45,018 nt of DNA from a virus, in IMG/VR virus record IMGVR_UViG_3300044510_000006, positions 1 to 45,018 of that record. One strand, 5' to 3'. Positions 1 to 45,018 of this stretch are shown here, one piece after another; positions within the stretch are counted from its first letter, which is position 1; each line of letters starts with the position of its first letter. The position numbers and the translations under genes are program-made. The notes beneath the pieces are model-generated. The model was not told where the DNA came from. It searched no databases and saw nothing but the letters and a program-made list of their open reading frames with translations.

Positions 1-127
1 AATCTGGGTGGAGCTAAAGAATTTAAGGCTAATATTCTCTCAATTCTTTCTAGTGAGCTAAATACTGGTGAAGTTGTAGAGATAACAGAAGTTTATTCAA
101 ATGATAATGGTCCAGTCGGTTTTGTTT
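1..127. repeat. Exact 127-bp direct repeat, left copy
   Basis: Bases 1-127 are identical to 44892-45018. The reading frame of the spike gene runs through the junction without a break. This is what remains when a circular (or circularly permuted) assembly is written out linearly; 127 is also a common maximum k-mer length in short-read assembly. It is therefore probably a circularity overlap, not a biological terminal repeat. Unique genome length would be 44,891 bp. Confidence 0.93.
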
Positions 128-609
128 CTGTTAAACCTATGCTTTATCGCATTGGCGCAGACAACAACAATCTTGAACTAGGTGAAATCCATAACGTGCC
201 TTATTACCGAATACAAGGCGGGAAGAATGCGGTTATATGCGACCCTCAAGTTGGAGATATAGGTTTTTGCGTATTTGCGACTCGTGACACATCACTGTTA
301 AAGCGAACCAGATCAAGAGTTGGACCAAACGTAAATCGCATTTGCGACCAGTCGGACGCATTTCTAACGATGACATGGAGTAAAGAAGAAGCAGAGCAAT
401 ACATCTGGTTTAAGGGTGATGAAATCCACATTAAAGCAAATTCAAAGATTGTTCTTGATGCTCCTGAAGTTAGCATAACAGGAAAATTAACAGTATCAGG
501 CATAATTGAATCTTTAACTGATATAATCACTAAAGGTATTAGTTTGTTTACTCATAAACATGGTGGAGTTCAAAGAGGCTCTAGCGATACAGATGGTCCA
601 AAGGCTTAA
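1..609 (+). CDS. Baseplate spike protein, Gp138-like (3' part; 5' end at 44856)
   Basis: Open from base 1 with no stop and in frame with the start at 44856, giving a 214-residue protein once the circle is closed. The N-terminal half resembles the Gp138 N-terminal domain (OB-fold) of myophage baseplate spikes. The C-terminal part (DEIHIKANSKIVLDAPEVSI, about residues 137-156) has the alternating pattern of a beta-helical or beta-prism needle, and the tail HKHGGVQRGSSDTDGP is typical of spike tips that carry a metal-binding HxH. It would sit at the centre of the baseplate and puncture the outer membrane on contraction. It follows the hub gene with a 20-nt overlap. Family call is from recognition, not a search. 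Confidence 0.82.
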   Translation, partial: NLGGAKEFKANILSILSSELNTGEVVEITEVYSNDNGPVGFVSVKPMLYRIGADNNNLELGEIHNVPYYRIQGGKNAVICDPQVGDIGFCVFATRDTSLLKRTRSRVGPNVNRICDQSDAFLTMTWSKEEAEQYIWFKGDEIHIKANSKIVLDAPEVSITGKLTVSGIIESLTDIITKGISLFTHKHGGVQRGSSDTDGPKA

Positions 610-611
610 TT

Positions 612-758
612 ATGCAATTACATGAGTTATTCTGGTTCTTTATTGGTTTTGTGGCAGCATTTATTGTTTTGCATTCAGCAAGAAGTATTGCTTATGCAGT
701 GGCGGCATTTTTCACCTTGTTGATCGTACTAAATATCATGGGGGTGAATATTTTATGA
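612..758 (+). CDS. Small two-helix membrane protein, unknown
   Basis: A 48-residue reading frame fills the gap between the spike and the wedge gene and its TGA overlaps the next ATG (ATGA). It is almost entirely hydrophobic, with one likely membrane helix at about residues 7-20 and a second at about 27-45. Position in the baseplate operon and the stop-start overlap support real translation. No family is recognised. It could be a minor structural or membrane-interacting factor. Confidence 0.55.
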   Translation: MQLHELFWFFIGFVAAFIVLHSARSIAYAVAAFFTLLIVLNIMGVNIL

Positions 759-1108
759 AAACAATGTTCTTAAATCCGAAAACTTGGGATTTAGCTTTAG
801 ACACACAAGGAAATATTGCTGTGGCTACTGAAGAATACCAGCAAGCGCAAGATATTGCGTGTTCATGCCGTGTTTTTCTTGGAGATGATTATTACAACAA
901 GAATGATGGCATACCTTACTTAGAGTCAATCATGGGCAAATTTGGCTATCCAATATCTTTATATCAACGCCATTTACAAGAAAGATCCCTGCTTGTTTCT
1001 GGTGTAGTATCAGTTAATGTAAAATTGGCTTTAGATAAGGATCGTGTAGCATCTGGATCTATTGAGTTTACGAATGATAAAAATCTTAGCGGAGTAGTGG
1101 GCTTATGA
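755..1108 (+). CDS. Baseplate wedge protein, gp25 / Mu gp46-like
   Basis: Protein of 117 residues. Size, position just before the J-like gene, and the sequence pattern (a short beta-rich start WDLALDTQGNIAVA, then a central helix region GIPYLESIMGKFG and a final strand GSIEFTND) fit the lysozyme-like gp25/GpW family that forms the inner baseplate wedge. In such phages it bridges the hub and the J-like wedge protein. It overlaps the preceding small gene by 4 nt and the J gene by 4 nt, so the three are probably co-translated. Family placement is moderately sure. Confidence 0.7.
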   Translation: MKTMFLNPKTWDLALDTQGNIAVATEEYQQAQDIACSCRVFLGDDYYNKNDGIPYLESIMGKFGYPISLYQRHLQERSLLVSGVVSVNVKLALDKDRVASGSIEFTNDKNLSGVVGL

Positions 1109-2289
1109 TCCCAAAGATAGAAATAACTGATGTCGGATATTCAGTCCCCGACACTGAAAGCATTAACAACGGAACATGGGAAATGATTGACGACTCTTTC
1201 GGGGGTAATGTTTCTCGTGTTCAAGGTTCACCCCAATATCAATTAAATACGTCATGGACTGCTGTAATTAAAGATTGTTACGACATGCTTGTTTATTTAG
1301 CCAATCAATATGATCCGCGATACGCACAAGGTATTTTTCAGGATGCGATAGGTGAGCTTTATTTTTTAACAAGAAAGCTTGCTACCCGCTCTCAATGCCC
1401 TGTTGTGTTTGAGGGTTTGTCTGGTGCGCCAATACCAGAAGGATTTGCCGTTCAAGACTTATCTGGTCGAACTTGGCGAACTAATGGGACTTATAATATT
1501 GGTTCAAATGGCAAAGTGACGATTACAGTAACTTGTGATGAAGCTGGAGCAATCGAAGCATTGCCAAATTCTATTGTTGTTATTCCAACGTCTATAAATG
1601 GTCTTGACCGTGTTTACAATGAAGATAGTGCGGTAATGGGGTATGATGAAGAAAGCCGTGTCGATTTTGAGGTGCGCCGAAAAGAGTCTGTAGCAATCAA
1701 TTCGAAAATGACTGATTCAGCTACACTTGGCGCAGTTCTGGCGGTTCGTGATGTTGTGGATGCTTATGTAATTTCAAATCCAACTGATGCTACTGTAACA
1801 GTAGGCTCAACAAATTATCCGTTAATCCGCAATTCTATCTGTGTTTCCGTTGTTGGTGGCAATGATTATGATGTGGCAAAAGCTGCTTTTATTAAAGCTG
1901 GCACTGGCTGCTCTTGGAATGGCAATACAGACGTGACAGTAATTGCTGAGGATTATCCATCTAACCCACCACAATACCCAATCAAAATTTTACGCCCTGA
2001 TTTTCTTGATATTTGGGTAAAAGTTATCGTTAAAGATAAAGATGCGATTTCTTACACCATTGAACAAGAAGTTATTAATCATATTTTGAATAGCGCCGCG
2101 TCTGGTGAAAATAAGGTTCGTATTGGTAAGGATTTTATTCCTGCTGATTATATTTGTGGCATGCCAAAGATTGGATTAAAAGGAATTGTGGCAAGTACAG
2201 ACAATGCCACATGGGTTGATGAAATCCCTGTTGGCATTGATCAATACCCATCTTTAAATTCTTTTAGAATTTCTATTGAGGAAAGCTAA
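1105..2289 (+). CDS. Baseplate J-like protein (Mu gp47 family)
   Basis: Protein of 394 residues, within the usual range for baseplate J-like proteins. It forms the baseplate wedge ring and links the central hub to the fibre attachment proteins. Typical features are the N-terminal helical part, a central beta region (about residues 100-175) and the segment AINSKMTDSATLGAVLAVRDVVDAYVISNPT, which matches the family pattern where a loss of the hexagonal wedge lock is modelled. The start overlaps the wedge gene (ATGA) and its stop overlaps the DUF2612 gene start by one base (TAATG). Confidence 0.85.
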   Translation: MIPKIEITDVGYSVPDTESINNGTWEMIDDSFGGNVSRVQGSPQYQLNTSWTAVIKDCYDMLVYLANQYDPRYAQGIFQDAIGELYFLTRKLATRSQCPVVFEGLSGAPIPEGFAVQDLSGRTWRTNGTYNIGSNGKVTITVTCDEAGAIEALPNSIVVIPTSINGLDRVYNEDSAVMGYDEESRVDFEVRRKESVAINSKMTDSATLGAVLAVRDVVDAYVISNPTDATVTVGSTNYPLIRNSICVSVVGGNDYDVAKAAFIKAGTGCSWNGNTDVTVIAEDYPSNPPQYPIKILRPDFLDIWVKVIVKDKDAISYTIEQEVINHILNSAASGENKVRIGKDFIPADYICGMPKIGLKGIVASTDNATWVDEIPVGIDQYPSLNSFRISIEES

Positions 2290-2915
2290 TGGAGAATATT
2301 AAAGATACGATAATGTCGCAGTACGCACACAGCCCCACAATATTAGCGCTTATTGATGGCATTAATGAAGTAATAGATCCTCAATATTTTATTGATGATT
2401 TTTATGAAAAGGTTTATCGACTATCTAGCGCAGAAGGCTTTGGATTAGATATTTGGGCAGATAAAGTTGGCGTCTCTCGGTTTGCTAAAACAGCAGATCC
2501 AAATGCAAAAACATGGGGATTTCAGCCAGATTACCAGCCATTCAATACCTACCCTTTTTCTGATGGCGGTGCGTTTGCTTCTTATCGTTTAACTGATGCA
2601 GACCTAAGAAAGCTAATTATCATCAAAGCAGCTTCAAATATCCTCTATGCAACCGCATGGAATATTAATAAGTTTTTGCTAATGGTTTTTGATGGTCGCA
2701 AGGCTTATTACGATATTATAGGCCACATGTCGGCCGAATATGTTTTTGAGTTTGCACTAACGCCATTTGATCGACTTATTGTGTACACTCTCAAAATGTT
2801 GCCAATGCCTTCAGGTGTTGGAATATCATATAAAGAGGTAGCTGTCGATCAAACACTTGGCTTTAATGGCTCAGATTTAAGCAACTTTAATAATGGAGTT
2901 TTCTATAGTGGCTAA
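2289..2915 (+). CDS. DUF2612 tail/baseplate protein (Mu gp48 / P2 gpI role)
   Basis: Protein of 208 residues. The segment FYEKVYRLSSAEGFGLDIWA followed by DKVGVSR is characteristic of DUF2612 proteins, which always lie downstream of the J-like gene and occupy the place of P2 gpI or Mu gp48. It probably forms the outer end of the wedge and the anchor for tail fibres. The C-terminus ends in FNGSDLSNFNNGVFYSG, a glycine-rich tail that could engage the fibre N-terminus. It overlaps the fibre gene slightly. Confidence 0.82.
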   Translation: MENIKDTIMSQYAHSPTILALIDGINEVIDPQYFIDDFYEKVYRLSSAEGFGLDIWADKVGVSRFAKTADPNAKTWGFQPDYQPFNTYPFSDGGAFASYRLTDADLRKLIIIKAASNILYATAWNINKFLLMVFDGRKAYYDIIGHMSAEYVFEFALTPFDRLIVYTLKMLPMPSGVGISYKEVAVDQTLGFNGSDLSNFNNGVFYSG

Positions 2916-3744
2916 TCCTATTTTTATCCCGATAGCATTTGCTGCTAACGGAATTAAGAACCTTATTCAAAAGGTTCGGCAAGTTGGTCAAGATCCAGAA
3001 GATTTTACATGGAATGAGGGCGCTCCCTTAATTACTATGACTAAAATCGAAGATGGTGGTAAAGCACCAAAGGGTCAAGATGTAAATGGTGTTTTTAATG
3101 CTTTGTCTGAGCATGTGATTTATGGACAAAATGGCAACCGTTATGCTTGGTCTCAAGATGTTGTGGATGAATTTGGCGGCTACGCATTGGGCGCAATTGT
3201 TCAATCTAATGACACTACCAAAGAGTTTAGAAGCCTTGTAGCTAACAACACGGTAAACCCGAATAATGGTCTTGGTGGAGCTTGGGAGGTTTACAGTGGA
3301 CAAGGAAGCATTCCAACTGCAACAAGCACAACCGCAGGCATTACAAAGGTTTTAAATGTCTTAAATAGTAATGATGTTGGATCTGCTTTAAGTGCCGCAC
3401 AAGGAAAATCGTTAAACGATATATTTTTGAAGTTTACATCAAGCCTTGGGACAACAGGAGAGGTTAAAATTCCTTTTGGTGGTTCAAACTTGATTATAAA
3501 ATGGGGAAAAACCCCAAATCAGGATATTTCATCAAGTGGATCACCTGTTAGTGTATCATTTGCAACAGCATTCCCGAATGCATGCTTAAATCTACAATTA
3601 ACACCAGACGCAACTGGCGGCAGCAATCCAAATGCATTTGCATCTGTTTTAACAAAAAGTCGAACTGGATTTACCGCTTACTTATACGAATACACGCCAA
3701 CAACACAGAATGTTGGTATTTCATGGCTTGCAATAGGATATTAA
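2908..3744 (+). CDS. Tail fibre / host-binding protein
   Basis: 278 residues if translation begins at the GTG at 2908, preferred because GGAG lies 8 nt upstream and the resulting N-terminus (MANPIFIPIAFAANG) lines up with that of the next gene (MTNPTLVTTPFAENG). An in-frame ATG at 2893 has no good ribosome site. Residues 1-130 are an anchor domain shared with the tailspike. The middle is Ser/Thr/Ala-rich (SIPTATSTTAGITKVLNVLN) as in trimeric fibre shafts, and the C-terminal part resembles gp53-like receptor-binding tips (FGGSNLIIKWG ... VSFATAFPNACL). It likely binds the host surface. Confidence 0.8.
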   Translation: MANPIFIPIAFAANGIKNLIQKVRQVGQDPEDFTWNEGAPLITMTKIEDGGKAPKGQDVNGVFNALSEHVIYGQNGNRYAWSQDVVDEFGGYALGAIVQSNDTTKEFRSLVANNTVNPNNGLGGAWEVYSGQGSIPTATSTTAGITKVLNVLNSNDVGSALSAAQGKSLNDIFLKFTSSLGTTGEVKIPFGGSNLIIKWGKTPNQDISSSGSPVSVSFATAFPNACLNLQLTPDATGGSNPNAFASVLTKSRTGFTAYLYEYTPTTQNVGISWLAIGY

Positions 3745-3745
3745 C

Positions 3746-5788
3746 ATGACCAATCCAACACTTGTTACAACCCCATTCGCTGAAAATGGCGATAAAAACA
3801 TTATCCCCAACGTAAACACTGACCCAACAAAACCTCAACTAGCTTCCAATGATGCTGGCTTCCCGCCAGTCACCCAACAAAAGATTTCTGAGGGCGGTAT
3901 TCCTCCTGAGCGAAATGATTTTAATGGTATCCTAAATTTGTATGGTCAGCATATTGTTCACTTAAATAAGGGACTGCCTTATGAATTTGATCAATCCTTC
4001 GCCGATACTATTGGCGGTTATCCATTAAATGCCCGCGTTATGCTCTCTAATGGTGATATTGTTCAATCAACAATTGCCAATAATGTTAATAATCCAAATT
4101 CAAACATGAATGGGTGGGTTAGGAAAGGGGGTATCGCAACAACAGAATCAATTTCATCACTCCTTAGCATTCAAAATCCAAAGGATGGCGATATTGCCAA
4201 TGTTTTGTCATATCATAGTGGGCTTGGTAAGGGTGGGGGTTGGTTTGTTTACGACTCATCAAAATCATCAATAAATGATGGTGTTGTAATTTTTAATGGA
4301 TGGGTTAGAGTGCTAACCAACTCAGTGTTAACTCCGTATATGGGTGGAGCTAAAGCTGATTATGTTGATCAAACCAATAAAGGTACAGATGACGGGCCAG
4401 CGATACAAAATGTTGTTGCATATTACAAAGAAAATCCGTGTGTAATTGAATTTGATTCACTGGCAAAACACTATATTGCTACACCAGTTATCATTCCTGA
4501 TTTTACAGAAGTTGTAGGGAATGGCGCTCAGATTTTTGGAAACGGTAGAGCAAATGATATTTTTTATACTGGCTATTATGTAAATGGAGTCCTTACTCCT
4601 CTTTATGATAAGCCAGAAAACACTAAATTCCTCACAAACACTAAAATACGAGGTTTTAGATTTAGGTATTGTAAAGCATCAATGCGACTGCGTGGGATGA
4701 CACAAGGGTGTGCAATAGAAGATGTTCGGAGTAGAGATTGCGACCAGCATCTCTGGAGCAGAGAGCACTACTTTTGCACATTCAGGCAATCTTATGCCGA
4801 TCATTGCGGGCTTGGTTCTGGATTACCTGTTGATCAGAGAACGCCAGCTTATGATTTGTGGACACTGAATGGAATGATCAACATTGAAACCATTCAATGC
4901 TCAAGCGCACCTCTTGCATACACATTTTATTCTGCACAGTCTACAGATTTTAGCCACTTGGATGCTGAATCGTGTGAAACAGCATTAAGAATAAGGGGTG
5001 AGCTTGAAGAGCCAGATATTCATGCTTGTTACTTTGAAAATTGTGGAGTTGTTCTTGATGTAAGCGGCTCAGTTGTTATTGGTGCAGAATTCAGAAACAA
5101 CTTTATCAACAATTGTACCACTGGAATCCTTGCAACAAACGCAAGTGGATACATGAGGGAGTTTCAAAACAGATGGCGAGGCACTATTGGCTCTAGGTCA
5201 GAGGGGGCAACATCGGCATTTAGATTGTTTTCTCAAGCTGAAAACTCATTTAAGGCTTATAATGCCACATATCCAGCCGACAACACCCCATCAGGGACAA
5301 CCACAAACAAAAATACAGGTTTTGCAACTGCAAATGGTATTTCTGAGCAGATGGTTACAGTATACGACAATGCATCTGGCGCAAACATGCTGCAAGCTAA
5401 GTCGTATATGGGGACTACAGTTCCTTATGTTTATTTCGGGAAATACCCAATATCCAACAAAACTAACGTAATTCCATTTTGCACACATACGGCAGGCGCA
5501 TTACAAGCTGATAATACATTTAGTGTAAGAATTACAACTTGTATTGCTTATAGTGAGTTTGTGAGAGGGGATTTTGCTTTATTGTTGAATACCGTTGACA
5601 CAAATAGTCGTATCTTTGGAAAATTCTTTGGAACAGCAGGGACGATTGAATATAGCGGATTCACAACATTTACCCCAACAGTAACCGTAGAAAATGTTGG
5701 AGGTGTTGTAGTTGTTGTTCTGAATGGAATAAAGAACTCAAACAACACAACAACATATCAATGTAGAGGCTTGGTAAAATTGGCATAA
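3746..5788 (+). CDS. Tailspike, probable capsule depolymerase (pectate-lyase fold)
   Basis: Protein of 680 residues. Residues 1-130 repeat the anchor domain of the preceding fibre. From about residue 195 the segment GGAKADYVDQTNKGTDDGPA introduces the right-handed beta-helix seen in pectate-lyase-like tailspikes, continuing to about residue 480 with repeated short strands (for example MINIETIQCSSAPLAYTF). The C-terminal 200 residues probably form a trimerisation or carbohydrate-binding tip. Such proteins in this phage group cleave bacterial capsular polysaccharide and define the host range. Catalytic residues cannot be assigned by eye. A terminator follows directly, so it is the last gene of the baseplate operon. 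Confidence 0.85.
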   Translation: MTNPTLVTTPFAENGDKNIIPNVNTDPTKPQLASNDAGFPPVTQQKISEGGIPPERNDFNGILNLYGQHIVHLNKGLPYEFDQSFADTIGGYPLNARVMLSNGDIVQSTIANNVNNPNSNMNGWVRKGGIATTESISSLLSIQNPKDGDIANVLSYHSGLGKGGGWFVYDSSKSSINDGVVIFNGWVRVLTNSVLTPYMGGAKADYVDQTNKGTDDGPAIQNVVAYYKENPCVIEFDSLAKHYIATPVIIPDFTEVVGNGAQIFGNGRANDIFYTGYYVNGVLTPLYDKPENTKFLTNTKIRGFRFRYCKASMRLRGMTQGCAIEDVRSRDCDQHLWSREHYFCTFRQSYADHCGLGSGLPVDQRTPAYDLWTLNGMINIETIQCSSAPLAYTFYSAQSTDFSHLDAESCETALRIRGELEEPDIHACYFENCGVVLDVSGSVVIGAEFRNNFINNCTTGILATNASGYMREFQNRWRGTIGSRSEGATSAFRLFSQAENSFKAYNATYPADNTPSGTTTNKNTGFATANGISEQMVTVYDNASGANMLQAKSYMGTTVPYVYFGKYPISNKTNVIPFCTHTAGALQADNTFSVRITTCIAYSEFVRGDFALLLNTVDTNSRIFGKFFGTAGTIEYSGFTTFTPTVTVENVGGVVVVVLNGIKNSNNTTTYQCRGLVKLA

Positions 5789-5814
5789 AGCACCCATAAA
5801 AATCAACCAAAATT

Positions 5815-5836
5815 AACCCCTTCGGGGGTTTTTTGT
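5815..5836 (+). terminator. Rho-independent terminator after the tailspike
   Basis: AACCCC, loop TTCG, GGGGTT, followed by a T run. A UUCG-capped stem and poly-U placed 26 nt after the tailspike stop end the structural operon. Confidence 0.9.
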
Positions 5837-5842
5837 TATTAT
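5834..5842 (+). promoter_or_regulatory. Extended -10 candidate for the lysis genes
   Basis: TGTTATTAT (TG-n-TATTAT) starts inside the T run of the terminator and lies 30 nt before the first lysis gene start. No convincing -35 box is seen. The same kind of box recurs at other terminator boundaries in the structural region. Confidence 0.4.
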
Positions 5843-5871
5843 AAGTAAAACTTATATAGGGTGAATCTATA

Positions 5872-6207
5872 GTGGATTTTATTAACATGATTCTAGAGTG
5901 GCTAAAAGCGCACGTAGGCGTCATATTTATGGGGGTGGCTGGAGCAACAGTCACCGCTCTAGTGCCTTCTGGCAAGCCATTAGCTGAACGAGTTATTAGC
6001 TGGATTGTTGGTGTTATACTGTGTGCAGCACTTTCAACACCTACTGCCAATCTTTTAGCAAGTGGGAGCGGTGTCGAAGTTTTTGGCTTTATTTATGGCA
6101 TGGGTGGCATTACGTTAGCAAAAATGCTAATTAAAGCTATCGAAAAGCGTAGTAAGGTAGAAATTGAATCTAAAACGGGAGTGAAGCTCGATGATGACGT
6201 TTCTTAA
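5872..6207 (+). CDS. Holin-like membrane protein
   Basis: 111 residues from a GTG start, preferred because AGGGTG lies about 8 nt upstream; an ATG at 5887 is the alternative. Three hydrophobic stretches are visible (about residues 14-32, 41-63 and 68-88), followed by a charged C-terminal tail (KAIEKRSKVEIESKTGVKLDDD). Position directly before another membrane protein and the endolysin indicates a role in membrane permeabilisation at lysis. The two membrane proteins could be holin and antiholin; which is which cannot be told from sequence. Confidence 0.65.
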   Translation: MDFINMILEWLKAHVGVIFMGVAGATVTALVPSGKPLAERVISWIVGVILCAALSTPTANLLASGSGVEVFGFIYGMGGITLAKMLIKAIEKRSKVEIESKTGVKLDDDVS

Positions 6208-6466
6208 TTACTTAAGCTTTTTCTTGATTACTGGCAGTTTAATGTTTGTGGTATTCCATCCCAAGATTAGCTTTCCCGTACATGTTGACGTAATCATGTT
6301 TATCCTTGCTATTGGTGTTACTGCAATGTTCATCAATACACTACAAGGCAAAGATTTTTATGGTCACATGCAAGATGCTGAAATATTAGTCCGCTTAGGT
6401 CTTGGTTGTTTAACAATTCTTTTTATCCATGAATATTTAAAGGTGAAGAAGCATGAAAATGACTAA
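6191..6466 (+). CDS. Second holin / antiholin-like membrane protein
   Basis: 91 residues with three hydrophobic segments (about residues 5-22, 31-50 and 69-82) and a basic C-terminal end (KVKKHEND). The start overlaps the previous gene by 17 nt and the stop overlaps the lysozyme start by 14 nt, so all three lysis genes are tightly coupled. Two ATG codons stand in tandem at 6191 and 6194; either could be used, a feature known from dual-start holins although there the starts are separated by a charged residue. Exact role is inferred from position only. Confidence 0.6.
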   Translation: MMTFLNYLSFFLITGSLMFVVFHPKISFPVHVDVIMFILAIGVTAMFINTLQGKDFYGHMQDAEILVRLGLGCLTILFIHEYLKVKKHEND

Positions 6467-7061
6467 AGGTGGATTCGCCATTCTTAGAGACTCTCTAGGA
6501 AGGCTAACAGAAAGCCAAGTTGCTGAAATTAACTTTATTGTTGATGCGATGGATAAAGACAAGTCTATATCTTATTCACAAGGTGCATATGTATTAGCAA
6601 CAACATGGTGGGAAACAGCAAAAACCATGCTACCTATTTCTGAATATGGAAAAGGGAAAGGTCGACCTTATGGAACATGGTACAAAAATAGTAAAGATCA
6701 ACTGTACACCTTCAAAGATGGGTCAAAGACTACGGCTTATTTGCAAGAATCCTACCCGCATTTGTATTATGGTCGCGGCTACGTTCAGCTTACTTGGTTT
6801 GATAACTATGAGAAGGCTTCCAAAAAACTAGGACATGACTTTTTGTCAAATCCGGATGATGTTATGAAAAAAGAATATGCAATCCAAATTCTTTTAACTG
6901 GAATGAAAGAAGGCTGGTTTACTGGTAAAAAACTATCTGACTATATCTATCAATCTAAAAAGGATTATGTTAGTGCAAGACGAATCATTAATGGATCGGA
7001 TAAAGCGCAAAAGATTGCTGAAATCGCTCTTATTTTTGAGCGCGCTTTGCGTAGTTTGTAG
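6453..7061 (+). CDS. Endolysin, GH19 chitinase-like lysozyme
   Basis: 202 residues. Features of glycoside hydrolase family 19 are clear: the helix with TWWETA (probable catalytic Glu54), the loop EYGKGKGRPYG (Glu64 a candidate second acid) and the signature YYGRGYVQLTWFDNYEKASK at about residues 106-123. It would cut the glycan strands of peptidoglycan. No signal peptide is present, so release depends on the upstream holins. It is the last gene of the lysis operon and faces the early minus-strand operon across a shared terminator. Confidence 0.93.
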   Translation: MKMTKGGFAILRDSLGRLTESQVAEINFIVDAMDKDKSISYSQGAYVLATTWWETAKTMLPISEYGKGKGRPYGTWYKNSKDQLYTFKDGSKTTAYLQESYPHLYYGRGYVQLTWFDNYEKASKKLGHDFLSNPDDVMKKEYAIQILLTGMKEGWFTGKKLSDYIYQSKKDYVSARRIINGSDKAQKIAEIALIFERALRSL

Positions 7062-7130
7062 TGGCTGCACCGCCCATTCAATCAAAAACAATATTCACGT
7101 TGTTGTTTGCGTTCAATGCGTGAATTAAGA

Positions 7131-7149
7131 AAGCCCCATTACGGGGCTT
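7131..7149. terminator. Terminator between converging lysis and early operons
   Basis: AAGCCCC, loop ATTAC, GGGGCTT, with T-rich sequence on the plus side and a run ending in TTTC on the complementary side, so it may act in both directions. A second, looser inverted repeat (ATTCACG at 7093-7099 with CGTGAAT at 7119-7125) lies just upstream. Together they fill the gap between the converging genes. Confidence 0.75.
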
Positions 7150-7153
7150 GTCT

Positions 7154-7384
7154 TTATTTATTGATTAGTCTAATTGCTGTAGCGCCAAATTCATCACAAG
7201 CCGCATTCCATCCGCGCTTGTAACCTTCTTCAGATCCGCTTTTATAAAAAGCATAGAAGCACCGCCATTGCTTATCTATATTTTCATCCTCAAACTTATA
7301 ATGATTCTTTTCACAAGTTTGATAATTCATGTTAGATGCATCTACACCAAGAAAACCCAATGACTTTGCAAATTTATCAAGCAC
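7154..7384 (-). CDS. Small hypothetical early protein
   Basis: 76 residues from a GTG start with AGGAAGAAGAG just upstream. Not recognised. It is rich in aromatic residues and contains two cysteines (C23 and C42) and a conserved-looking patch FYKSGSEEGYKRGWNAACDE that resembles a motif seen in many short phage proteins with G-x-x-x-GW-N-A repeats. It is the last gene of the minus-strand early operon and overlaps the HNH gene by 8 nt. Confidence 0.6.
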   Translation of the reverse strand: MLDKFAKSLGFLGVDASNMNYQTCEKNHYKFEDENIDKQWRCFYAFYKSGSEEGYKRGWNAACDEFGATAIRLINK

Positions 7385-7697
7385 TGCTCTTCTTCCTACT
7401 TAAATAATCTTTTTTTCTTGCATAATTGCATTTTGAACATAAGGTTGAAGTTCCGCACTCAATACGGTTACTTGTACACATTTCACTAAATTCCTTGTAT
7501 TCCTTGCATGAATAACACCATCTTTTACCATCAAGAATTTTTGTCTTATCTTTTTGTATATTTCTTCTTGTTGGTATTATTTGAATATTATCCATATGAT
7601 AACCTTTTGAGTTATCAATTCTATCAACACTACAACCTTTGTAATCTCTTTGCATAAACCATTCCACAAATTCATCTTTATCTAATGAAAAATCCAT
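7377..7697 (-). CDS. HNH-type endonuclease remnant with zinc ribbon
   Basis: 106 residues when started at the ATG at 7697. The segment CSVDRIDNSKGYHMDNIQII is the HNH signature of phage free-standing homing endonucleases (DRIDN...GY...N). A CxxC...CxxC pair (WCYSC about residue 62 and LCSKC about residue 88) forms a probable zinc ribbon. The same frame continues upstream beyond a TAA at 7746-7748 to a better start at 7817, so this is the C-terminal part of a gene split by a stop codon. It may still be translated, but the ribosome site before 7697 is weak and activity is doubtful. Confidence 0.65.
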   Translation of the reverse strand: MDFSLDKDEFVEWFMQRDYKGCSVDRIDNSKGYHMDNIQIIPTRRNIQKDKTKILDGKRWCYSCKEYKEFSEMCTSNRIECGTSTLCSKCNYARKKDYLSRKKSSA

Positions 7698-7745
7698 ATT
7701 TTCATACTTCTTGTTTTTAGGATTTTTTTGATCCTTTATTCTATT

Positions 7746-7817
7746 TTATATCATGTAAAATCTAGATAGAGCTCTGTGCTTTCCACCAATAATTTTGTGT
7801 CTATTGTCAACTTTCAT
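7746..7817 (-). pseudogene. N-terminal fragment of the HNH gene ending at an in-frame stop
   Basis: ATG at 7817 with AAAGGAAG a few bases upstream begins a 23-residue frame (MKVDNRHKIIGGKHRALSRF...) that ends at TAA (7746-7748). Reading through the stop gives NRIKDQKNPKNKKYEN and then exactly the next open frame at 7697, 40 codons from the start. The read-through part matches the usual N-terminus of HNH homing endonucleases (aromatic, then NRI...NPKNKKYEN). A single base change such as TAT to TAA explains it. Confidence 0.75.
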
Positions 7818-7820
7818 AAA

Positions 7821-7907
7821 TAGCTTCCTTTAAGCTAACCCTTGAATTTATGTGCTTAACAATCGCCAAGGTTTGCGACTTTCCCCCGCTAAAGGTAGTT
7901 AAGCACA
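7821..7907 (-). other. Structured leader between dut and the HNH gene
   Basis: On the minus strand this gap holds a perfect 10-bp inverted repeat (TGTGCTTAAC at 7851-7860 with GTTAAGCACA at 7898-7907). Inside its 37-nt interior two small hairpins can form (CTTT/AAAG and TCGC/GCGA). Nearer the start codon TAGCTT at 7821-7826 pairs with AAGCTA at 7832-7837, placing the Shine-Dalgarno AAAGG in the loop. The arrangement suggests a folded 5' leader controlling the HNH gene. No known riboswitch class is recognised. Confidence 0.5.
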
Positions 7908-7916
7908 GTTATTATA

Positions 7917-8390
7917 TTACAAAGATAGATTATCTTCTATTGATTTTGTGATTGGATCAGTTGACCCAAAAGACCCAACTCCACGATCTGAGCTTGACAA
8001 TTCATCAACTTCAATAAAATTAACTTGTGGAATTGGGATAATGATAATTTGCCCTATTCGGTCGCCAATTTGATAATCATGACCTTCACAATTATCAATA
8101 AACCCGCATGTTTTTTTAAATTTTAAAAACACCTCACCGCGATAACCAGAATCAAGAACACCAACTGAATTACCTAAAATCAAATCTTTCTTTGTGTTGC
8201 TTGAACGTGGAAACAATAGACCTACATATCCATTTGGGATTTCGAAGGCTAAGGATGTGCCGTAAACCACGTTTCCATTATCATCATATTCCTTGCTAGT
8301 TGCTGTTAAATCCATCCCAGCATCACCATGCTTGGCATAAGTTGGGATAACTGCATCTTGTGATAATTTCTTAATTTTTACGCTTAACAT
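7917..8390 (-). CDS. dut: dUTPase (deoxyuridine 5'-triphosphate nucleotidohydrolase)
   Basis: 157 residues from the ATG at 8390, preferred because AGGA lies 8 nt upstream; a TTG at 8408 in frame is less likely. All five trimeric dUTPase motifs are present: HGDAGMDL (21-28), PRSS (61-64), GVLDSGYRGEV (77-87), GDRIGQIIIIP (109-119) and RGVGSFGST (136-144). It hydrolyses dUTP to dUMP and pyrophosphate, keeping uracil out of phage DNA and feeding thymidylate synthesis. It sits in the early operon with the recombination genes. Confidence 0.97.
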   Translation of the reverse strand: MLSVKIKKLSQDAVIPTYAKHGDAGMDLTATSKEYDDNGNVVYGTSLAFEIPNGYVGLLFPRSSNTKKDLILGNSVGVLDSGYRGEVFLKFKKTCGFIDNCEGHDYQIGDRIGQIIIIPIPQVNFIEVDELSSSDRGVGSFGSTDPITKSIEDNLSL

Positions 8391-8400
8391 TTTATAAATC

Positions 8401-8643
8401 CTATTCAACTAAAGAAAAAATTGCTTGAATTGAAAAATATATAATTGCAATGTCAATTAATAACACTGTCAAGGATGCAAATACTTTTACTCCATCCGAT
8501 GTGGTTGATTTTTCTTCATCAATAATCTTTTGCTTGTAAAACTCAATATATCTATCTTTTGTTGAAATCTTTGAATTTCTAGCAGTTCTCATCAAGCTAG
8601 ATAGAATTAGCAACATTAATAAAACTACAATTGTTTGATTCAT
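8401..8643 (-). CDS. Small membrane protein, unknown
   Basis: 80 residues from the ATG at 8643, which overlaps the stop of the preceding gene as ATGA and has GGAAGAG upstream; a GTG at 8655 is the alternative. Two hydrophobic helices are visible (about residues 4-17 and 57-78) separated by a charged loop with KISTKDRYIEFYKQKIIDEE. No family is recognised. It lies between a second small membrane protein and dUTPase. Confidence 0.6.
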   Translation of the reverse strand: MNQTIVVLLMLLILSSLMRTARNSKISTKDRYIEFYKQKIIDEEKSTTSDGVKVFASLTVLLIDIAIIYFSIQAIFSLVE

Positions 8644-8804
8644 CTCTTCCACCACACCTTCTCACGAATAGGATTAAATTTACGCTGATCATCTTGTTTT
8701 CTTTGCACGTATCGCTTCCGCTTATATGCCTCATATAAATATAAGACAACCACAAAAACAAAGCTCAAAACAAAGGATAATAAAATCATTGCTATTGGGT
8801 TCAT
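8640..8804 (-). CDS. Small single-helix membrane protein, unknown
   Basis: 54 residues from the ATG at 8804. This start has AGGAG 8 nt upstream and overlaps the upstream stop (ATGA); longer versions starting at 8843 would run deep into the neighbouring gene. One N-terminal membrane helix (NPIAMILLSFVLSFVFVVVL) is followed by a strongly basic cytoplasmic tail (YKRKRYVQRKQDDQRK). Function unknown. Confidence 0.65.
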   Translation of the reverse strand: MNPIAMILLSFVLSFVFVVVLYLYEAYKRKRYVQRKQDDQRKFNPIREKVWWKR

Positions 8805-9019
8805 TTTGGACGCTCCTCTAGTGAGTCTTGCCACAAATAGCAACCATTAAGATCTAAACCCATGTAACCCAATGGGATACTTTCTTCAAGGCTATCCCGG
8901 CAAGGTATTACGCCATCAAGGAACGGTTCGTAATTAACATATCCATACTTTCTACCATTTGCATCTGTAGCAATCCAATTTACTTCAGGTGGAACATTCG
9001 ACCAATCATATTTACTCAT
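8801..9019 (-). CDS. Small protein of the KYDWS-EVNWIATD family (copy 1)
   Basis: 72 residues. It shares its start (KYDWSNVPPEVNWIATD), the following GYV and the end (SLEERPK) with the product of 29866-30090. The motif EVNWIATDxxGxxYGYV suggests a small beta-sheet domain with conserved tryptophan. Proteins of this type are common in Acinetobacter phages and remain without function. It is in the minus-strand early operon; the other copy lies in the plus-strand cassette near 30 kb. Confidence 0.7.
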   Translation of the reverse strand: MSKYDWSNVPPEVNWIATDANGRKYGYVNYEPFLDGVIPCRDSLEESIPLGYMGLDLNGCYLWQDSLEERPK

Positions 9020-9309
9020 TTCTTCAGCTCCAAATATCGTTGCCCTCTATTACGCATTACTTCTAACGCACCTTCACGTTTTAAATTCTTGATAAACTCC
9101 ACTCCATATTTAAGCCATTGCGTTAAAAACAATTCGTACCGTTCCTTGCAATAGTCGTTAATTTCATAATAATCAGCATCCGAAAAATAAATTTCAGCCA
9201 CCTTTCCGTTTTTACGCATAACAATATTGCCTTTACGCTCGTTTAAGTTATGCCCACCTTTCTGCATCCAAAAAACAAACACAAAGACCAATGATTCCTT
9301 GATTTTCAT
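9016..9309 (-). CDS. Hypothetical early protein
   Basis: 97 residues from an ATG with GGAGG 5 nt upstream, a strong ribosome site. Not recognised. The first 15 residues are hydrophobic (ESLVFVFVFWM) but interrupted by charge, so a membrane anchor is uncertain. The rest is charged and probably helical (DYCKERYELFLTQWLKYGVE...). It begins immediately after the exonuclease stop, so it is probably produced with the recombination proteins. Confidence 0.65.
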   Translation of the reverse strand: MKIKESLVFVFVFWMQKGGHNLNERKGNIVMRKNGKVAEIYFSDADYYEINDYCKERYELFLTQWLKYGVEFIKNLKREGALEVMRNRGQRYLELKK

Positions 9310-10065
9310 TTATCCTCCAAAAACTAAAGTCTTGGCATATTCTCTAGCCATTTCGACTTTTAGTTTAATTAAGTCAATTTTCTTTTGATCATATTCAACT
9401 CTATACGATGAAATACGATCACTAGGATTCATCTCTAAAACATAGTCGATATGCAAATATTCATCATCATATCGAGTTAAGCATTCTTTAGGTGTTGGCA
9501 TTAGGATAAAGTCAAGATAAGCCTCATTAATTATTTTTGGCTCGTAATCATGATTTTCTCTTAACAGATTCATGTATCCCAATTGTTGCCAATCATAACC
9601 AGCGTCTAATGCTTTGCCTTCAATATCTTCCTTAAAGTATTCCATAGTCCAATATGACCACGGGCATTTTGTGTCACGTATTGCTGTATTGGTAATAATG
9701 TCTGGTTCGCCAGTGATCCATTCATTAGTAAAACGAATCGTATTCTTTTCAGCACTAATAAACTTCTGCTGCATTAGAAACAAGATTGCGTCATCTTCCA
9801 CTAAATTCCCTTTTCTTGTCTCTTTACTTCCAGTAAACTTACTTGGAGCTTTATGTCTTAACTGCCTAGCTTTTTCCTTGACCAGTGTTTTAGCAGTAGC
9901 CGATAAAGTTTTATCCAGAAGATCATCTAAAATCTTTTGTTCCTCATCGGTACGTTTTTTCTTCGCCTTTATTGCTTGAACTTCTTCTGTGAGAAATGCA
10001 GAGTCAATAGACTTTGCATTCCCCATTAGTCGATGAAGTTCAGAACATCGAAAGATTAGATTCAT
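9310..10065 (-). CDS. YqaJ-like / lambda exonuclease-type recombination nuclease
   Basis: 251 residues. PD-(D/E)xK nuclease motifs are visible: RKGNLVEDDAI (Glu near residue 89), GEPDIIT (Asp near 119) and IRDTKCPWS (Asp-x-Lys near 130). This matches YqaJ-type viral recombinases, which resect double-stranded DNA 5' to 3' and leave a 3' tail for the partner annealing protein. The gene overlaps recT by 4 nt, the usual Red-type pairing. A role in phage recombination, concatemer formation and repair is inferred from family and context. Confidence 0.85.
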   Translation of the reverse strand: MNLIFRCSELHRLMGNAKSIDSAFLTEEVQAIKAKKKRTDEEQKILDDLLDKTLSATAKTLVKEKARQLRHKAPSKFTGSKETRKGNLVEDDAILFLMQQKFISAEKNTIRFTNEWITGEPDIITNTAIRDTKCPWSYWTMEYFKEDIEGKALDAGYDWQQLGYMNLLRENHDYEPKIINEAYLDFILMPTPKECLTRYDDEYLHIDYVLEMNPSDRISSYRVEYDQKKIDLIKLKVEMAREYAKTLVFGG

Positions 10066-10961
10066 AACACCTCAACTATTTTCTTTTGCTCTTCGCTTAA
10101 TGCGTAAATATCTGGATTTAAAGCATGCTCTTTAGTTAAGCTTCCAGCTTCAATAGCCGCCACGAATTGCGGGAATTGATCCTCGGAAATCAATCGAGCT
10201 AATGGCTTTTCACTCTCTTGTTCGTTATCAACATACGAAGCTTCACCGTCTTCATTAATCACTGCTTGATCAAATTCAATTGCCTGTTGAAGCTCAACCG
10301 ACATAGGAGCATATTTTGAGATAAGCAATTTAATGACAGTCTTTTGACACATTGCATCCCAATTTTGGTGCCAAACAGAATAGTTTTGCCCTTTCGATTT
10401 TGCAGTTTTATACGTCTGGCTATACTTGCTTGCATGCTGTTCAAGCTCTTCATTAGTCATTGTTAAATGAGCTTCAAACCCTGTCACAGTCTCAAGATAA
10501 GCTAGATACCCAATAACCTCTCCACTAACTTTTTGTGGAATGAATGAAGTTAAACGAGCCTTTACACTTTCTTCTGTATCTGTGTCATAAACTGCAATTG
10601 AGGCAATCTTTTTAATCTGACCAGAGCGCTGAGCCAATTGTAAATAGCCTTTCCACCCCATTTGAAATTGCGCTTCTTGATTTCCACTTTGGCGGTTTTT
10701 GAATGGAACAATATAAGCAAAACCAAGATTATTATTTAATGGCAAATTAAGCGCACAAGCCGTATAAACAGCGCCTATCACGGATTCAGGAGTTGATTGC
10801 GCCAATAACCCGTTTGAATTAATCACTTGCATTACAGACGTAATATAGCTATCAGATTTACGCCCTATCATTTCCTCAATGCGCTTCATCACCGATGGAT
10901 TGCTAAGCGTTTGTTTAATCGCTAATGCATTTTGTTTTTGCTGCTGTGTTAGATTGCTCAT
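10062..10961 (-). CDS. recT: RecT single-strand annealing protein
   Basis: 299 residues, the usual length for RecT. Characteristic segments are LTQQQKQNALAIKQTLSN at the start, the core NLPLNNNLGFAYIVPFKN (about residues 73-90) and FQMGWKGYLQLAQRSGQIKK (about 97-118). It binds single-stranded DNA and anneals complementary strands, working with the YqaJ-like nuclease encoded next to it. Residues 240-299 are acidic and less conserved. It is the second largest gene of the early minus-strand operon. Confidence 0.95.
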   Translation of the reverse strand: MSNLTQQQKQNALAIKQTLSNPSVMKRIEEMIGRKSDSYITSVMQVINSNGLLAQSTPESVIGAVYTACALNLPLNNNLGFAYIVPFKNRQSGNQEAQFQMGWKGYLQLAQRSGQIKKIASIAVYDTDTEESVKARLTSFIPQKVSGEVIGYLAYLETVTGFEAHLTMTNEELEQHASKYSQTYKTAKSKGQNYSVWHQNWDAMCQKTVIKLLISKYAPMSVELQQAIEFDQAVINEDGEASYVDNEQESEKPLARLISEDQFPQFVAAIEAGSLTKEHALNPDIYALSEEQKKIVEVL

Positions 10962-11140
10962 TTAGAAATCTCCAATAATTTAAGTAATGTTTCTTGTCTT
11001 TCCTGATGCTGAATCTCTCGATATTCATGCATACGTTTTCTGTATTCTTTAGAGTCAATCACATTCATTTGATACGCCGTTTCAATTGACCAGAAGTAAG
11101 CATCTGCGCCATGTTCTTTCACATCATCAAGCCAACTCAT
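10958..11140 (-). CDS. Small hypothetical early protein
   Basis: 60 residues, overlapping recT by 4 nt and the lipoprotein gene by 4 nt. The sequence is charged and probably wholly helical (YRKRMHEYREIQHQERQETL). The pattern SWLDDVKEHGADAYFWSIET resembles short phage proteins found before recombination genes, but no function is known. The coupling to recT suggests co-expression with recombination functions. Confidence 0.65.
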   Translation of the reverse strand: MSWLDDVKEHGADAYFWSIETAYQMNVIDSKEYRKRMHEYREIQHQERQETLLKLLEISK

Positions 11141-11472
11141 TCCATTTTCTCCGCAATTTCGTTTTCAATTACTTGAACAATGTTTGATACTTCTTCACTA
11201 GGTAAAACATAGTCTTCTGTTTCGCCATCTTCGTTAAAAACTTTAACGTCATTTACAGATTCGACTTCAACATCTCTCCATGATTGGAATCCGTTGCCAT
11301 CTTTAAAGAATCGACCTTCAAACTCAACTTCTAAAACCAAATCACCAGACTTAATAGCAGCTACGTTATGCTCCATATCTAACGATTCAACTTCATATGG
11401 GCCTGTAATAACTGGTTTACCTGAACATGCAGCTAACGCAACAGAAGCAGCTAAAATTAATGCATTTTTCAT
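11137..11472 (-). CDS. Phage-encoded lipoprotein
   Basis: 111 residues with a clear lipoprotein signal: basic start MKN, hydrophobic core ALILAASVALAAC, and a lipobox with Cys16 followed by SGKP. The mature part is acidic and predicted beta-rich. Cys-modified early phage proteins often act in the envelope against superinfection, but that is a guess here. It is the first gene after the early leftward promoter at 11500-11528. Confidence 0.75.
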   Translation of the reverse strand: MKNALILAASVALAACSGKPVITGPYEVESLDMEHNVAAIKSGDLVLEVEFEGRFFKDGNGFQSWRDVEVESVNDVKVFNEDGETEDYVLPSEEVSNIVQVIENEIAEKME

Positions 11473-11492
11473 AATGTTTACCCCTTGTTTAT

Positions 11493-11528
11493 ATTCTCAA
11501 TAGTAAATGAATTGAATGGATGTGTCAA
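11493..11528 (-). promoter_or_regulatory. Early leftward promoter with operator-like element
   Basis: On the minus strand TTGACA (11528-11523), a 17-bp spacer and TACTAT (11505-11500) form a near-consensus sigma70 promoter. The -10 box runs into TGAGAAT, giving the repeated TTTACTATTGAGAAT element (11507-11493). It drives the lipoprotein, recombination and dUTPase genes. Confidence 0.85.
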
Positions 11529-11544
11529 GCGCAAATATTAAAAA

Positions 11545-11560
11545 AGCTCCCGAAGGAGCT
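11545..11560 (-). terminator. Terminator of the leftward regulator operon
   Basis: AGCTCC, four-base loop, GGAGCT; read on the minus strand it is followed by TTTTTT. It lies 5 nt after the stop of the small membrane protein and shields the early leftward promoter from transcription coming from the regulator gene. Confidence 0.88.
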
Positions 11561-11564
11561 AATT

Positions 11565-11816
11565 TTAATCTAAATTCATAATCATGCGCTTTTCAAGCTC
11601 TGATCTAGGGATGTACTTCCCCTTGTGTTCAACAAAACAACCGTTCCATATAGAAAAATCTGTTTTTCTTTCAGTTAATTTACCATAGTTTTGGCAAGAA
11701 TAAGCTTGAAATGGAGCAGCGGCAACCTTTATAACTACCACCAAAACAATACCAGCAATAATATACATCAAACCCAAAAAACATAATTCTTTCATCTCAA
11801 TCCACACCCTGAACAT
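11565..11816 (-). CDS. Small membrane protein downstream of the regulator
   Basis: 83 residues from the ATG at 11816, or 76 from the ATG at 11795; neither has a strong ribosome site. One long membrane helix (about residues 11-35, CFLGLMYIIAGIVLVVVIKV) is followed by a polar domain with two cysteines (C41 and C60), perhaps a disulphide if it faces the periplasm. Co-transcribed with the HTH membrane protein and closed by its own terminator. No family recognised. Confidence 0.6.
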   Translation of the reverse strand: MFRVWIEMKELCFLGLMYIIAGIVLVVVIKVAAAPFQAYSCQNYGKLTERKTDFSIWNGCFVEHKGKYIPRSELEKRMIMNLD

Positions 11817-11861
11817 TTATGATTCAAAAACAATTTGTACTTACAACAAATCTTGCAAAAC

Positions 11862-12635
11862 TCAACCACCAATAGAGCCCTTCAAGAAGAATAGCGCCGT
11901 TAAAATTGCAATAACAATTAAAATAATGATTCGTTCGCGCTTGATCTTTGATTTAAGGCTATCGACATTTGCTTCGTGAGAATTCTCCCCATACTCCAAT
12001 GCTTTTGATAGCTCACTGATTTGATATGAATCATGATCTTTAATTGATTTTAATCTATCAATTTGATCTTGTTTTTCTGAAATAATTTTCACATCCTTAT
12101 CATGAATTTTCTTGGCTTCATCGTTTTGCTTAATCAATCCACTGATAGCCAAATCTTTACTTTCGATAACCTTTTTAAGATCTGAAATTTCTTTGTCTTT
12201 CGATTCAATTTCATCAGCAAGGTTTGAAACAAAAGTATCGTCAACCTCTGGCTGATTTAGCAATTTATCCAGCTCAGCAATAACCTTATTCTGAACCTTT
12301 TCGCTTTGCGGCTGGTTAAGCATCTTGGCGATATAAGGGCGGGATTTACCCATCTTTAAAGATAATTCACTATTGTTTAAACCAAGTTCTTTTTTGGCTT
12401 GATGGATTTTTTTGATCATTTCATTTTCTGAATATTTCTCCATGAATTCATCAAAACTAATTTTCGATCCATTAGGGCGATCTGAAAACCAAAACACCTG
12501 ACCAACACCAACAGTAATATTTTTATTCCCTGTATGGTTATTATCATTTACTAATCCATGATTTATTAAAACTTTTTCCGCTTCATTTCTCTGATTTAAA
12601 TCTTTGCACATAATCGCAATATTTTCGATATTCAT
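11862..12635 (-). CDS. HTH protein with coiled coil and C-terminal membrane anchor
   Basis: 257 residues from the ATG at 12635, which has AGGAGA 8 nt upstream; a GTG at 12662 would sit at the transcription start and is rejected. Residues 84-108 (LGLNNSELSLKMGKSRPYIA) form a Cro/CI or KorB-type helix-turn-helix, residues about 140-212 a charged coiled coil with heptads, and residues 236-251 a hydrophobic helix (IIILIVIAILTALFFL) near the C-terminus. The arrangement predicts a DNA-binding protein held at the inner membrane. Its promoter is divergent from the small HTH gene, as in a regulatory switch. Role as repressor or DNA tether is inference. Confidence 0.72.
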   Translation of the reverse strand: MNIENIAIMCKDLNQRNEAEKVLINHGLVNDNNHTGNKNITVGVGQVFWFSDRPNGSKISFDEFMEKYSENEMIKKIHQAKKELGLNNSELSLKMGKSRPYIAKMLNQPQSEKVQNKVIAELDKLLNQPEVDDTFVSNLADEIESKDKEISDLKKVIESKDLAISGLIKQNDEAKKIHDKDVKIISEKQDQIDRLKSIKDHDSYQISELSKALEYGENSHEANVDSLKSKIKRERIIILIVIAILTALFFLKGSIGG

Positions 12636-12663
12636 CTTTGCTTCTCCTGTTAAGATAATCACT

Positions 12664-12691
12664 ATAGTAAACTAATATTTATAATTTGCAA
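12664..12691 (-). promoter_or_regulatory. Leftward promoter of the HTH membrane-protein gene
   Basis: Minus strand TTGCAA (12691-12686), 16-bp spacer, TACTAT (12669-12664), followed by AGTGATT, a degenerate form of the operator element. The -35 box is shared with the rightward promoter. Confidence 0.75.
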
Positions 12692-12714
12692 TAGTTAATT
12701 TAATAAACTACAAT
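12686..12714 (+). promoter_or_regulatory. Rightward promoter of the small HTH gene
   Basis: TTGCAA (12686-12691), 17-bp spacer, TACAAT (12709-12714). TTGCAA is self-complementary, so the same six bases serve as -35 for both divergent promoters; only one polymerase could bind at a time. Confidence 0.78.
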
Positions 12715-12736
12715 GAAGAAAAATTAGGAGTTTAAA

Positions 12737-13162
12737 ATGAAAGTATTGAAAGTTTTTGAAGGGACGGCAGAAGTGGTTGATTTTGAATTAACTACTCGAA
12801 GCTTCTTCTATAAGGGAGAAAAGTTAAAGCACGAACCAAATAGCAAAAAAACAGGTTTGCTAGCAAAGCGAAAAGTCTCAGATGATAATGAGCCAGAATA
12901 TTTCTACAGTCTGAATAGTGACTATGTAAAAGAAAACTACCCTAAATTATTTACAGGGATGCGTAGTGTTGATTGGCCAAAAATTATTGATGAAGTATTT
13001 AAATACAACAACATTTCTCAACATCAGCTTGGGAATATGACTGGAATCTCAACTGCATATATTCAGTGGTTGCGTGAAGGCGTTCGCAAAAACCCAAGTT
13101 TTGAAATGGGTATGGCTATTATAAATCTGCACCCAAACAAAAAAGAACTTTTGGAAATTTGA
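12737..13162 (+). CDS. HTH transcription regulator (candidate repressor)
   Basis: 141 residues with AGGAG before the start. Residues about 80-130 (WPKIIDEVFKYNNISQHQLG, then MTGISTAYIQWLREG) form a helix-turn-helix of the Cro/CI class. The N-terminal 70 residues are a charged beta-rich region of unknown role. Single-gene transcription unit: own promoter upstream and own terminator downstream. Facing the HTH membrane-protein gene across a shared promoter region, it is the best candidate for the protein reading the TTTACTATTGAGAAT elements, but this is inferred. Confidence 0.75.
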   Translation: MKVLKVFEGTAEVVDFELTTRSFFYKGEKLKHEPNSKKTGLLAKRKVSDDNEPEYFYSLNSDYVKENYPKLFTGMRSVDWPKIIDEVFKYNNISQHQLGNMTGISTAYIQWLREGVRKNPSFEMGMAIINLHPNKKELLEI

Positions 13163-13178
13163 TAATTTAAAGCAAATC

Positions 13179-13202
13179 AACCCTCCTAGTGAGGGTTTTA
13201 TT
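13179..13202 (+). terminator. Terminator after the HTH regulator
   Basis: AACCCTC, loop CTAGT, GAGGGTT, then TTATTTT. It closes the single-gene regulator unit. Confidence 0.85.
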
Positions 13203-13214
13203 TTGAATATAATA

Positions 13215-13229
13215 TTTACTATTGAGAAT
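13215..13229 (+). promoter_or_regulatory. Operator-like element before the replication-side operon
   Basis: TTTACTATTGAGAAT, identical to the copies at 20057 and 28637. TACTAT (13217-13222) could be a -10 but the -35 position is poor; alternatively TTTACT (13215-13220), 17 bp and TAAGAT (13238-13243) could be the promoter with the element over its -35. Confidence 0.65.
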
Positions 13230-13266
13230 TAATTAGGTAAGATTGTTTTTATTTGGAGTTAATAGA

Positions 13267-13509
13267 ATGAACACAGTAATTAATGACGGATTTATGAATC
13301 CTGACCGTTTTGGATATGCAGCAATTCCTTTTAAGATTAGTGATAAGGAGCCTAGAAAGGATGTGCCAATATGGAGAATCAATCGAACAAATGCTAGGTC
13401 TATGGGCAAGAGATTCTACGAACATACTAAGCCTTGCAAATGTGGTTCATTACTAAGACGTGTTTATAACAACGAGTGTTTTGATTGTTGGAGGGAGAGT
13501 AAGAAATGA
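13267..13509 (+). CDS. Small zinc-ribbon protein
   Basis: 80 residues from the ATG at 13267, with GGAG about 9 nt upstream. The C-terminal segment PCKCGSLLRRVYNNECFDCW contains CxC...CxxC, a probable zinc ribbon. The N-terminal half includes RINRTNARSMGKRFYEH. No enzyme motif. First gene after the operator element at 13215, overlapping the next gene by ATGA, so probably an early regulator or nucleic-acid-binding protein. Confidence 0.65.
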   Translation: MNTVINDGFMNPDRFGYAAIPFKISDKEPRKDVPIWRINRTNARSMGKRFYEHTKPCKCGSLLRRVYNNECFDCWRESKK

Positions 13510-13949
13510 AAAATGAACTTGAATTGCTAAAATCAATATGTGAGCAACAGGTTTTAAACCTAATGAATAAGTGCGAATGGAACACTTTCCCAAAATACCG
13601 AAAAGTTAAAGATTATGAAATAAGGTTGACTGATGTTTGTTTATGGCATACGCAATTATGGACTTCAGCAAAAAGAAGATATGTTGCCAACAAGCTAGAA
13701 AAGTTGGGAATATTGGAAGTAATAAAAAGAAGATCTTATTCGCCAGTATGCATTAGATTTATAGATGAAAAATATAATTTATTTATATTTGATCTATGCC
13801 AAAAATCTTTAATTGGGTTTGAGTATGTTAGCGGAAATGGCTGGAATTCATATCCTCAATACACAAAAACAACCCGCGGAGAATCTGAAATCTCAAGAAT
13901 ATCCAATATAATATATAATCAAATATTACAAGACTTTAATTTGCATTAA
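13506..13949 (+). CDS. Hypothetical protein, possible winged helix
   Basis: 147 residues. Not recognised. Residues about 40-80 (RLTDVCLWHTQLWTSAKRRYVANKLEKLGILEVIKRRSYS) have the helix-helix-strand pattern of a winged helix, with a basic putative recognition helix, but this is only suggestive. The C-terminal half is aromatic-rich. Coupled to the zinc-ribbon gene and followed by a strong terminator, so the two form one small operon. Confidence 0.6.
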   Translation: MKNELELLKSICEQQVLNLMNKCEWNTFPKYRKVKDYEIRLTDVCLWHTQLWTSAKRRYVANKLEKLGILEVIKRRSYSPVCIRFIDEKYNLFIFDLCQKSLIGFEYVSGNGWNSYPQYTKTTRGESEISRISNIIYNQILQDFNLH

Positions 13950-13953
13950 TATT

Positions 13954-13972
13954 AAGCCCTTCGGGGCTTTTT
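13954..13972 (+). terminator. Terminator after the zinc-ribbon operon
   Basis: AAGCCC, UUCG loop, GGGCTT and a T run, 5 nt after the stop codon. Between it and the gene starting at 14092 is about 120 nt of AT-rich sequence with a possible promoter (TTAGAC, 18 bp, CATAAT near 14032-14061). Confidence 0.88.
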
Positions 13973-14091
13973 ATTTGCCCTTTGTATCAGTTTTTCTTAT
14001 AAATTTTAATTTAATTAATAAAAATTATTTATTAGACACAGTCAATAAAACATTACATAATGACATTACACAAAGCAAAAGGAGATTAGAA

Positions 14092-14265
14092 TTGTCCAAG
14101 CCAGCAACTTCATTTTTATTTTTAGGTGAACTAAAACCGCTTGAAAGTACGGTTATTGAAAACACCAAGAGAACAAAAGTCCGTGATGCTATTCGCCGTT
14201 ATGGGGATAGAAAGTTTAATACAACTCAAGTTGGAAACAATGTAATTGTAACTCGTATTCAGTGA
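14092..14265 (+). CDS. Small basic protein before the replication genes
   Basis: 57 residues from a TTG at 14092, chosen because AAAGGAG lies 7 nt upstream; the frame is open further upstream but without a ribosome site. The sequence is basic and helical in the middle (NTKRTKVRDAIRRYGDRKF) and ends in TTQVGNNVIVTRIQ. It could be a DNA-binding protein, but no family is recognised. It is the first gene of the replication operon. Confidence 0.55.
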   Translation: MSKPATSFLFLGELKPLESTVIENTKRTKVRDAIRRYGDRKFNTTQVGNNVIVTRIQ

Positions 14266-14275
14266 GGGTTATTTA

Positions 14276-14488
14276 ATGAACGAAATGCCAAAAGAAGCCC
14301 TGTTTTTCATAACTTGGTTTGAAAAAGAATATCCCGAATTTATCAATCAATTTGGTGAAGTAAAGAATTTTTATGATTCCAAATCAGATGAATTCATGAT
14401 TCAAGAAATTCAAGACGCTTACATTGATCGAAAGAAAGGAAATGAACCGATGCCAATGTATTTCGGTGTTAGTGGTCAGTTTAGATGA
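14276..14488 (+). CDS. Hypothetical protein in the replication operon
   Basis: 70 residues, acidic and aromatic-rich (FFITWFEKEYPEFINQFGEV). No motif recognised. It starts 10 nt after the preceding stop and ends directly at the replication initiator start, so it is co-transcribed with the replication genes. A modulator of the initiator is possible but not supported by any motif. Confidence 0.6.
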   Translation: MNEMPKEALFFITWFEKEYPEFINQFGEVKNFYDSKSDEFMIQEIQDAYIDRKKGNEPMPMYFGVSGQFR

Positions 14489-15232
14489 ATGGTGATTAAA
14501 TTGAGTATTGATGCTTTAAGATGGGCTTGGGTTGCAGATGTAAACACATCATCAGAGAGACTTGTTTTATTGGCTTTTGCAGATCGCGCTGGAGAGGACA
14601 ACACAGCATGGCCCTCAATGGCTAGACTTGAAAAAGACACTAAACTTGACATCAAGACAGTTAAGAAAGTTGTAAACACACTTATTGAAAATGGCTTTTT
14701 GGTTGATACGGGAGAGAGAAAAGGCTCCACAGGAAAGGTTAGGGTTTTGCAGTTGGTTGGTGTGAATTGTAGAGAATTTAATAATGATCCCAAAAACGGA
14801 ATGATTCCAAATTTCCCATGTAATGAACCCAAATTTGGGTCTTTGAATGAACCCAATATTGGGACGCAGAACCTACCAAAGAAACAACCAAAGAAACAAC
14901 CAGTAGTTTACAGTGAAAAGTTTGAAAAATTTTGGAGTGAATATCCAAAATGTAAACGAAAAGGAACTAAAGAAGCAGCTAATAAAACTTTTACTAAATA
15001 CCAAAAAGATTTTGAAATGATCATGAAGGTTTTAGATGCGTTTAAGAAAGATGAAATGTGGACAAAGAACAATGGTGAGTTTATAGCAGCACCTAGTTCA
15101 TGGTTAAACAAGCAACATTGGAAAACTGATTACTGGATTGAGCAGGTTAGCAATAATAGTGCTGATAAAGTTCAAGCCCAAGAAAACGTAGTAAGAAGAG
15201 CTGTAGCTGTACCAATCAATTATTTGGATTAA
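14489..15232 (+). CDS. Replication initiator, HTH_36 winged-helix / O-like
   Basis: 247 residues. The N-terminal 90 residues (LSIDALRWAWVADV, WPSMARLEKDTKLDIKTVKK) form the winged-helix domain of phage replication initiators. A linker with a tandem KKQPKKQP follows and the C-terminal domain FEKFWSEYPKCKRKGTKEAA ... WLNKQHWKTDYW is the common helicase-loader-like domain. Like lambda O, the gene carries repeated sequences inside the coding region (14783-14863). It is followed after 5 nt by a DnaB-type helicase, so it probably binds the origin and recruits that helicase. Confidence 0.82.
   Translation: MVIKLSIDALRWAWVADVNTSSERLVLLAFADRAGEDNTAWPSMARLEKDTKLDIKTVKKVVNTLIENGFLVDTGERKGSTGKVRVLQLVGVNCREFNNDPKNGMIPNFPCNEPKFGSLNEPNIGTQNLPKKQPKKQPVVYSEKFEKFWSEYPKCKRKGTKEAANKTFTKYQKDFEMIMKVLDAFKKDEMWTKNNGEFIAAPSSWLNKQHWKTDYWIEQVSNNSADKVQAQENVVRRAVAVPINYLD
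14783..14863 (+). other. Candidate replication origin: four iterons inside the initiator gene
   Basis: Four repeats beginning AATGA-x-CCAA start at 14783, 14800, 14822 and 14846. The last two extend to perfect palindromes (ACCCAAATTTGGGT at 14827-14840, CCCAATATTGGG at 14852-14863). Iterons inside the initiator gene are the arrangement of lambda ori. AT-rich sequence follows. Confidence 0.6.
14876..14902 (+). repeat. 12-bp tandem repeat in the initiator gene
   Basis: CCAAAGAAACAA is present twice in tandem and begins a third time (CCA). It encodes the linker KKQPKKQP between the two initiator domains and lies 13 nt beyond the last iteron; it may be only a coding repeat or part of the origin unwinding region. 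Confidence 0.6.
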
Positions 15233-15237
15233 ATAAA

Positions 15238-16581
15238 ATGAATGAAAACTTGTACTCAATACAAATTGAACAATCGGTATTATCTGCCCTTATGTCTCTC
15301 AATGGTGGTATTGATGATGTTGTAAGTAAATTAACTACTGATAGTTTTTATGCAACACAACATAAAATTATCTTTAAGCACTTTAAGAAACTTTTTGATG
15401 CTGGTTCGGGTCATGACATTGTTATGGTTTATGACTCAATTAAGTTAAATGCAAATGACTCAAAAATTATTGATGAAGATTTTTTAATAAACTTAAACTC
15501 AACAATAGGTCTGGCTCATTTTCTTGATAAACACTCCGACCAACTAAATGAATATGCTTCTAGAAGAGCGCTATTTGAGGCAGGAGAAAGAATTAAGACT
15601 ATCTCCATAGATACTACCCAATACGATATTAACGAGGCTATATCTAAATCTGAGAGCATTTTAGAGAATCTAAGCAATCAAGATGAAGTGCCAACTTTAT
15701 CGGACGCCTATGATGTTTCTGTTTCTCTATTTGCATCTATTGATAAGACGATGGAAGCAAGGAAACGTGGAGAGAAAGTTGACGTAGGTGTAAAAACTGG
15801 ATTTACGGACTTGGATAGACAGCTTGGTCAAATATCAAAAAGTGATTTAGTTATTATTGCTGCCAGACCTTCAATGGGGAAAACCGCATTTGCCCAAAGC
15901 TTAATGTTGAGTGTTTCTTTTCTGCAACAACATCCAGTTTTATTCCAGTCTGCTGAAATGTCGAAAGAAAAAATTGGGCAAAGATTGGTTGCTAGTCTAG
16001 CCTCAATAAATTTAAGAGATATTCGTGATTCTGATATTAAAGACAAGGATTGGGAGTTCTTCTATAAAGCAACTGAGAAATTGAAGGCATCAAAGCTTTT
16101 AATTGATGATAGAGCAAGACCTAGCCTATCGGATATTAGAAAAAATTGCCGAATCATGAAAGCAAAATATGGTTATGTGGGTGCAGTATTCGTTGACTAT
16201 TTAACATTGCTTAAATCACCATTATCTACTGACAACAATCACTTGGCAGTTGGTGCAATATCAAAAGGTCTTAAGGCTATAGCAAAAGAATTTGATTGTC
16301 CTGTTTTTTGTTTAGCGCAATTAAGCCGAAGCTTAGAATCTAGAAAAGATAGACGACCTCTAATGTCTGACATTCGTGAGTCAGGGTCTATTGAAGAGGA
16401 CGCAGATGTGATCATGTTTATATATCGTGATGAGTATTATGATAAGAACTCAAAAGATCAGGGTATTGCCGAAATTATTGTAGCCAAAGCGCGTGATGGT
16501 GAGGTTGGAACAGTTAGATTAGCAACTGAACTACAATACTCAAGATTTAGCAATCTTAATTTAGAATATTTGGACATGTGA
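15238..16581 (+). CDS. dnaB: Replicative DNA helicase, DnaB family
   Basis: 447 residues, typical for DnaB. The N-terminal domain (EQSVLSALM) is followed by a linker and the RecA-fold ATPase: Walker A ARPSMGKTAFA (209-219), Walker B GAVFVDYLTLL (about 318-328), and the late motifs FCLAQLSRSLESRK and SDIRESGSIEEDADVIMF. It unwinds DNA ahead of the host polymerase at the phage fork. The gene follows the initiator by 5 nt, giving the initiator-helicase pair seen in theta-replicating phages that borrow the rest of the host replisome. Confidence 0.95.
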   Translation: MNENLYSIQIEQSVLSALMSLNGGIDDVVSKLTTDSFYATQHKIIFKHFKKLFDAGSGHDIVMVYDSIKLNANDSKIIDEDFLINLNSTIGLAHFLDKHSDQLNEYASRRALFEAGERIKTISIDTTQYDINEAISKSESILENLSNQDEVPTLSDAYDVSVSLFASIDKTMEARKRGEKVDVGVKTGFTDLDRQLGQISKSDLVIIAARPSMGKTAFAQSLMLSVSFLQQHPVLFQSAEMSKEKIGQRLVASLASINLRDIRDSDIKDKDWEFFYKATEKLKASKLLIDDRARPSLSDIRKNCRIMKAKYGYVGAVFVDYLTLLKSPLSTDNNHLAVGAISKGLKAIAKEFDCPVFCLAQLSRSLESRKDRRPLMSDIRESGSIEEDADVIMFIYRDEYYDKNSKDQGIAEIIVAKARDGEVGTVRLATELQYSRFSNLNLEYLDM

Positions 16582-16591
16582 GGATTTTTAA

Positions 16592-16849
16592 ATGAATTTA
16601 ATTGATAGATTGGGCGGCTATGTAGAAGCTAAGAAGCAGGGTGAACAATGGGGTTTTGACGACCATTTAAACAAAGCTTTACTCGAATACCGCCGACAAA
16701 ACAATATTTTTGAAATAGGCGACCTTGTTGTATTTAAGGAGGAATATAGCAAAGACAGTGTTATTCATAAGATTGATAGTTTGCGTGCAGGTACTAAATG
16801 TTTGCGTCACGCAACGGATGAAGAGATAGAGAAGGGGTGTAGAGTATGA
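16592..16849 (+). CDS. Small protein with GDxVVF...DEEIxxGxR module (copy 1)
   Basis: 85 residues. The C-terminal half (FEIGDLVVFKEEYSKDS ... ATDEEIEKGCRV) matches the N-terminal part of the larger protein at 30083-30934 (FKVGDKVVLKSS ... AEDEEIAAGHRI). The GDxV start suggests a small SH3-like barrel. The stop overlaps the next start by ATGA. Function unknown; it follows the helicase gene directly. Confidence 0.65.
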   Translation: MNLIDRLGGYVEAKKQGEQWGFDDHLNKALLEYRRQNNIFEIGDLVVFKEEYSKDSVIHKIDSLRAGTKCLRHATDEEIEKGCRV

Positions 16850-17028
16850 ATAAGCAAGATTTGGAATATGTAAATAAAGCAATATCTGGATTAAGTGACA
16901 AGCTTTATAAGGTTTTAGAGATATTACAAGATGAAAAATTAACTCACAAATATGCGCGTAAAATTGCAGAGCAAGAGTTAGATAACATCATGTATGAAAT
17001 TCCAGTATTCGTGGAGATTAAGAAATGA
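16846..17028 (+). CDS. Small hypothetical protein
   Basis: 60 residues, mostly helical and charged (YVNKAISGLSDKLYKVLEIL). Overlaps the preceding gene by 4 nt and the following one by 4 nt, which supports real, coupled translation. No family recognised. Confidence 0.6.
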   Translation: MNKQDLEYVNKAISGLSDKLYKVLEILQDEKLTHKYARKIAEQELDNIMYEIPVFVEIKK

Positions 17029-17192
17029 AATACAAAATCGGTGATCGGGTTTATTTTAAGGGCAAAAAATATGATGTTTTAACATCTTTCAATTTAAATG
17101 GAGAGCAACTCTTGTGCTTAAAAAATGGTGAATTATTTATTAAAGGTTTTGTTTCCGCATTGAATGTAAAACCCATAATCACATGCAAATAA
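17025..17192 (+). CDS. Small SH3-like-fold protein
   Basis: 55 residues beginning at an ATG that overlaps the preceding stop (ATGA). The sequence MKYKIGDRVYFKGKKYDVLT has the KxGDxVxxKGxxY pattern of a small beta-barrel (SH3-like), as found in many short phage proteins. No enzymatic motif. Last gene before the palindromic operator at 17213. Confidence 0.55.
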   Translation: MKYKIGDRVYFKGKKYDVLTSFNLNGEQLLCLKNGELFIKGFVSALNVKPIITCK

Positions 17193-17204
17193 TTTAAAAA
17201 ACAG

Positions 17205-17240
17205 TTGCAATTATTCTCAATAGTATTTACTATTGAGAAT
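17205..17240 (+). promoter_or_regulatory. Promoter embedded in a perfect 28-bp palindrome
   Basis: TTGCAA (17205-17210), 17-bp spacer, TACTAT (17228-17233). The bases ATTCTCAATAGTA (17213-17225), TT, TACTATTGAGAAT (17228-17240) form a perfect dyad covering spacer and -10. A bound dimer would block the promoter. It drives the operon with the immunity-like gene. Confidence 0.85.
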
Positions 17241-17262
17241 ATAAATTAACAGAGAGTTTATT

Positions 17263-17424
17263 ATGGAATTAAATGAATTTAAGCAAAAGTTGATAGATAT
17301 GCTTAGTGATGAATTTAGTTTTGCTCACCATCATGGCGATGAAACAGTTATGCATTTAATTGAAGAAGTGTTTAAGAGAATGGATCTTGAAACAGATTCT
17401 CTTGATTATATTAAGCAAAAGTGA
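17263..17424 (+). CDS. Small acidic protein behind the palindromic operator
   Basis: 53 residues (start MELNEFKQKLIDMLSDEFSF), acidic and helical, with a histidine cluster AHHHGDE. It is the first gene after the strongest operator and 13 nt before the immunity-like gene. Translation start has GAG-rich sequence upstream (ACAGAGAG). No family recognised. Confidence 0.55.
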   Translation: MELNEFKQKLIDMLSDEFSFAHHHGDETVMHLIEEVFKRMDLETDSLDYIKQK

Positions 17425-17437
17425 TTGGAGATTTATT

Positions 17438-17650
17438 ATGGAATTAGTTTTAGTTGTTTCAGTAATTATGTATTTCGCGCCTAGCATTATTGGTTTTATG
17501 CGTGGACATGCAAGTAAATGGGCAATCTTTGCGATGAACTTGTTTTTAGGTTGGTCTGTGTTGTTCTGGTTTTGGAGCTTGTTCTGGTCATTGTCGAATA
17601 AAGGCGGTAACCAGACAGTAATCGTAAATAACCAGATCAACAACAAATGA
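17438..17650 (+). CDS. Superinfection immunity protein, T4 Imm-like
   Basis: 70 residues from the ATG at 17438 (GGAG 8 nt upstream). The whole protein follows the pattern of the T4 Imm superinfection-immunity family: an N-terminal membrane helix ending in YFAPSIIGFMRGH, then IFAMNLFLGWSVLFWFWSLFW (about residues 30-50) and a short polar tail. In T4, Imm sits in the inner membrane and blocks DNA entry of a second phage. A matching function here is inferred from the family; related genes also occur in bacterial genomes with unknown role. Confidence 0.8.
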   Translation: MELVLVVSVIMYFAPSIIGFMRGHASKWAIFAMNLFLGWSVLFWFWSLFWSLSNKGGNQTVIVNNQINNK

Positions 17651-17760
17651 GTAAAGAGTTTATAAAATTTGCAAAAGTCATGGTTTTGTTTTATTTGATC
17701 GTGATTTTTGCAGTAATGGGGTTAAGCAAGTTAATTCACAATATGGTATGGGGTGTGTGA
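17647..17760 (+). CDS. Small single-helix membrane protein
   Basis: 37 residues, start overlapping the immunity-like gene stop (ATGA) and stop overlapping the next start. One membrane helix (VMVLFYLIVIFAVMGLSKLI). The coupling suggests that it works with the immunity-like protein in the membrane, but no data in the sequence prove this. Confidence 0.55.
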   Translation: MSKEFIKFAKVMVLFYLIVIFAVMGLSKLIHNMVWGV

Positions 17761-18353
17761 TGAGAAAGGTTTATGGCGTTGGTGTAAATAATTTTCATGG
17801 GGCTATATCATTAAATGGCGTTCATATTCGTGAATACAAAATATGGACAGAAATGTTAAGAAGGTGTTATTCAATTGGAATAAAAGTGAACAGACCAAGC
17901 TACACAAACTGCATTGTTGATGATTGGTTGTTGGATTTTTCTAATTTTTATAAATTTGCTAGAGATCAAATTGGATTTTTTGATAGAGATTCTAATGGTA
18001 AATCATTTCATCTTGATAAAGATATACTTGGAAATGGAAAGCTGTACAGCACAGAAACGATATGCTTCATTCCGCCTGAAATAAATGCATTCAAAACAAA
18101 TAGGAAATCGACAAAAGGAGAATATCCAATTGGTGTTTTATTCCACAAGGCTTCGGGTAAATTAATCTCACAAATAACGGTAAATTCTACCAAAAAATAT
18201 TTAGGAGTTTTTGACAATCCATATGATGCTTTTTCGGCATACAAAGTTGAAAAAGAAAAGCAATCTAAATTTTTGGCTGAAAAATATAAACCTGTTATTG
18301 ACCCTAGAGTTTATCAAGCATTAATTGATTATGAGGTAAATATAGATGATTAA
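17760..18353 (+). CDS. HNH/AP2-type homing endonuclease
   Basis: 197 residues from the ATG at 17760 (stop-start overlap); an in-frame ATG at 17748 is the alternative. The N-terminal part YKIWTEMLRRCYSIG, then FHLDKDILGNGKLYSTETIC with FIPPEINAF, follows the phage HNH pattern (W..M..RCY ... LDKDIL..GN..Y....C.F.P...N). The segment GVLFHKASGKLISQITVNSTKKYLGVFDNPYDAFSAY (about residues 120-160) is an AP2 DNA-binding domain. Such free-standing endonucleases spread by cutting related genomes lacking them. Confidence 0.85.
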   Translation: MRKVYGVGVNNFHGAISLNGVHIREYKIWTEMLRRCYSIGIKVNRPSYTNCIVDDWLLDFSNFYKFARDQIGFFDRDSNGKSFHLDKDILGNGKLYSTETICFIPPEINAFKTNRKSTKGEYPIGVLFHKASGKLISQITVNSTKKYLGVFDNPYDAFSAYKVEKEKQSKFLAEKYKPVIDPRVYQALIDYEVNIDD

Positions 18354-18408
18354 TCTTGAAATCAAGCAAGTCGTAGAGCAGCTAAGAAAAATCAAAGGTG
18401 CTGTATGA
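18346..18408 (+). CDS. Possible 20-residue leader peptide or microprotein
   Basis: ATG at 18346 with GAGG upstream gives 20 residues (MINLEIKQVVEQLRKIKGAV). It overlaps the end of the endonuclease gene and its TGA overlaps the ATG of the next gene. The tight start-stop overlaps suggest translation, possibly only to couple the neighbours. Too short to assign. Confidence 0.35.
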   Translation: MINLEIKQVVEQLRKIKGAV

Positions 18409-18980
18409 AAAAGCGTAATAAAAAATACAATGGCAAGCAGGTTGTAAAGCAGAAGATTCACAAGTTTCAAATGACTTGGGAGGTTAATGAGGCTAGAAGC
18501 ATTATCGAGCTTCATCACTTGCTTAATGGCGTAGATCCGCAAGAATCTACCCATACGCCACTTAAAGTTTGGATGAAAGCGCATAAGGGTGATTTGGCTT
18601 TAGCATTAAAGACGCAGACGATACCAGCGGAGCAAAGTTTTCATATCGTTAGTCGAATTCATGCGGTTAATGAGAAAACAGGCGAAACGGTTGATTGTGA
18701 GTTCCAGTTGGCTACAGATACTGTTATGCATTTGTGGCAGTTCTTAGGTGATGTTGAATCTGAAATTTACGTCAATGATGGTGGTTTTAAAAAGAAATGG
18801 CTTGGCTTTAATCATGAGCTTGAAGCTTATTTGAAAGAAGTGGGTAACGGTGAATTTGTGGTTAAGACCAATCATTGTTGCTTAACATGCTTTTCTACAT
18901 TCAAAAGCTTTAGACATGAAATGGAATTTAAATCAATTAATTTAATGAATCCTGAGTTTGGGTTAGGAGTTGAAGGATGA
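18405..18980 (+). CDS. Hypothetical protein
   Basis: 191 residues with a basic start (MKKRNKKYNGKQVVKQKIHK) and a helical, histidine-rich first half. A cysteine pair (NHCCLTC, about residue 156) near the end could bind metal. No family recognised. It is co-transcribed between the HNH/AP2 endonuclease and a small acidic protein; the ATGA overlap with the next gene supports its end. Confidence 0.65.
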   Translation: MKKRNKKYNGKQVVKQKIHKFQMTWEVNEARSIIELHHLLNGVDPQESTHTPLKVWMKAHKGDLALALKTQTIPAEQSFHIVSRIHAVNEKTGETVDCEFQLATDTVMHLWQFLGDVESEIYVNDGGFKKKWLGFNHELEAYLKEVGNGEFVVKTNHCCLTCFSTFKSFRHEMEFKSINLMNPEFGLGVEG

Positions 18981-19141
18981 ATTTAAAAAAGTTACGCGAC
19001 AAGATTAATGGGTCTGAGCCTTTGATTGATGGTGAGACTAAGGAAATGCTAATAGAGCAATGGAAAAAGATTCACATTGAGCTAGAAGCTAAGAAAGAAG
19101 ATGACGAAAGAAATTATGTTTTATGTGAGGATGAGGAATGA
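18977..19141 (+). CDS. Small acidic hypothetical protein
   Basis: 54 residues, overlapping both neighbours by ATGA. Charged helix (TKEMLIEQWKKIHIELEAKK) then an acidic tail (EDDERNYVLCEDEE). GGAG precedes the start. No family recognised; immediately upstream of a DUF3310 gene. Confidence 0.55.
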   Translation: MNLKKLRDKINGSEPLIDGETKEMLIEQWKKIHIELEAKKEDDERNYVLCEDEE

Positions 19142-19365
19142 AAGACGCAGACGACAAGGTAAATCAGCCAAGCCATTACGCTAACTTTTCGATTGAATGC
19201 ATTGATGCTATGCAAGCTATGTTAAGTCGTGAAGAGTTTATAGGTTATTTGCGAGGGAATATTTTTAAATATCAATGGCGCTATAAGCTTAAAAACGGGG
19301 TTGAGTGTCTTAAAAAGGCGCAATGGTATCAAAATAAATTAATTGAGGTTGAAGAAAATGAATAA
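19138..19365 (+). CDS. DUF3310 family protein
   Basis: 75 residues. The whole length fits DUF3310: VNQPSHYANFSIECIDAMQA, then FIGYLRGNIFKYQWRYKLKN, G-V-E-C-L-K-K-A and WYQNKLIE. This small family is very common in phages and is sometimes annotated as a nucleotide-kinase-associated or SaV-like protein; its biochemical role is not established. The final residues overlap the next gene. Confidence 0.85.
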   Translation: MKDADDKVNQPSHYANFSIECIDAMQAMLSREEFIGYLRGNIFKYQWRYKLKNGVECLKKAQWYQNKLIEVEENE

Positions 19366-19669
19366 ATTAGAATTGGCGCATGATTATGCGAAGATAATGT
19401 TGAAGATTTCTGCTGAATCGGGAGATCTATTTTTGACAAATACTGATGAAATTGTTAAATCAATTGTTTCAAGCTCTTTTAATTTTGCGGAAGAAATGCT
19501 TGCGGAAAACGAAAAGCGGGAAGATAAAAGTCGGCCTGAAGTATTAATCTATCCTGAGTTTGATATTACTGTTAACTATCCAGATTATGCGGAAGTGAAA
19601 TTTAATGGTTATATAATGAAAGCTGGAATGGCTAAAATACTTTTTAATAATATGGTTAAAATTAAATGA
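19358..19669 (+). CDS. Hypothetical protein
   Basis: 103 residues from the ATG at 19358, with GAGG 11 nt upstream inside the DUF3310 gene. Helical N-terminal half, then a beta-rich part (IYPEFDITVNYPDYAEVKFN). No family recognised. The stop overlaps the VRR-NUC gene by ATGA. Confidence 0.6.
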   Translation: MNKLELAHDYAKIMLKISAESGDLFLTNTDEIVKSIVSSSFNFAEEMLAENEKREDKSRPEVLIYPEFDITVNYPDYAEVKFNGYIMKAGMAKILFNNMVKIK

Positions 19670-19947
19670 GAGCAGCTAAGATAGATGCAAATCAACCAGA
19701 AATAGTTGCAGCACTTAGAAAGATTGGGTGTACGGTTCAAATTCTTTCAAGTGTTGGAAAAGGGTGTCCCGACATTTTGGTCGGCTATCGTGGTAGAAAC
19801 TTTTTATTGGAGATAAAAGATGGGGCTAAACCGATTTCAGCGCAAAAATTAACGCCAGATCAAGTCGAATGGCATGACTTATGGAATGGTCAAGTCAATG
19901 TGGTTAACTGTGTTGATCAAGCAATTAAAATTGTTACTTGCAATTAA
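19666..19947 (+). CDS. VRR-NUC domain nuclease
   Basis: 93 residues, the whole of a minimal VRR-NUC (PD-(D/E)xK) domain: an N-terminal helix with Q/E (DANQPEIVAALRKIG), then GKGCPDILVGYRGRNFLLEI with Asp and the E-x-K (EIKDG), and LTPDQVEWHDLWNG. Stand-alone VRR-NUC proteins of phages cut branched DNA such as Holliday junctions and may resolve recombination or packaging intermediates. It ends the operon before a terminator. Confidence 0.85.
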   Translation: MRAAKIDANQPEIVAALRKIGCTVQILSSVGKGCPDILVGYRGRNFLLEIKDGAKPISAQKLTPDQVEWHDLWNGQVNVVNCVDQAIKIVTCN

Positions 19948-19989
19948 CTAAAAATTTGCTATATTTAGCGAACTAAAGAAACTTTTTAT

Positions 19990-20024
19990 ATCCGTATCTA
20001 ACCCCAAGATGCGGATTTTTTTTT
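19990..20024 (+). terminator. Terminator after the VRR-NUC gene
   Basis: ATCCGTATCT pairs with AGATGCGGAT (one T-G mismatch or wobble), followed by a run of nine or more T. It precedes the next operator-bearing promoter. Confidence 0.85.
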
Positions 20025-20035
20025 GCATAAAATTC

Positions 20036-20071
20036 TTGCATTAATTATAAATATAATTTACTATTGAGAAT
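20036..20071 (+). promoter_or_regulatory. Early promoter with TTTACTATTGAGAAT element
   Basis: TTGCAT (20036-20041), 17-bp spacer, TACTAT (20059-20064), and the operator-like element at 20057-20071. It lies 19 nt before the membrane-protein start and drives the long small-gene operon to 23127. Confidence 0.85.
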
Positions 20072-20089
20072 ATAAAGAGGAGAGATAAA

Positions 20090-20329
20090 ATGATTCTAGT
20101 TAAAGCTTTATGGTTGGCAATTGTTGATGTGGCAAAGTTATTCAAACATGCGCCTAAATTGTTGGTTGAATTGTTTTGGGCTTTAGCTGGTGTTTTGTCT
20201 CTAATCTTGAGTGTGGTTTTATTTCCTTTAATTGTGGTGCGTAAATACAAGGTATTGAAAAATGAATCACCAAAAAGAGTTAAGGGTAAATCTAAGGGTG
20301 TTAAAGTACGCGGCAATAGATTTGCTTAG
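20090..20329 (+). CDS. Membrane protein with basic tail
   Basis: 79 residues, GAGGAG upstream. A long hydrophobic stretch (about residues 27-50, LVELFWALAGVLSLILSVVLFPLIVV) is followed by a strongly basic tail (KYKVLKNESPKRVKGKSKGV). First gene of an operator-controlled operon, thus early and probably abundant. It could act on the host membrane, but no family is recognised. Confidence 0.65.
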   Translation: MILVKALWLAIVDVAKLFKHAPKLLVELFWALAGVLSLILSVVLFPLIVVRKYKVLKNESPKRVKGKSKGVKVRGNRFA

Positions 20330-20393
20330 AGGGTCAGTGTTGATTGTGTATCACGCTGGAATGATTGTATTTAATTGGTTAAGGGGTAAGTGA
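20298..20393 (+). CDS. Possible 31-residue membrane peptide
   Basis: GTG at 20298 opens a 31-residue frame (start LKYAAIDLLRGSVLIVYHAG) overlapping the end of the membrane-protein gene and ending in TGATG with the next gene. AAGGG lies upstream. Amphipathic or membrane character and the coupled stop support it weakly; otherwise these 60 nt would be untranslated. Confidence 0.35.
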   Translation: MLKYAAIDLLRGSVLIVYHAGMIVFNWLRGK

Positions 20394-20740
20394 TGGATTT
20401 TATAGAAGCTATTAAAAAAGGTCTTGAAGCTTCAAAAAATTACGATAGAAATCTTGATGATATTATTGAGGTGATCGGCGAGGCAAACAAGGCTATATAT
20501 GACAAAAGTGGAATAGTTGGGGGATTTGTTGGCGTAAAAAGTGATAGAGGCTTTACTATGACTCCAGCTTGTAGATCTATAAGTATTAATAGCCAAGAGG
20601 GATTTCCATTAACACTTGATACAATAAGTGGTCATTATAAGGCTGTTGATAAGGATGATCTGTATGAGGTCATGCATAAAATCTTATCCCATCCAAATTT
20701 TGGGTTTTATGTTCGCAGGCTAATGGAGAATAACAAATGA
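20393..20740 (+). CDS. Hypothetical protein
   Basis: 115 residues from the ATG at 20393 (AAGGGGT upstream). Helical N-terminal third, then a glycine-rich beta region (SGIVGGFVGVKSDRGFTMTP). Not recognised. The stop overlaps the start of the zinc-binding microprotein (ATGA). Confidence 0.6.
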   Translation: MDFIEAIKKGLEASKNYDRNLDDIIEVIGEANKAIYDKSGIVGGFVGVKSDRGFTMTPACRSISINSQEGFPLTLDTISGHYKAVDKDDLYEVMHKILSHPNFGFYVRRLMENNK

Positions 20741-20859
20741 TCTATAAATTTTTAAAGCGCCTATTCTGCCGACATGAGTGGGAATATGAGGAAAGTAATT
20801 TAACTGGCGAGACTTATAAAGTTTGCCGTAAATGCTGGAAAGAGGTGGATTGTGAGTGA
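20737..20859 (+). CDS. DUF1660-like zinc-binding microprotein
   Basis: 40 residues (start MIYKFLKRLFCRHEWEYEES), overlapping both neighbours. The pattern LFCRHEW ... YKVCRKCWKEV (C-x-H ... C-x-x-C) is that of the small prophage proteins called DUF1660, a probable zinc knuckle. Function unknown. Confidence 0.65.
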   Translation: MIYKFLKRLFCRHEWEYEESNLTGETYKVCRKCWKEVDCE

Positions 20860-21070
20860 ATTTAATGCAATCTATCGAAAAGTTTGCTTGGGTGAGAGAT
20901 TTGATATAAGCACATATAAGCAATGCGAGAAAATTTACAATCACCAGCAACAAAAGATTGACGATATTACGGGACACATCAAGACGTTAAAAGCTTTGCA
21001 CAAAGAAGGCAATTTAACAATGGGTGATGTGAAGATGTTTTTAAAAGGTGTGGAAGGGGTTTTGGGATGA
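20852..21070 (+). CDS. Hypothetical protein
   Basis: 72 residues from a GTG start with GAGG upstream; overlaps the microprotein by 8 nt. Helical, with two cysteines (C12 and C25) and a central stretch QQQKIDDITGHIKTLKALHK. Overlaps the following gene by ATGA. Not recognised. Confidence 0.6.
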   Translation: MSEFNAIYRKVCLGERFDISTYKQCEKIYNHQQQKIDDITGHIKTLKALHKEGNLTMGDVKMFLKGVEGVLG

Positions 21071-21231
21071 GTATTTTTGTGAAAAGCTTTAGCGAAAAAC
21101 ATAGTTGTGATCTCGATGATAGGATCAATGATTATGCAAAATCAAACAAACTTGAAATAATTTGTGTATCTCTTGCTGAACGATGGGATATTTTAAACGC
21201 CATGGTTGTATTTAAGGAAATTTTAAAATGA
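21067..21231 (+). CDS. Small protein, weakly Cse60-like
   Basis: 54 residues, overlapping both neighbours by ATGA. The layout MSIFVKSFSEKHSCDLDDRI, IN-D-Y-A and then a final strand resembles the short Cse60-type family (V.VF...H...L...IN.F....). The similarity is faint and could be chance. Confidence 0.5.
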   Translation: MSIFVKSFSEKHSCDLDDRINDYAKSNKLEIICVSLAERWDILNAMVVFKEILK

Positions 21232-21554
21232 AAAAATTATTAATTGCGTTATTGATGGTTCCAAGTTTTGCTAATGCTGGATTCTGTGACGCTGTTTATG
21301 ACTTTGCGGAAGCTACCATGCTGATGCGTCAAGAAGGCTACTCAAAGCATCAGGCTAAAGAAGTGGTTGAGGAGATGCGGAGTGTAGACAATACGTTAGC
21401 TAATTTAATGGATGCCAATGTTGATTGGGCTTATTCATTCCCTATTTACAATGGTGAAGACAAGGCGGTTATTGCGTCTAATTTTGCCAACGAGTCATAC
21501 CAGATTTGTAAAGATGAAGAAAAACGTGCGACCAATATTAAGGAGTTTCATTGA
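21228..21554 (+). CDS. Secreted (periplasmic) protein
   Basis: 108 residues with a textbook signal peptide: MKKLLIALLMVPSFANA, cleavage expected after Ala17 (ANA-GF). The mature protein has two cysteines (one at its start, one near residue 96) that could form a disulphide in the periplasm, and is otherwise helical and acidic. An exported early phage protein may inhibit envelope functions or adsorption of other phages; this is a guess. Confidence 0.75.
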   Translation: MKKLLIALLMVPSFANAGFCDAVYDFAEATMLMRQEGYSKHQAKEVVEEMRSVDNTLANLMDANVDWAYSFPIYNGEDKAVIASNFANESYQICKDEEKRATNIKEFH

Positions 21555-21555
21555 A

Positions 21556-21903
21556 ATGACAGATTTGAATAAGTTAAGAAGTGAGTTTGAGGCTCAACAC
21601 AGTGACAAGGTTTTCAAGATAGTCAAGTTTGATGAGGCAACCAATGCATATTGCTTACATGCTCATTTGCCACTAACTGAAATTAACCTATCTGCCCTAG
21701 CCGAAATTAATTATGGATGGGATTTGTGGCAAAAAGCCAAAGCTCAGGCGGTGCCAGAGGGTTATGTTCTTTTACCAAGAGTTCCAACAGAAAAGATGTT
21801 CCAAGCCTACGAACGATCTTCAGTCGCACCAATGTCGACGCTGAGTAAAACTGGTTATAAGGCAATGGTTGAAGCAGCAGGTGATCAAAATGAAAACTCT
21901 TAA
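21556..21903 (+). CDS. Hypothetical protein
   Basis: 115 residues from the ATG at 21556 (AAGGAG upstream); the frame is open upstream but inside another gene. The layout, with EAQHSDKVFKIVKFDEATNAY then LWQKAKAQAVPEGYVLLPRVP, is that of short proteins frequent in gamma-proteobacterial phages, where the W..A...Q and PEGYVLVP pattern is widespread. No function is known for them. Confidence 0.65.
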   Translation: MTDLNKLRSEFEAQHSDKVFKIVKFDEATNAYCLHAHLPLTEINLSALAEINYGWDLWQKAKAQAVPEGYVLLPRVPTEKMFQAYERSSVAPMSTLSKTGYKAMVEAAGDQNENS

Positions 21904-22114
21904 AATTACTTGGCTTGATGCTTGCTCTAATTGTGGTTTTGGCGACTATGCAGAAGTAATAACTGAACGTGGCATTGGGTGCTACTTGTGGGATGGGGAC
22001 AAGGTTCAGTGTCCTAATTGCAATCACAAGGGTGAAATAGAATGTGATTCAGCGGTTGCCTTTGTCAATTGGGATGAAGTTGAAGAAGCAAGCGAATCGG
22101 GAGCTGAGGGATGA
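21890..22114 (+). CDS. Zinc-ribbon protein
   Basis: 74 residues from the ATG at 21890 (AGGTG upstream). Two CxxC pairs (CSNCGFGDYAEV and CPNCNHKGEIEC) form a classic zinc ribbon, suggesting nucleic-acid or protein binding. Acidic C-terminal tail. The last bases GGGAGCTGAGGG provide the ribosome site of the next gene. Confidence 0.65.
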   Translation: MKTLKITWLDACSNCGFGDYAEVITERGIGCYLWDGDKVQCPNCNHKGEIECDSAVAFVNWDEVEEASESGAEG

Positions 22115-22458
22115 TTAATCAATTAAAACCAGTTGAAGTGATACGTAACCAGTATGGCGAATGGACACATCCAGAAGTAGACGCTTACTTGAAAAATATT
22201 CTTGGTGATGATGCTGAGTTTATGACCCGTGAGCAATGGGGTGAGTTGAAGCGTCACTTCAATATTGTGACAGTTAAAACTTACTTAGAGTCAACCGTAT
22301 CTCCTGATGAGTTTGATGAAATTATGGATGATGCAGATTTATCAAAATGGCAGCCAATGGCACCTCATGGATTCTTCTTGATGTCTATTTACTATACCGA
22401 AGACGGTGCTGATGCAATTTGGGCTAAGGAGAAACAAGAAGAGGGAGCTGAGGGATGA
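22111..22458 (+). CDS. Hypothetical acidic protein
   Basis: 115 residues, with ATGA overlap on both sides. The segment VDAYLKNILGDDAEFMTREQ and the aromatic part PHGFFLMSIYYTEDG are not recognised. Its last 16 bases (GGGAGCTGAGGGATGA) are identical to those of the preceding gene, so both neighbours use the same ribosome site. Confidence 0.6.
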   Translation: MINQLKPVEVIRNQYGEWTHPEVDAYLKNILGDDAEFMTREQWGELKRHFNIVTVKTYLESTVSPDEFDEIMDDADLSKWQPMAPHGFFLMSIYYTEDGADAIWAKEKQEEGAEG

Positions 22459-22664
22459 GTGAATTAATTCCAATAATCACAGAGCAAGAAATTGACGAAG
22501 CTATAGCCAATGGTGAAAGTTTTTACAAGATTAGAAGCCATGTAGAAAAAGCCATTTTAGAAAGAGCCTTGATTAAGACGAGAGGAAATCAGACTGAGGC
22601 GGCTAAGCTGCTTGCGATCAGTCGAACGGGGTTGGGTGGTATTTTGAAGAGGGTGAATAGATGA
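22455..22664 (+). CDS. Fis-type HTH protein
   Basis: 69 residues. The C-terminal half VEKAILERALIKTRGNQTEA, then AKLLAISRTGLGGILKR is the Fis/HTH_8 helix-turn-helix with its conserved GNQTEAAKLLAISRTGL. The N-terminal part is acidic. Fis-like proteins bind and bend DNA. Position near the end of the early operon, before the terminase, makes a role in the early-to-late change attractive, but that is inference. Confidence 0.85.
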   Translation: MSELIPIITEQEIDEAIANGESFYKIRSHVEKAILERALIKTRGNQTEAAKLLAISRTGLGGILKRVNR

Positions 22665-22756
22665 AGTTTATGGAAATAAATAGCATGTCTAAATCATGTA
22701 AAGTATGTGGAGACCCTATGCCACATGGTTTTTGCTACTCTTGTGTAGGTAAATGA
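22661..22756 (+). CDS. Zinc-binding microprotein
   Basis: 31 residues (or 23 from the inner ATG at 22685). Two CxxC pairs (CKVCGDPMPHGFCYSC) fit a rubredoxin-like zinc knuckle. The start lies immediately after the Fis-like stop (TAGATG) and the stop is one base before the next gene. Too short for family assignment. Confidence 0.5.
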   Translation: MKFMEINSMSKSCKVCGDPMPHGFCYSCVGK

Positions 22757-22757
22757 T

Positions 22758-22952
22758 ATGACCATTGAAGAAATAAAATCTAAATTAATTAAGGGTGCAA
22801 CACATTATGAAATTGATGGAAATGAAGTTATTTCATATGCTAAAGATTTAATGGGTAGATGGTGTTATGTTGAAAGTGAATGGGGTGGTTATCCTGTTCA
22901 TTCATCGGAGCATGATAGGCTTGAAAAGGAGTTAATTAAAATTGAATATTGA
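22758..22952 (+). CDS. GATHY-motif small protein (copy 1)
   Basis: 64 residues. Start MTIEEIKSKLIKGATHYEID shares the I-EEI...GATHY pattern with the products at 22942, 29460 and 31391. After it comes a compact, aromatic-rich domain (WCYVESEWGGYPV). The family is common in Acinetobacter phages; no function known. Overlaps the next copy by 11 nt. Confidence 0.65.
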   Translation: MTIEEIKSKLIKGATHYEIDGNEVISYAKDLMGRWCYVESEWGGYPVHSSEHDRLEKELIKIEY

Positions 22953-23127
22953 AGAAATTAGGAAGAATGCTCCAGGGGGTGCAACTCACTACAAACATTG
23001 GAAATCTGGCGGAATTGATTATTTCAAGTATCATGATAAAAGTGTTTTTGATGTTTGGTATTTAGAAAAATGGCTTCCTTTGCCACATGGGTACTTCTCT
23101 TATCCACTATCAATTAAACCGCTTTAA
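22942..23127 (+). CDS. GATHY-motif small protein (copy 2)
   Basis: 61 residues from a TTG start (GGAG upstream). Start NIEEIRKNAPGGATHYKHWK and end YPLSIKPL match the product at 31391 (start NIDEIKRNAPDGATHY, end YDLKPL). The codons for the final KPL and the stop are part of a terminator stem, as in the other copy, so gene end and terminator move together. Confidence 0.65.
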   Translation: MNIEEIRKNAPGGATHYKHWKSGGIDYFKYHDKSVFDVWYLEKWLPLPHGYFSYPLSIKPL

Positions 23128-23141
23128 CGCGGTTTTTCTTT
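23116..23141 (+). terminator. Terminator overlapping the end of GATHY copy 2
   Basis: AAACCGC, loop TTTAAC, GCGGTTT, then TTCTTTTT. The stem includes the stop codon region of the gene. It ends the early plus-strand operon before the terminase genes. Confidence 0.88.
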
Positions 23142-23144
23142 TTG

Positions 23145-23153
23145 TGTTATTAT
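23145..23153 (+). promoter_or_regulatory. Extended -10 candidate before the terminase genes
   Basis: TGTTATTAT (TG-n-TATTAT) directly behind the terminator and 28 nt before terS. The same nine bases occur before the lysis operon. No -35 box recognised; an activator or modified polymerase may be needed. Confidence 0.4.
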
Positions 23154-23180
23154 TTTGGGAGGCTAAAGAGAGGTTAGGCT

Positions 23181-23576
23181 ATGAGTAATGAAGTGGGTAG
23201 ACCTAGCGGTCTTACACCTGAGCTTATTGAAAAAGCAAAAGAATATTTAGTTAGCGGGTACAAGGAAATTGAAAATATTGTTCCTAGTATAGCTGGGCTT
23301 GGTTGTTATTTGGGAATTGGGCGTTCAACTATCTATGAATACAAGGCTTTAAGCCCTGAATTTGCGGACACGTTAGATGCAATTATGATGAAGCAAGAAA
23401 TGCTTTTAATTAATGGCGGTCTTAGCCAGCAATTTAGCGGGACGATTACTAAGCTAATGCTTGCCAATCATGGGTATAGTGACAAGGTTGAAACTGACAT
23501 AACAACTAATGGAGAAAACATAAACAATCCTACCGTAATCGAATTAGTTGCTCATAATGTCGAAAGTTCAGATTAA
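23181..23576 (+). CDS. terS: Terminase small subunit
   Basis: 131 residues. Pattern of the small-subunit (Gp3-package/DNA-packaging) family: GRPSGLTPELIEKAKEYL, helix-turn-helix GIGRSTIYEYKALSPEFADT and a C-terminal part QFSGTITKLMLANHGYSDKV. It recognises the packaging site and delivers DNA to the large subunit. It overlaps terL by 20 nt. The packaging start site is likely near or inside this gene, which would agree with a circularly permuted genome. Confidence 0.88.
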   Translation: MSNEVGRPSGLTPELIEKAKEYLVSGYKEIENIVPSIAGLGCYLGIGRSTIYEYKALSPEFADTLDAIMMKQEMLLINGGLSQQFSGTITKLMLANHGYSDKVETDITTNGENINNPTVIELVAHNVESSD

Positions 23577-24858
23577 GCTACCACCTAAACTTGTACCTGT
23601 CTTTTCTGCTCAGGATGTGCGATATCGTCAAAGCTGGGGAGGAAGGGGCTCAGGTAAGACGCGCTCGTTTGCAAAGATGACAGCCGTTAAAGGCTATATG
23701 TTTGCTGAAATGGGCGTGAGTGGAACTTTGCTTTGTGGTCGTGAGTTTATGAATACGCTTGCCGATTCTTCTATGGAGGAAATCAAGCAAGCTATTCGTG
23801 AAGAGCCATTTCTAAACAACTATTATGAAATGGGTGAGAATTACATAAGAACCAAGAATAAGCGTGTGACTTACTCATTCTGTGGTTTGCGTCATAACTT
23901 GGACAGCATCAAATCTAAAGCACGTATTTTGCTTAGTTGGGTAGATGAAGCTGAAACGGTTAGCGAGATGGCTTGGCGTAAGCTATTGCCAACTGTACGT
24001 GAAGAAATTGTGCTACCTAATGGTAAGATTGTTTACTCTGAGGTATGGGTAACATGGAACCCTGAAAGACGAGATAGTCCGACATCAACACGGTTTAGAC
24101 ATGAAGAAATATTTGATGATGAAGGCGTTCTAATCGGCATTGGTGCTGAGATGAACTATTCAGATAATCCGTGGTTTCCTCATGTTCTTGATTTAGAGCG
24201 CAGACGAGATCAAGCTAATCTTGATGATGTAACTTACCGATGGATATGGGAAGGCGCTTATCTTGAAATGTCGGAAGCGCAAATCTTCAAGGGCAAATAC
24301 GAGAAAAAGGATTTTACACCAGATCCTCAAAAATGGCATGGTCCTTATATTGGCTTGGACTTTGGTTTTGCTCAGGATCCAACGGCATGTGTCAAAGTCT
24401 GGATTCATGATGATTGTTTGTGGATTGAACACGAAGGCGGTAAAGTTGGTCTTGAGTTAGACGATACTGTTGAGTTTTTAGAAAAGAAAATACCAGACAT
24501 TAAGAAGTATGCTGTTTATGCGGATAGCGCTCGTCCCGAGTCCATTAGTCATTTAAAGAAAAAAGGTTTGCGTAGAATTGCGCCTGTTGAGAAGGGTAAA
24601 GGTTCTGTTGAGGATGGTATTGAGTTTATTAAGTCGTTTAAGAAAGTCTATATTCATTCACGATGCAAAGAAACGCTAAAAGAGTTCCGTGATTACTCAT
24701 ACAAAAAAGACAGGCTGACAGATGAGGTATTACCTATTATCATTGATAAAGACAACCATTATATCGATGCATTACGCTATGCGCTTGAAAAAGTCATGAA
24801 ACGTGGCATGGGTCTTAAAATCAATATGGCTGATATTGAATCGGCTTTCGGAAGGTAA
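23557..24858 (+). CDS. terL: Terminase large subunit (ATPase and nuclease)
   Basis: 433 residues from the ATG at 23557; an upstream TTG in frame is less likely. Walker A is SWGGRGSGKTRS (26-37) and Walker B ILLSWVDEAE (123-132). The RNase-H-like nuclease has GLDFGFAQDPTA (Asp267), VYADSARPES (Asp322) and DNHYIDALRYAL (Asp403). This is the Terminase_3/PBSX-type large subunit that pumps DNA through the portal and cuts the concatemer, usually by a headful mechanism. The portal gene follows after 2 nt. Confidence 0.96.
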   Translation: MSKVQIKLPPKLVPVFSAQDVRYRQSWGGRGSGKTRSFAKMTAVKGYMFAEMGVSGTLLCGREFMNTLADSSMEEIKQAIREEPFLNNYYEMGENYIRTKNKRVTYSFCGLRHNLDSIKSKARILLSWVDEAETVSEMAWRKLLPTVREEIVLPNGKIVYSEVWVTWNPERRDSPTSTRFRHEEIFDDEGVLIGIGAEMNYSDNPWFPHVLDLERRRDQANLDDVTYRWIWEGAYLEMSEAQIFKGKYEKKDFTPDPQKWHGPYIGLDFGFAQDPTACVKVWIHDDCLWIEHEGGKVGLELDDTVEFLEKKIPDIKKYAVYADSARPESISHLKKKGLRRIAPVEKGKGSVEDGIEFIKSFKKVYIHSRCKETLKEFRDYSYKKDRLTDEVLPIIIDKDNHYIDALRYALEKVMKRGMGLKINMADIESAFGR

Positions 24859-24860
24859 AT

Positions 24861-26291
24861 ATGTTTGATTGGTTCAAAAAGAAAGAAGAAGCGCCAAAGC
24901 GAAAGCCGAAATGGAACGCTTTGTTAAATGCTATGCAGGCGCATAATGATGGCGTGGCGATTCAGTATAAAGCGCCTTCTTTGCCTGATGGTGTTGCACC
25001 AGATGGTCATAGCGCTATGGCAATGGATGGCTTTTGCACAGCTTCGCAATATGCGGGATTAGAGCCGCAGTTTTATAGCAACTTTTTGGGCTATCAAATA
25101 TTGGCTCAATTGGCTCAGTCTACTGAATATCGCTTAGTTGCTGAGACCTTTGCTCAGGAAATGACACGCGAATGGGGAGAAGTTAAAGGTGATGACCAGA
25201 AGCGTGTTGATATTCTCATGGAGGAGTTTAACAGGCTAGATATTCGCAATCTTATCCGCAAGCACATCGAGAATGATTACTACTATGGTGGATCTCAGCT
25301 ATACATTCAGATTGAGGGGCAAGAAGATAAAACCGATCTACCTTTATTGATCAATGAGAAAGGCATTAAGAAAGGTTCATTAAAAGGCTTCACGGTTATT
25401 GAGCCATTATGGTCCACACCTAGTTTGTATAACGCAAACAACGCACTAGAGCCTGACTTCTTCAAGCCTAAACAATGGTGGGTTTTGGGTAATAATGTGC
25501 ATCATAGCCGACTATTAACTTTGGTTATGCGCCAAGTGCCAGACATGTTGAAGCCAGCTTACAACTTCTATGGTATTTCAATGTCTCAATTGATGTTGCC
25601 GTATGTACAGCGTCATCAATCCATTGTGGATTCAGTGGCTAAATTGATTACTATGTTTAGCTTGACTGGTATAAAAACAGACATGACGGCAATACTTTCT
25701 GGAACAGAAGGTGGAGCAAATCAACTTGTTAGCCGACTAAAGGCTTTATCTTTGGGTCGAGATAATGAAAGTGTTGTGGCTATGGACAAAGAGACGGAGG
25801 AATTTTTCCAAATTAACACTCCTTTGACTGGTCTTGATACATTGCTAGACAAGTTCACACAAATGCTTGCCTATCCTTCTAAGATTCCAGTATTGAAGAT
25901 ATTTGGAACTCCAACGGCGGGACTCGGTAATACTTCTGATGGTGAGATACGAGTGTTTTACGATTGCGTATCAGCACAGCAGGAAGCGTATATCTTGCCA
26001 CAGATCAAAGTTATCCTTGACTGTATGCAATTAAGCTTGTTTGGCGATATTGATGAAAGCATTAAGTTTGTCTTTAATCCGCTTTATCAATTAGATGACA
26101 ATGAGCAAGCAGACGTAAACTTGAAGAAAGCGCAAACGGCTCAGATTTACATTCAAGAAGGCGTGATTGATAATGAAGAGGCGCGCCAAGCCTTGAATGA
26201 TGATGAAGATAGTGGTTATCAATTAGAGGGCAATGCGCCTGAGCGTGATCCTTATGTTGAAAACGAAAACATCGATATTGATGAAAAATAG
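24861..26291 (+). CDS. Portal protein, DUF1073 family
   Basis: 476 residues. The sequence follows the DUF1073 portal family (for example FYSNFLGYQILAQLAQSTEY, YYYGGSQLYIQIEG, and the late region FGTPTAGLGNTSDGEIRVFY). The portal forms a dodecameric ring at one capsid vertex for DNA entry and exit. It lies between terL and the MuF gene, the standard order. The C-terminal tail is acidic (residues 440-476). Confidence 0.9.
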   Translation: MFDWFKKKEEAPKRKPKWNALLNAMQAHNDGVAIQYKAPSLPDGVAPDGHSAMAMDGFCTASQYAGLEPQFYSNFLGYQILAQLAQSTEYRLVAETFAQEMTREWGEVKGDDQKRVDILMEEFNRLDIRNLIRKHIENDYYYGGSQLYIQIEGQEDKTDLPLLINEKGIKKGSLKGFTVIEPLWSTPSLYNANNALEPDFFKPKQWWVLGNNVHHSRLLTLVMRQVPDMLKPAYNFYGISMSQLMLPYVQRHQSIVDSVAKLITMFSLTGIKTDMTAILSGTEGGANQLVSRLKALSLGRDNESVVAMDKETEEFFQINTPLTGLDTLLDKFTQMLAYPSKIPVLKIFGTPTAGLGNTSDGEIRVFYDCVSAQQEAYILPQIKVILDCMQLSLFGDIDESIKFVFNPLYQLDDNEQADVNLKKAQTAQIYIQEGVIDNEEARQALNDDEDSGYQLEGNAPERDPYVENENIDIDEK

Positions 26292-26293
26292 AT

Positions 26294-27070
26294 ATGGAAA
26301 TAACCCTTGATTCAATAGCACCTAATGCATCCCTAACTAAGTGGTACAGGGAGCAAATGCAAGGCATGATGGATGAAATGCGTTCCGATTTAATTCGGGA
26401 CGTAGTTAAGCCTATGCGGTCTGAAATTGCTATGGATGGCATTTTGGATTGGATGGGACATGTTATTGACGGTTTAGTGAGTCGGTGGCAAGATCGTTTA
26501 GATAAGCTATCGACTCAAGTAGCGCAAGAGTTGGTGAGTAAGGCTAAAACCAACTACGACAAGCGCTTGTTAGGCATTCTTCGTAAGCGTGGATTCACTG
26601 TTAATTTTCGTCATACGCAATACATGGAAGATCAAGCGCAGATTGCCTTAGGTGAGAATGTTGCTCTAATTAAATCAATCGGTAATGAGTATTTAGATAA
26701 AGTTCGGTCTGCGGTTTGGCGTAGTGTCAAGAATGGCTATGATGTTGAATCACTAATCAAGCAACTCAAAGAGATTGACGGCGTAACAGATCGTAGGGCA
26801 AAGAATATTGCAAAGGATCAGACGGCTAAGTTGAATCAGGCCTTTGAAAAGGCGCGCGCTGAAGAGTTGGGGATCAAGGAAGCTATTTGGCTACATTCTG
26901 GCGCATCAAGAGAACCACGTGCTAGCCACAAAAAGGCTAACGGGACAAGATATAATATCAAGGAAGGGTGTTATATCGACGGAGAATTTATCCAGCCCGC
27001 TTGGCTCCCAATGTGCAAGTGTAGAGCCAAGCTTATAATTGAGATACCAGATAACTTAATTAATCAATAG
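26294..27070 (+). CDS. Minor head protein, Mu gpF-like
   Basis: 258 residues. The C-terminal part holds the Mu gpF domain: RRAKNIAKDQTAKLNQAFEK, then LHSGASREPRASHKKANGTR and MCKCRAKLII with the conserved cysteines. The N-terminal half is helical. MuF-type proteins associate with the portal and are part of prohead assembly or are ejected with DNA. The stop overlaps the end of the converging endonuclease gene by 7 nt. Confidence 0.88.
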   Translation: MEITLDSIAPNASLTKWYREQMQGMMDEMRSDLIRDVVKPMRSEIAMDGILDWMGHVIDGLVSRWQDRLDKLSTQVAQELVSKAKTNYDKRLLGILRKRGFTVNFRHTQYMEDQAQIALGENVALIKSIGNEYLDKVRSAVWRSVKNGYDVESLIKQLKEIDGVTDRRAKNIAKDQTAKLNQAFEKARAEELGIKEAIWLHSGASREPRASHKKANGTRYNIKEGCYIDGEFIQPAWLPMCKCRAKLIIEIPDNLINQ

Positions 27071-28005
27071 CTGTAAATTTTAATGCTTTTCACAATGGTA
27101 GGTTCTATTTTCTGAGAATAGAATTTACCATCATTGCCAGTTCTTAATTCGCAATCCTTTGATCTAATGGTTAATACTTTAAAATAACCGTCAGGTAATG
27201 GGCTTTTATTTTCCTTGTGAATCTCATCAATCACATAATCTACATTTGCAATAAGGTTTGACACATCATCAAATAGAACATAGATTGTGGTCAAATTTAA
27301 GCTCTTAAGGAATTTAATCCTGCCGTTTTTCTTGTGTGTATCCCCTCTATAGCCAGTTCCACTCCTTAATTCCAGCGCCACATTTCCAATTAAAAAATCC
27401 AAGCTATACCTACCAACGGCTTTCTGCCATGTATGTTTTATTTTTCTAGCTTCGAATATTTCTTTTATTTCAAGCTCTCCTTTTCCAGTCATATTTTCGT
27501 AAGCATTATTTTCAAGTGTTTTTGCTCTCATTATTCTGCTTTCTTCGCGTTCAGCCTTACCTCTTTTGGCTTTATGTGCAGCAAATGCCCTTAATTTTCT
27601 TTGTTCAGGAGTGAATTGTTTTGCGCTAATATAACTTGCTTCGCTTGGAGTCCTGATATATACGTTATTTTCTACAAGTCTTTGTCTTATAGCGCATCTG
27701 CTAACATTGAGTTTTTTAGCTATAAATAATTCGCTAAGACCACTGTTATACATATTTATGATTTCTTGTGTTGGTAAATTCTTTCTTGTGTTCTTTCCTG
27801 TTTCTTTTGGTATTGTGTAACCCATATTGCGAATTATTTTCGACATAACACTCTGGTGTCTGCCAACTTGCAAGCAGGCATCTTTGAATGTAGCACCATC
27901 ATTAAAGACTAGGGATATTACTTGATTGATTTCTTGATCAGATACTTTATTAACCATGTGTACTCTCGCATGTAATTGATGATTAATTTTATCATACAAT
28001 CGCAT
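27064..28005 (-). CDS. HTH plus Vsr/DUF559-like endonuclease, candidate homing endonuclease
   Basis: 313 residues from the ATG at 28005 or 297 from the ATG at 27957, which has GAGAG upstream and may be preferred. Two HTH-like segments (KDACLQVGRHQSVMSKIIRN and ELFIAKKLNVSRCAIRQRLV) precede a nuclease-like domain: GKGELEIKEIFEARKIKHTW, YSLDFLIGNVALELRSGTG and IKFLKSLNLTTIYVLFDD, the layout of Vsr-like/DUF559 PD-(D/E)xK enzymes (Glu ... Asp ... Glu-x-R). It is the only minus-strand gene in the structural region and lies beside the candidate large RNA. Function as a free-standing homing endonuclease is inferred. Confidence 0.7.
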   Translation of the reverse strand: MRLYDKINHQLHARVHMVNKVSDQEINQVISLVFNDGATFKDACLQVGRHQSVMSKIIRNMGYTIPKETGKNTRKNLPTQEIINMYNSGLSELFIAKKLNVSRCAIRQRLVENNVYIRTPSEASYISAKQFTPEQRKLRAFAAHKAKRGKAEREESRIMRAKTLENNAYENMTGKGELEIKEIFEARKIKHTWQKAVGRYSLDFLIGNVALELRSGTGYRGDTHKKNGRIKFLKSLNLTTIYVLFDDVSNLIANVDYVIDEIHKENKSPLPDGYFKVLTIRSKDCELRTGNDGKFYSQKIEPTIVKSIKIYSY

Positions 28006-28050
28006 TTTTTGAATTAAGTAAAATTGATAACCAATATCAAAACAACTGAT

Positions 28051-28078
28051 TTGTATTTTTAGTTTGGTTTGGTATTAT
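28051..28078 (+). promoter_or_regulatory. Candidate promoter of the large RNA
   Basis: TTGTAT (28051-28056), 16-bp spacer, TATTAT (28073-28078). It lies 45 nt upstream of the divergent endonuclease start, at the beginning of the gene-free stretch. Transcription would start near 28085. Confidence 0.6.
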
Positions 28079-28084
28079 TTGATT

Positions 28085-28620
28085 ATTGATTGAATCCATG
28101 TGCGACATAATCACGAACTATTGGCAATTAAAAAAAACAATGGTCATCGTGTGGTGTGGTATCACTAATGCAACTATTCGCACGTTGCCGATCAATAGCA
28201 CAGCGCAAAACAGATGCTTCCAAGAGCTTTAATCTGTGGCGGAGCTTCACAATACTTGGTTTTATTGGATGAGGCGAAACCTGTGTTTTAACATATAGGT
28301 AAATTGTATATAGCTTGGGGCATGAAACCCCGATTGATGTTTACTTGTATTCTAGGTTATTCAGCTTAGTGACCGCCAGAAAGTGGGCAACTTAGAGAAG
28401 TGAATTCTGATGGGGATTCCTGTTGGTTGCTAGCGTTCACTTCATCTAAGTTTAAATTCAGACGAAAGCACAAACCCGAAAGGGATATTACGTCTTGCGA
28501 AGTGAATCAATGAAAGTGCAATCACTAGCCCTTAAACACAAAAGGTCTTAGCGCATAAGGCAAAATGCAAAGTGTGTTAGTTAAGCCAATAGAACCATCC
28601 TAACGGGTGGTTTTATTTTA
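28085..28620 (+). ncRNA. Candidate large structured non-coding RNA, about 530 nt
   Basis: No credible gene is present in either strand between 28006 and 28699. The stretch begins after a promoter-like sequence and ends in a strong terminator. It is dense in helices: a 16-bp stem with one bulged A (28389-28404 with 28436-28452), GGGG-CATGAAA-CCCC (28317-28331), AGACG/CGTCT (28460-28464, 28491-28495) enclosing a CCC-GAAA-GGG tetraloop, ACAGAT/ATCTGT (28210-28215, 28232-28237), CTTAA-ACACA pairing with TGTGT...TTAAG near the 3' end, and several GAAA loops. GTGCGA/TCGCAC (28100, 28178) and CTATTG/CAATAG (28118, 28193) could form a pseudoknot. Size, position and style recall the large ornate phage RNAs such as GOLLD and ROOL, but identity with either is not shown. 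Confidence 0.7.
28593..28620 (+). terminator. Terminator at the 3' end of the large RNA
   Basis: AACCATCC (28593-28600), loop TAAC, GGGTGGTT (28605-28612), then TTTATTTTA. The T tail on the plus strand fixes the RNA as plus-strand. Confidence 0.85.
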
Positions 28621-28636
28621 TCTAAACTATTTTATA

Positions 28637-28651
28637 TTTACTATTGAGAAT
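28637..28651 (+). promoter_or_regulatory. TTTACTATTGAGAAT element before the accessory operon
   Basis: Exact copy of the early operator element; TACTAT (28639-28644) is the -10. The -35 region is weak (TTTTAT). It puts the operon 28700-31576 under the same control as the early genes, although it lies inside the structural region. Confidence 0.75.
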
Positions 28652-28699
28652 TATATTTAAGAGTGGTATGATTTAGTTATTCAGTAGAAGGGGTTTGAA

Positions 28700-29029
28700 A
28701 TGATTGTGGTTGAAAATAGTAATATTGTTGATTGGGATAAATATCCTGAGTTTATTTGTGCCTTGGTTATGCAGACCACTGAGGATTTAAAAACCATTGA
28801 TGGGTTTGTGTGTCCGAAGGGTGAGGAAATTACTTGGCTTCTTGATAAATCTCCGAGAATCGTTGGTGATGATATTTTTATTGAGAATGCTAAATTAAAT
28901 TGTTTAGGTGGTTTAGGATTTAATGGGCTTTTATCGAGCATTGATCTTCCTGCTGATCTAAAAGAGATCCACTACAAACCTAAGCCAAAGATGGATATTA
29001 AAAAATATAAAGAGGAGTTTGTAGAATGA
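28700..29029 (+). CDS. Hypothetical protein, first gene of the accessory operon
   Basis: 109 residues, AAGGGG upstream. It reads as one compact domain (WDKYPEFICALVMQTTEDLK, VCPKGEEITWLLDKSPRIVG) and is not recognised. The stop overlaps the next start (ATGA). Directly downstream of the large RNA terminator and the operator-like promoter. Confidence 0.65.
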   Translation: MIVVENSNIVDWDKYPEFICALVMQTTEDLKTIDGFVCPKGEEITWLLDKSPRIVGDDIFIENAKLNCLGGLGFNGLLSSIDLPADLKEIHYKPKPKMDIKKYKEEFVE

Positions 29030-29208
29030 TTAACGTAGTTTACTTGGTTTTGGTTCTACATCATGGTGGAACAAGAGGGCAATCAATGGAATCAATACAA
29101 ATACCTCAAGCGAACATGAGGCAATGTGAGATAAACAAGGATGCATATTCTAAAAACGACAAACTAGTTGTTCGTAGTTATTGCATACATGGAGTAATGG
29201 CGAAATGA
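29026..29208 (+). CDS. Small protein, possible secretion signal
   Basis: 60 residues. A short hydrophobic start (MINVVYLVLVLHHGG) could be a weak signal or a buried strand; there are two cysteines (C34 and C53). The stop overlaps the start of the frameshifted gene. Not recognised. Confidence 0.55.
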   Translation: MINVVYLVLVLHHGGTRGQSMESIQIPQANMRQCEINKDAYSKNDKLVVRSYCIHGVMAK

Positions 29209-29370
29209 TTAAAGCGGAAGTGGTTTTTTGATGGTGAATCTATTTTTGTTAATGGCAGAACAATAAAAATAGATCATTTAGATTGGTTGTATCATGTGTA
29301 TGAGTTGGAAACTCATGTTGATATGTTCCAATCATTAGAACAAGCAATTAAATATTGCATGGAGAATTAA
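29205..29370 (+). pseudogene. Small gene with frameshift in a T6 run
   Basis: ATG at 29205 overlaps the preceding stop and begins MIKAEVVF, then meets TGA at 29229-29231 directly after TTTTTT (29224-29229). The plus-one frame continues with DGESIFVNGRTIKIDHLDWL ... YCMEN to a TAA at 29368, with no start codon of its own near the front. Removing one T joins both parts to a 54-residue protein. The next gene has its ribosome site at the very end of this frame, which supports the reading. Sequencing error, real frameshift, or plus-one recoding at UUU-UGA are all possible. Confidence 0.7.
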
Positions 29371-29463
29371 ATGAAAAATGATTACATTTGGTTTTACCTA
29401 TTCCTCGTGGTTTGTGTAATTTGCTACACAGTTGCAAAAATACAAGGGGTTGATTTGCTATGA
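29371..29463 (+). CDS. Membrane microprotein
   Basis: 30 residues, GGAG 7 nt upstream, stop overlapping the next start (ATGA). One membrane helix (YIWFYLFLVVCVICYTVA). Too short for family assignment; the coupling supports translation. Confidence 0.5.
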   Translation: MKNDYIWFYLFLVVCVICYTVAKIQGVDLL

Positions 29464-29873
29464 AACCAGAACAGTTTATTCGTGAGTATGGGGTGGAGAA
29501 GGCGAGAGAGGTTGTTGAGGGGGCGCCAAAAGGTGCAACTCACTACGACATCCCTTTTGAAGTTTATTTACGTTCAACTGAGTTCTGGAATGGCAGCGAG
29601 TGGAAGGCAGTTGATAACTTAACGATACAGAATCTAGAACTACCTCCATTTGTCGACTTTCCAGACCTCAAGCGTCTGGTGGAGTCGTTGGATTTATTCA
29701 AAGAGCTAAAAACTAAAAAGAATGCAAACCGTGAGTTCATGAAGGCTTGCATGAGAGGCCAGACAGAAAGAGCAAACCAGATCAAGCGAGCAATCGAAGC
29801 ACAAGACGCAGTGTTTGGGAAGAAGGTAGTTTCTGTCCACGAATCAATATACGGAGGCGGTGAAAATGCATAA
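29460..29873 (+). CDS. GATHY-motif protein, long form
   Basis: 137 residues. The N-terminal third (VVEGAPKGATHYDIPFEVYL) carries the GATHY motif of the small proteins at 22758, 22942 and 31391. The rest is a helical, basic extension (KELKTKKNANREFMKACMRG). It looks like the small GATHY domain joined to another module. Function unknown. Confidence 0.65.
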   Translation: MKPEQFIREYGVEKAREVVEGAPKGATHYDIPFEVYLRSTEFWNGSEWKAVDNLTIQNLELPPFVDFPDLKRLVESLDLFKELKTKKNANREFMKACMRGQTERANQIKRAIEAQDAVFGKKVVSVHESIYGGGENA

Positions 29874-30090
29874 GTACGATTGGTCGTTAGTACCTGCCGA
29901 AGTTAATTGGATTGCAACAGATCAAGACGGTTGGGCTTACGGGTTTGTTGGTCAGCCAAAAATTAGAGTTGGTCTTGGAATATGGAGTCCTATTGAGTTT
30001 GTAATCTCAATCCCTAAAGAGAGTAACCCATTTAAAGATGACTGGGAAAAATCATTAGAACAACGTCCAAAAGGAGCCAGCCATGAGTGA
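29866..30090 (+). CDS. Small protein of the KYDWS-EVNWIATD family (copy 2)
   Basis: 74 residues from the ATG at 29866, with GGAGG 8 nt upstream; a GTG at 29860 is too near the ribosome site. It repeats the pattern of the product of 8801-9019: KYDWSLVPAEVNWIATD at the start and SLEQRPKGASHE near the end. The middle is longer and differs. Overlaps the next gene by 8 nt. Confidence 0.7.
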   Translation: MHKYDWSLVPAEVNWIATDQDGWAYGFVGQPKIRVGLGIWSPIEFVISIPKESNPFKDDWEKSLEQRPKGASHE

Positions 30091-30934
30091 GTTTAAAGTT
30101 GGGGATAAGGTTGTTTTAAAGAGTAGCAGCCAGAACAAGGTAATGACCATTCAAGAAAGCTACAAAGAATTCATTCGAGCATATTGGGATAAAGAGCATT
30201 ATTCATTCGCTCATAAAGTTAACTTTCGTTTTGCCGAAGATGAAGAAATAGCAGCAGGACACCGCATTGATAAACCATCGAATCCGAGGGAATTGGAAGT
30301 CCTAGACAGAATAGAAACCACATCAGCCCACTGTGTAAATCAAAGGATGTTTGAGATGGATAAACCACAGTCATTTGAAGAAGTATTTAAAGATGCCTAC
30401 GACTTCTGGATTGATGATGCAGATATTCATCGCTATGAAGGTGCAAAAGGTTTGGCTGATCAGGTATGGCAGCACCAGCAAGCGAAAGTGGAGGGGCTGC
30501 AAAAGCAAGTCACTGATTTAGATAACCGTGCAACTCAATATGCCTTAGATGAAATGGCAACTGCAAAGCTGAATGGAGAGCTGCAAAAGCGAGTGGAAAG
30601 TCTAAGACGAAAACAGGAGGCAGCGGAAAAATTGATCTGGAAGTGGGCTGAGTCTACAGAACATGCGCATTTTGCACTTCAATGTGCAAGTGAATTGAAA
30701 GAGGCTTTAGAGGTTCGAGGCGCTCCTGTTTTAGAAGCTGAAGGTAGATTCTATGTATTAGGCATGGAAGGTTGGATAGCCGGTGTTTATGCATCTAGAA
30801 AAGCAGCTGAGCTTGCTTATGAAACAAAAGACAACAGCGAGTTCTTAGAAAAGCTAGCGTATGAAATCAATCAAAAACAGGGAAGAGACATAACTCTTGG
30901 TGATTTAGAGCAAGCGCTCAAGGGGGAAGGATGA
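30083..30934 (+). CDS. Modular protein: GDxV...DEEI module, coiled coil, C-terminal domain
   Basis: 283 residues, AAAAGGAG upstream. Residues 1-60 (FKVGDKVVLKSS ... AEDEEIAAGHRI) match the small protein at 16592. Residues about 130-185 form a coiled coil (VEGLQKQVTDLDNRATQYAL...). The C-terminal part GAPVLEAEGRFYVLGMEGWI is a separate domain. Likely a fusion of early-protein modules; function unknown. It overlaps both neighbours. Confidence 0.65.
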   Translation: MSEFKVGDKVVLKSSSQNKVMTIQESYKEFIRAYWDKEHYSFAHKVNFRFAEDEEIAAGHRIDKPSNPRELEVLDRIETTSAHCVNQRMFEMDKPQSFEEVFKDAYDFWIDDADIHRYEGAKGLADQVWQHQQAKVEGLQKQVTDLDNRATQYALDEMATAKLNGELQKRVESLRRKQEAAEKLIWKWAESTEHAHFALQCASELKEALEVRGAPVLEAEGRFYVLGMEGWIAGVYASRKAAELAYETKDNSEFLEKLAYEINQKQGRDITLGDLEQALKGEG

Positions 30935-31293
30935 AAGCAATCAAGATTCCATGTGAGCACGACTTGCTAAGCAAGAACGATGAAATATGGGCTAATGCTG
31001 TGATGCGCTGTAAGGGTGGAAGCCCTTACTGTGGCGCAGACGGTTATTGCCATGCAGGCGGAACTTGCTTTGCTGACCAAGAGCTTACAAGAGAGCAAGC
31101 AATCTTAGAAGTAGATCGCCTAGCTCAAGAATTACATAACTCAAAGATTGAAAATGACAAGTTAAGAAATGCAGCTAATCAGCTTGTTAGTCAACTTGAA
31201 TTGGCGAAAGAGCAGAATCTAAAGAACGGTAATGATCAGAGAGTATTTGCTTTGAAGTTCTGTATCCGTGAAATCAAGAAAGCGATACGGTGA
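30931..31293 (+). CDS. Cysteine-rich protein with coiled coil
   Basis: 120 residues. The first half has six cysteines within about 45 residues (CEHDLLS ... MRCKGGSPYCGADGYCHAGG, then TCF), which could bind metal. The second half is a coiled coil (EVDRLAQELHNSKIENDKLR). Overlaps the previous gene by ATGA. Not recognised. Confidence 0.6.
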   Translation: MKAIKIPCEHDLLSKNDEIWANAVMRCKGGSPYCGADGYCHAGGTCFADQELTREQAILEVDRLAQELHNSKIENDKLRNAANQLVSQLELAKEQNLKNGNDQRVFALKFCIREIKKAIR

Positions 31294-31296
31294 CCA

Positions 31297-31401
31297 ATGA
31301 CCACACTCAAAGAATGCAACCATATCTACCAATACTGCTGGATCTATAAAGCTTATTTATGCATACATTGCGACAAGATGAGGATTGATGATGAACATTG
31401 A
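31297..31401 (+). CDS. Zinc-binding microprotein
   Basis: 34 residues (MTTLKECNHIYQYCWIYKAY then LCIHCDKM). C-x-H ... C-x-x-C resembles the DUF1660-like product at 20737. It starts 3 nt after the preceding stop and overlaps the next gene. Short and unproven. Confidence 0.45.
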   Translation: MTTLKECNHIYQYCWIYKAYLCIHCDKMRIDDEH

Positions 31402-31576
31402 CGAGATTAAGAGAAATGCGCCTGACGGGGCTACGCACTATGAATGTAGCTGTGTAGTTGATTATACTATTGATTACTGGAAATTAGATAGCTGTTGGCA
31501 TTGGTGGCATGATAATGAATGGAAAGAATATCCATTTGGCAATGCTAATGCGCCATATGATTTAAAGCCACTTTAA
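31391..31576 (+). CDS. GATHY-motif small protein (copy 3)
   Basis: 61 residues from the ATG at 31391 (GAGGA 6 nt upstream; ATG at 31388 possible). Start NIDEIKRNAPDGATHYECSC and end APYDLKPL match the product at 22942. As there, the last codons and the stop are inside a terminator stem. Last gene of the accessory operon. Confidence 0.68.
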   Translation: MNIDEIKRNAPDGATHYECSCVVDYTIDYWKLDSCWHWWHDNEWKEYPFGNANAPYDLKPL

Positions 31577-31590
31577 CGAGTGGCTTTTTT
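31564..31590 (+). terminator. Terminator overlapping the end of GATHY copy 3
   Basis: AAAGCCAC (31564-31571), loop TTTAACGA, GTGGCTTT (31580-31587), then TTT. A -10-like CATAAT (31595-31600) follows at once, as at other structural-gene boundaries. Confidence 0.85.
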
Positions 31591-31626
31591 ATTGCATAAT
31601 AAGAAAAATTGATATAGGTGAGTGAT

Positions 31627-32976
31627 ATGCCTCTAATTAAAGGTAGTTCACAGGATGTTATTCATAAAAACATTCGTGAGTTAATTGAATCAGGAAAACC
31701 GAAAGATCAAGCGATTGCTATAGCTTACAAAGAAGCTGGAATGGCTAATGATACTGACTTTGACAAGTTAGAAGAATTGTTTGATCAATGGCTTGAAGAG
31801 GAAAAGAAAGAGCCAGAACATGCAATGGATAAGTCGGCTCGTAGCTATGACCGCAATGGGCATCTAATTGTTGATAAAACCATTATCACAAAAGCCGCAG
31901 TAAATCCTTATCGTGGCGATTCTATTCCAAGATGGAAGGAATTAGGCTTAGATCCAAACAAAGAATACATGTTATTGCGTGATCCTGAAGAGTTGCGTAA
32001 ATCTTTAGATACATTCAAAGGGTTGCAGCTTCTTAAACGCCATATCCCTGTTGACGCATCTCAACCAGAGAAAGAATCGACTATCGGATCTATTGGTACA
32101 GACATAACAATGGATGACGAAGGTCGTGTCTGGTCATCATTGCGTGTATTTGACCAAGAAGGGATTGACTATATCGAAAGTAAGGCATTAGGAGAATTAA
32201 GCGCTGGTTATGCTTATGATGCTGTCATGAAGTCGGGTACTTTTAATGGTGTACCTTATGATGGTATTATGACTAATATTCATGGTAATCACGTTGCTAT
32301 CGTTGAACGTGGTAGGATTGGAAGTGACGCGATTATCGCAGATTCAATAGAGGGTCAATTAATGGCTAAAAATGTTGTTTTAAAAAAGGGCAGCCTTGCC
32401 AAATTGCGTGAGCAATTGGGTATGGACTCTGCCGAAGATTTGAAAAAAGTTATTCTGGCGGTTCATGGTTCGCTTGCTCTTGATGAAGATGACAAGAAAG
32501 CCGAGGACGAAGAAGACAAAAAAGCAGAAGATGAGGACGATGTAGAAATCGTTGAAGATTCTGATGACGACAAAAAAGCGAAGGATGAGGATAAACAAAC
32601 TCAAGCCGACAAAGACAATGAATCTGAAGCTATGCGTCTTAAAGCACGCGAAAAGCGTGAAGAAAAAGACCGTGACGAAGATAAGAAACAAGCGATGGAT
32701 GCGGCAGAAGTTCGCGGCTCTATTATGAACATCTTTAAGGCTGGTCGTGAAGTTGAGCCTTTAGTCGGTGTTATCGCTCTTGATGGCTTTAGCTCAGACC
32801 ATGAAGTTTATGCTTATGCGCTTAAGCAGAAAGGTGTAGACACCACTGGTATTAATACTGCTGGATTGGCGGCCTTAGTTAAGTCGCAAAAATCTCCAAC
32901 AGTTGCAATGGATTCAGCACCTAAAGGTAAAGTGGCTGAGAGCACATTAAACTCAATTAAACGTTTTGTTAAGTAA
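31627..32976 (+). CDS. DUF2213 head protein (protease/scaffold role)
   Basis: 449 residues from the ATG at 31627 (AGGTG upstream). Residues 1-40 are a small helical module (PLIKGSSQDVIHKNIRELIE). Residues about 65-230 are the DUF2213 domain (SYDRNGHLIVDKTIITKAAV ... ALGELSAGYAYDAV, NIHGNHVAIVERGRIG). It is followed by a very acidic, lysine-rich low-complexity part (about residues 280-345) and a helical end. DUF2213 proteins precede the capsid gene and are thought to act as prohead protease and scaffold; the acidic tail fits a scaffold. The protease role is inference from position and family. Confidence 0.85.
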   Translation: MPLIKGSSQDVIHKNIRELIESGKPKDQAIAIAYKEAGMANDTDFDKLEELFDQWLEEEKKEPEHAMDKSARSYDRNGHLIVDKTIITKAAVNPYRGDSIPRWKELGLDPNKEYMLLRDPEELRKSLDTFKGLQLLKRHIPVDASQPEKESTIGSIGTDITMDDEGRVWSSLRVFDQEGIDYIESKALGELSAGYAYDAVMKSGTFNGVPYDGIMTNIHGNHVAIVERGRIGSDAIIADSIEGQLMAKNVVLKKGSLAKLREQLGMDSAEDLKKVILAVHGSLALDEDDKKAEDEEDKKAEDEDDVEIVEDSDDDKKAKDEDKQTQADKDNESEAMRLKAREKREEKDRDEDKKQAMDAAEVRGSIMNIFKAGREVEPLVGVIALDGFSSDHEVYAYALKQKGVDTTGINTAGLAALVKSQKSPTVAMDSAPKGKVAESTLNSIKRFVK

Positions 32977-32985
32977 GGAGCTAAC

Positions 32986-33480
32986 ATGAGCTTTCAGAAA
33001 ACAGTTAACTTAAACCCGCCAATTGGTGTTGTGGGTGCGTTTGCCTCTATTGGTGTTTCACATACCGCATTGGCTGGTGTTGAGCAATTTGTTGCTGGTA
33101 CTGCTGGTGTAACTATTGCTCGTTTTGCTTGGTGTAATACGATTGATGGCACAGTTCAAAATGCTAAGCCTGCTGACACAGCTAACTGGGTTGTTGGGTT
33201 TATTGAGCGTGATACGAACATTGGTGTAATTACAGATTGGCAAGGTCAAGCAACAATGGTTGTCCCTAAAGGTATGCCAATTAGTGCTTATGATCGTGGC
33301 GACTTCTTTGTTGTGGCAACTACTGTCGCAACTGTAGGTCAGAAAGTATTTGCTTCTGATACTGACGGAACTATCGCAACTGGTGCGGCTGGCGCAACTG
33401 TGGCGGGTCACACTGAAACTAATTTTACTGTTGCTAAATCTGGCGCGGTTGGCACTGTTCTTAAGATTACAGCGCAATAA
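32986..33480 (+). CDS. Capsid decoration-like structural protein
   Basis: 164 residues of beta-rich, Ala/Gly/Thr/Val-rich sequence without charged helices (VGAFASIGVSHTALAGVEQF ... GAAGATVAG). Position between the DUF2213 protein and the capsid, with a strong GGAG ribosome site, indicates an abundant head decoration or cement protein. The family is not certain. Confidence 0.7.
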   Translation: MSFQKTVNLNPPIGVVGAFASIGVSHTALAGVEQFVAGTAGVTIARFAWCNTIDGTVQNAKPADTANWVVGFIERDTNIGVITDWQGQATMVVPKGMPISAYDRGDFFVVATTVATVGQKVFASDTDGTIATGAAGATVAGHTETNFTVAKSGAVGTVLKITAQ

Positions 33481-33490
33481 GGAGAGATAA

Positions 33491-34498
33491 ATGACTCAAC
33501 AATATTCAAGCGCTGACATTCAAGCGATTAACTTAGCATTGGGAACAAATTTCCCTCTTGATGCTCAAACAATCGCTATGGATTCTTACGTAGCTGGTGT
33601 TGCTCAGACTGCGCCTAACGGCGGTATTCCAGCAATGCTCACCACATTCTTGTCGCCTAAGTGGATTGAGTTTTTAACCGCTCCAATGAACGCGGCAAAA
33701 GCATTTGACGAAAAGCAGTTCGGTGACCGTGTTACAACTAACATTGCAATCCCTACTTTCGAGCTTTACGGTGAAACGTCTAGTTATGGCGATTTTAACG
33801 ATAACGGCATGTCAAATGACAACGAAAACTACGAATACCGTCAACCGTATGCATATCAAACCAATATTAAAATTGGTGAGATTGCGGAAGAACGTGCGGC
33901 AGCGGCTCGTTTTAGTTTAGTTGAACGCCAAATCCAAGCAACCACACTTACATTAAATAAAACGCAAAACGCTATTTATTTGTATGGTGTGCAAGGTCTT
34001 AAGAACTATGGCTTGTTGAATGATCCTGATTTATTGCCTGATTCTGTAGGTGCTAACTGGGCAATTTTAGACTCATTAGGTTTGTACAATGAAGTCCTTA
34101 AGTTGTTCACTCAGCTGGTAACTCAGTCTAATGGTCTTGTTCAGGAAACTGACGCAATGACTTTGGTATTGTCGCCTAAGATGAATGCACGCTTACTTGC
34201 ATCTAACCAATACGGTTTAAATGCAATGAAGTACATCAAGGATAACTTGCCGAACCTTAAGATTGTTCCAATCCCTGAATACTCGACTGATGCTGGTGAA
34301 AAAGTTCAATTAGTGCTTGATTCTTACATGGGTCAAGAAACTATTCACTTGGGCTTTGTTGATAAGTTGCGTACTCACAAGGTGGAAGTTAAAACTTCTG
34401 GATTCTTGCAAAAACGTTCTCAGTCAACTATCGGTGCGATCATCTACTATCCGATGCTTGTTGCTAATATGCTTGCATCTTATGATGAAACACCCTGA
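33491..34498 (+). CDS. Major capsid protein, DUF2184 family
   Basis: 335 residues, AAGGAGAG upstream. The sequence follows the DUF2184 capsid family: GGIPAMLTTFLSPKWIEFLT, the beta-hairpin region GDRVTTNIAIPTFELYGETS, and IKIGEIAEERAAAARFSLVE. It forms the icosahedral shell (HK97-like fold). Near-optimal ribosome site and a strong terminator directly after the gene agree with high expression as the end of a head operon. Confidence 0.9.
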   Translation: MTQQYSSADIQAINLALGTNFPLDAQTIAMDSYVAGVAQTAPNGGIPAMLTTFLSPKWIEFLTAPMNAAKAFDEKQFGDRVTTNIAIPTFELYGETSSYGDFNDNGMSNDNENYEYRQPYAYQTNIKIGEIAEERAAAARFSLVERQIQATTLTLNKTQNAIYLYGVQGLKNYGLLNDPDLLPDSVGANWAILDSLGLYNEVLKLFTQLVTQSNGLVQETDAMTLVLSPKMNARLLASNQYGLNAMKYIKDNLPNLKIVPIPEYSTDAGEKVQLVLDSYMGQETIHLGFVDKLRTHKVEVKTSGFLQKRSQSTIGAIIYYPMLVANMLASYDETP

Positions 34499-34513
34499 TT
34501 AATACCAAGAAAG

Positions 34514-34540
34514 TGCTACCCTAGCGGTAGCATTTTTTTT
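34514..34540 (+). terminator. Terminator after the major capsid gene
   Basis: TGCTACC, loop CTAGC, GGTAGCA and eight T. Followed at once by a -10-like TAAGAT (34545-34550). It would lower expression of the neck genes relative to the capsid. Confidence 0.9.
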
Positions 34541-34577
34541 GGGTTAAGATAGCATTATCAAACAAGAGGCTTAATCA

Positions 34578-34931
34578 ATGGCAACTGTAATTATCGGATG
34601 TAAAACCCCTAATGGCTTTTGGATGGAACATGAAGGGGTAAAAGTTAAAATTAATGGTACTCAATCAGAAGATGGATTTATCATGGTTGAGAAGGGTTTA
34701 ACTGTTGGCATTACATATGATGTAGACAAGTCATTATGGGATGCATGGCGTACTAAGTTTGCTAGTCACCCTTTATGTGCTGAGCAATTTGTTTTTGAAG
34801 CTAAGTCTGAATCTAGCGCAAAGGCACAAGCAAAAGAGACTAAAAGCGTAAAAACTGGCCTTGAGCAAAAAACACCGACTGAGCTTGAAAAGGTAGCTGG
34901 CGCAAAGAAAGACCAAAGCGCCGATGAATAA
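34578..34931 (+). CDS. Hypothetical head-region protein
   Basis: 117 residues, GAGGC upstream. The first 70 residues form a compact beta-rich domain (VIIGCKTPNGFWMEHEGVKV); the tail is Ala/Lys/Glu-rich and probably unstructured (SSAKAQAKETKSVKTGLEQK). Proteins of this layout are found between the capsid and the DUF4054 connector in related phages. Role unknown, possibly head completion. Confidence 0.65.
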   Translation: MATVIIGCKTPNGFWMEHEGVKVKINGTQSEDGFIMVEKGLTVGITYDVDKSLWDAWRTKFASHPLCAEQFVFEAKSESSAKAQAKETKSVKTGLEQKTPTELEKVAGAKKDQSADE

Positions 34932-34940
34932 GGACTAGAT

Positions 34941-35393
34941 ATGTCTAACGTTTTCGTTTTTGATCCTACTGCGTTTAAGCTTGCTTATCCGCAGTTTGCA
35001 AAGTTCACTAATGAACAGCTAACAAACTTCTTTGAGGAAGTAGAAAACACTATTGTCGATAATACAGAGTCATCTTGTTTTAGTCTGAAAGATCGTAAAA
35101 AGTGGTTTTATCTTCTCGTTGCTCATAACGCAGAATTGCAAAATAGGATCAATGACGGAAACTCTGGCTTAGTTGGTCGTATTAGCTCTGCTACAGAAGG
35201 TTCCGTGTCTATTAGCACTGATTATTCTATGGGTAGCGGTGCTTTAGAGCAGTGGCTCAAACAAACGCCTTACGGGGCTAAATTCTATGCGTTTACTGCG
35301 CCATATCGCACAGCATTGTGGGTTGCTGCTACCGCTCCGATGCCAGTTAAGCGCACTAAATGGCCTTATCCTTTCGGATGGGGTAATTATTAG
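34941..35393 (+). CDS. Head-tail connector, DUF4054 family
   Basis: 150 residues. FDPTAFKLAYPQFAKFTNEQ, SLKDRKKWFYLLVAHNAELQ and GALEQWLKQTPYGAKFYAFT are features of DUF4054 (gp6-like adaptor). It forms the ring that attaches below the portal. In line with this, it follows the capsid region and precedes the tail-completion protein. Strong GGAC/AGG ribosome site. Confidence 0.85.
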   Translation: MSNVFVFDPTAFKLAYPQFAKFTNEQLTNFFEEVENTIVDNTESSCFSLKDRKKWFYLLVAHNAELQNRINDGNSGLVGRISSATEGSVSISTDYSMGSGALEQWLKQTPYGAKFYAFTAPYRTALWVAATAPMPVKRTKWPYPFGWGNY

Positions 35394-35395
35394 TA

Positions 35396-35833
35396 ATGTC
35401 AATAAAACGCACAGGCTCACTAGACCAAGCATTAAACCGCTTAATCTCTAGTAATGATCAGTATGTGAAGGCTGGTGTCTTGGAAGGGTCTAAATATCCA
35501 GACGGCACTAGCGTTGCTACTGTGGCTTATAAGAACGAGTATGGGTTTAAGAATATTCCGAGTCGCCCATTTATGAGAACCACCGTAAGAGAGCAAAAGG
35601 ATGCTTGGGTGGAGCTAACCAAGAAAGGTATCAAGGCTGGGTATACATTAGAGCATACGCTTAATTTGGTTGGGTTGAGTATGCAGAATGAGATTCAGCA
35701 CTCTATTATGATATGGAGTGACCCACCAAACTCGCCTTATACGATTGCTAAGAAGGGATTTAACGCCCCGTTACGAGATACTATGTTAATGCACGACTCA
35801 ATCAAATACGAAGTTGTTGAGGGTAAACTATGA
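35396..35833 (+). CDS. Neck / tail completion protein (HK97 gp10-like)
   Basis: 145 residues. VKAGVLEGSKYPDGTSVATV ... YGFKNIPSRPFMRTT is the common pattern of gp10-like neck proteins (VGI.....YPDGT.VA..A.. ENG...IP.RPF.R), and GFNAPLRDTMLMHDSIKYEV is the usual end (..PL.DTG.L..S). It starts 2 nt after the connector stop and probably closes the neck before tail joining. Confidence 0.82.
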   Translation: MSIKRTGSLDQALNRLISSNDQYVKAGVLEGSKYPDGTSVATVAYKNEYGFKNIPSRPFMRTTVREQKDAWVELTKKGIKAGYTLEHTLNLVGLSMQNEIQHSIMIWSDPPNSPYTIAKKGFNAPLRDTMLMHDSIKYEVVEGKL

Positions 35834-36015
35834 GAGTATCAATACAAGTAAACTCAGAAAAGCTTTACCAAAAGATTGAAAAAGCCATTGAATATTTCAA
35901 GGGTGCAGAATCAAGACAATTGAATGATGTTGATCTTGGTAAGTGTTCAGATGATTACATTAAGGCAATACTTATATTTGATCAAACACTCTTCACAACA
36001 AAAGTTATAGATTAA
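35830..36015 (+). CDS. Small hypothetical protein before the clamp-like unit
   Basis: 61 residues overlapping the neck gene by ATGA. Mixed helical sequence (RVSIQVNSEKLYQKIEKAIE). It is unlike structural proteins and sits between the neck genes and the clamp-like insertion, so it may be part of the insertion. Not recognised. Confidence 0.55.
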   Translation: MRVSIQVNSEKLYQKIEKAIEYFKGAESRQLNDVDLGKCSDDYIKAILIFDQTLFTTKVID

Positions 36016-36027
36016 TTAAAACACCTA

Positions 36028-36056
36028 TTGCATTCTCAATAGTAAATAAATATAAT
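36028..36056 (+). promoter_or_regulatory. Strong promoter of the clamp-like gene, with operator element in the spacer
   Basis: TTGCAT (36028-36033), 17-bp spacer, TATAAT (36051-36056). The spacer contains ATTCTCAATAGTAAA (36032-36046), the early operator element in reverse orientation. On the minus strand the same element also forms a possible -10 (TACTAT), so transcription in both directions is conceivable. Confidence 0.85.
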
Positions 36057-36088
36057 TAAATCTCAATAATCTTTATCGGGAATTTAAA

Positions 36089-36646
36089 ATGAAATTTTTA
36101 AAAACTGTAGAAATCGAATACAAAAATTTAAAAGCAGCATCTATTTGCAAAGCAAAAAATGATGTTAGATTTTATTTAACTGGCGTCTACATTGGAGACG
36201 GATTTATTGCGTCAACAAATGGACATATTGCTTTAATTGTCGATGATGAAAACTTATCTGGCTTTGATCTAATTATTCCAGCAGAAACAATAGACTCTTT
36301 AATAAAAAAAGTTGGAAATAATCCAATGTTTAAAACTGTCAAATTGCATCAATTGGCTGAGGATAGTGATTTTTGGTTGCTTGATCATAATGGGTCGCTT
36401 GAGTTATTTAAACCAATTGATGGAAAATTTCCAGACATTAAAAAGGTTGATATTGAAAAACCAGAAAAAGTTGAATTTAAAAACTTTCCAAGTTTTGATT
36501 TTAATTATTTAAATTTATTTTTGAAAGTTGGTAAAATTCTTGGATTAAACCATTCTCCAGAAATATTCCCAACCACTGAAATAAATTGTGCTTATGTGGA
36601 ATTGACAGAAAAGGCGCATGGGCTGTTAATGCCAAGACGAATTTAA
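36089..36646 (+). CDS. Sliding-clamp-like protein (DnaN domains II-III, shortened)
   Basis: 185 residues, about half of DnaN. Residues 6-50 (KTVEIEYKNLKAASICKAKN, then DVRFYLTGV...STNGHIALI) resemble the start of clamp domain II (...DVRYYLNG...ATDGHRLA). IIPAETIDSLIKKV (62-75) and PIDGKFPDIKKV (109-120) match the next conserved parts (IVP...; DGRFPDY..V). The protein ends in LLMPRRI, like the VVMPMRL end of bacterial clamps that forms part of the partner-binding pocket. Domain I is missing. It has its own promoter and terminator inside the neck/tail operon. It could be a phage clamp, a clamp mimic or a decoy; homology is by eye. Confidence 0.7.
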   Translation: MKFLKTVEIEYKNLKAASICKAKNDVRFYLTGVYIGDGFIASTNGHIALIVDDENLSGFDLIIPAETIDSLIKKVGNNPMFKTVKLHQLAEDSDFWLLDHNGSLELFKPIDGKFPDIKKVDIEKPEKVEFKNFPSFDFNYLNLFLKVGKILGLNHSPEIFPTTEINCAYVELTEKAHGLLMPRRI

Positions 36647-36655
36647 TGTTAAAAT

Positions 36656-36683
36656 AGCCTCATCAAACGATGGGGCTTTTTTA
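36656..36683 (+). terminator. Terminator of the clamp-like unit
   Basis: AGCCTCATC (36656-36664), loop AAAC, GATGGGGCT (36669-36677), then six T. A -10-like TAAAAT (36650-36655) abuts its 5' arm and its 3' arm contains GGGG, the only ribosome-site-like sequence for the gene starting at 36684. Confidence 0.85.
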
Positions 36684-37187
36684 ATGGGTCTAAGATTAAG
36701 AAGTATAGCTAATAGCATCACAACGGCAGTAAATAGCAACACAGAAGCATTATTGAAAGTAAGTACAGGTTTTACTGTCACGCCAGATGGAACACAAGTT
36801 CCACAATACATTGTACAGCCTAAAGTCGTGCAAGCTCAGTCAATGAGCGTGGAGGATTTGAAGCATCTTGGATTTGCTAACCAACAAGGGCAATTCTTAT
36901 CCATCTATGCTGATGGCATGATTCCAGCGATTAGACGAGCTATGCAAAAAGGTACGTCTATTATTGTTATGAATCCATACGGTGAAGAATTTCCTACTGA
37001 ATGGCAAGTTAAGGCTGTGCTTGAGTCTTATTGTGATGAAATCGCTATCGAAGGTGAAAACAACTATGATGGATGGGTGAAAGTGCTGGTTCAAAATACT
37101 GGCAAAGAATCGCCACATGATGCTCGTTATTTCGGATTTGCTGGATCTGATGCTAAGCCATTTACACAGGGAGTATTCGCGCCATGA
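36684..37187 (+). CDS. Neck / head-tail joining protein
   Basis: 167 residues. N-terminal helix LRLRSIANSITTAVNSNTEA, then a beta-rich domain (SIIVMNPYGEEFPTEWQVKA). The protein class is common between the gp10-like and tail-terminator genes of this phage group but is without a firm family name to me. Its start follows the clamp-unit terminator by only a few bases and takes its ribosome site from it. The stop overlaps the next gene (ATGA). Confidence 0.65.
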   Translation: MGLRLRSIANSITTAVNSNTEALLKVSTGFTVTPDGTQVPQYIVQPKVVQAQSMSVEDLKHLGFANQQGQFLSIYADGMIPAIRRAMQKGTSIIVMNPYGEEFPTEWQVKAVLESYCDEIAIEGENNYDGWVKVLVQNTGKESPHDARYFGFAGSDAKPFTQGVFAP

Positions 37188-37597
37188 ACAAATGCAATAA
37201 AGTTTTTCAAGATTCTTTTGGAAAAAAGGGAACTTGCGTAACAGCATGTATAGCATCTCTTTTACAAATTGATTTTAATGAGGTTCCTAGATTTATTGAT
37301 CTAGTGGAAGGGATTGAGCCTTATCAAGAAAAGGCAAATGAATTTTACAGGCTAATATTTAGCTTCTTAAGTGATAATGGCTATGCTATGGCGCGGTATC
37401 ACTATTATGACAAAGATGGATACCTACCTTTTCATAGTGACGAGAACTTCTTTTATATAGTCTGTGGGACATCCAAAAGAGGTAACGATCACGCTGTTAT
37501 TTACAATAACGGATTCCCATATCATGACCCTCATGGTGATGATGGATTTGTTAGCGACCCATTTGTTGCTGAAGTGATATATAAGGTGAGTGAATGA
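37184..37597 (+). CDS. C39/papain-like cysteine peptidase-like protein
   Basis: 137 residues. KKGTCVTACIASLLQIDFNE (Cys18 at the start of a helix) and NDHAVIYNNGFPYHDPHGDD (His103, then Asp115) give the Cys-His-Asp order of papain-fold peptidases of the C39-like type. Small phage proteins with this layout are known but their targets are not. It overlaps both neighbours, so it is translated with neck proteins; it may process a virion protein or be a passenger gene. Confidence 0.65.
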   Translation: MNKCNKVFQDSFGKKGTCVTACIASLLQIDFNEVPRFIDLVEGIEPYQEKANEFYRLIFSFLSDNGYAMARYHYYDKDGYLPFHSDENFFYIVCGTSKRGNDHAVIYNNGFPYHDPHGDDGFVSDPFVAEVIYKVSE

Positions 37598-38088
37598 GTA
37601 TATTAACCGACCTTTACACAGATATGCGTCAATATCTGCTTAAAACCTTTAATCTACCCGCAAATGACACAACGGTAATTAGGGGTTACAACAACCTAAA
37701 CCCAATCCCTAAAAATGCAATTATCATTACTTTTATGCATGGTCGTCATTTGGATCAAAAGTCTGTTAATTATGATGGCAACAAACAGATCATCTTTAAT
37801 TCTATGCAAGGCACAATGCAGTTAGATTTTTACGGACCAGATTCAATGGATCGGGCGCAAGAAGTGCAAACGCTATGGAATAGCCCTTATACTACTGATA
37901 CGCTAATTAACTGCGTACCATTGGGCAATCCACGCATACGCGATTTATCTTTCGTTAATGAGGCTGGAATGTATGAATTGCGCTTTATGATTGAAGCCGA
38001 CTTGCAATACAATACAAAGTACGAAAAAACAGTTAATATACTGGAAGACGTTTCTCAAATCGATTTGGAGTCTATCAATGCAGTTTAA
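37594..38088 (+). CDS. Tail terminator-like protein (LIC_12616 family)
   Basis: 164 residues. TVIRGYNNLNPIPKNAIIIT ... QGTMQLDFYGPDSMDRAQEV and NEAGMYELRFMIEADLQYNT match the neck/tail terminator type of myophages. It caps the tail tube and sheath at the head side. It overlaps the sheath gene by 11 nt, in the expected order neck, terminator, sheath, tube. Confidence 0.78.
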   Translation: MSILTDLYTDMRQYLLKTFNLPANDTTVIRGYNNLNPIPKNAIIITFMHGRHLDQKSVNYDGNKQIIFNSMQGTMQLDFYGPDSMDRAQEVQTLWNSPYTTDTLINCVPLGNPRIRDLSFVNEAGMYELRFMIEADLQYNTKYEKTVNILEDVSQIDLESINAV

Positions 38089-39541
38089 CTCTATCCCAGC
38101 AAGTAATATTGCTGCTGTCTACCCTGCCGTAATTGGTGGCGGTGGCAATCCACTAGGATTAAATACAACTTTATTTGTAAATGAAGCTGTATATCCAAAC
38201 TATGAATATTTTTCTAATACTTTGGTCGGTCAGCACTACGGTTTAGAAAGTGATGTTTATAAGTTTGCGACCGTTTACTTTAACGGCTTTAATAACGCAA
38301 CTACTCGACCAAACTCGCTATTCATTGCAACATATAATTCAGATGAATACCCTGCCACTATTATCGGCGGTGATATTACTGGTACAAGCATTACCGACCT
38401 TAAATTGATTAACGGCAGTCTGAATATCGTTGTTGATGGTGTATCAAAGAACGTTACTGTCGATTTAAGCACTGCAAACTCATATAGCGATGCGGCTGCT
38501 CTAATCGGCACAGCATTAACTTTGACTTGTGTTTACCAATCCACAACCAAAGGTTTTGTAATTCAATCTGGTACTACAGGTGAAGGCTCAACCATTAGCT
38601 TTGCGACTGGTACTGTGGCTGATAAGTTGAAATTAACTCAAGACACTGGCGCAATCCTAAACAATCATACAACGCAAGATACGCCTGAAACTGCCGCATT
38701 GAATGCAATTCAGTTTAGCAGTAACTTTGTGAACTTCACTTATGCAAATGGCGTATTTGATGACGATGCTCTAAAAGCTTTTGCTACTTGGATTACTCAA
38801 CAAAATAGTCGATTCAAACTTTACAGCTGGGGGCTTGATCCTGTTGCTCTTGGTCAAAGCGGTGCTTCATTTGGCGAATGGGCAGTAGCAAACACAAGTG
38901 GCGTAACACCCATTTACGGAACTTTTGATAAAGCTGCTTTCTTATGCGGTGTTTCTGGCTCAATTAACTATCAAGAAGAAAATGGACGCACAACTACTGC
39001 TTTCCGTAGTCAAGATGGTTTAGTTCCAGATGTGACTAATGAAGCCGATGCAGAAACATTAGTTAAAAATGGCTATTCATTTTATGGCGCTTGGGCAACC
39101 GCTAATGACCGATTCCAGTTTGCTGGCAATGGCTCTGTAACTGGTCAATACAAGTGGATTGATAACTTTGACTTCCAAGTGTTCTTGCGTACTCAATTAC
39201 AGCTTGCGTATATGAACATGTTCCAAGCTCAAAAGACAATTCCATACAATGATCAAGGTATTGCTACAGTTCGAGCGTACTCACAAGATCCAATTGATCA
39301 GGGTATTAACTTTGGTGGTATCCGCGCTGGTGTAAACTTGTCTAATGCTCAAAAATTCCAAGTGAACCAAGAAGCTGGTTTTGATGCTGCTAGTCAATTG
39401 TTTACAAAAGGCTGGGCTTTATCCGTTACTCTTCCAGATTCTCAAACACGCGTTGCACGTGAATCATTTATCATCAAGTTATTCTATACGGACGGCTCTA
39501 GCATGCAACGTCTAGAAATGACTGCTACTAACGTTCAGTAA
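38078..39541 (+). CDS. Contractile tail sheath protein, DUF3383 family
   Basis: 487 residues from the ATG at 38078 (GGAG 8 nt upstream); the frame is open upstream but inside the terminator-protein gene. SIPASNIAAVYPAVIGGGGN at the start, YFSNTLVGQHYGLESDVYKF, and late NFDFQVFLRTQLQLAYMNMF are DUF3383 features. It forms the contractile sheath and proves a myophage-type tail. The tube gene follows after a strong GGAG site. Confidence 0.9.
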   Translation: MQFNSIPASNIAAVYPAVIGGGGNPLGLNTTLFVNEAVYPNYEYFSNTLVGQHYGLESDVYKFATVYFNGFNNATTRPNSLFIATYNSDEYPATIIGGDITGTSITDLKLINGSLNIVVDGVSKNVTVDLSTANSYSDAAALIGTALTLTCVYQSTTKGFVIQSGTTGEGSTISFATGTVADKLKLTQDTGAILNNHTTQDTPETAALNAIQFSSNFVNFTYANGVFDDDALKAFATWITQQNSRFKLYSWGLDPVALGQSGASFGEWAVANTSGVTPIYGTFDKAAFLCGVSGSINYQEENGRTTTAFRSQDGLVPDVTNEADAETLVKNGYSFYGAWATANDRFQFAGNGSVTGQYKWIDNFDFQVFLRTQLQLAYMNMFQAQKTIPYNDQGIATVRAYSQDPIDQGINFGGIRAGVNLSNAQKFQVNQEAGFDAASQLFTKGWALSVTLPDSQTRVARESFIIKLFYTDGSSMQRLEMTATNVQ

Positions 39542-39553
39542 GGAGATTAACTT

Positions 39554-40003
39554 ATGGCAATGGGATATAATCCAAATACTATTACAGCGGCAAATAGTAT
39601 TGTACAGTTCCGCTGTGTTGGTTTGTATGATGACTGGATTACTATTGAAGGCGCACAGTCTGACGCATTTGTAACGTTCTCTGATGTTACATTAGCTCAA
39701 ACCCGTGTTGGTGTTGATGGTAAGCAGTCTATGGGCTTCATTCCGCATGAAACCCCGATTACTGTATCACTTGAAGCAAATAGCCGATCTGTACCAGTTT
39801 TGGAAACTGTCTATAATGACTTTATTCAAAACATGGAAGTTCGCCGCTGTGAGTTCCAAGTAAGCTATCCATCTGTTAAGCGCAAACAAACGCTTACAGG
39901 TACAATGGTAACTAAATCTGGTGGTACTGGTATTGCACAGCTTTTAAACGGGCATACATACAACTTTAATATGATGTCTAGCGGTATCGAAGAAACTAAC
40001 TAA
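39554..40003 (+). CDS. Tail tube protein, DUF3277 family
   Basis: 149 residues. GYNPNTITAANSIVQFRCVG ... QSDAFVTFSDVTLAQTRVGV and QTLTGTMVTKSGGTGIAQLL are DUF3277 features. It forms the inner tube inside the sheath. AAGGAG upstream and a stem-loop with T run directly after suggest high expression relative to the following chaperones. Confidence 0.9.
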   Translation: MAMGYNPNTITAANSIVQFRCVGLYDDWITIEGAQSDAFVTFSDVTLAQTRVGVDGKQSMGFIPHETPITVSLEANSRSVPVLETVYNDFIQNMEVRRCEFQVSYPSVKRKQTLTGTMVTKSGGTGIAQLLNGHTYNFNMMSSGIEETN

Positions 40004-40007
40004 CCAT

Positions 40008-40034
40008 AAGGGGAGAAATCCCCTTTCTATTTTT
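40008..40034 (+). terminator. Terminator or attenuator after the tube gene
   Basis: AAGGGGA, GAAA loop, TCCCCTT, then TCTATTTTTTT, 4 nt after the stop. It probably reduces expression of the chaperones, which are needed in lower amounts. Confidence 0.8.
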
Positions 40035-40049
40035 TTAGAGGCTAAAAAA

Positions 40050-40475
40050 ATGTCTGAAGGCTTAAAGACAAAAATCGTTACTATTGAAAAAGGTCGCGAT
40101 AAAGGTAAATCTTTCAAAATTACTGAAATGCCAGCAATTCAAGCGGATGAGTGGGCGCATCATCTTTTGGAGCAAGCCACACTTAGTGGTGTGGATTTGA
40201 AAAATGTAAACATTCTTAATCTTGATACAAAGTCCATGGCTGGAATGATTGAAATTGGCGCTGCAATTATCACAATTATTGGAAGAATCCCGCGCGAAGA
40301 GTCTAGGGCGCTTAAATTTGATCTCCTTGATCGTTGTGTTCAAATTATTCCTAAAGCTGGTGAGCCTCGCATGTGCATGTGGGATCAGGAGATTAAGGAT
40401 TTTGAAAACTTTACAATTCTAGCTGCTCACGCCGTTGGGATTCATATTAATTTTTTGGAACAAGGCGAAGCTTAA
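40050..40475 (+). CDS. Tail assembly chaperone (upstream, G-like)
   Basis: 141 residues, GAGG upstream. TIEKGRDKGKSFKITEMPAI and ADEWAHHLLEQATLSG followed by a helical part match the tail assembly chaperones of this phage type (position between tube and tape measure). At its 3' end the slippery heptamer T TTT TTG (40451-40457) is in the right frame for a -1 shift into the next gene, as in the G/GT pair of lambda. The chaperone holds the tape measure before tube assembly. Confidence 0.82.
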   Translation: MSEGLKTKIVTIEKGRDKGKSFKITEMPAIQADEWAHHLLEQATLSGVDLKNVNILNLDTKSMAGMIEIGAAIITIIGRIPREESRALKFDLLDRCVQIIPKAGEPRMCMWDQEIKDFENFTILAAHAVGIHINFLEQGEA

Positions 40476-40717
40476 TGCTTGATTATTCTTATCGCAAGGA
40501 CGCGATGAGCAATCAGGATCTAAAAGAAGGTGTATTGGCTAGCCCTCTAAATGTATCTGAAACCGTATATAGGGCGTTATTGACTGGAATGTGTAGTTAC
40601 CACCAATTAAACACTTGTATCGGTCTTGAGGGTGCGCTAAACATGATTGAGGTTAAGCAAGTCGCCGACTACAACGAAGCAAAAATTAAATATTTTGCTA
40701 GTCAGGAACAGAGGTAA
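40475..40717 (+). CDS. Tail assembly chaperone extension (T-like, by -1 frameshift)
   Basis: 80 residues if started at the ATG at 40475 (TAATG overlap), but it is also reached without a stop from the upstream gene by a -1 shift at 40451-40457, giving a fused product of about 222 residues. Helical, with two cysteines (C40 and C48). It ends 2 nt before the tape measure, the standard place of the T part of tail chaperones. An AAGC/GCTT hairpin (40468-40480) lies just behind the slippery site. Confidence 0.78.
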   Translation: MLDYSYRKDAMSNQDLKEGVLASPLNVSETVYRALLTGMCSYHQLNTCIGLEGALNMIEVKQVADYNEAKIKYFASQEQR

Positions 40718-40719
40718 AA

Positions 40720-42768
40720 ATGGCTGAAAATATTGTTGAGTCGATAATTGTAAAGCTTGGGTTGGACGGCTCACAATATAATCGTGAAGCCGAAAAAGCC
40801 AAGTCAAATAATGACAAGCTGAATAAGTCTGTCAGTGAAACTGATAAGATCGTTGGCAACGTAACAAAGACTTTAGCGCGGTGGTTTAGTGTAGCTGCTA
40901 CTGCTACTGGCATTCTTAGAATGGTTGATCAGGTGCAAAAGCTCAATGACGAGCTTTATCATCTTGAGCGCAATCTAGGAATGTCAGCAAGCACTATCAA
41001 GAACTGGCAAGGCGCTGCTGGTGCAATGGGTGGTTCTGCTCAAGGCATGACTGAATCAATCAAATCCCTAAACATGGGAATGAATGATTTTGTCACAATG
41101 GGCGATACTACTCTATTGCCATTCATGAATGCTTTGGGTGTTGGCATGGTCGATGCTCAAGGTAAGCTAAGAAAAACTGATGATGTGATGTTAGACCTTG
41201 CGGATTCATTCTCTAAAATGGATCGCGAGCAAGCATTTTCTATTGCCTCAAAAATGGGAATTGATGAGGGTACATTCAATACGCTTGTACAAGGGCGTAA
41301 AGAAATGGAGAAGATGCTTGAATATCAATCTAAGATGTACAAATCTTCTGAAGAAGAATTAAAAGCATCTCGTCAATTAGCGCAAAACCGTGCATTGCTA
41401 GGTCAGCATTGGGAATCACTTAAAACAATGATGGCAAATGCTATCATCCCGTTATTTGTGAAACTTAGTGAAGTTGCGCTTGGTATATTCGAATATCTTC
41501 AAGAAAAACAACAAGCAGTACAGGCGGTATTTAAAGGCATAGCATTTGTAATTGGTGCTATCTTAATTCCAATTCTAGCAAAGGCTACTATTGCGGCTTT
41601 AGCGTTTATCGCTCCATTTGCTCCATTTATTTTAGTTGTAGGTGCTTTAGGCGCGGCATTTGGCCTACTTTATGATGACTATAAAACTTGGGCAGAGGGT
41701 GGCAAGTCTTTATTCGATTGGGGCGCATTCAGAAAGTATATTGATGACTCAACCTTATCGACTGATAATCTTAAAAATGCATTTAAAAACTTAACCAAAG
41801 AAATTATGAGTAGCGCAATGCCTACTTTGCAAGGCTATGCTGAAGTAATTCAAAAGCTATTGAGTGGCGACTTTAGAGGCGCTGGCGCTCAAGCTTGGGC
41901 AATGATCAAACAATTTGGTGCAAACGTTGCTGGTGTTGTTGACGACTTAACAGGTCAAGCACAGGGAACACTGGCCAATGCTGTAGGTAATCTTGTAAAC
42001 CCAAGAACCCCAACTTCATCCGCTCCATCAATTGCAAGCGCAACATCAAAAGGCGGTAATGCAATTTTAGATTTAATCGCAAAAGGAGAAGTCGGAACCA
42101 CTGGAGCAAGTGGCTATAACGTGGCTTATCGCGGCTCTCGAATCTCCGCACAACAAAAATTTGGTAAAGACTTATCTCAATTGACGATTGGGCAAGTTAA
42201 AGAATTGCAAAGGGCAAATCTAAATGAACAGAAATCTCGCGGCATTCCTGCTAACCGCAGATCCTCGGCAATGGGTCGTTATCAGTTTATTTATTCTGGC
42301 TTTGATGACTATATCCGTGCTGCTGGATTAAGTGACAAAGATATGTTTAGCCCTGAAAATCAGGATGCTATGGCAATGGCAATCTTAAGCAAGGGTAAGT
42401 ATGGTTTAAATGCTGTGCGTGCTGGCAAAGCCACGCCTGAGCAATTTCAGAACAACGTTCTTGCGGCTCGCTGGGCATCTATTCAAAAAACTACTGGCGG
42501 CGGTGTTCATGATGCGGCTGGATTTAATAAAGCTACTATTGGCAATCAAGCTGTTGCGGCCGCACTTCAATCTACTCGTCAAGGTGATTTCATTGACTTA
42601 ACCAAGGCTAGACAGAACCAATCTACTGCAAACAAGGCTAATGAAGTTCAGGTGAATGTAGGAGATATTAATATTCAGACTTCATCAAGTACCGTTACTG
42701 GTAACGTTCAAGACGCAATGGGCGCAGTTAAAGATCAATTCTATCAATTCCGAAATTCATTTAATTAG
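40720..42768 (+). CDS. Tape measure protein with C-terminal lysozyme-like domain
   Basis: 682 residues. The N-terminal part is helical (VKLGLDGSQYNREAEKAKSN), with hydrophobic segments at about residues 268-320 (IAFVIGAILIPILAKATIAA ... FAPFILVVGALGAAFGLLYD) expected to act in membrane passage. Residues about 447-590 contain a muramidase/transglycosylase-like domain (AILDLIAKGEVGT, RRSSAMGRYQFIYSGFDDYI, AAGLSDKDMFSPENQDAMAM). The protein sets tail length and would be released into the periplasm, where the lytic domain can open peptidoglycan. Catalytic Glu is probably in KGEVGT. Confidence 0.9.
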   Translation: MAENIVESIIVKLGLDGSQYNREAEKAKSNNDKLNKSVSETDKIVGNVTKTLARWFSVAATATGILRMVDQVQKLNDELYHLERNLGMSASTIKNWQGAAGAMGGSAQGMTESIKSLNMGMNDFVTMGDTTLLPFMNALGVGMVDAQGKLRKTDDVMLDLADSFSKMDREQAFSIASKMGIDEGTFNTLVQGRKEMEKMLEYQSKMYKSSEEELKASRQLAQNRALLGQHWESLKTMMANAIIPLFVKLSEVALGIFEYLQEKQQAVQAVFKGIAFVIGAILIPILAKATIAALAFIAPFAPFILVVGALGAAFGLLYDDYKTWAEGGKSLFDWGAFRKYIDDSTLSTDNLKNAFKNLTKEIMSSAMPTLQGYAEVIQKLLSGDFRGAGAQAWAMIKQFGANVAGVVDDLTGQAQGTLANAVGNLVNPRTPTSSAPSIASATSKGGNAILDLIAKGEVGTTGASGYNVAYRGSRISAQQKFGKDLSQLTIGQVKELQRANLNEQKSRGIPANRRSSAMGRYQFIYSGFDDYIRAAGLSDKDMFSPENQDAMAMAILSKGKYGLNAVRAGKATPEQFQNNVLAARWASIQKTTGGGVHDAAGFNKATIGNQAVAAALQSTRQGDFIDLTKARQNQSTANKANEVQVNVGDINIQTSSSTVTGNVQDAMGAVKDQFYQFRNSFN

Positions 42769-42775
42769 GTGATTT

Positions 42776-43393
42776 ATGTTAGCTGGAATGCCTTCTGTGC
42801 CAGATTTTATACCAGTGGAAGCTTTGACAAATGTCGGGCTTTCGTTGGGTGGTGCTGCTTTAATTAATGCAGTTTTTGGCAAAACATGGGGGATTGTCAA
42901 TCAATTTGGCATCCCTATTGTTTTAGCTGATACTGTTGTGAGCATGAATTATGATGCTGGCTCTAGTATTTCAAAATACCCAGTAGAACAAGGATCGTTT
43001 GCTTCATATAACAAAGTGAATGCACCGTCTATGGCTACCGTTTCAATGTCAAAGGGCAGTGGTGGAGTTTTAGAAAGAAGTCTGTTTCTAGGTCAGATTG
43101 AAGCTCTATTAAAGTCAACTGTAAGCTTTCACATCATTACACCTGAATACGTTTATCTAAATTATCAGATTGTTGGTATCAATCATGCTCGTTCTGCTCA
43201 AGATGGCGCAACTATGATCACTGTTAATATTGATCTTGAAGAAGTGTTAGAGGCTAAAGTGGAATATTCTATTGAAGAAGTAAAAGCACCTAGCGACTCT
43301 AAAACTGTAGATGGTGGAGCTAAACAATCTACTAGCATTCTGGGTGGTGATAATATAGTTGGAAATGTAGTAAGAGGTATTCTTGGATTATGA
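42776..43393 (+). CDS. Baseplate protein after the tape measure
   Basis: 205 residues, AGGTG upstream. A hydrophobic, glycine-rich start (ALTNVGLSLGGAALINAVFG) then beta-rich sequence (SKYPVEQGSFASYNKVNAPS; VSFHIITPEYVYLNYQIVGI). The second part follows the layout of DUF6046-like / distal tail proteins, which connect the tube to the hub. Overlaps the baseplate plug gene by ATGA. Confidence 0.75.
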   Translation: MLAGMPSVPDFIPVEALTNVGLSLGGAALINAVFGKTWGIVNQFGIPIVLADTVVSMNYDAGSSISKYPVEQGSFASYNKVNAPSMATVSMSKGSGGVLERSLFLGQIEALLKSTVSFHIITPEYVYLNYQIVGINHARSAQDGATMITVNIDLEEVLEAKVEYSIEEVKAPSDSKTVDGGAKQSTSILGGDNIVGNVVRGILGL

Positions 43394-43665
43394 TTTATCA
43401 AATACCGTTAGCACAAGTCCCGAACCAATTTTTCACCACATCACTAAATGGTGTTACTTGGTCAATCACGCTAGAAACTAGATTAAATAATTTATATATC
43501 AGTTTATCTAATAATAATGATGGCAATGTATTATTAAATCGAATATGCCTAAACCGAACCTACTTGGGTCATGGTTTTATCTTTGTTGATATAGATGGAA
43601 ACAGTGATCCTGAATACACTGGCTTAGGTACTCGTTATTTACTTATCTGGACAGACGAAGTATGA
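43390..43665 (+). CDS. Baseplate plug-like protein (DUF6983 type)
   Basis: 91 residues. IPLAQVPNQFFTTSLNGVTW, then SITLETRLNNLYISLSN and YLGHGFIFVDIDGNSDPEYT ... YLLIWTDE is the typical pattern of the small baseplate plug proteins found between the distal tail and hub genes. It is all beta. The stop overlaps a short frame and is followed by a small inserted gene before the hub. Confidence 0.8.
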   Translation: MIYQIPLAQVPNQFFTTSLNGVTWSITLETRLNNLYISLSNNNDGNVLLNRICLNRTYLGHGFIFVDIDGNSDPEYTGLGTRYLLIWTDEV

Positions 43666-43730
43666 TTTCAGTGTGGCTAGAGATTGCAACTCGAAAGATG
43701 GGAGAGCCTACCATTGCCACACCAATTTAG
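43662..43730 (+). CDS. Possible 22-residue peptide behind the plug gene
   Basis: ATG at 43662 overlaps the plug stop (ATGA) and gives MISVWLEIATRKMGEPTIAT-PI before TAG. No family. It may be a remnant of a gene displaced by the insertion of the next gene, or noise. Confidence 0.3.
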   Translation: MISVWLEIATRKMGEPTIATPI

Positions 43731-43748
43731 GCTATAACGGAGGCAGTT

Positions 43749-43946
43749 ATGTACTATTTAGATGAAATTGAGTTGTTAGATAATTTACCAAAGAAAGACG
43801 ATATTAAATTAATATGTCAAGATTCTGATTGGTTTTACTTTGTTTTAAAAGATGATAAAAGACATAATTTATTTCAAATTCTTGAATCCTTAACAAGAAG
43901 AGAATTTGAGTTCTTAGCTCATAAGGTTATTAGTAAGTTATCGTAA
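43749..43946 (+). CDS. Small accessory protein inserted before the hub gene
   Basis: 65 residues, CGGAGG upstream. Acidic and hydrophobic (YYLDEIELLDNLPKKDDIKL) with a helical end (ESLTRREFEFLAHKVISKLS). It does not resemble structural proteins and is followed by its own terminator, so it looks like a passenger gene. Function unknown. Confidence 0.6.
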   Translation: MYYLDEIELLDNLPKKDDIKLICQDSDWFYFVLKDDKRHNLFQILESLTRREFEFLAHKVISKLS

Positions 43947-43958
43947 TTAAGTTATACT

Positions 43959-43980
43959 AGCCTCCAATACGGAGGCTTTT
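43959..43980 (+). terminator. Terminator of the inserted gene
   Basis: AGCCTCC, loop AATAC, GGAGGCT, then TTTT. A -10-like TATACT (43953-43958) abuts it. GGAGG in the 3' arm is the ribosome site of the hub gene at 43985, so the structure may also act on translation. Confidence 0.78.
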
Positions 43981-43984
43981 CATT

Positions 43985-44875
43985 GTGAAAAAGAAGGTCA
44001 TTAAAATAACGCTAACATTGCAAGATGGCGTTCAAACTTTTACAGCCGAAGGTGATAACCGATTGTCATCTACGGGCTTAGCTATATCTACCAATATCAC
44101 ATATGGTAATGGGGCTATTTCTCCGACTGCTCAAATCACTGTCTACGGGCTTCCACTTTCCACAATGATTAAGCTTATGCGTATTCAATGGAATACCATG
44201 CAAGCTATTTTAAATATGGTCAAGATTGAAGTTGGTGAACAAGGGCAGCCACTAAAAGTTGCTTATGAGGGGAATATCACTTTTGCAACAATCAATATGG
44301 ATGGTGCGCCAAATGTAGCATTAGTAATCACAAGTCAAATGGCTGTAGTTGAAAAAATGCGCCCTACCGATCCATTCACTATTCCGAAAGGTGAAGAAGT
44401 CGATGCGGCTGATATTGTTAAATTCTTGGCGCAAGATATGCAATATGAGTTTGAAAACTACGGGGTTACTCATATCCTAACAGACACCACACTAAACGGA
44501 TCAAATATAGAAAAAATTGAGAAGTTGGCTCAAATGTGCGACTTTGATTTGTACATCGAGCAAAGATTGATTGTTATTTGCAAGAAGGGTGGGGATAGGG
44601 AAGTTAAGATACCAATCATCACGCCTAAGACGGGTTTAATTGGCTACCCTGCACCAGATCAAAGAGGAATAACATTTAGTTGTGCGTATGATCCACTTGT
44701 TAGATTTGGTGGCATTGTGCAAATCAGGGAAAGTATTATAGGTGATGTTGTTAATCAAGATTGGCGCGTATATGGTCTTGTTGCTACACTTGAGGCAAAT
44801 ATCCCACAAGGCAAGTGGCAAATGAATGTAAATGCGACTTGGAGGAACTCGAAAGATGCAGCAGTCCAACGCTAG
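43985..44875 (+). CDS. Baseplate hub protein
   Basis: 296 residues from a GTG with GGAGG 9 nt upstream. KKKVIKITLTLQDGVQTFTA ... GNGAISPTAQITVYGLPLST and LAQMCDFDLYIEQRLIVICK, then ITPKTGLIGYPAPDQRGITF follow the hub proteins (gpD/gp27-like) of this phage group, which form the base on which the spike sits. It overlaps the spike gene by 20 nt. Confidence 0.8.
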   Translation: MKKKVIKITLTLQDGVQTFTAEGDNRLSSTGLAISTNITYGNGAISPTAQITVYGLPLSTMIKLMRIQWNTMQAILNMVKIEVGEQGQPLKVAYEGNITFATINMDGAPNVALVITSQMAVVEKMRPTDPFTIPKGEEVDAADIVKFLAQDMQYEFENYGVTHILTDTTLNGSNIEKIEKLAQMCDFDLYIEQRLIVICKKGGDREVKIPIITPKTGLIGYPAPDQRGITFSCAYDPLVRFGGIVQIRESIIGDVVNQDWRVYGLVATLEANIPQGKWQMNVNATWRNSKDAAVQR

Positions 44876-45018
44876 TGGCTTTAACATCAATAATCTGGGT
44901 GGAGCTAAAGAATTTAAGGCTAATATTCTCTCAATTCTTTCTAGTGAGCTAAATACTGGTGAAGTTGTAGAGATAACAGAAGTTTATTCAAATGATAATG
45001 GTCCAGTCGGTTTTGTTT
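44856..45018 (+). CDS. Baseplate spike protein, Gp138-like (5' part; continues at base 1)
   Basis: ATG at 44856, inside the end of the hub gene, with GGAGG at 44841-44845. The first 12 codons are unique (MQQSNASGFNIN) and the rest repeats 1-127. The whole gene is 44856-44891 joined to 1-609, 214 residues. The N-terminal segment LGGAKEFKANILSILSSELN matches the beginning of Gp138-type spike proteins. Confidence 0.85.
   Translation, partial: MQQSNASGFNINNLGGAKEFKANILSILSSELNTGEVVEITEVYSNDNGPVGFV
44892..45018. repeat. Exact 127-bp direct repeat, right copy
   Basis: Identical to 1-127; see the left copy. It shows that the sequence is circular or circularly permuted. Confidence 0.93.

What the first reader, a model, noticed from the sequence alone, without database searches (positions are those of the whole stretch)
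28006..28699. Large structured RNA candidate (about 530 nt) beside an endonuclease gene
Seen: nearly 700 nt without a credible gene in an otherwise packed phage genome, starting with TTGTAT-16-TATTAT and ending in a good plus-strand terminator at 28593-28620. Many helices are visible by eye, the best being a 16-bp stem with one bulge (28389-28404 with 28436-28452) and a nested AGACG/CGTCT stem around a CCC-GAAA-GGG hairpin; GAAA loops recur, and a crossing pair near the 5' end suggests a pseudoknot. Known: phages carry large ornate RNAs (GOLLD, ROOL). Inference: this is one of them or a new member of that style of RNA.
Basis: partly seen in the sequence, partly recalled or inferred. Interest (0 to 1): 0.9.

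Follow-up and report, generated by a model that had tools for sequence, protein, structure and literature searches.

The report
Phage mosaic RNA of swappable modules
The gap holds a real ~540-base structured RNA of an Acinetobacter virus, built from interchangeable small-RNA modules, one of which is a copy of an RNA that bacterial plasmids keep beside a predicted RNA-cutting enzyme, so it may be a decoy that protects the virus (the protective role is not shown).

Summary
The phage (Obolenskvirus type) has a non-coding transcript unit, about 28083-28620 (+), with its own promoter and terminator. It matches no Rfam family (GOLLD, ROOL, HEARO and group I/II introns included). It is not one monolithic ornate RNA. 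In 21 distinct relatives the same promoter and two scaffold hairpins carry different cargo in each slot: 13 A-insert types, 9 B-insert types and 4 kinds of 3' module. Cargo elsewhere includes a tRNA-like element with a two-base anticodon and a permuted tmRNA. In this window, module M1 (28201-28283) is homologous to a plasmid RNA that lies convergently 68-97 bp downstream of a PBECR2 nuclease gene (37/37 places measured; 72 RNA against 75 PBECR2 records). A covariance model built without Acinetobacter copies finds M1 at 35 bits (E 1.5e-7); its kissing loop covaries strongly. The phage has no PBECR2 gene; nor do phages IME-Ap7, Ab15 and Arash, which also carry the RNA. Domain A is also supported by covariation and stands alone in other phages. 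Best mechanism: a combinatorial decoy/antitoxin-mimic RNA against RNA-cutting host or plasmid systems, comparable to pseudo-ToxI of phage PhiTE. Homology and structure are shown; function is inferred.

The parts
28051..28078 (+). sigma-70-type promoter, TTGTAT-16-TATTAT
   Evidence: Sequence; conserved in all 21 distinct Obolenskvirus copies; a similar promoter stands before the free-standing A element of L019
28083..28198 (+). Domain A: closing stem P1 (28083-28092/28189-28198), hairpin with loop UGCGA (28096-28110), variable insert, hairpin GCAAC-UAUUCGCAC-GUUGC (28170-28188), loop-loop pair GCGA/UCGC
   Evidence: 27 distinct copies: P1 pairs 2-7 change in register and stay paired in 25-27 of 27; hairpin stem CUGUG/CACAG, CCGUA/UACGG, CCAUG/CAUGG; alone with own promoter/terminator in L019 and L071; inside a 20-bp stem in Friunavirus phages
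28201..28283 (+). Module M1: homologue of the PBECR2-partner RNA (two hairpins joined by a kissing loop CCAAG/CUUGG)
   Evidence: CM R1, built only from non-Acinetobacter copies found beside PBECR2 genes, 35.3 bits, E 1.5e-7; covariation of helices and the kissing loop in 13 sequences
28297..28346 (+). Module M2: hairpin around GGGGCAUGAAACCCC with closing stem AGGUAAA/UUUACUU
   Evidence: Same core with a different 12-bp closing stem in AP22/L004 and again in L072; 94.8% identical piece in Ab15
28371..28390 (+). Hairpin D (GACCGCC..GAAAG..GGCAA), a separator that can occur up to three times per locus
   Evidence: Stems GCC/GGC, GCUAG/CUAGC, GCCAC/GUGGC, AUUAG/CUAAU in relatives
28389..28452 (+). 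Scaffold B: 16-bp stem with one bulged A; its interior is a cargo slot (29 nt here, up to 127 nt in relatives)
   Evidence: 9 interior types in 21 distinct loci; also in ~95-102 kb phages and beside Pseudomonadales-1 RNA in L020
28460..28578 (+). 3' module C: stems AGACG/CGUCU, CCC/GGG, GUGA/UCAC, AACACA/UGUGUU, GCAU/AUGC
   Evidence: Diverged copy in Ab15 keeps all five stems through changes on both sides
28593..28620 (+). intrinsic terminator
   Evidence: stem of -13.8 kcal/mol followed by a T-rich run; loop and stem vary in relatives

Best explanation
28083-28620 is one transcript carrying several independently evolving structured RNA modules on a fixed frame (promoter, A, D, B, terminator). 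Module M1 is the phage's copy of a small plasmid RNA that accompanies a PBECR2 (barnase/EndoU/colicin/RelE-like) nuclease. The phage has only the RNA. Most likely the plasmid RNA binds and restrains the nuclease, and the phage transcript supplies a mimic that keeps such RNases, or RNases acting on tRNA-like substrates for other modules, from damaging the infection. Recombination between phages swaps cargo so that each carries a different set. Shown: structure, mosaicism, homology of M1, pairing of the RNA with PBECR2 in plasmids, absence of PBECR2 in the phages. Inferred: nuclease activity, inhibition by the RNA, transcription during infection, decoy role of the other modules.
For: M1 is found by a covariance model built from Enterobacterales/Pseudomonas plasmids and IMG/VR contigs with PBECR2 only. 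RNA and PBECR2 go together: all 11 PBECR2 loci inspected have the RNA, 37/37 measured places are convergent with a gap of 68-97 bp, and genus counts match between 75 PBECR2 and 72 RNA records. Kissing-loop covariation with up to four pair types per position. PBECR2 is absent from this genome and from phages Arash, Ab15, IME-Ap7 and AP22, while the same search detects it in three plasmids. RNA-only copies exist in three phage lineages: Obolenskvirus, the ~100-kb Ab15/Herod type and Salmonella phage Arash, the Ab15 and Arash copies inside tRNA clusters. Cargo reassortment. tRNA-like cargo with a two-base anticodon and a permuted tmRNA in relatives. Precedents: pseudo-ToxI of PhiTE (PMC3475682); phage tRNAs that evade tRNA-cutting defences (PMC10264068, PMC11555353).
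Against: No experiment shows that PBECR2 is toxic, that the RNA inhibits it, or that the phage RNA is made. The RNA is a single unit convergent with the nuclease gene, unlike type III toxin-antitoxin operons. Few of the ~95 related Acinetobacter phage records carry M1: a search with M1 alone finds three besides the window. No plasmid partner was found for the other modules, and Acinetobacter chromosomes could not be scanned. An abortive-infection role for this PBECR2 protein is not established: no PADLOC or NCBIfam match.
Confidence: 0.5

Rival explanations
1. A structural/ornate RNA of GOLLD/ROOL type that assembles into an RNA-only particle and encloses or exposes tRNA-like cargo; modules are linker cargo.
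For: Large phage RNA; Ab15 carries both a relative of this RNA and GOLLD in one tRNA cluster; GOLLD linkers sometimes hold tRNAs and GOLLD and ROOL form cages (PMC12286853); kissing loops can drive assembly.
Against: No Rfam match; no constant large core, and modules stand alone as ~110-170-nt RNAs elsewhere (L019, L071, plasmids).
Confidence: 0.15
2. M1 is a target, guide or activator of the PBECR2 nuclease rather than its inhibitor; the phage copy subverts or triggers it.
For: The data show association, not the sign of the effect.
Against: A phage gains nothing obvious by keeping an activator of a host RNase; three phage lineages keep it without the nuclease.
Confidence: 0.15
3. The interval is a recombination or insertion hot spot between late genes that collects RNA-gene debris (tRNA, tmRNA, ribozyme, plasmid RNAs) without a phage function.
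For: Degenerate tRNA-like and permuted tmRNA cargo; mosaic content.
Against: Compensatory changes in A, M1, D and C point to selection on structure; promoter and terminator are kept in all copies.
Confidence: 0.12
4. A cis-acting element (attenuator, processing or packaging signal) for the genes around it.
For: Constant position downstream of the head gene region; terminator at its end.
Against: Interior content and length vary from 394 to 919 nt; modules occur in other genomic places, including plasmids.
Confidence: 0.05

Closest known systems
pseudo-ToxI of phage PhiTE / type III toxin-antitoxin ToxIN (PMC3475682)
   Same: A phage non-coding RNA that resembles the RNA partner of a plasmid-borne endoribonuclease; in one escape mutant acquired from the plasmid by recombination; pseudoknotted RNA
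   Different: Nuclease is PBECR2, not ToxN; RNA is a single 83-nt unit with kissing hairpins, own promoter, convergent to the gene rather than a repeat array upstream; here it is one module of a longer composite RNA
GOLLD (RF02032) and ROOL large phage RNAs (PMC12286853)
   Same: Large, structured, phage-encoded, near tRNA clusters in some phages, may contain tRNAs
   Different: No match to the Rfam models; no constant large core; made of separable modules
Phage tRNAs that evade anticodon nucleases, retron effectors or Septu (PMC10264068, PMC11555353, PMC13096335)
   Same: Phage-supplied RNAs against RNA-cutting defence; tRNA-like cargo in relatives
   Different: Some cargo in relatives has a damaged anticodon loop and cannot simply replace a cut tRNA; this window's copy has no tRNA call
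Pseudomonadales-1 RNA (RF03046)
   Same: Lies just upstream of scaffold B in L020
   Different: Not present in the window

Membership tests
GOLLD / ROOL / HEARO / group I and II introns | Match to the family covariance model | tested here: not met
   cmscan of the window at gathering score: 0 matches; 27950-28750 at E <= 10: only three chance hits. The same search finds GOLLD in Ab15
PBECR2-partner RNA (defined here) | 83-nt fold with two hairpins and kissing loop | tested here: met
   35.3 bits, E 1.5e-7 at 28201-28283; helices retained
PBECR2-partner RNA (defined here) | PBECR2 gene convergent within ~100 bp | tested here: not met
   No PBECR2 in the phage genome: a solitary copy
Type III toxin-antitoxin system (ToxIN-like) | Repeat RNA antitoxin upstream of and co-transcribed with a toxin | tested here: not met
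   Single unit, own promoter, convergent with PBECR2; no PBECR2 nuclease in the phage
RNA antitoxin mimic (works like pseudo-ToxI) | Inhibits the cognate nuclease during infection | not testable with these tools
   Needs expression and infection assays
tRNA / tmRNA genes | ARAGORN or Rfam tRNA/tmRNA match in the window copy | tested here: not met
   None in the window; present in relatives L022, L025, L033

The most novel reading that the evidence does not exclude
An RNA-based counter-defence island: a single phage transcript whose frame holds exchangeable RNA modules, each a mimic of an RNA recognised by a different host or plasmid RNase system, and which exposes a previously undescribed family of nuclease-RNA pairs (PBECR2 plus kissing-loop RNA) on plasmids of Acinetobacter, Pseudomonas and Enterobacterales.
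Probability: 0.42. Interest if true: 0.93.

Novelty: categorically new. Interest (0 to 1): 0.82.

Why it matters
It turns an unannotated gap in a common group of Acinetobacter phages into a testable counter-defence RNA. It predicts a new nuclease-RNA partnership on plasmids of many clinically relevant genera and gives a list of RNA modules whose targets can be sought one by one. It also suggests that large phage RNAs and phage tRNA clusters may be stores of RNA mimics.

Tried and rejected
Rfam at gathering and permissive thresholds: nothing real in the window. Retron link: M1 in NZ_CP107290 lies in a type VI retron neighbourhood, but the second plasmid shows only mob and rep genes besides M1 and an unannotated PBECR2, so the shared partner is PBECR2, not the retron. 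Type I antisense reading: the RNA ends 68-97 bp short of the PBECR2 match. Plasmid partners for the other modules: none at E <= 0.01 with a 2975-nt query of cargo and scaffold pieces from the relatives. AlphaFold of two PBECR2 proteins gave a poor model (pLDDT 53), so no fold search was made. PDB sequence search: nothing. MAFFT alignment A2 misaligns the middle of M1; a hand-made structural alignment was used for pair counts and the CM search as an independent check. The hand alignment was fitted to the structure, so its percentages lean towards it.

Full report
Observation. The RNA folds 2.7 standard deviations below shuffles. Rfam finds nothing in it, and ARAGORN finds no tRNA or tmRNA in the window.

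Distribution. blastn finds the locus in 95 phage records, all Acinetobacter. In most, only short islands match at high identity: the promoter and start of A, the 3' end of A, the B stem and the terminator. Pieces also occur in Friunavirus podophages (A), in ~95-102-kb phages (B, and in Ab15 also M1, M2 and C), in two A. pittii plasmids (M1 only) and in IMG/VR contigs.

Mosaic. 21 distinct loci were extracted and cut at conserved anchors. They share a frame but differ in cargo: A inserts of 12 types plus the window's own, 14 kinds of piece between A and B, 9 B interiors and 4 kinds of 3' module. Cargo reassorts; for example one B interior (AGCACACAACAG...) occurs with three different 3' modules (L002/L025, L030, L034). 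Total length runs from 394 to 919 nt. Cargo in relatives includes a tRNA with a two-base anticodon (L022), a second tRNA-like element (L033), a class II tRNA-like 3' module by eye (L009, L030) and a permuted tmRNA with tag ANDNVFGAKTLAA (L025). None of these is in the window's copy.

Domain A. In 27 distinct copies the closing stem changes in register (GAUCG/CGAUC, GAAUG/CAUUC, GUUG/CAAC, a 20-bp version in Friunavirus), and so does the first hairpin stem (CUGUG/CACAG, CCGUA/UACGG, CCAUG/CAUGG). The loops NGCGA and UAUUCGCAC are nearly invariant and complementary. L019 and L071 carry A alone between a promoter and a terminator, so A is a small RNA in its own right.

Module M1. The piece 28202-28282 matches two A. 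pittii plasmids at 95-96%, where it is a separate small RNA with its own promoter, closing stem and terminator. In one plasmid a PBECR2 nuclease gene is annotated convergently beside it. The other was predicted to have it, and does: an unannotated copy, 78% identical, running across the record start. PBECR2 genes from Enterobacter, Leclercia, Pseudomonas, Yersinia, Pantoea and IMG/VR contigs all have an equivalent RNA in the same place. Its geometry is fixed: 37 of 37 measured places are convergent, gap 68-97 bp, median 71. The RNA is found in 72 plasmid records and the protein in 75, with closely matching counts per genus apart from the two Acinetobacter plasmids, whose diverged RNA this query does not reach.

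M1 structure. In 13 sequences nearly every pair is kept while the letters change, and the kissing loop shows up to four pair types per position: UUAGGG/CCCUAA, UCAGGG/CCCUGA, UUGCAG/CUGCAA, CAGUUGG/CCAACUG, CCAAG/CUUGG. The Salmonella phage copy adds UCAAGG/CCUUGA. A covariance model from nine non-Acinetobacter copies finds the window's M1 at 35.3 bits, E 1.5e-7, and among the loci searched nothing except plasmid and phage copies of this RNA. In the window the closing pair is switched from G-C to C-G, as if the core had been grafted onto another stem. AP22 shows the same for M2, with a new 12-bp stem.

The nuclease is missing from the phages. PBECR2 is not in this genome nor in phages Arash, Ab15, IME-Ap7 or AP22, while the same search detects it in three plasmids. 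RNA-only copies thus exist in three phage lineages (the Ab15 copy is scored and lies below the first-look filter). In Ab15 and Arash they lie inside tRNA clusters. In Ab15 a GOLLD RNA lies ~1.1 kb further on.

Module C. The Ab15 copy differs at many positions but keeps all five stems. Hairpin D varies with matching stems; in the window one pair of it is a mismatch.

Function. PBECR domains are predicted metal-independent RNases of the barnase/EndoU/colicin/RelE fold (PMC5512222). One relative is preceded by an overlapping ribbon-helix-helix gene, as toxins of toxin-antitoxin pairs often are. A phage that keeps only the RNA half of such a pair resembles PhiTE, which evades ToxIN with pseudo-ToxI RNA, in one mutant taken from the plasmid by recombination (PMC3475682). 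Phage tRNAs are reported to counter tRNA-cutting defences (PMC10264068, PMC11555353). I therefore think the locus is a set of RNA mimics. That the RNA inhibits PBECR2 and that the other modules are also decoys is inference.

Novelty. The mimic idea has a precedent (pseudo-ToxI). What I know of no precedent for is a composite phage RNA whose slots are filled with different, separately existing small RNAs, and the PBECR2-RNA pair itself; this is why the novelty box says categorically new, with the mechanism marked as analogous to a known one.

Limits. No transcript evidence. Acinetobacter chromosomes could not be scanned. Novelty of the nuclease-RNA pair rests on Rfam 15, PADLOC, NCBIfam and an open-access paper library in which only two papers mention PBECR. 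It could be described in work not held there.

Noticed in passing
L028 ~1910 and L034 ~1744: Cargo with hammerhead-ribozyme-like cores (CUGAUGA-stem II-GAAA-stem III-UC, stem I AUGA/UCAU or GAGC/GCUU), read by eye; Rfam gave no hammerhead hit at E <= 1 and ViennaRNA does not fold them that way by default
   Followed up: partly
L025 1776-2109 (phage BUCT628): Permuted tmRNA with tag ANDNVFGAKTLAA inside the same RNA locus
   Followed up: partly
plasmid records, e.g. L039 1501-2153, L041, L044: PBECR2 nuclease gene with a convergent 83-nt kissing-loop RNA on plasmids of many Gammaproteobacteria; no Rfam, PADLOC or NCBIfam entry found
   Followed up: yes
L020 11462-11741 (-): Scaffold B hairpin directly after a Pseudomonadales-1 RNA and its terminator in another phage contig
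   Followed up: partly
L015 (phage Ab15) 3214-3579: GOLLD RNA in the same tRNA cluster as the relative of this RNA; several annotated 'hypothetical proteins' there overlap RNA genes
   Followed up: no
L016 2630-4388 (-): Type VI retron HTH and RT genes immediately upstream of PBECR2 in one orientation on an A. pittii plasmid with tet(39)
   Followed up: no
window 27064-28005 (-): 313-aa protein with N-terminal helix-turn-helix and, by eye, a Vsr/EDxHD-like endonuclease end; no Pfam hit, weak PHROGs hits only
   Followed up: partly
phage records under the RNA locus, e.g. L023 1691-2149, L028 1574-2305: Probably spurious small 'hypothetical protein' annotations over this RNA in public records
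   Followed up: no

What the first reader, a model, noticed from the sequence alone, without database searches (positions are those of the whole stretch)
36028..36683. Self-contained transcription unit for a shortened sliding clamp inside the tail operon
Seen: promoter TTGCAT-17-TATAAT, a 185-residue gene, and a terminator, all within the neck/tail gene cluster. The protein aligns by eye with DnaN domain II (DVRFYLTG...STNGHIAL; DGKFPDIKKV) and ends like a clamp (LLMPRRI vs VVMPMRL), but domain I is missing. Known: this is the layout of a moron. Inference: it could replace, recruit or poison the host clamp during early infection.
Basis: partly seen in the sequence, partly recalled or inferred. 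Interest (0 to 1): 0.8.

Follow-up and report, generated by a model that had tools for sequence, protein, structure and literature searches.

The report
Phage pocket-only mini sliding clamp
An Acinetobacter phage carries, in an interchangeable gene slot, a cut-down copy of the bacterial DNA sliding clamp that keeps the pocket where other proteins dock but has lost the parts that build the ring, so it probably catches or redirects the host's clamp-binding proteins.

Summary
In detail: promoter TTGCAT-17-TATAAT at 36028, a 185-aa gene at 36089-36646, and a strong terminator at 36656-36677, between neck/head-tail genes of an Obolenskvirus. The protein is a shortened sliding clamp. Profile comparisons match it to DnaN domain II plus the second half of domain III (IIIb). 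Domain I and the first half of domain III, which hold both dimer surfaces, are absent. What remains contains the clamp's partner-binding pocket; 11 of 17 mapped pocket residues are identical to E. coli, and family-wide invariance is concentrated there. It belongs to a widespread phage family (239 GenBank phage records), variously named 'RusA-like resolvase' or 'DNA polymerase III beta subunit'. I found no functional study in the open-access library searched.

The unit is an interchangeable cassette. It sits at two different late-operon slots in relatives, and the same promoter precedes other genes there, several of them methyltransferases. Terminators are resident in the slots. The promoter carries a 15-bp motif found at six intergenic sites, conserved at the same places in phage AP22, so the cassette is wired into a phage regulon.

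Best explanation: a ringless clamp mimic that binds clamp-binding-motif proteins. A processive ring is unlikely. No structure prediction or experiment was available.

The parts
36011..36661 (+). Extent of the mobile cassette: the block that is about 95-96% identical between slot A (this phage) and slot B (phages Cato, BUCT628)
   Evidence: blastn of the window against L002 and L011; junctions read directly
36028..36056 (+). Promoter TTGCAT-17-TATAAT, shared with other accessory genes in slots A and B of related phages
   Evidence: unique in window; same promoter before different genes
36033..36047 (+). 15-bp motif TTCTCAATAGTAAAT inside the promoter spacer, one of six exact copies in the genome; proposed operator
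   Evidence: 6 found, 0 expected; 6 copies at the same places in AP22
36089..36646 (+). Mini-clamp gene, 185 aa, PHROG 3007 family
36089..36457 (+). Region homologous to DnaN domain II (residues 1 to about 123), with pocket residues R27 L30 T43 G45 H46 P115 V120
   Evidence: hhalign 99.9%, 3.5e-31
36458..36643 (+). Region homologous to the second half of DnaN domain III (residues 124-185), ending in the clamp C-terminal motif LLMPRRI
   Evidence: hhalign 97.2%, 2.9e-11 against IIIb and nothing against IIIa
36656..36677 (+). Intrinsic terminator; resident in slot A and also present in AbP2, which lacks the cassette
36016..36683 (+). Slot A, the variable accessory-gene position between the 61-aa gene after neck1 and the head-tail adaptor gene
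   Evidence: gap of 45-1347 bp in the 41 related phages measured in one piece
43666..43984 (+). Slot B, the second variable position between the tail X-like gene and the baseplate hub; in this phage it holds a 65-aa ORF (43749-43946), not the clamp
17213..17240 (.). Palindromic form of the motif, ATTCTCAATAGT-ATTT-ACTATTGAGAAT, upstream of an early-region gene
11494..11508 (+). Motif copy upstream of the leftward operon that includes the RecT-like and exonuclease genes
13214..13228 (-). Motif copy upstream of ORF 13243
20056..20070 (-). Motif copy upstream of ORF 20090
28636..28650 (-). Motif copy upstream of ORF 28700

Best explanation
The gene encodes a clamp mimic reduced to the client-binding pocket of DnaN: domain II plus the C-terminal half of domain III. 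It cannot close the normal two-subunit ring, because domain I and the part of domain III that pairs with it are gone. Most likely it works as a soluble competitor: host proteins that carry a clamp-binding motif (polymerase subunits, the clamp-loader delta subunit, Hda, MutL, translesion polymerases, or clamp-dependent defence proteins) dock on it instead of on the host clamp, which shifts the replication and repair machinery to the phage's advantage. The phage encodes its own replication initiator and DnaB-like helicase, but no DNA polymerase was found, so it depends on the host replicase. The gene is an optional cassette (moron) in a plug-in slot. Its promoter carries a phage-wide 15-bp operator-like motif, so it is probably expressed together with the phage's early regulated genes. 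Shown: the domain make-up, the pocket conservation, purifying selection, cassette mobility between two slots, and the shared promoter and motif. Inferred: that the pocket binds client peptides, that the protein is not a ring, the timing, and the benefit to the phage.
For: Profile comparison: head to domain II 99.9% (3.5e-31); tail to IIIb 97.2% (2.9e-11); nothing to domain I or IIIa. Single-profile scans agree: domain II in 54 of 54 members, domain I and IIIa in none. The A2 profile matches E. coli DnaN in two pieces, about 137-258 and 306-366. Pocket residues as listed in PMC11139829: 11 of 17 mapped are identical. Invariant family positions are enriched in the pocket: 7 of 11 in an alignment not selected by motif (Fisher p 4e-6), and 6 of 6 in the larger alignment with the search motif excluded (p 1e-7). 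dN/dS is 0.02-0.10. No family A, B or C DNA polymerase was detected in the phage record; an initiator and a DnaB-like helicase are present. Cassette at two slots; promoter shared with other genes; motif regulon. Other slot occupants include three classes of DNA methyltransferase, typical of host-takeover or counter-defence genes.
Against: No structure prediction could be obtained, and nothing here shows binding. Pocket positions R176, L177, N320 and M364 are changed (to I47, A48, D137, R183), so client preference may differ from the host clamp's. Some relatives lie next to replication genes, for example DNA polymerase I in phage 4316, which would fit a helper role as well as a decoy role. A decoy needs high expression, which was not measured.
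Confidence: 0.5

Rival explanations
1. Recruiter: the mini-clamp acts as an adaptor that brings host polymerase or other clamp clients to the phage replisome or to phage recombination intermediates. It helps phage replication directly rather than depriving the host.
For: The client pocket is conserved. In phage 4316 the gene sits between DNA polymerase I and VRR-NUC/helicase genes; in Ab9 it lies near an O-like replication gene. No polymerase was detected in this phage.
Against: It is dispensable within the genus (7 carriers found, against 66-67 Obolenskvirus records with the slot flanks) and it sits in a moron slot, not in the replication module. Of the window ORFs screened, only the portal protein has a consensus clamp-binding motif, no more than chance would give.
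Confidence: 0.25
2. Counter-defence protein: it neutralises a specific host defence effector that docks on the clamp or carries a clamp-binding motif, as a pocket decoy for that effector.
For: Other occupants of the same slots include N6-adenine, N4/N6 and C5-cytosine methyltransferases. In phage DS8 the relative lies close to an anti-restriction gene.
Against: No specific target is known; PADLOC gives no match.
Confidence: 0.12
3. A smaller ring: four mini-clamps, each with three of the clamp's beta-alpha-beta units, assemble into a 12-unit ring and serve as a phage processivity clamp.
For: Arithmetic only: 3 units x 4 = 12, the unit count of the DnaN dimer ring.
Against: Both natural dimer surfaces (domain I and IIIa) are missing. 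No phage polymerase was found in this phage.
Confidence: 0.04
4. A decayed clamp remnant without function.
For: Two Egyptian phage records (SPA, SPB) carry copies without an intact frame.
Against: dN/dS 0.02-0.10, the pocket is conserved across a diverse phage family, and the promoter is conserved. Several other genes in SPA and SPB are also annotated as short, so sequencing errors are likely there.
Confidence: 0.03
5. A RusA-like Holliday junction resolvase, as the PHROG label says.
For: phrog_3007 (5.6e-32) bears that label.
Against: None of the 45 members scanned matches a RusA Pfam model, while 40 match dnaN. AP22 has a separate annotated RusA gene (ORF89). The profile alignments are to DnaN.
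Confidence: 0.01

Closest known systems
Bacterial beta sliding clamp DnaN (TIGR00663; Pfam PF02767 central domain)
   Same: Homologous domain II and C-terminal half of domain III; the client-binding pocket including the MPxR C-terminus
   Different: Half the length; no domain I and no first half of domain III, hence no known ring interface; TIGR00663 score 23 bits against a cut-off of 137.65
PHROG 3007 / 12598 phage proteins (annotated RusA-like resolvase, DNA polymerase III beta subunit, beta clamp domain protein)
   Same: Same family, full-length match, same truncated layout in Kagunavirus, Deseoctovirus, Pseudomonas and other phages
   Different: This copy is a slot-borne moron under a phage-wide motif; many relatives are in early or replication modules, or antisense among structural genes
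Phage Twort Gp168 clamp inhibitor
   Same: A phage protein aimed at the host clamp system
   Different: Gp168 binds the clamp's DNA channel (PMC11139829) and is not described there as clamp-like; this protein is itself clamp-derived
Morons of lambdoid phages
   Same: Own promoter and terminator, patchy presence, different GC, placed among late genes (general knowledge)
   Different: Promoter and slot are shared by many unrelated cassettes, and the terminator stays with the slot
PeSL promoter/stem-loop cassettes of T4-type phages (Arbiol 2010, Comeau 2014; cited in PMC4503421)
   Same: Conserved promoter and stem-loop sequences linked to shuffling of accessory genes
   Different: Found here in a 45-kb Obolenskvirus; promoter and stem-loop lie on opposite sides of the exchanged gene; the original papers could not be read

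Membership tests
DnaN beta sliding clamp | Central domain (domain II) homology | tested here: met
   hhalign 99.9%, 3.5e-31; 54 of 54 members
DnaN beta sliding clamp | Three full domains | tested here: not met
   Domain I and IIIa absent; 185 aa
DnaN beta sliding clamp | Client-binding pocket residues | tested here: met
   11 of 17 mapped residues identical, 2 more conservative (R246K, V360L); invariance enriched there
DnaN beta sliding clamp | NCBI curated score cut-off for dnaN | tested here: not met
   23 bits against 137.65
DnaN beta sliding clamp | Forms a DNA-encircling ring | not testable with these tools
   Interface regions absent by sequence; no structure job available
PHROG 3007 | Full-length profile match | tested here: met
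   5.6e-32, residues 6-185 of 185
RusA resolvase | Match to a RusA Pfam model | tested here: not met
   No such Pfam match in 45 members
Moron | Present in some relatives, absent in others, at a conserved position | tested here: met
   7 carriers found, against 66-67 records with the slot flanks; replaced by other genes or nearly empty
Moron | Own promoter | tested here: met
   (sequence evidence only; transcription not measured)
Moron | Own terminator carried with the gene | tested here: not met
   The terminator is resident in the slot: same terminator in AbP2 without the gene, a different one in slot B
T4-type PeSL | Composite promoter plus stem-loop element in T4-like phages | tested here: not met
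   Obolenskvirus; the elements flank the gene on opposite sides. Functional analogy only

The most novel reading that the evidence does not exclude
A large, mislabelled family of phage 'pocket-only' clamps exists: ringless fragments of DnaN, kept by strong selection, that act as soluble hubs or decoys for proteins using the clamp-binding motif. Obolenskviruses trade such genes through standard plug-in slots whose promoter is already wired into the phage regulon.
Probability: 0.4. Interest if true: 0.8.

Novelty: new variant of a known kind. Interest (0 to 1): 0.6.

Why it matters
If the mini-clamp is a client decoy, phages have reduced one of the most conserved protein hubs in bacteria to its interaction pocket and use it against the host. 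That would explain a common but misannotated phage gene, give a natural protein scaffold for studying and inhibiting clamp interactions (an antibiotic target), and make a clear test possible. Separately, the slots show how small lytic Acinetobacter phages swap accessory genes while keeping them under phage control.

Tried and rejected
Scans with the diverse alignment A1 failed for lack of a conserved stretch; a DNA pattern for AKND[VIM]R[FY]YL was used instead, so the invariance of that motif in A2 is an artefact of selection and was excluded from the test. Searching the viral collection with the single protein found nothing. A sample of 249 genomes from one phylum, at a strict cut-off, gave almost only chromosomal full-length DnaN, so the short form is mainly a phage and prophage protein. 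Clamp-binding motifs in the phage's own proteins: one QLSLF, in the portal protein, no more than chance would give. An antisense promoter at 36066-36039 was considered; its -35 is not seen in most of the other cassettes read, so it was set aside. Literature: no study of a shortened phage clamp was found in the open-access library; subscription journals were not searched.

Full report
What was checked. The unit at 36028-36683 is real. A TTGCAT-17-TATAAT promoter starts at 36028 and is the only TTGnnn-16..18-TATAAT in the 45-kb record. A 185-codon gene runs from 36089 to 36646, and a 9-bp GC-rich hairpin with a T run follows at 36656-36677 (-19 kcal/mol, z -6.2). The record is an Obolenskvirus (Acinetobacter myovirus), judged from its nearest relatives. 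The gene has 29.6% GC against 37.7% for the window.

What the protein is. Single-sequence matches are weak but all point the same way: Pfam DNA_pol3_beta_2 0.07, PHROG 947 processivity factor 1.6e-7, PDB beta clamps from 2.3e-4, TIGR00663 3.4e-5. The strongest hit is PHROG 3007 (5.6e-32), labelled 'RusA-like Holliday junction resolvase'. None of 45 family members matches a RusA Pfam model, 40 match dnaN, and phage AP22 has a separate annotated RusA gene, so the label is not supported.

Anatomy. A profile of 45 relatives matches E. coli DnaN in two pieces, about residues 137-258 and 306-366. Comparing profile halves with DnaN sub-profiles built from 15 DnaN sequences (14 taken from genomes, plus E. 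coli) gives domain II 99.9% (3.5e-31) for the first part and domain III second half (IIIb) 97.2% (2.9e-11) for the tail, with no match to domain I or to the first half of domain III. Scans of 54 members agree: domain II in all, domain I and IIIa in none. In E. coli the ring closes between domain I of one subunit and domain III of the next (general knowledge); Ile272/Leu273, whose mutation gives a monomer (PMC11139829), lie in the missing half. The normal ring interface is therefore absent on both sides.

Pocket. The client-binding pocket of the clamp is made by domain II and the C-terminal part of domain III (residues listed in PMC11139829). Of 17 mapped positions, 11 are identical in this protein: R152, L155, T172, G174, H175, P242, V247, Y323, M362, P363 and R365. 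Two more (R246K, V360L) are conservative, and four differ (R176I, L177A, N320D, M364R). In an alignment of nine relatives not chosen by motif, 7 of 11 invariant positions are pocket residues (Fisher p 4e-6). In the larger alignment, with the search motif excluded, 6 of 6 are (p 1e-7). dN/dS against relatives is 0.02-0.10. Selection has kept the pocket after the ring was lost.

Distribution. tblastn finds relatives in 239 of 50,697 phage records, mostly Salmonella, Escherichia and Klebsiella phages, annotated inconsistently. They are also in plasmid records and many viral contigs. In a sample of 249 genomes nearly all hits were full-length chromosomal DnaN. Neighbourhoods vary: next to DNA polymerase I in phage 4316, near an O-like replication gene in Ab9, close to anti-restriction and ParB-like genes in DS8, and antisense between head and portal genes in a Kagunavirus.

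Cassette and slots. In IME284, ZC3 and SHI, and in degraded form in SPA and SPB, the gene sits at the same position as here, slot A. In Cato and BUCT628 a block about 95-96% identical (window 36011-36661) sits at another position, slot B, between a tail gene and the baseplate hub. A published phage, pT2784, also lists it at slot A (PMC13141903). The shared block starts at the -35 region and ends in the first arm of the terminator (TAGCCTC). Each slot has its own terminator: AbP2 has the slot A terminator without the gene. A more distant viral contig (L127, 79% identity) carries the gene at the slot B position behind a TTGCAT-17-TATAGT promoter with a different spacer.

A shared plug-in design. 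The same promoter precedes unrelated genes in the slots of other Obolenskviruses: a D12-class methyltransferase in slot A and a C5 methyltransferase in slot B of L017 (here the slot A promoter has four mismatches), a 129-aa membrane-like protein in slot A of L024 and slot B of L022, and others. Cato carries an N4/N6 methyltransferase in slot A. Slot A length ranges from 45 to 1347 bp in the 41 related phages measured in one piece, in roughly 20 size classes; one further record spans its own sequence ends and could not be measured directly.

Regulation. The promoter spacer contains TTCTCAATAGTAAAT. This 15-mer occurs six times in the window (none expected in shuffles), always between genes near start sites, once within a 12-bp inverted repeat. 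AP22 has exactly six exact copies at the same six places, including slot A with a different gene. This is best read as an operator; the regulator is unknown, with window 11862-12662 (phrog_14474, weak HTH_3) a candidate. The unit is therefore not autonomous but wired into a phage regulon. Early expression is plausible, because other copies precede the RecT/exonuclease operon and early-region genes, but it is not shown.

Mechanism. This phage encodes an initiator and a DnaB-like helicase, and no family A, B or C polymerase was detected, so it depends on the host replicase. A ringless protein that keeps the client pocket is best explained as a soluble competitor for clamp-binding-motif proteins (confidence 0.5). 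A recruiter for phage replication (0.25), a specific counter-defence decoy (0.12) and a tetrameric ring (0.04) are the rivals.

Verdict. The protein is a reduced member of the clamp superfamily, not a functional DnaN by the curated criteria. It is filed as a new variant of a known kind, with interest 0.6.

Noticed in passing
window 11494, 13228, 17239, 20070, 28650, 36033 (and AP22, L180, at 24, 8953, 17149, 35831, 37514, 43043): Exact 15-mer TTCTCAATAGTAAAT at six syntenic intergenic sites in both phages: an apparent phage-wide operator, with its palindromic form at 17213-17240. The regulator is not identified.
   Followed up: partly
Slots A (36016-36683) and B (43666-43984), and the equivalent places in L017-L025, L176-L179: Two plug-in accessory-gene slots with a common promoter and slot-resident terminators; occupants include three classes of DNA methyltransferase, a Band_7 protein, small membrane-like proteins and several unknowns.
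   Followed up: partly
PHROG 3007 and 12598: Family label 'RusA-like Holliday junction resolvase' appears to be wrong; members are clamp-derived. The label has spread into many phage records.
   Followed up: yes
L127 3520-4071: A related phage carries the mini-clamp at slot B with the same promoter spacing but a different spacer (TTTACTGTAGCGAATTGATATAGT), suggesting that its regulon uses a different operator.
   Followed up: no
L026, L058, L096 and others (many contigs from viral contigs): A large sub-group of about 188-aa mini-clamps ('MIIQSKLIRAALVCAAKNDVRYYLNG...MPCRDDAFKVVEEHLA') with a C-terminal extension; five similar contigs carry a 120-residue frame with a different C-terminal end.
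   Followed up: no
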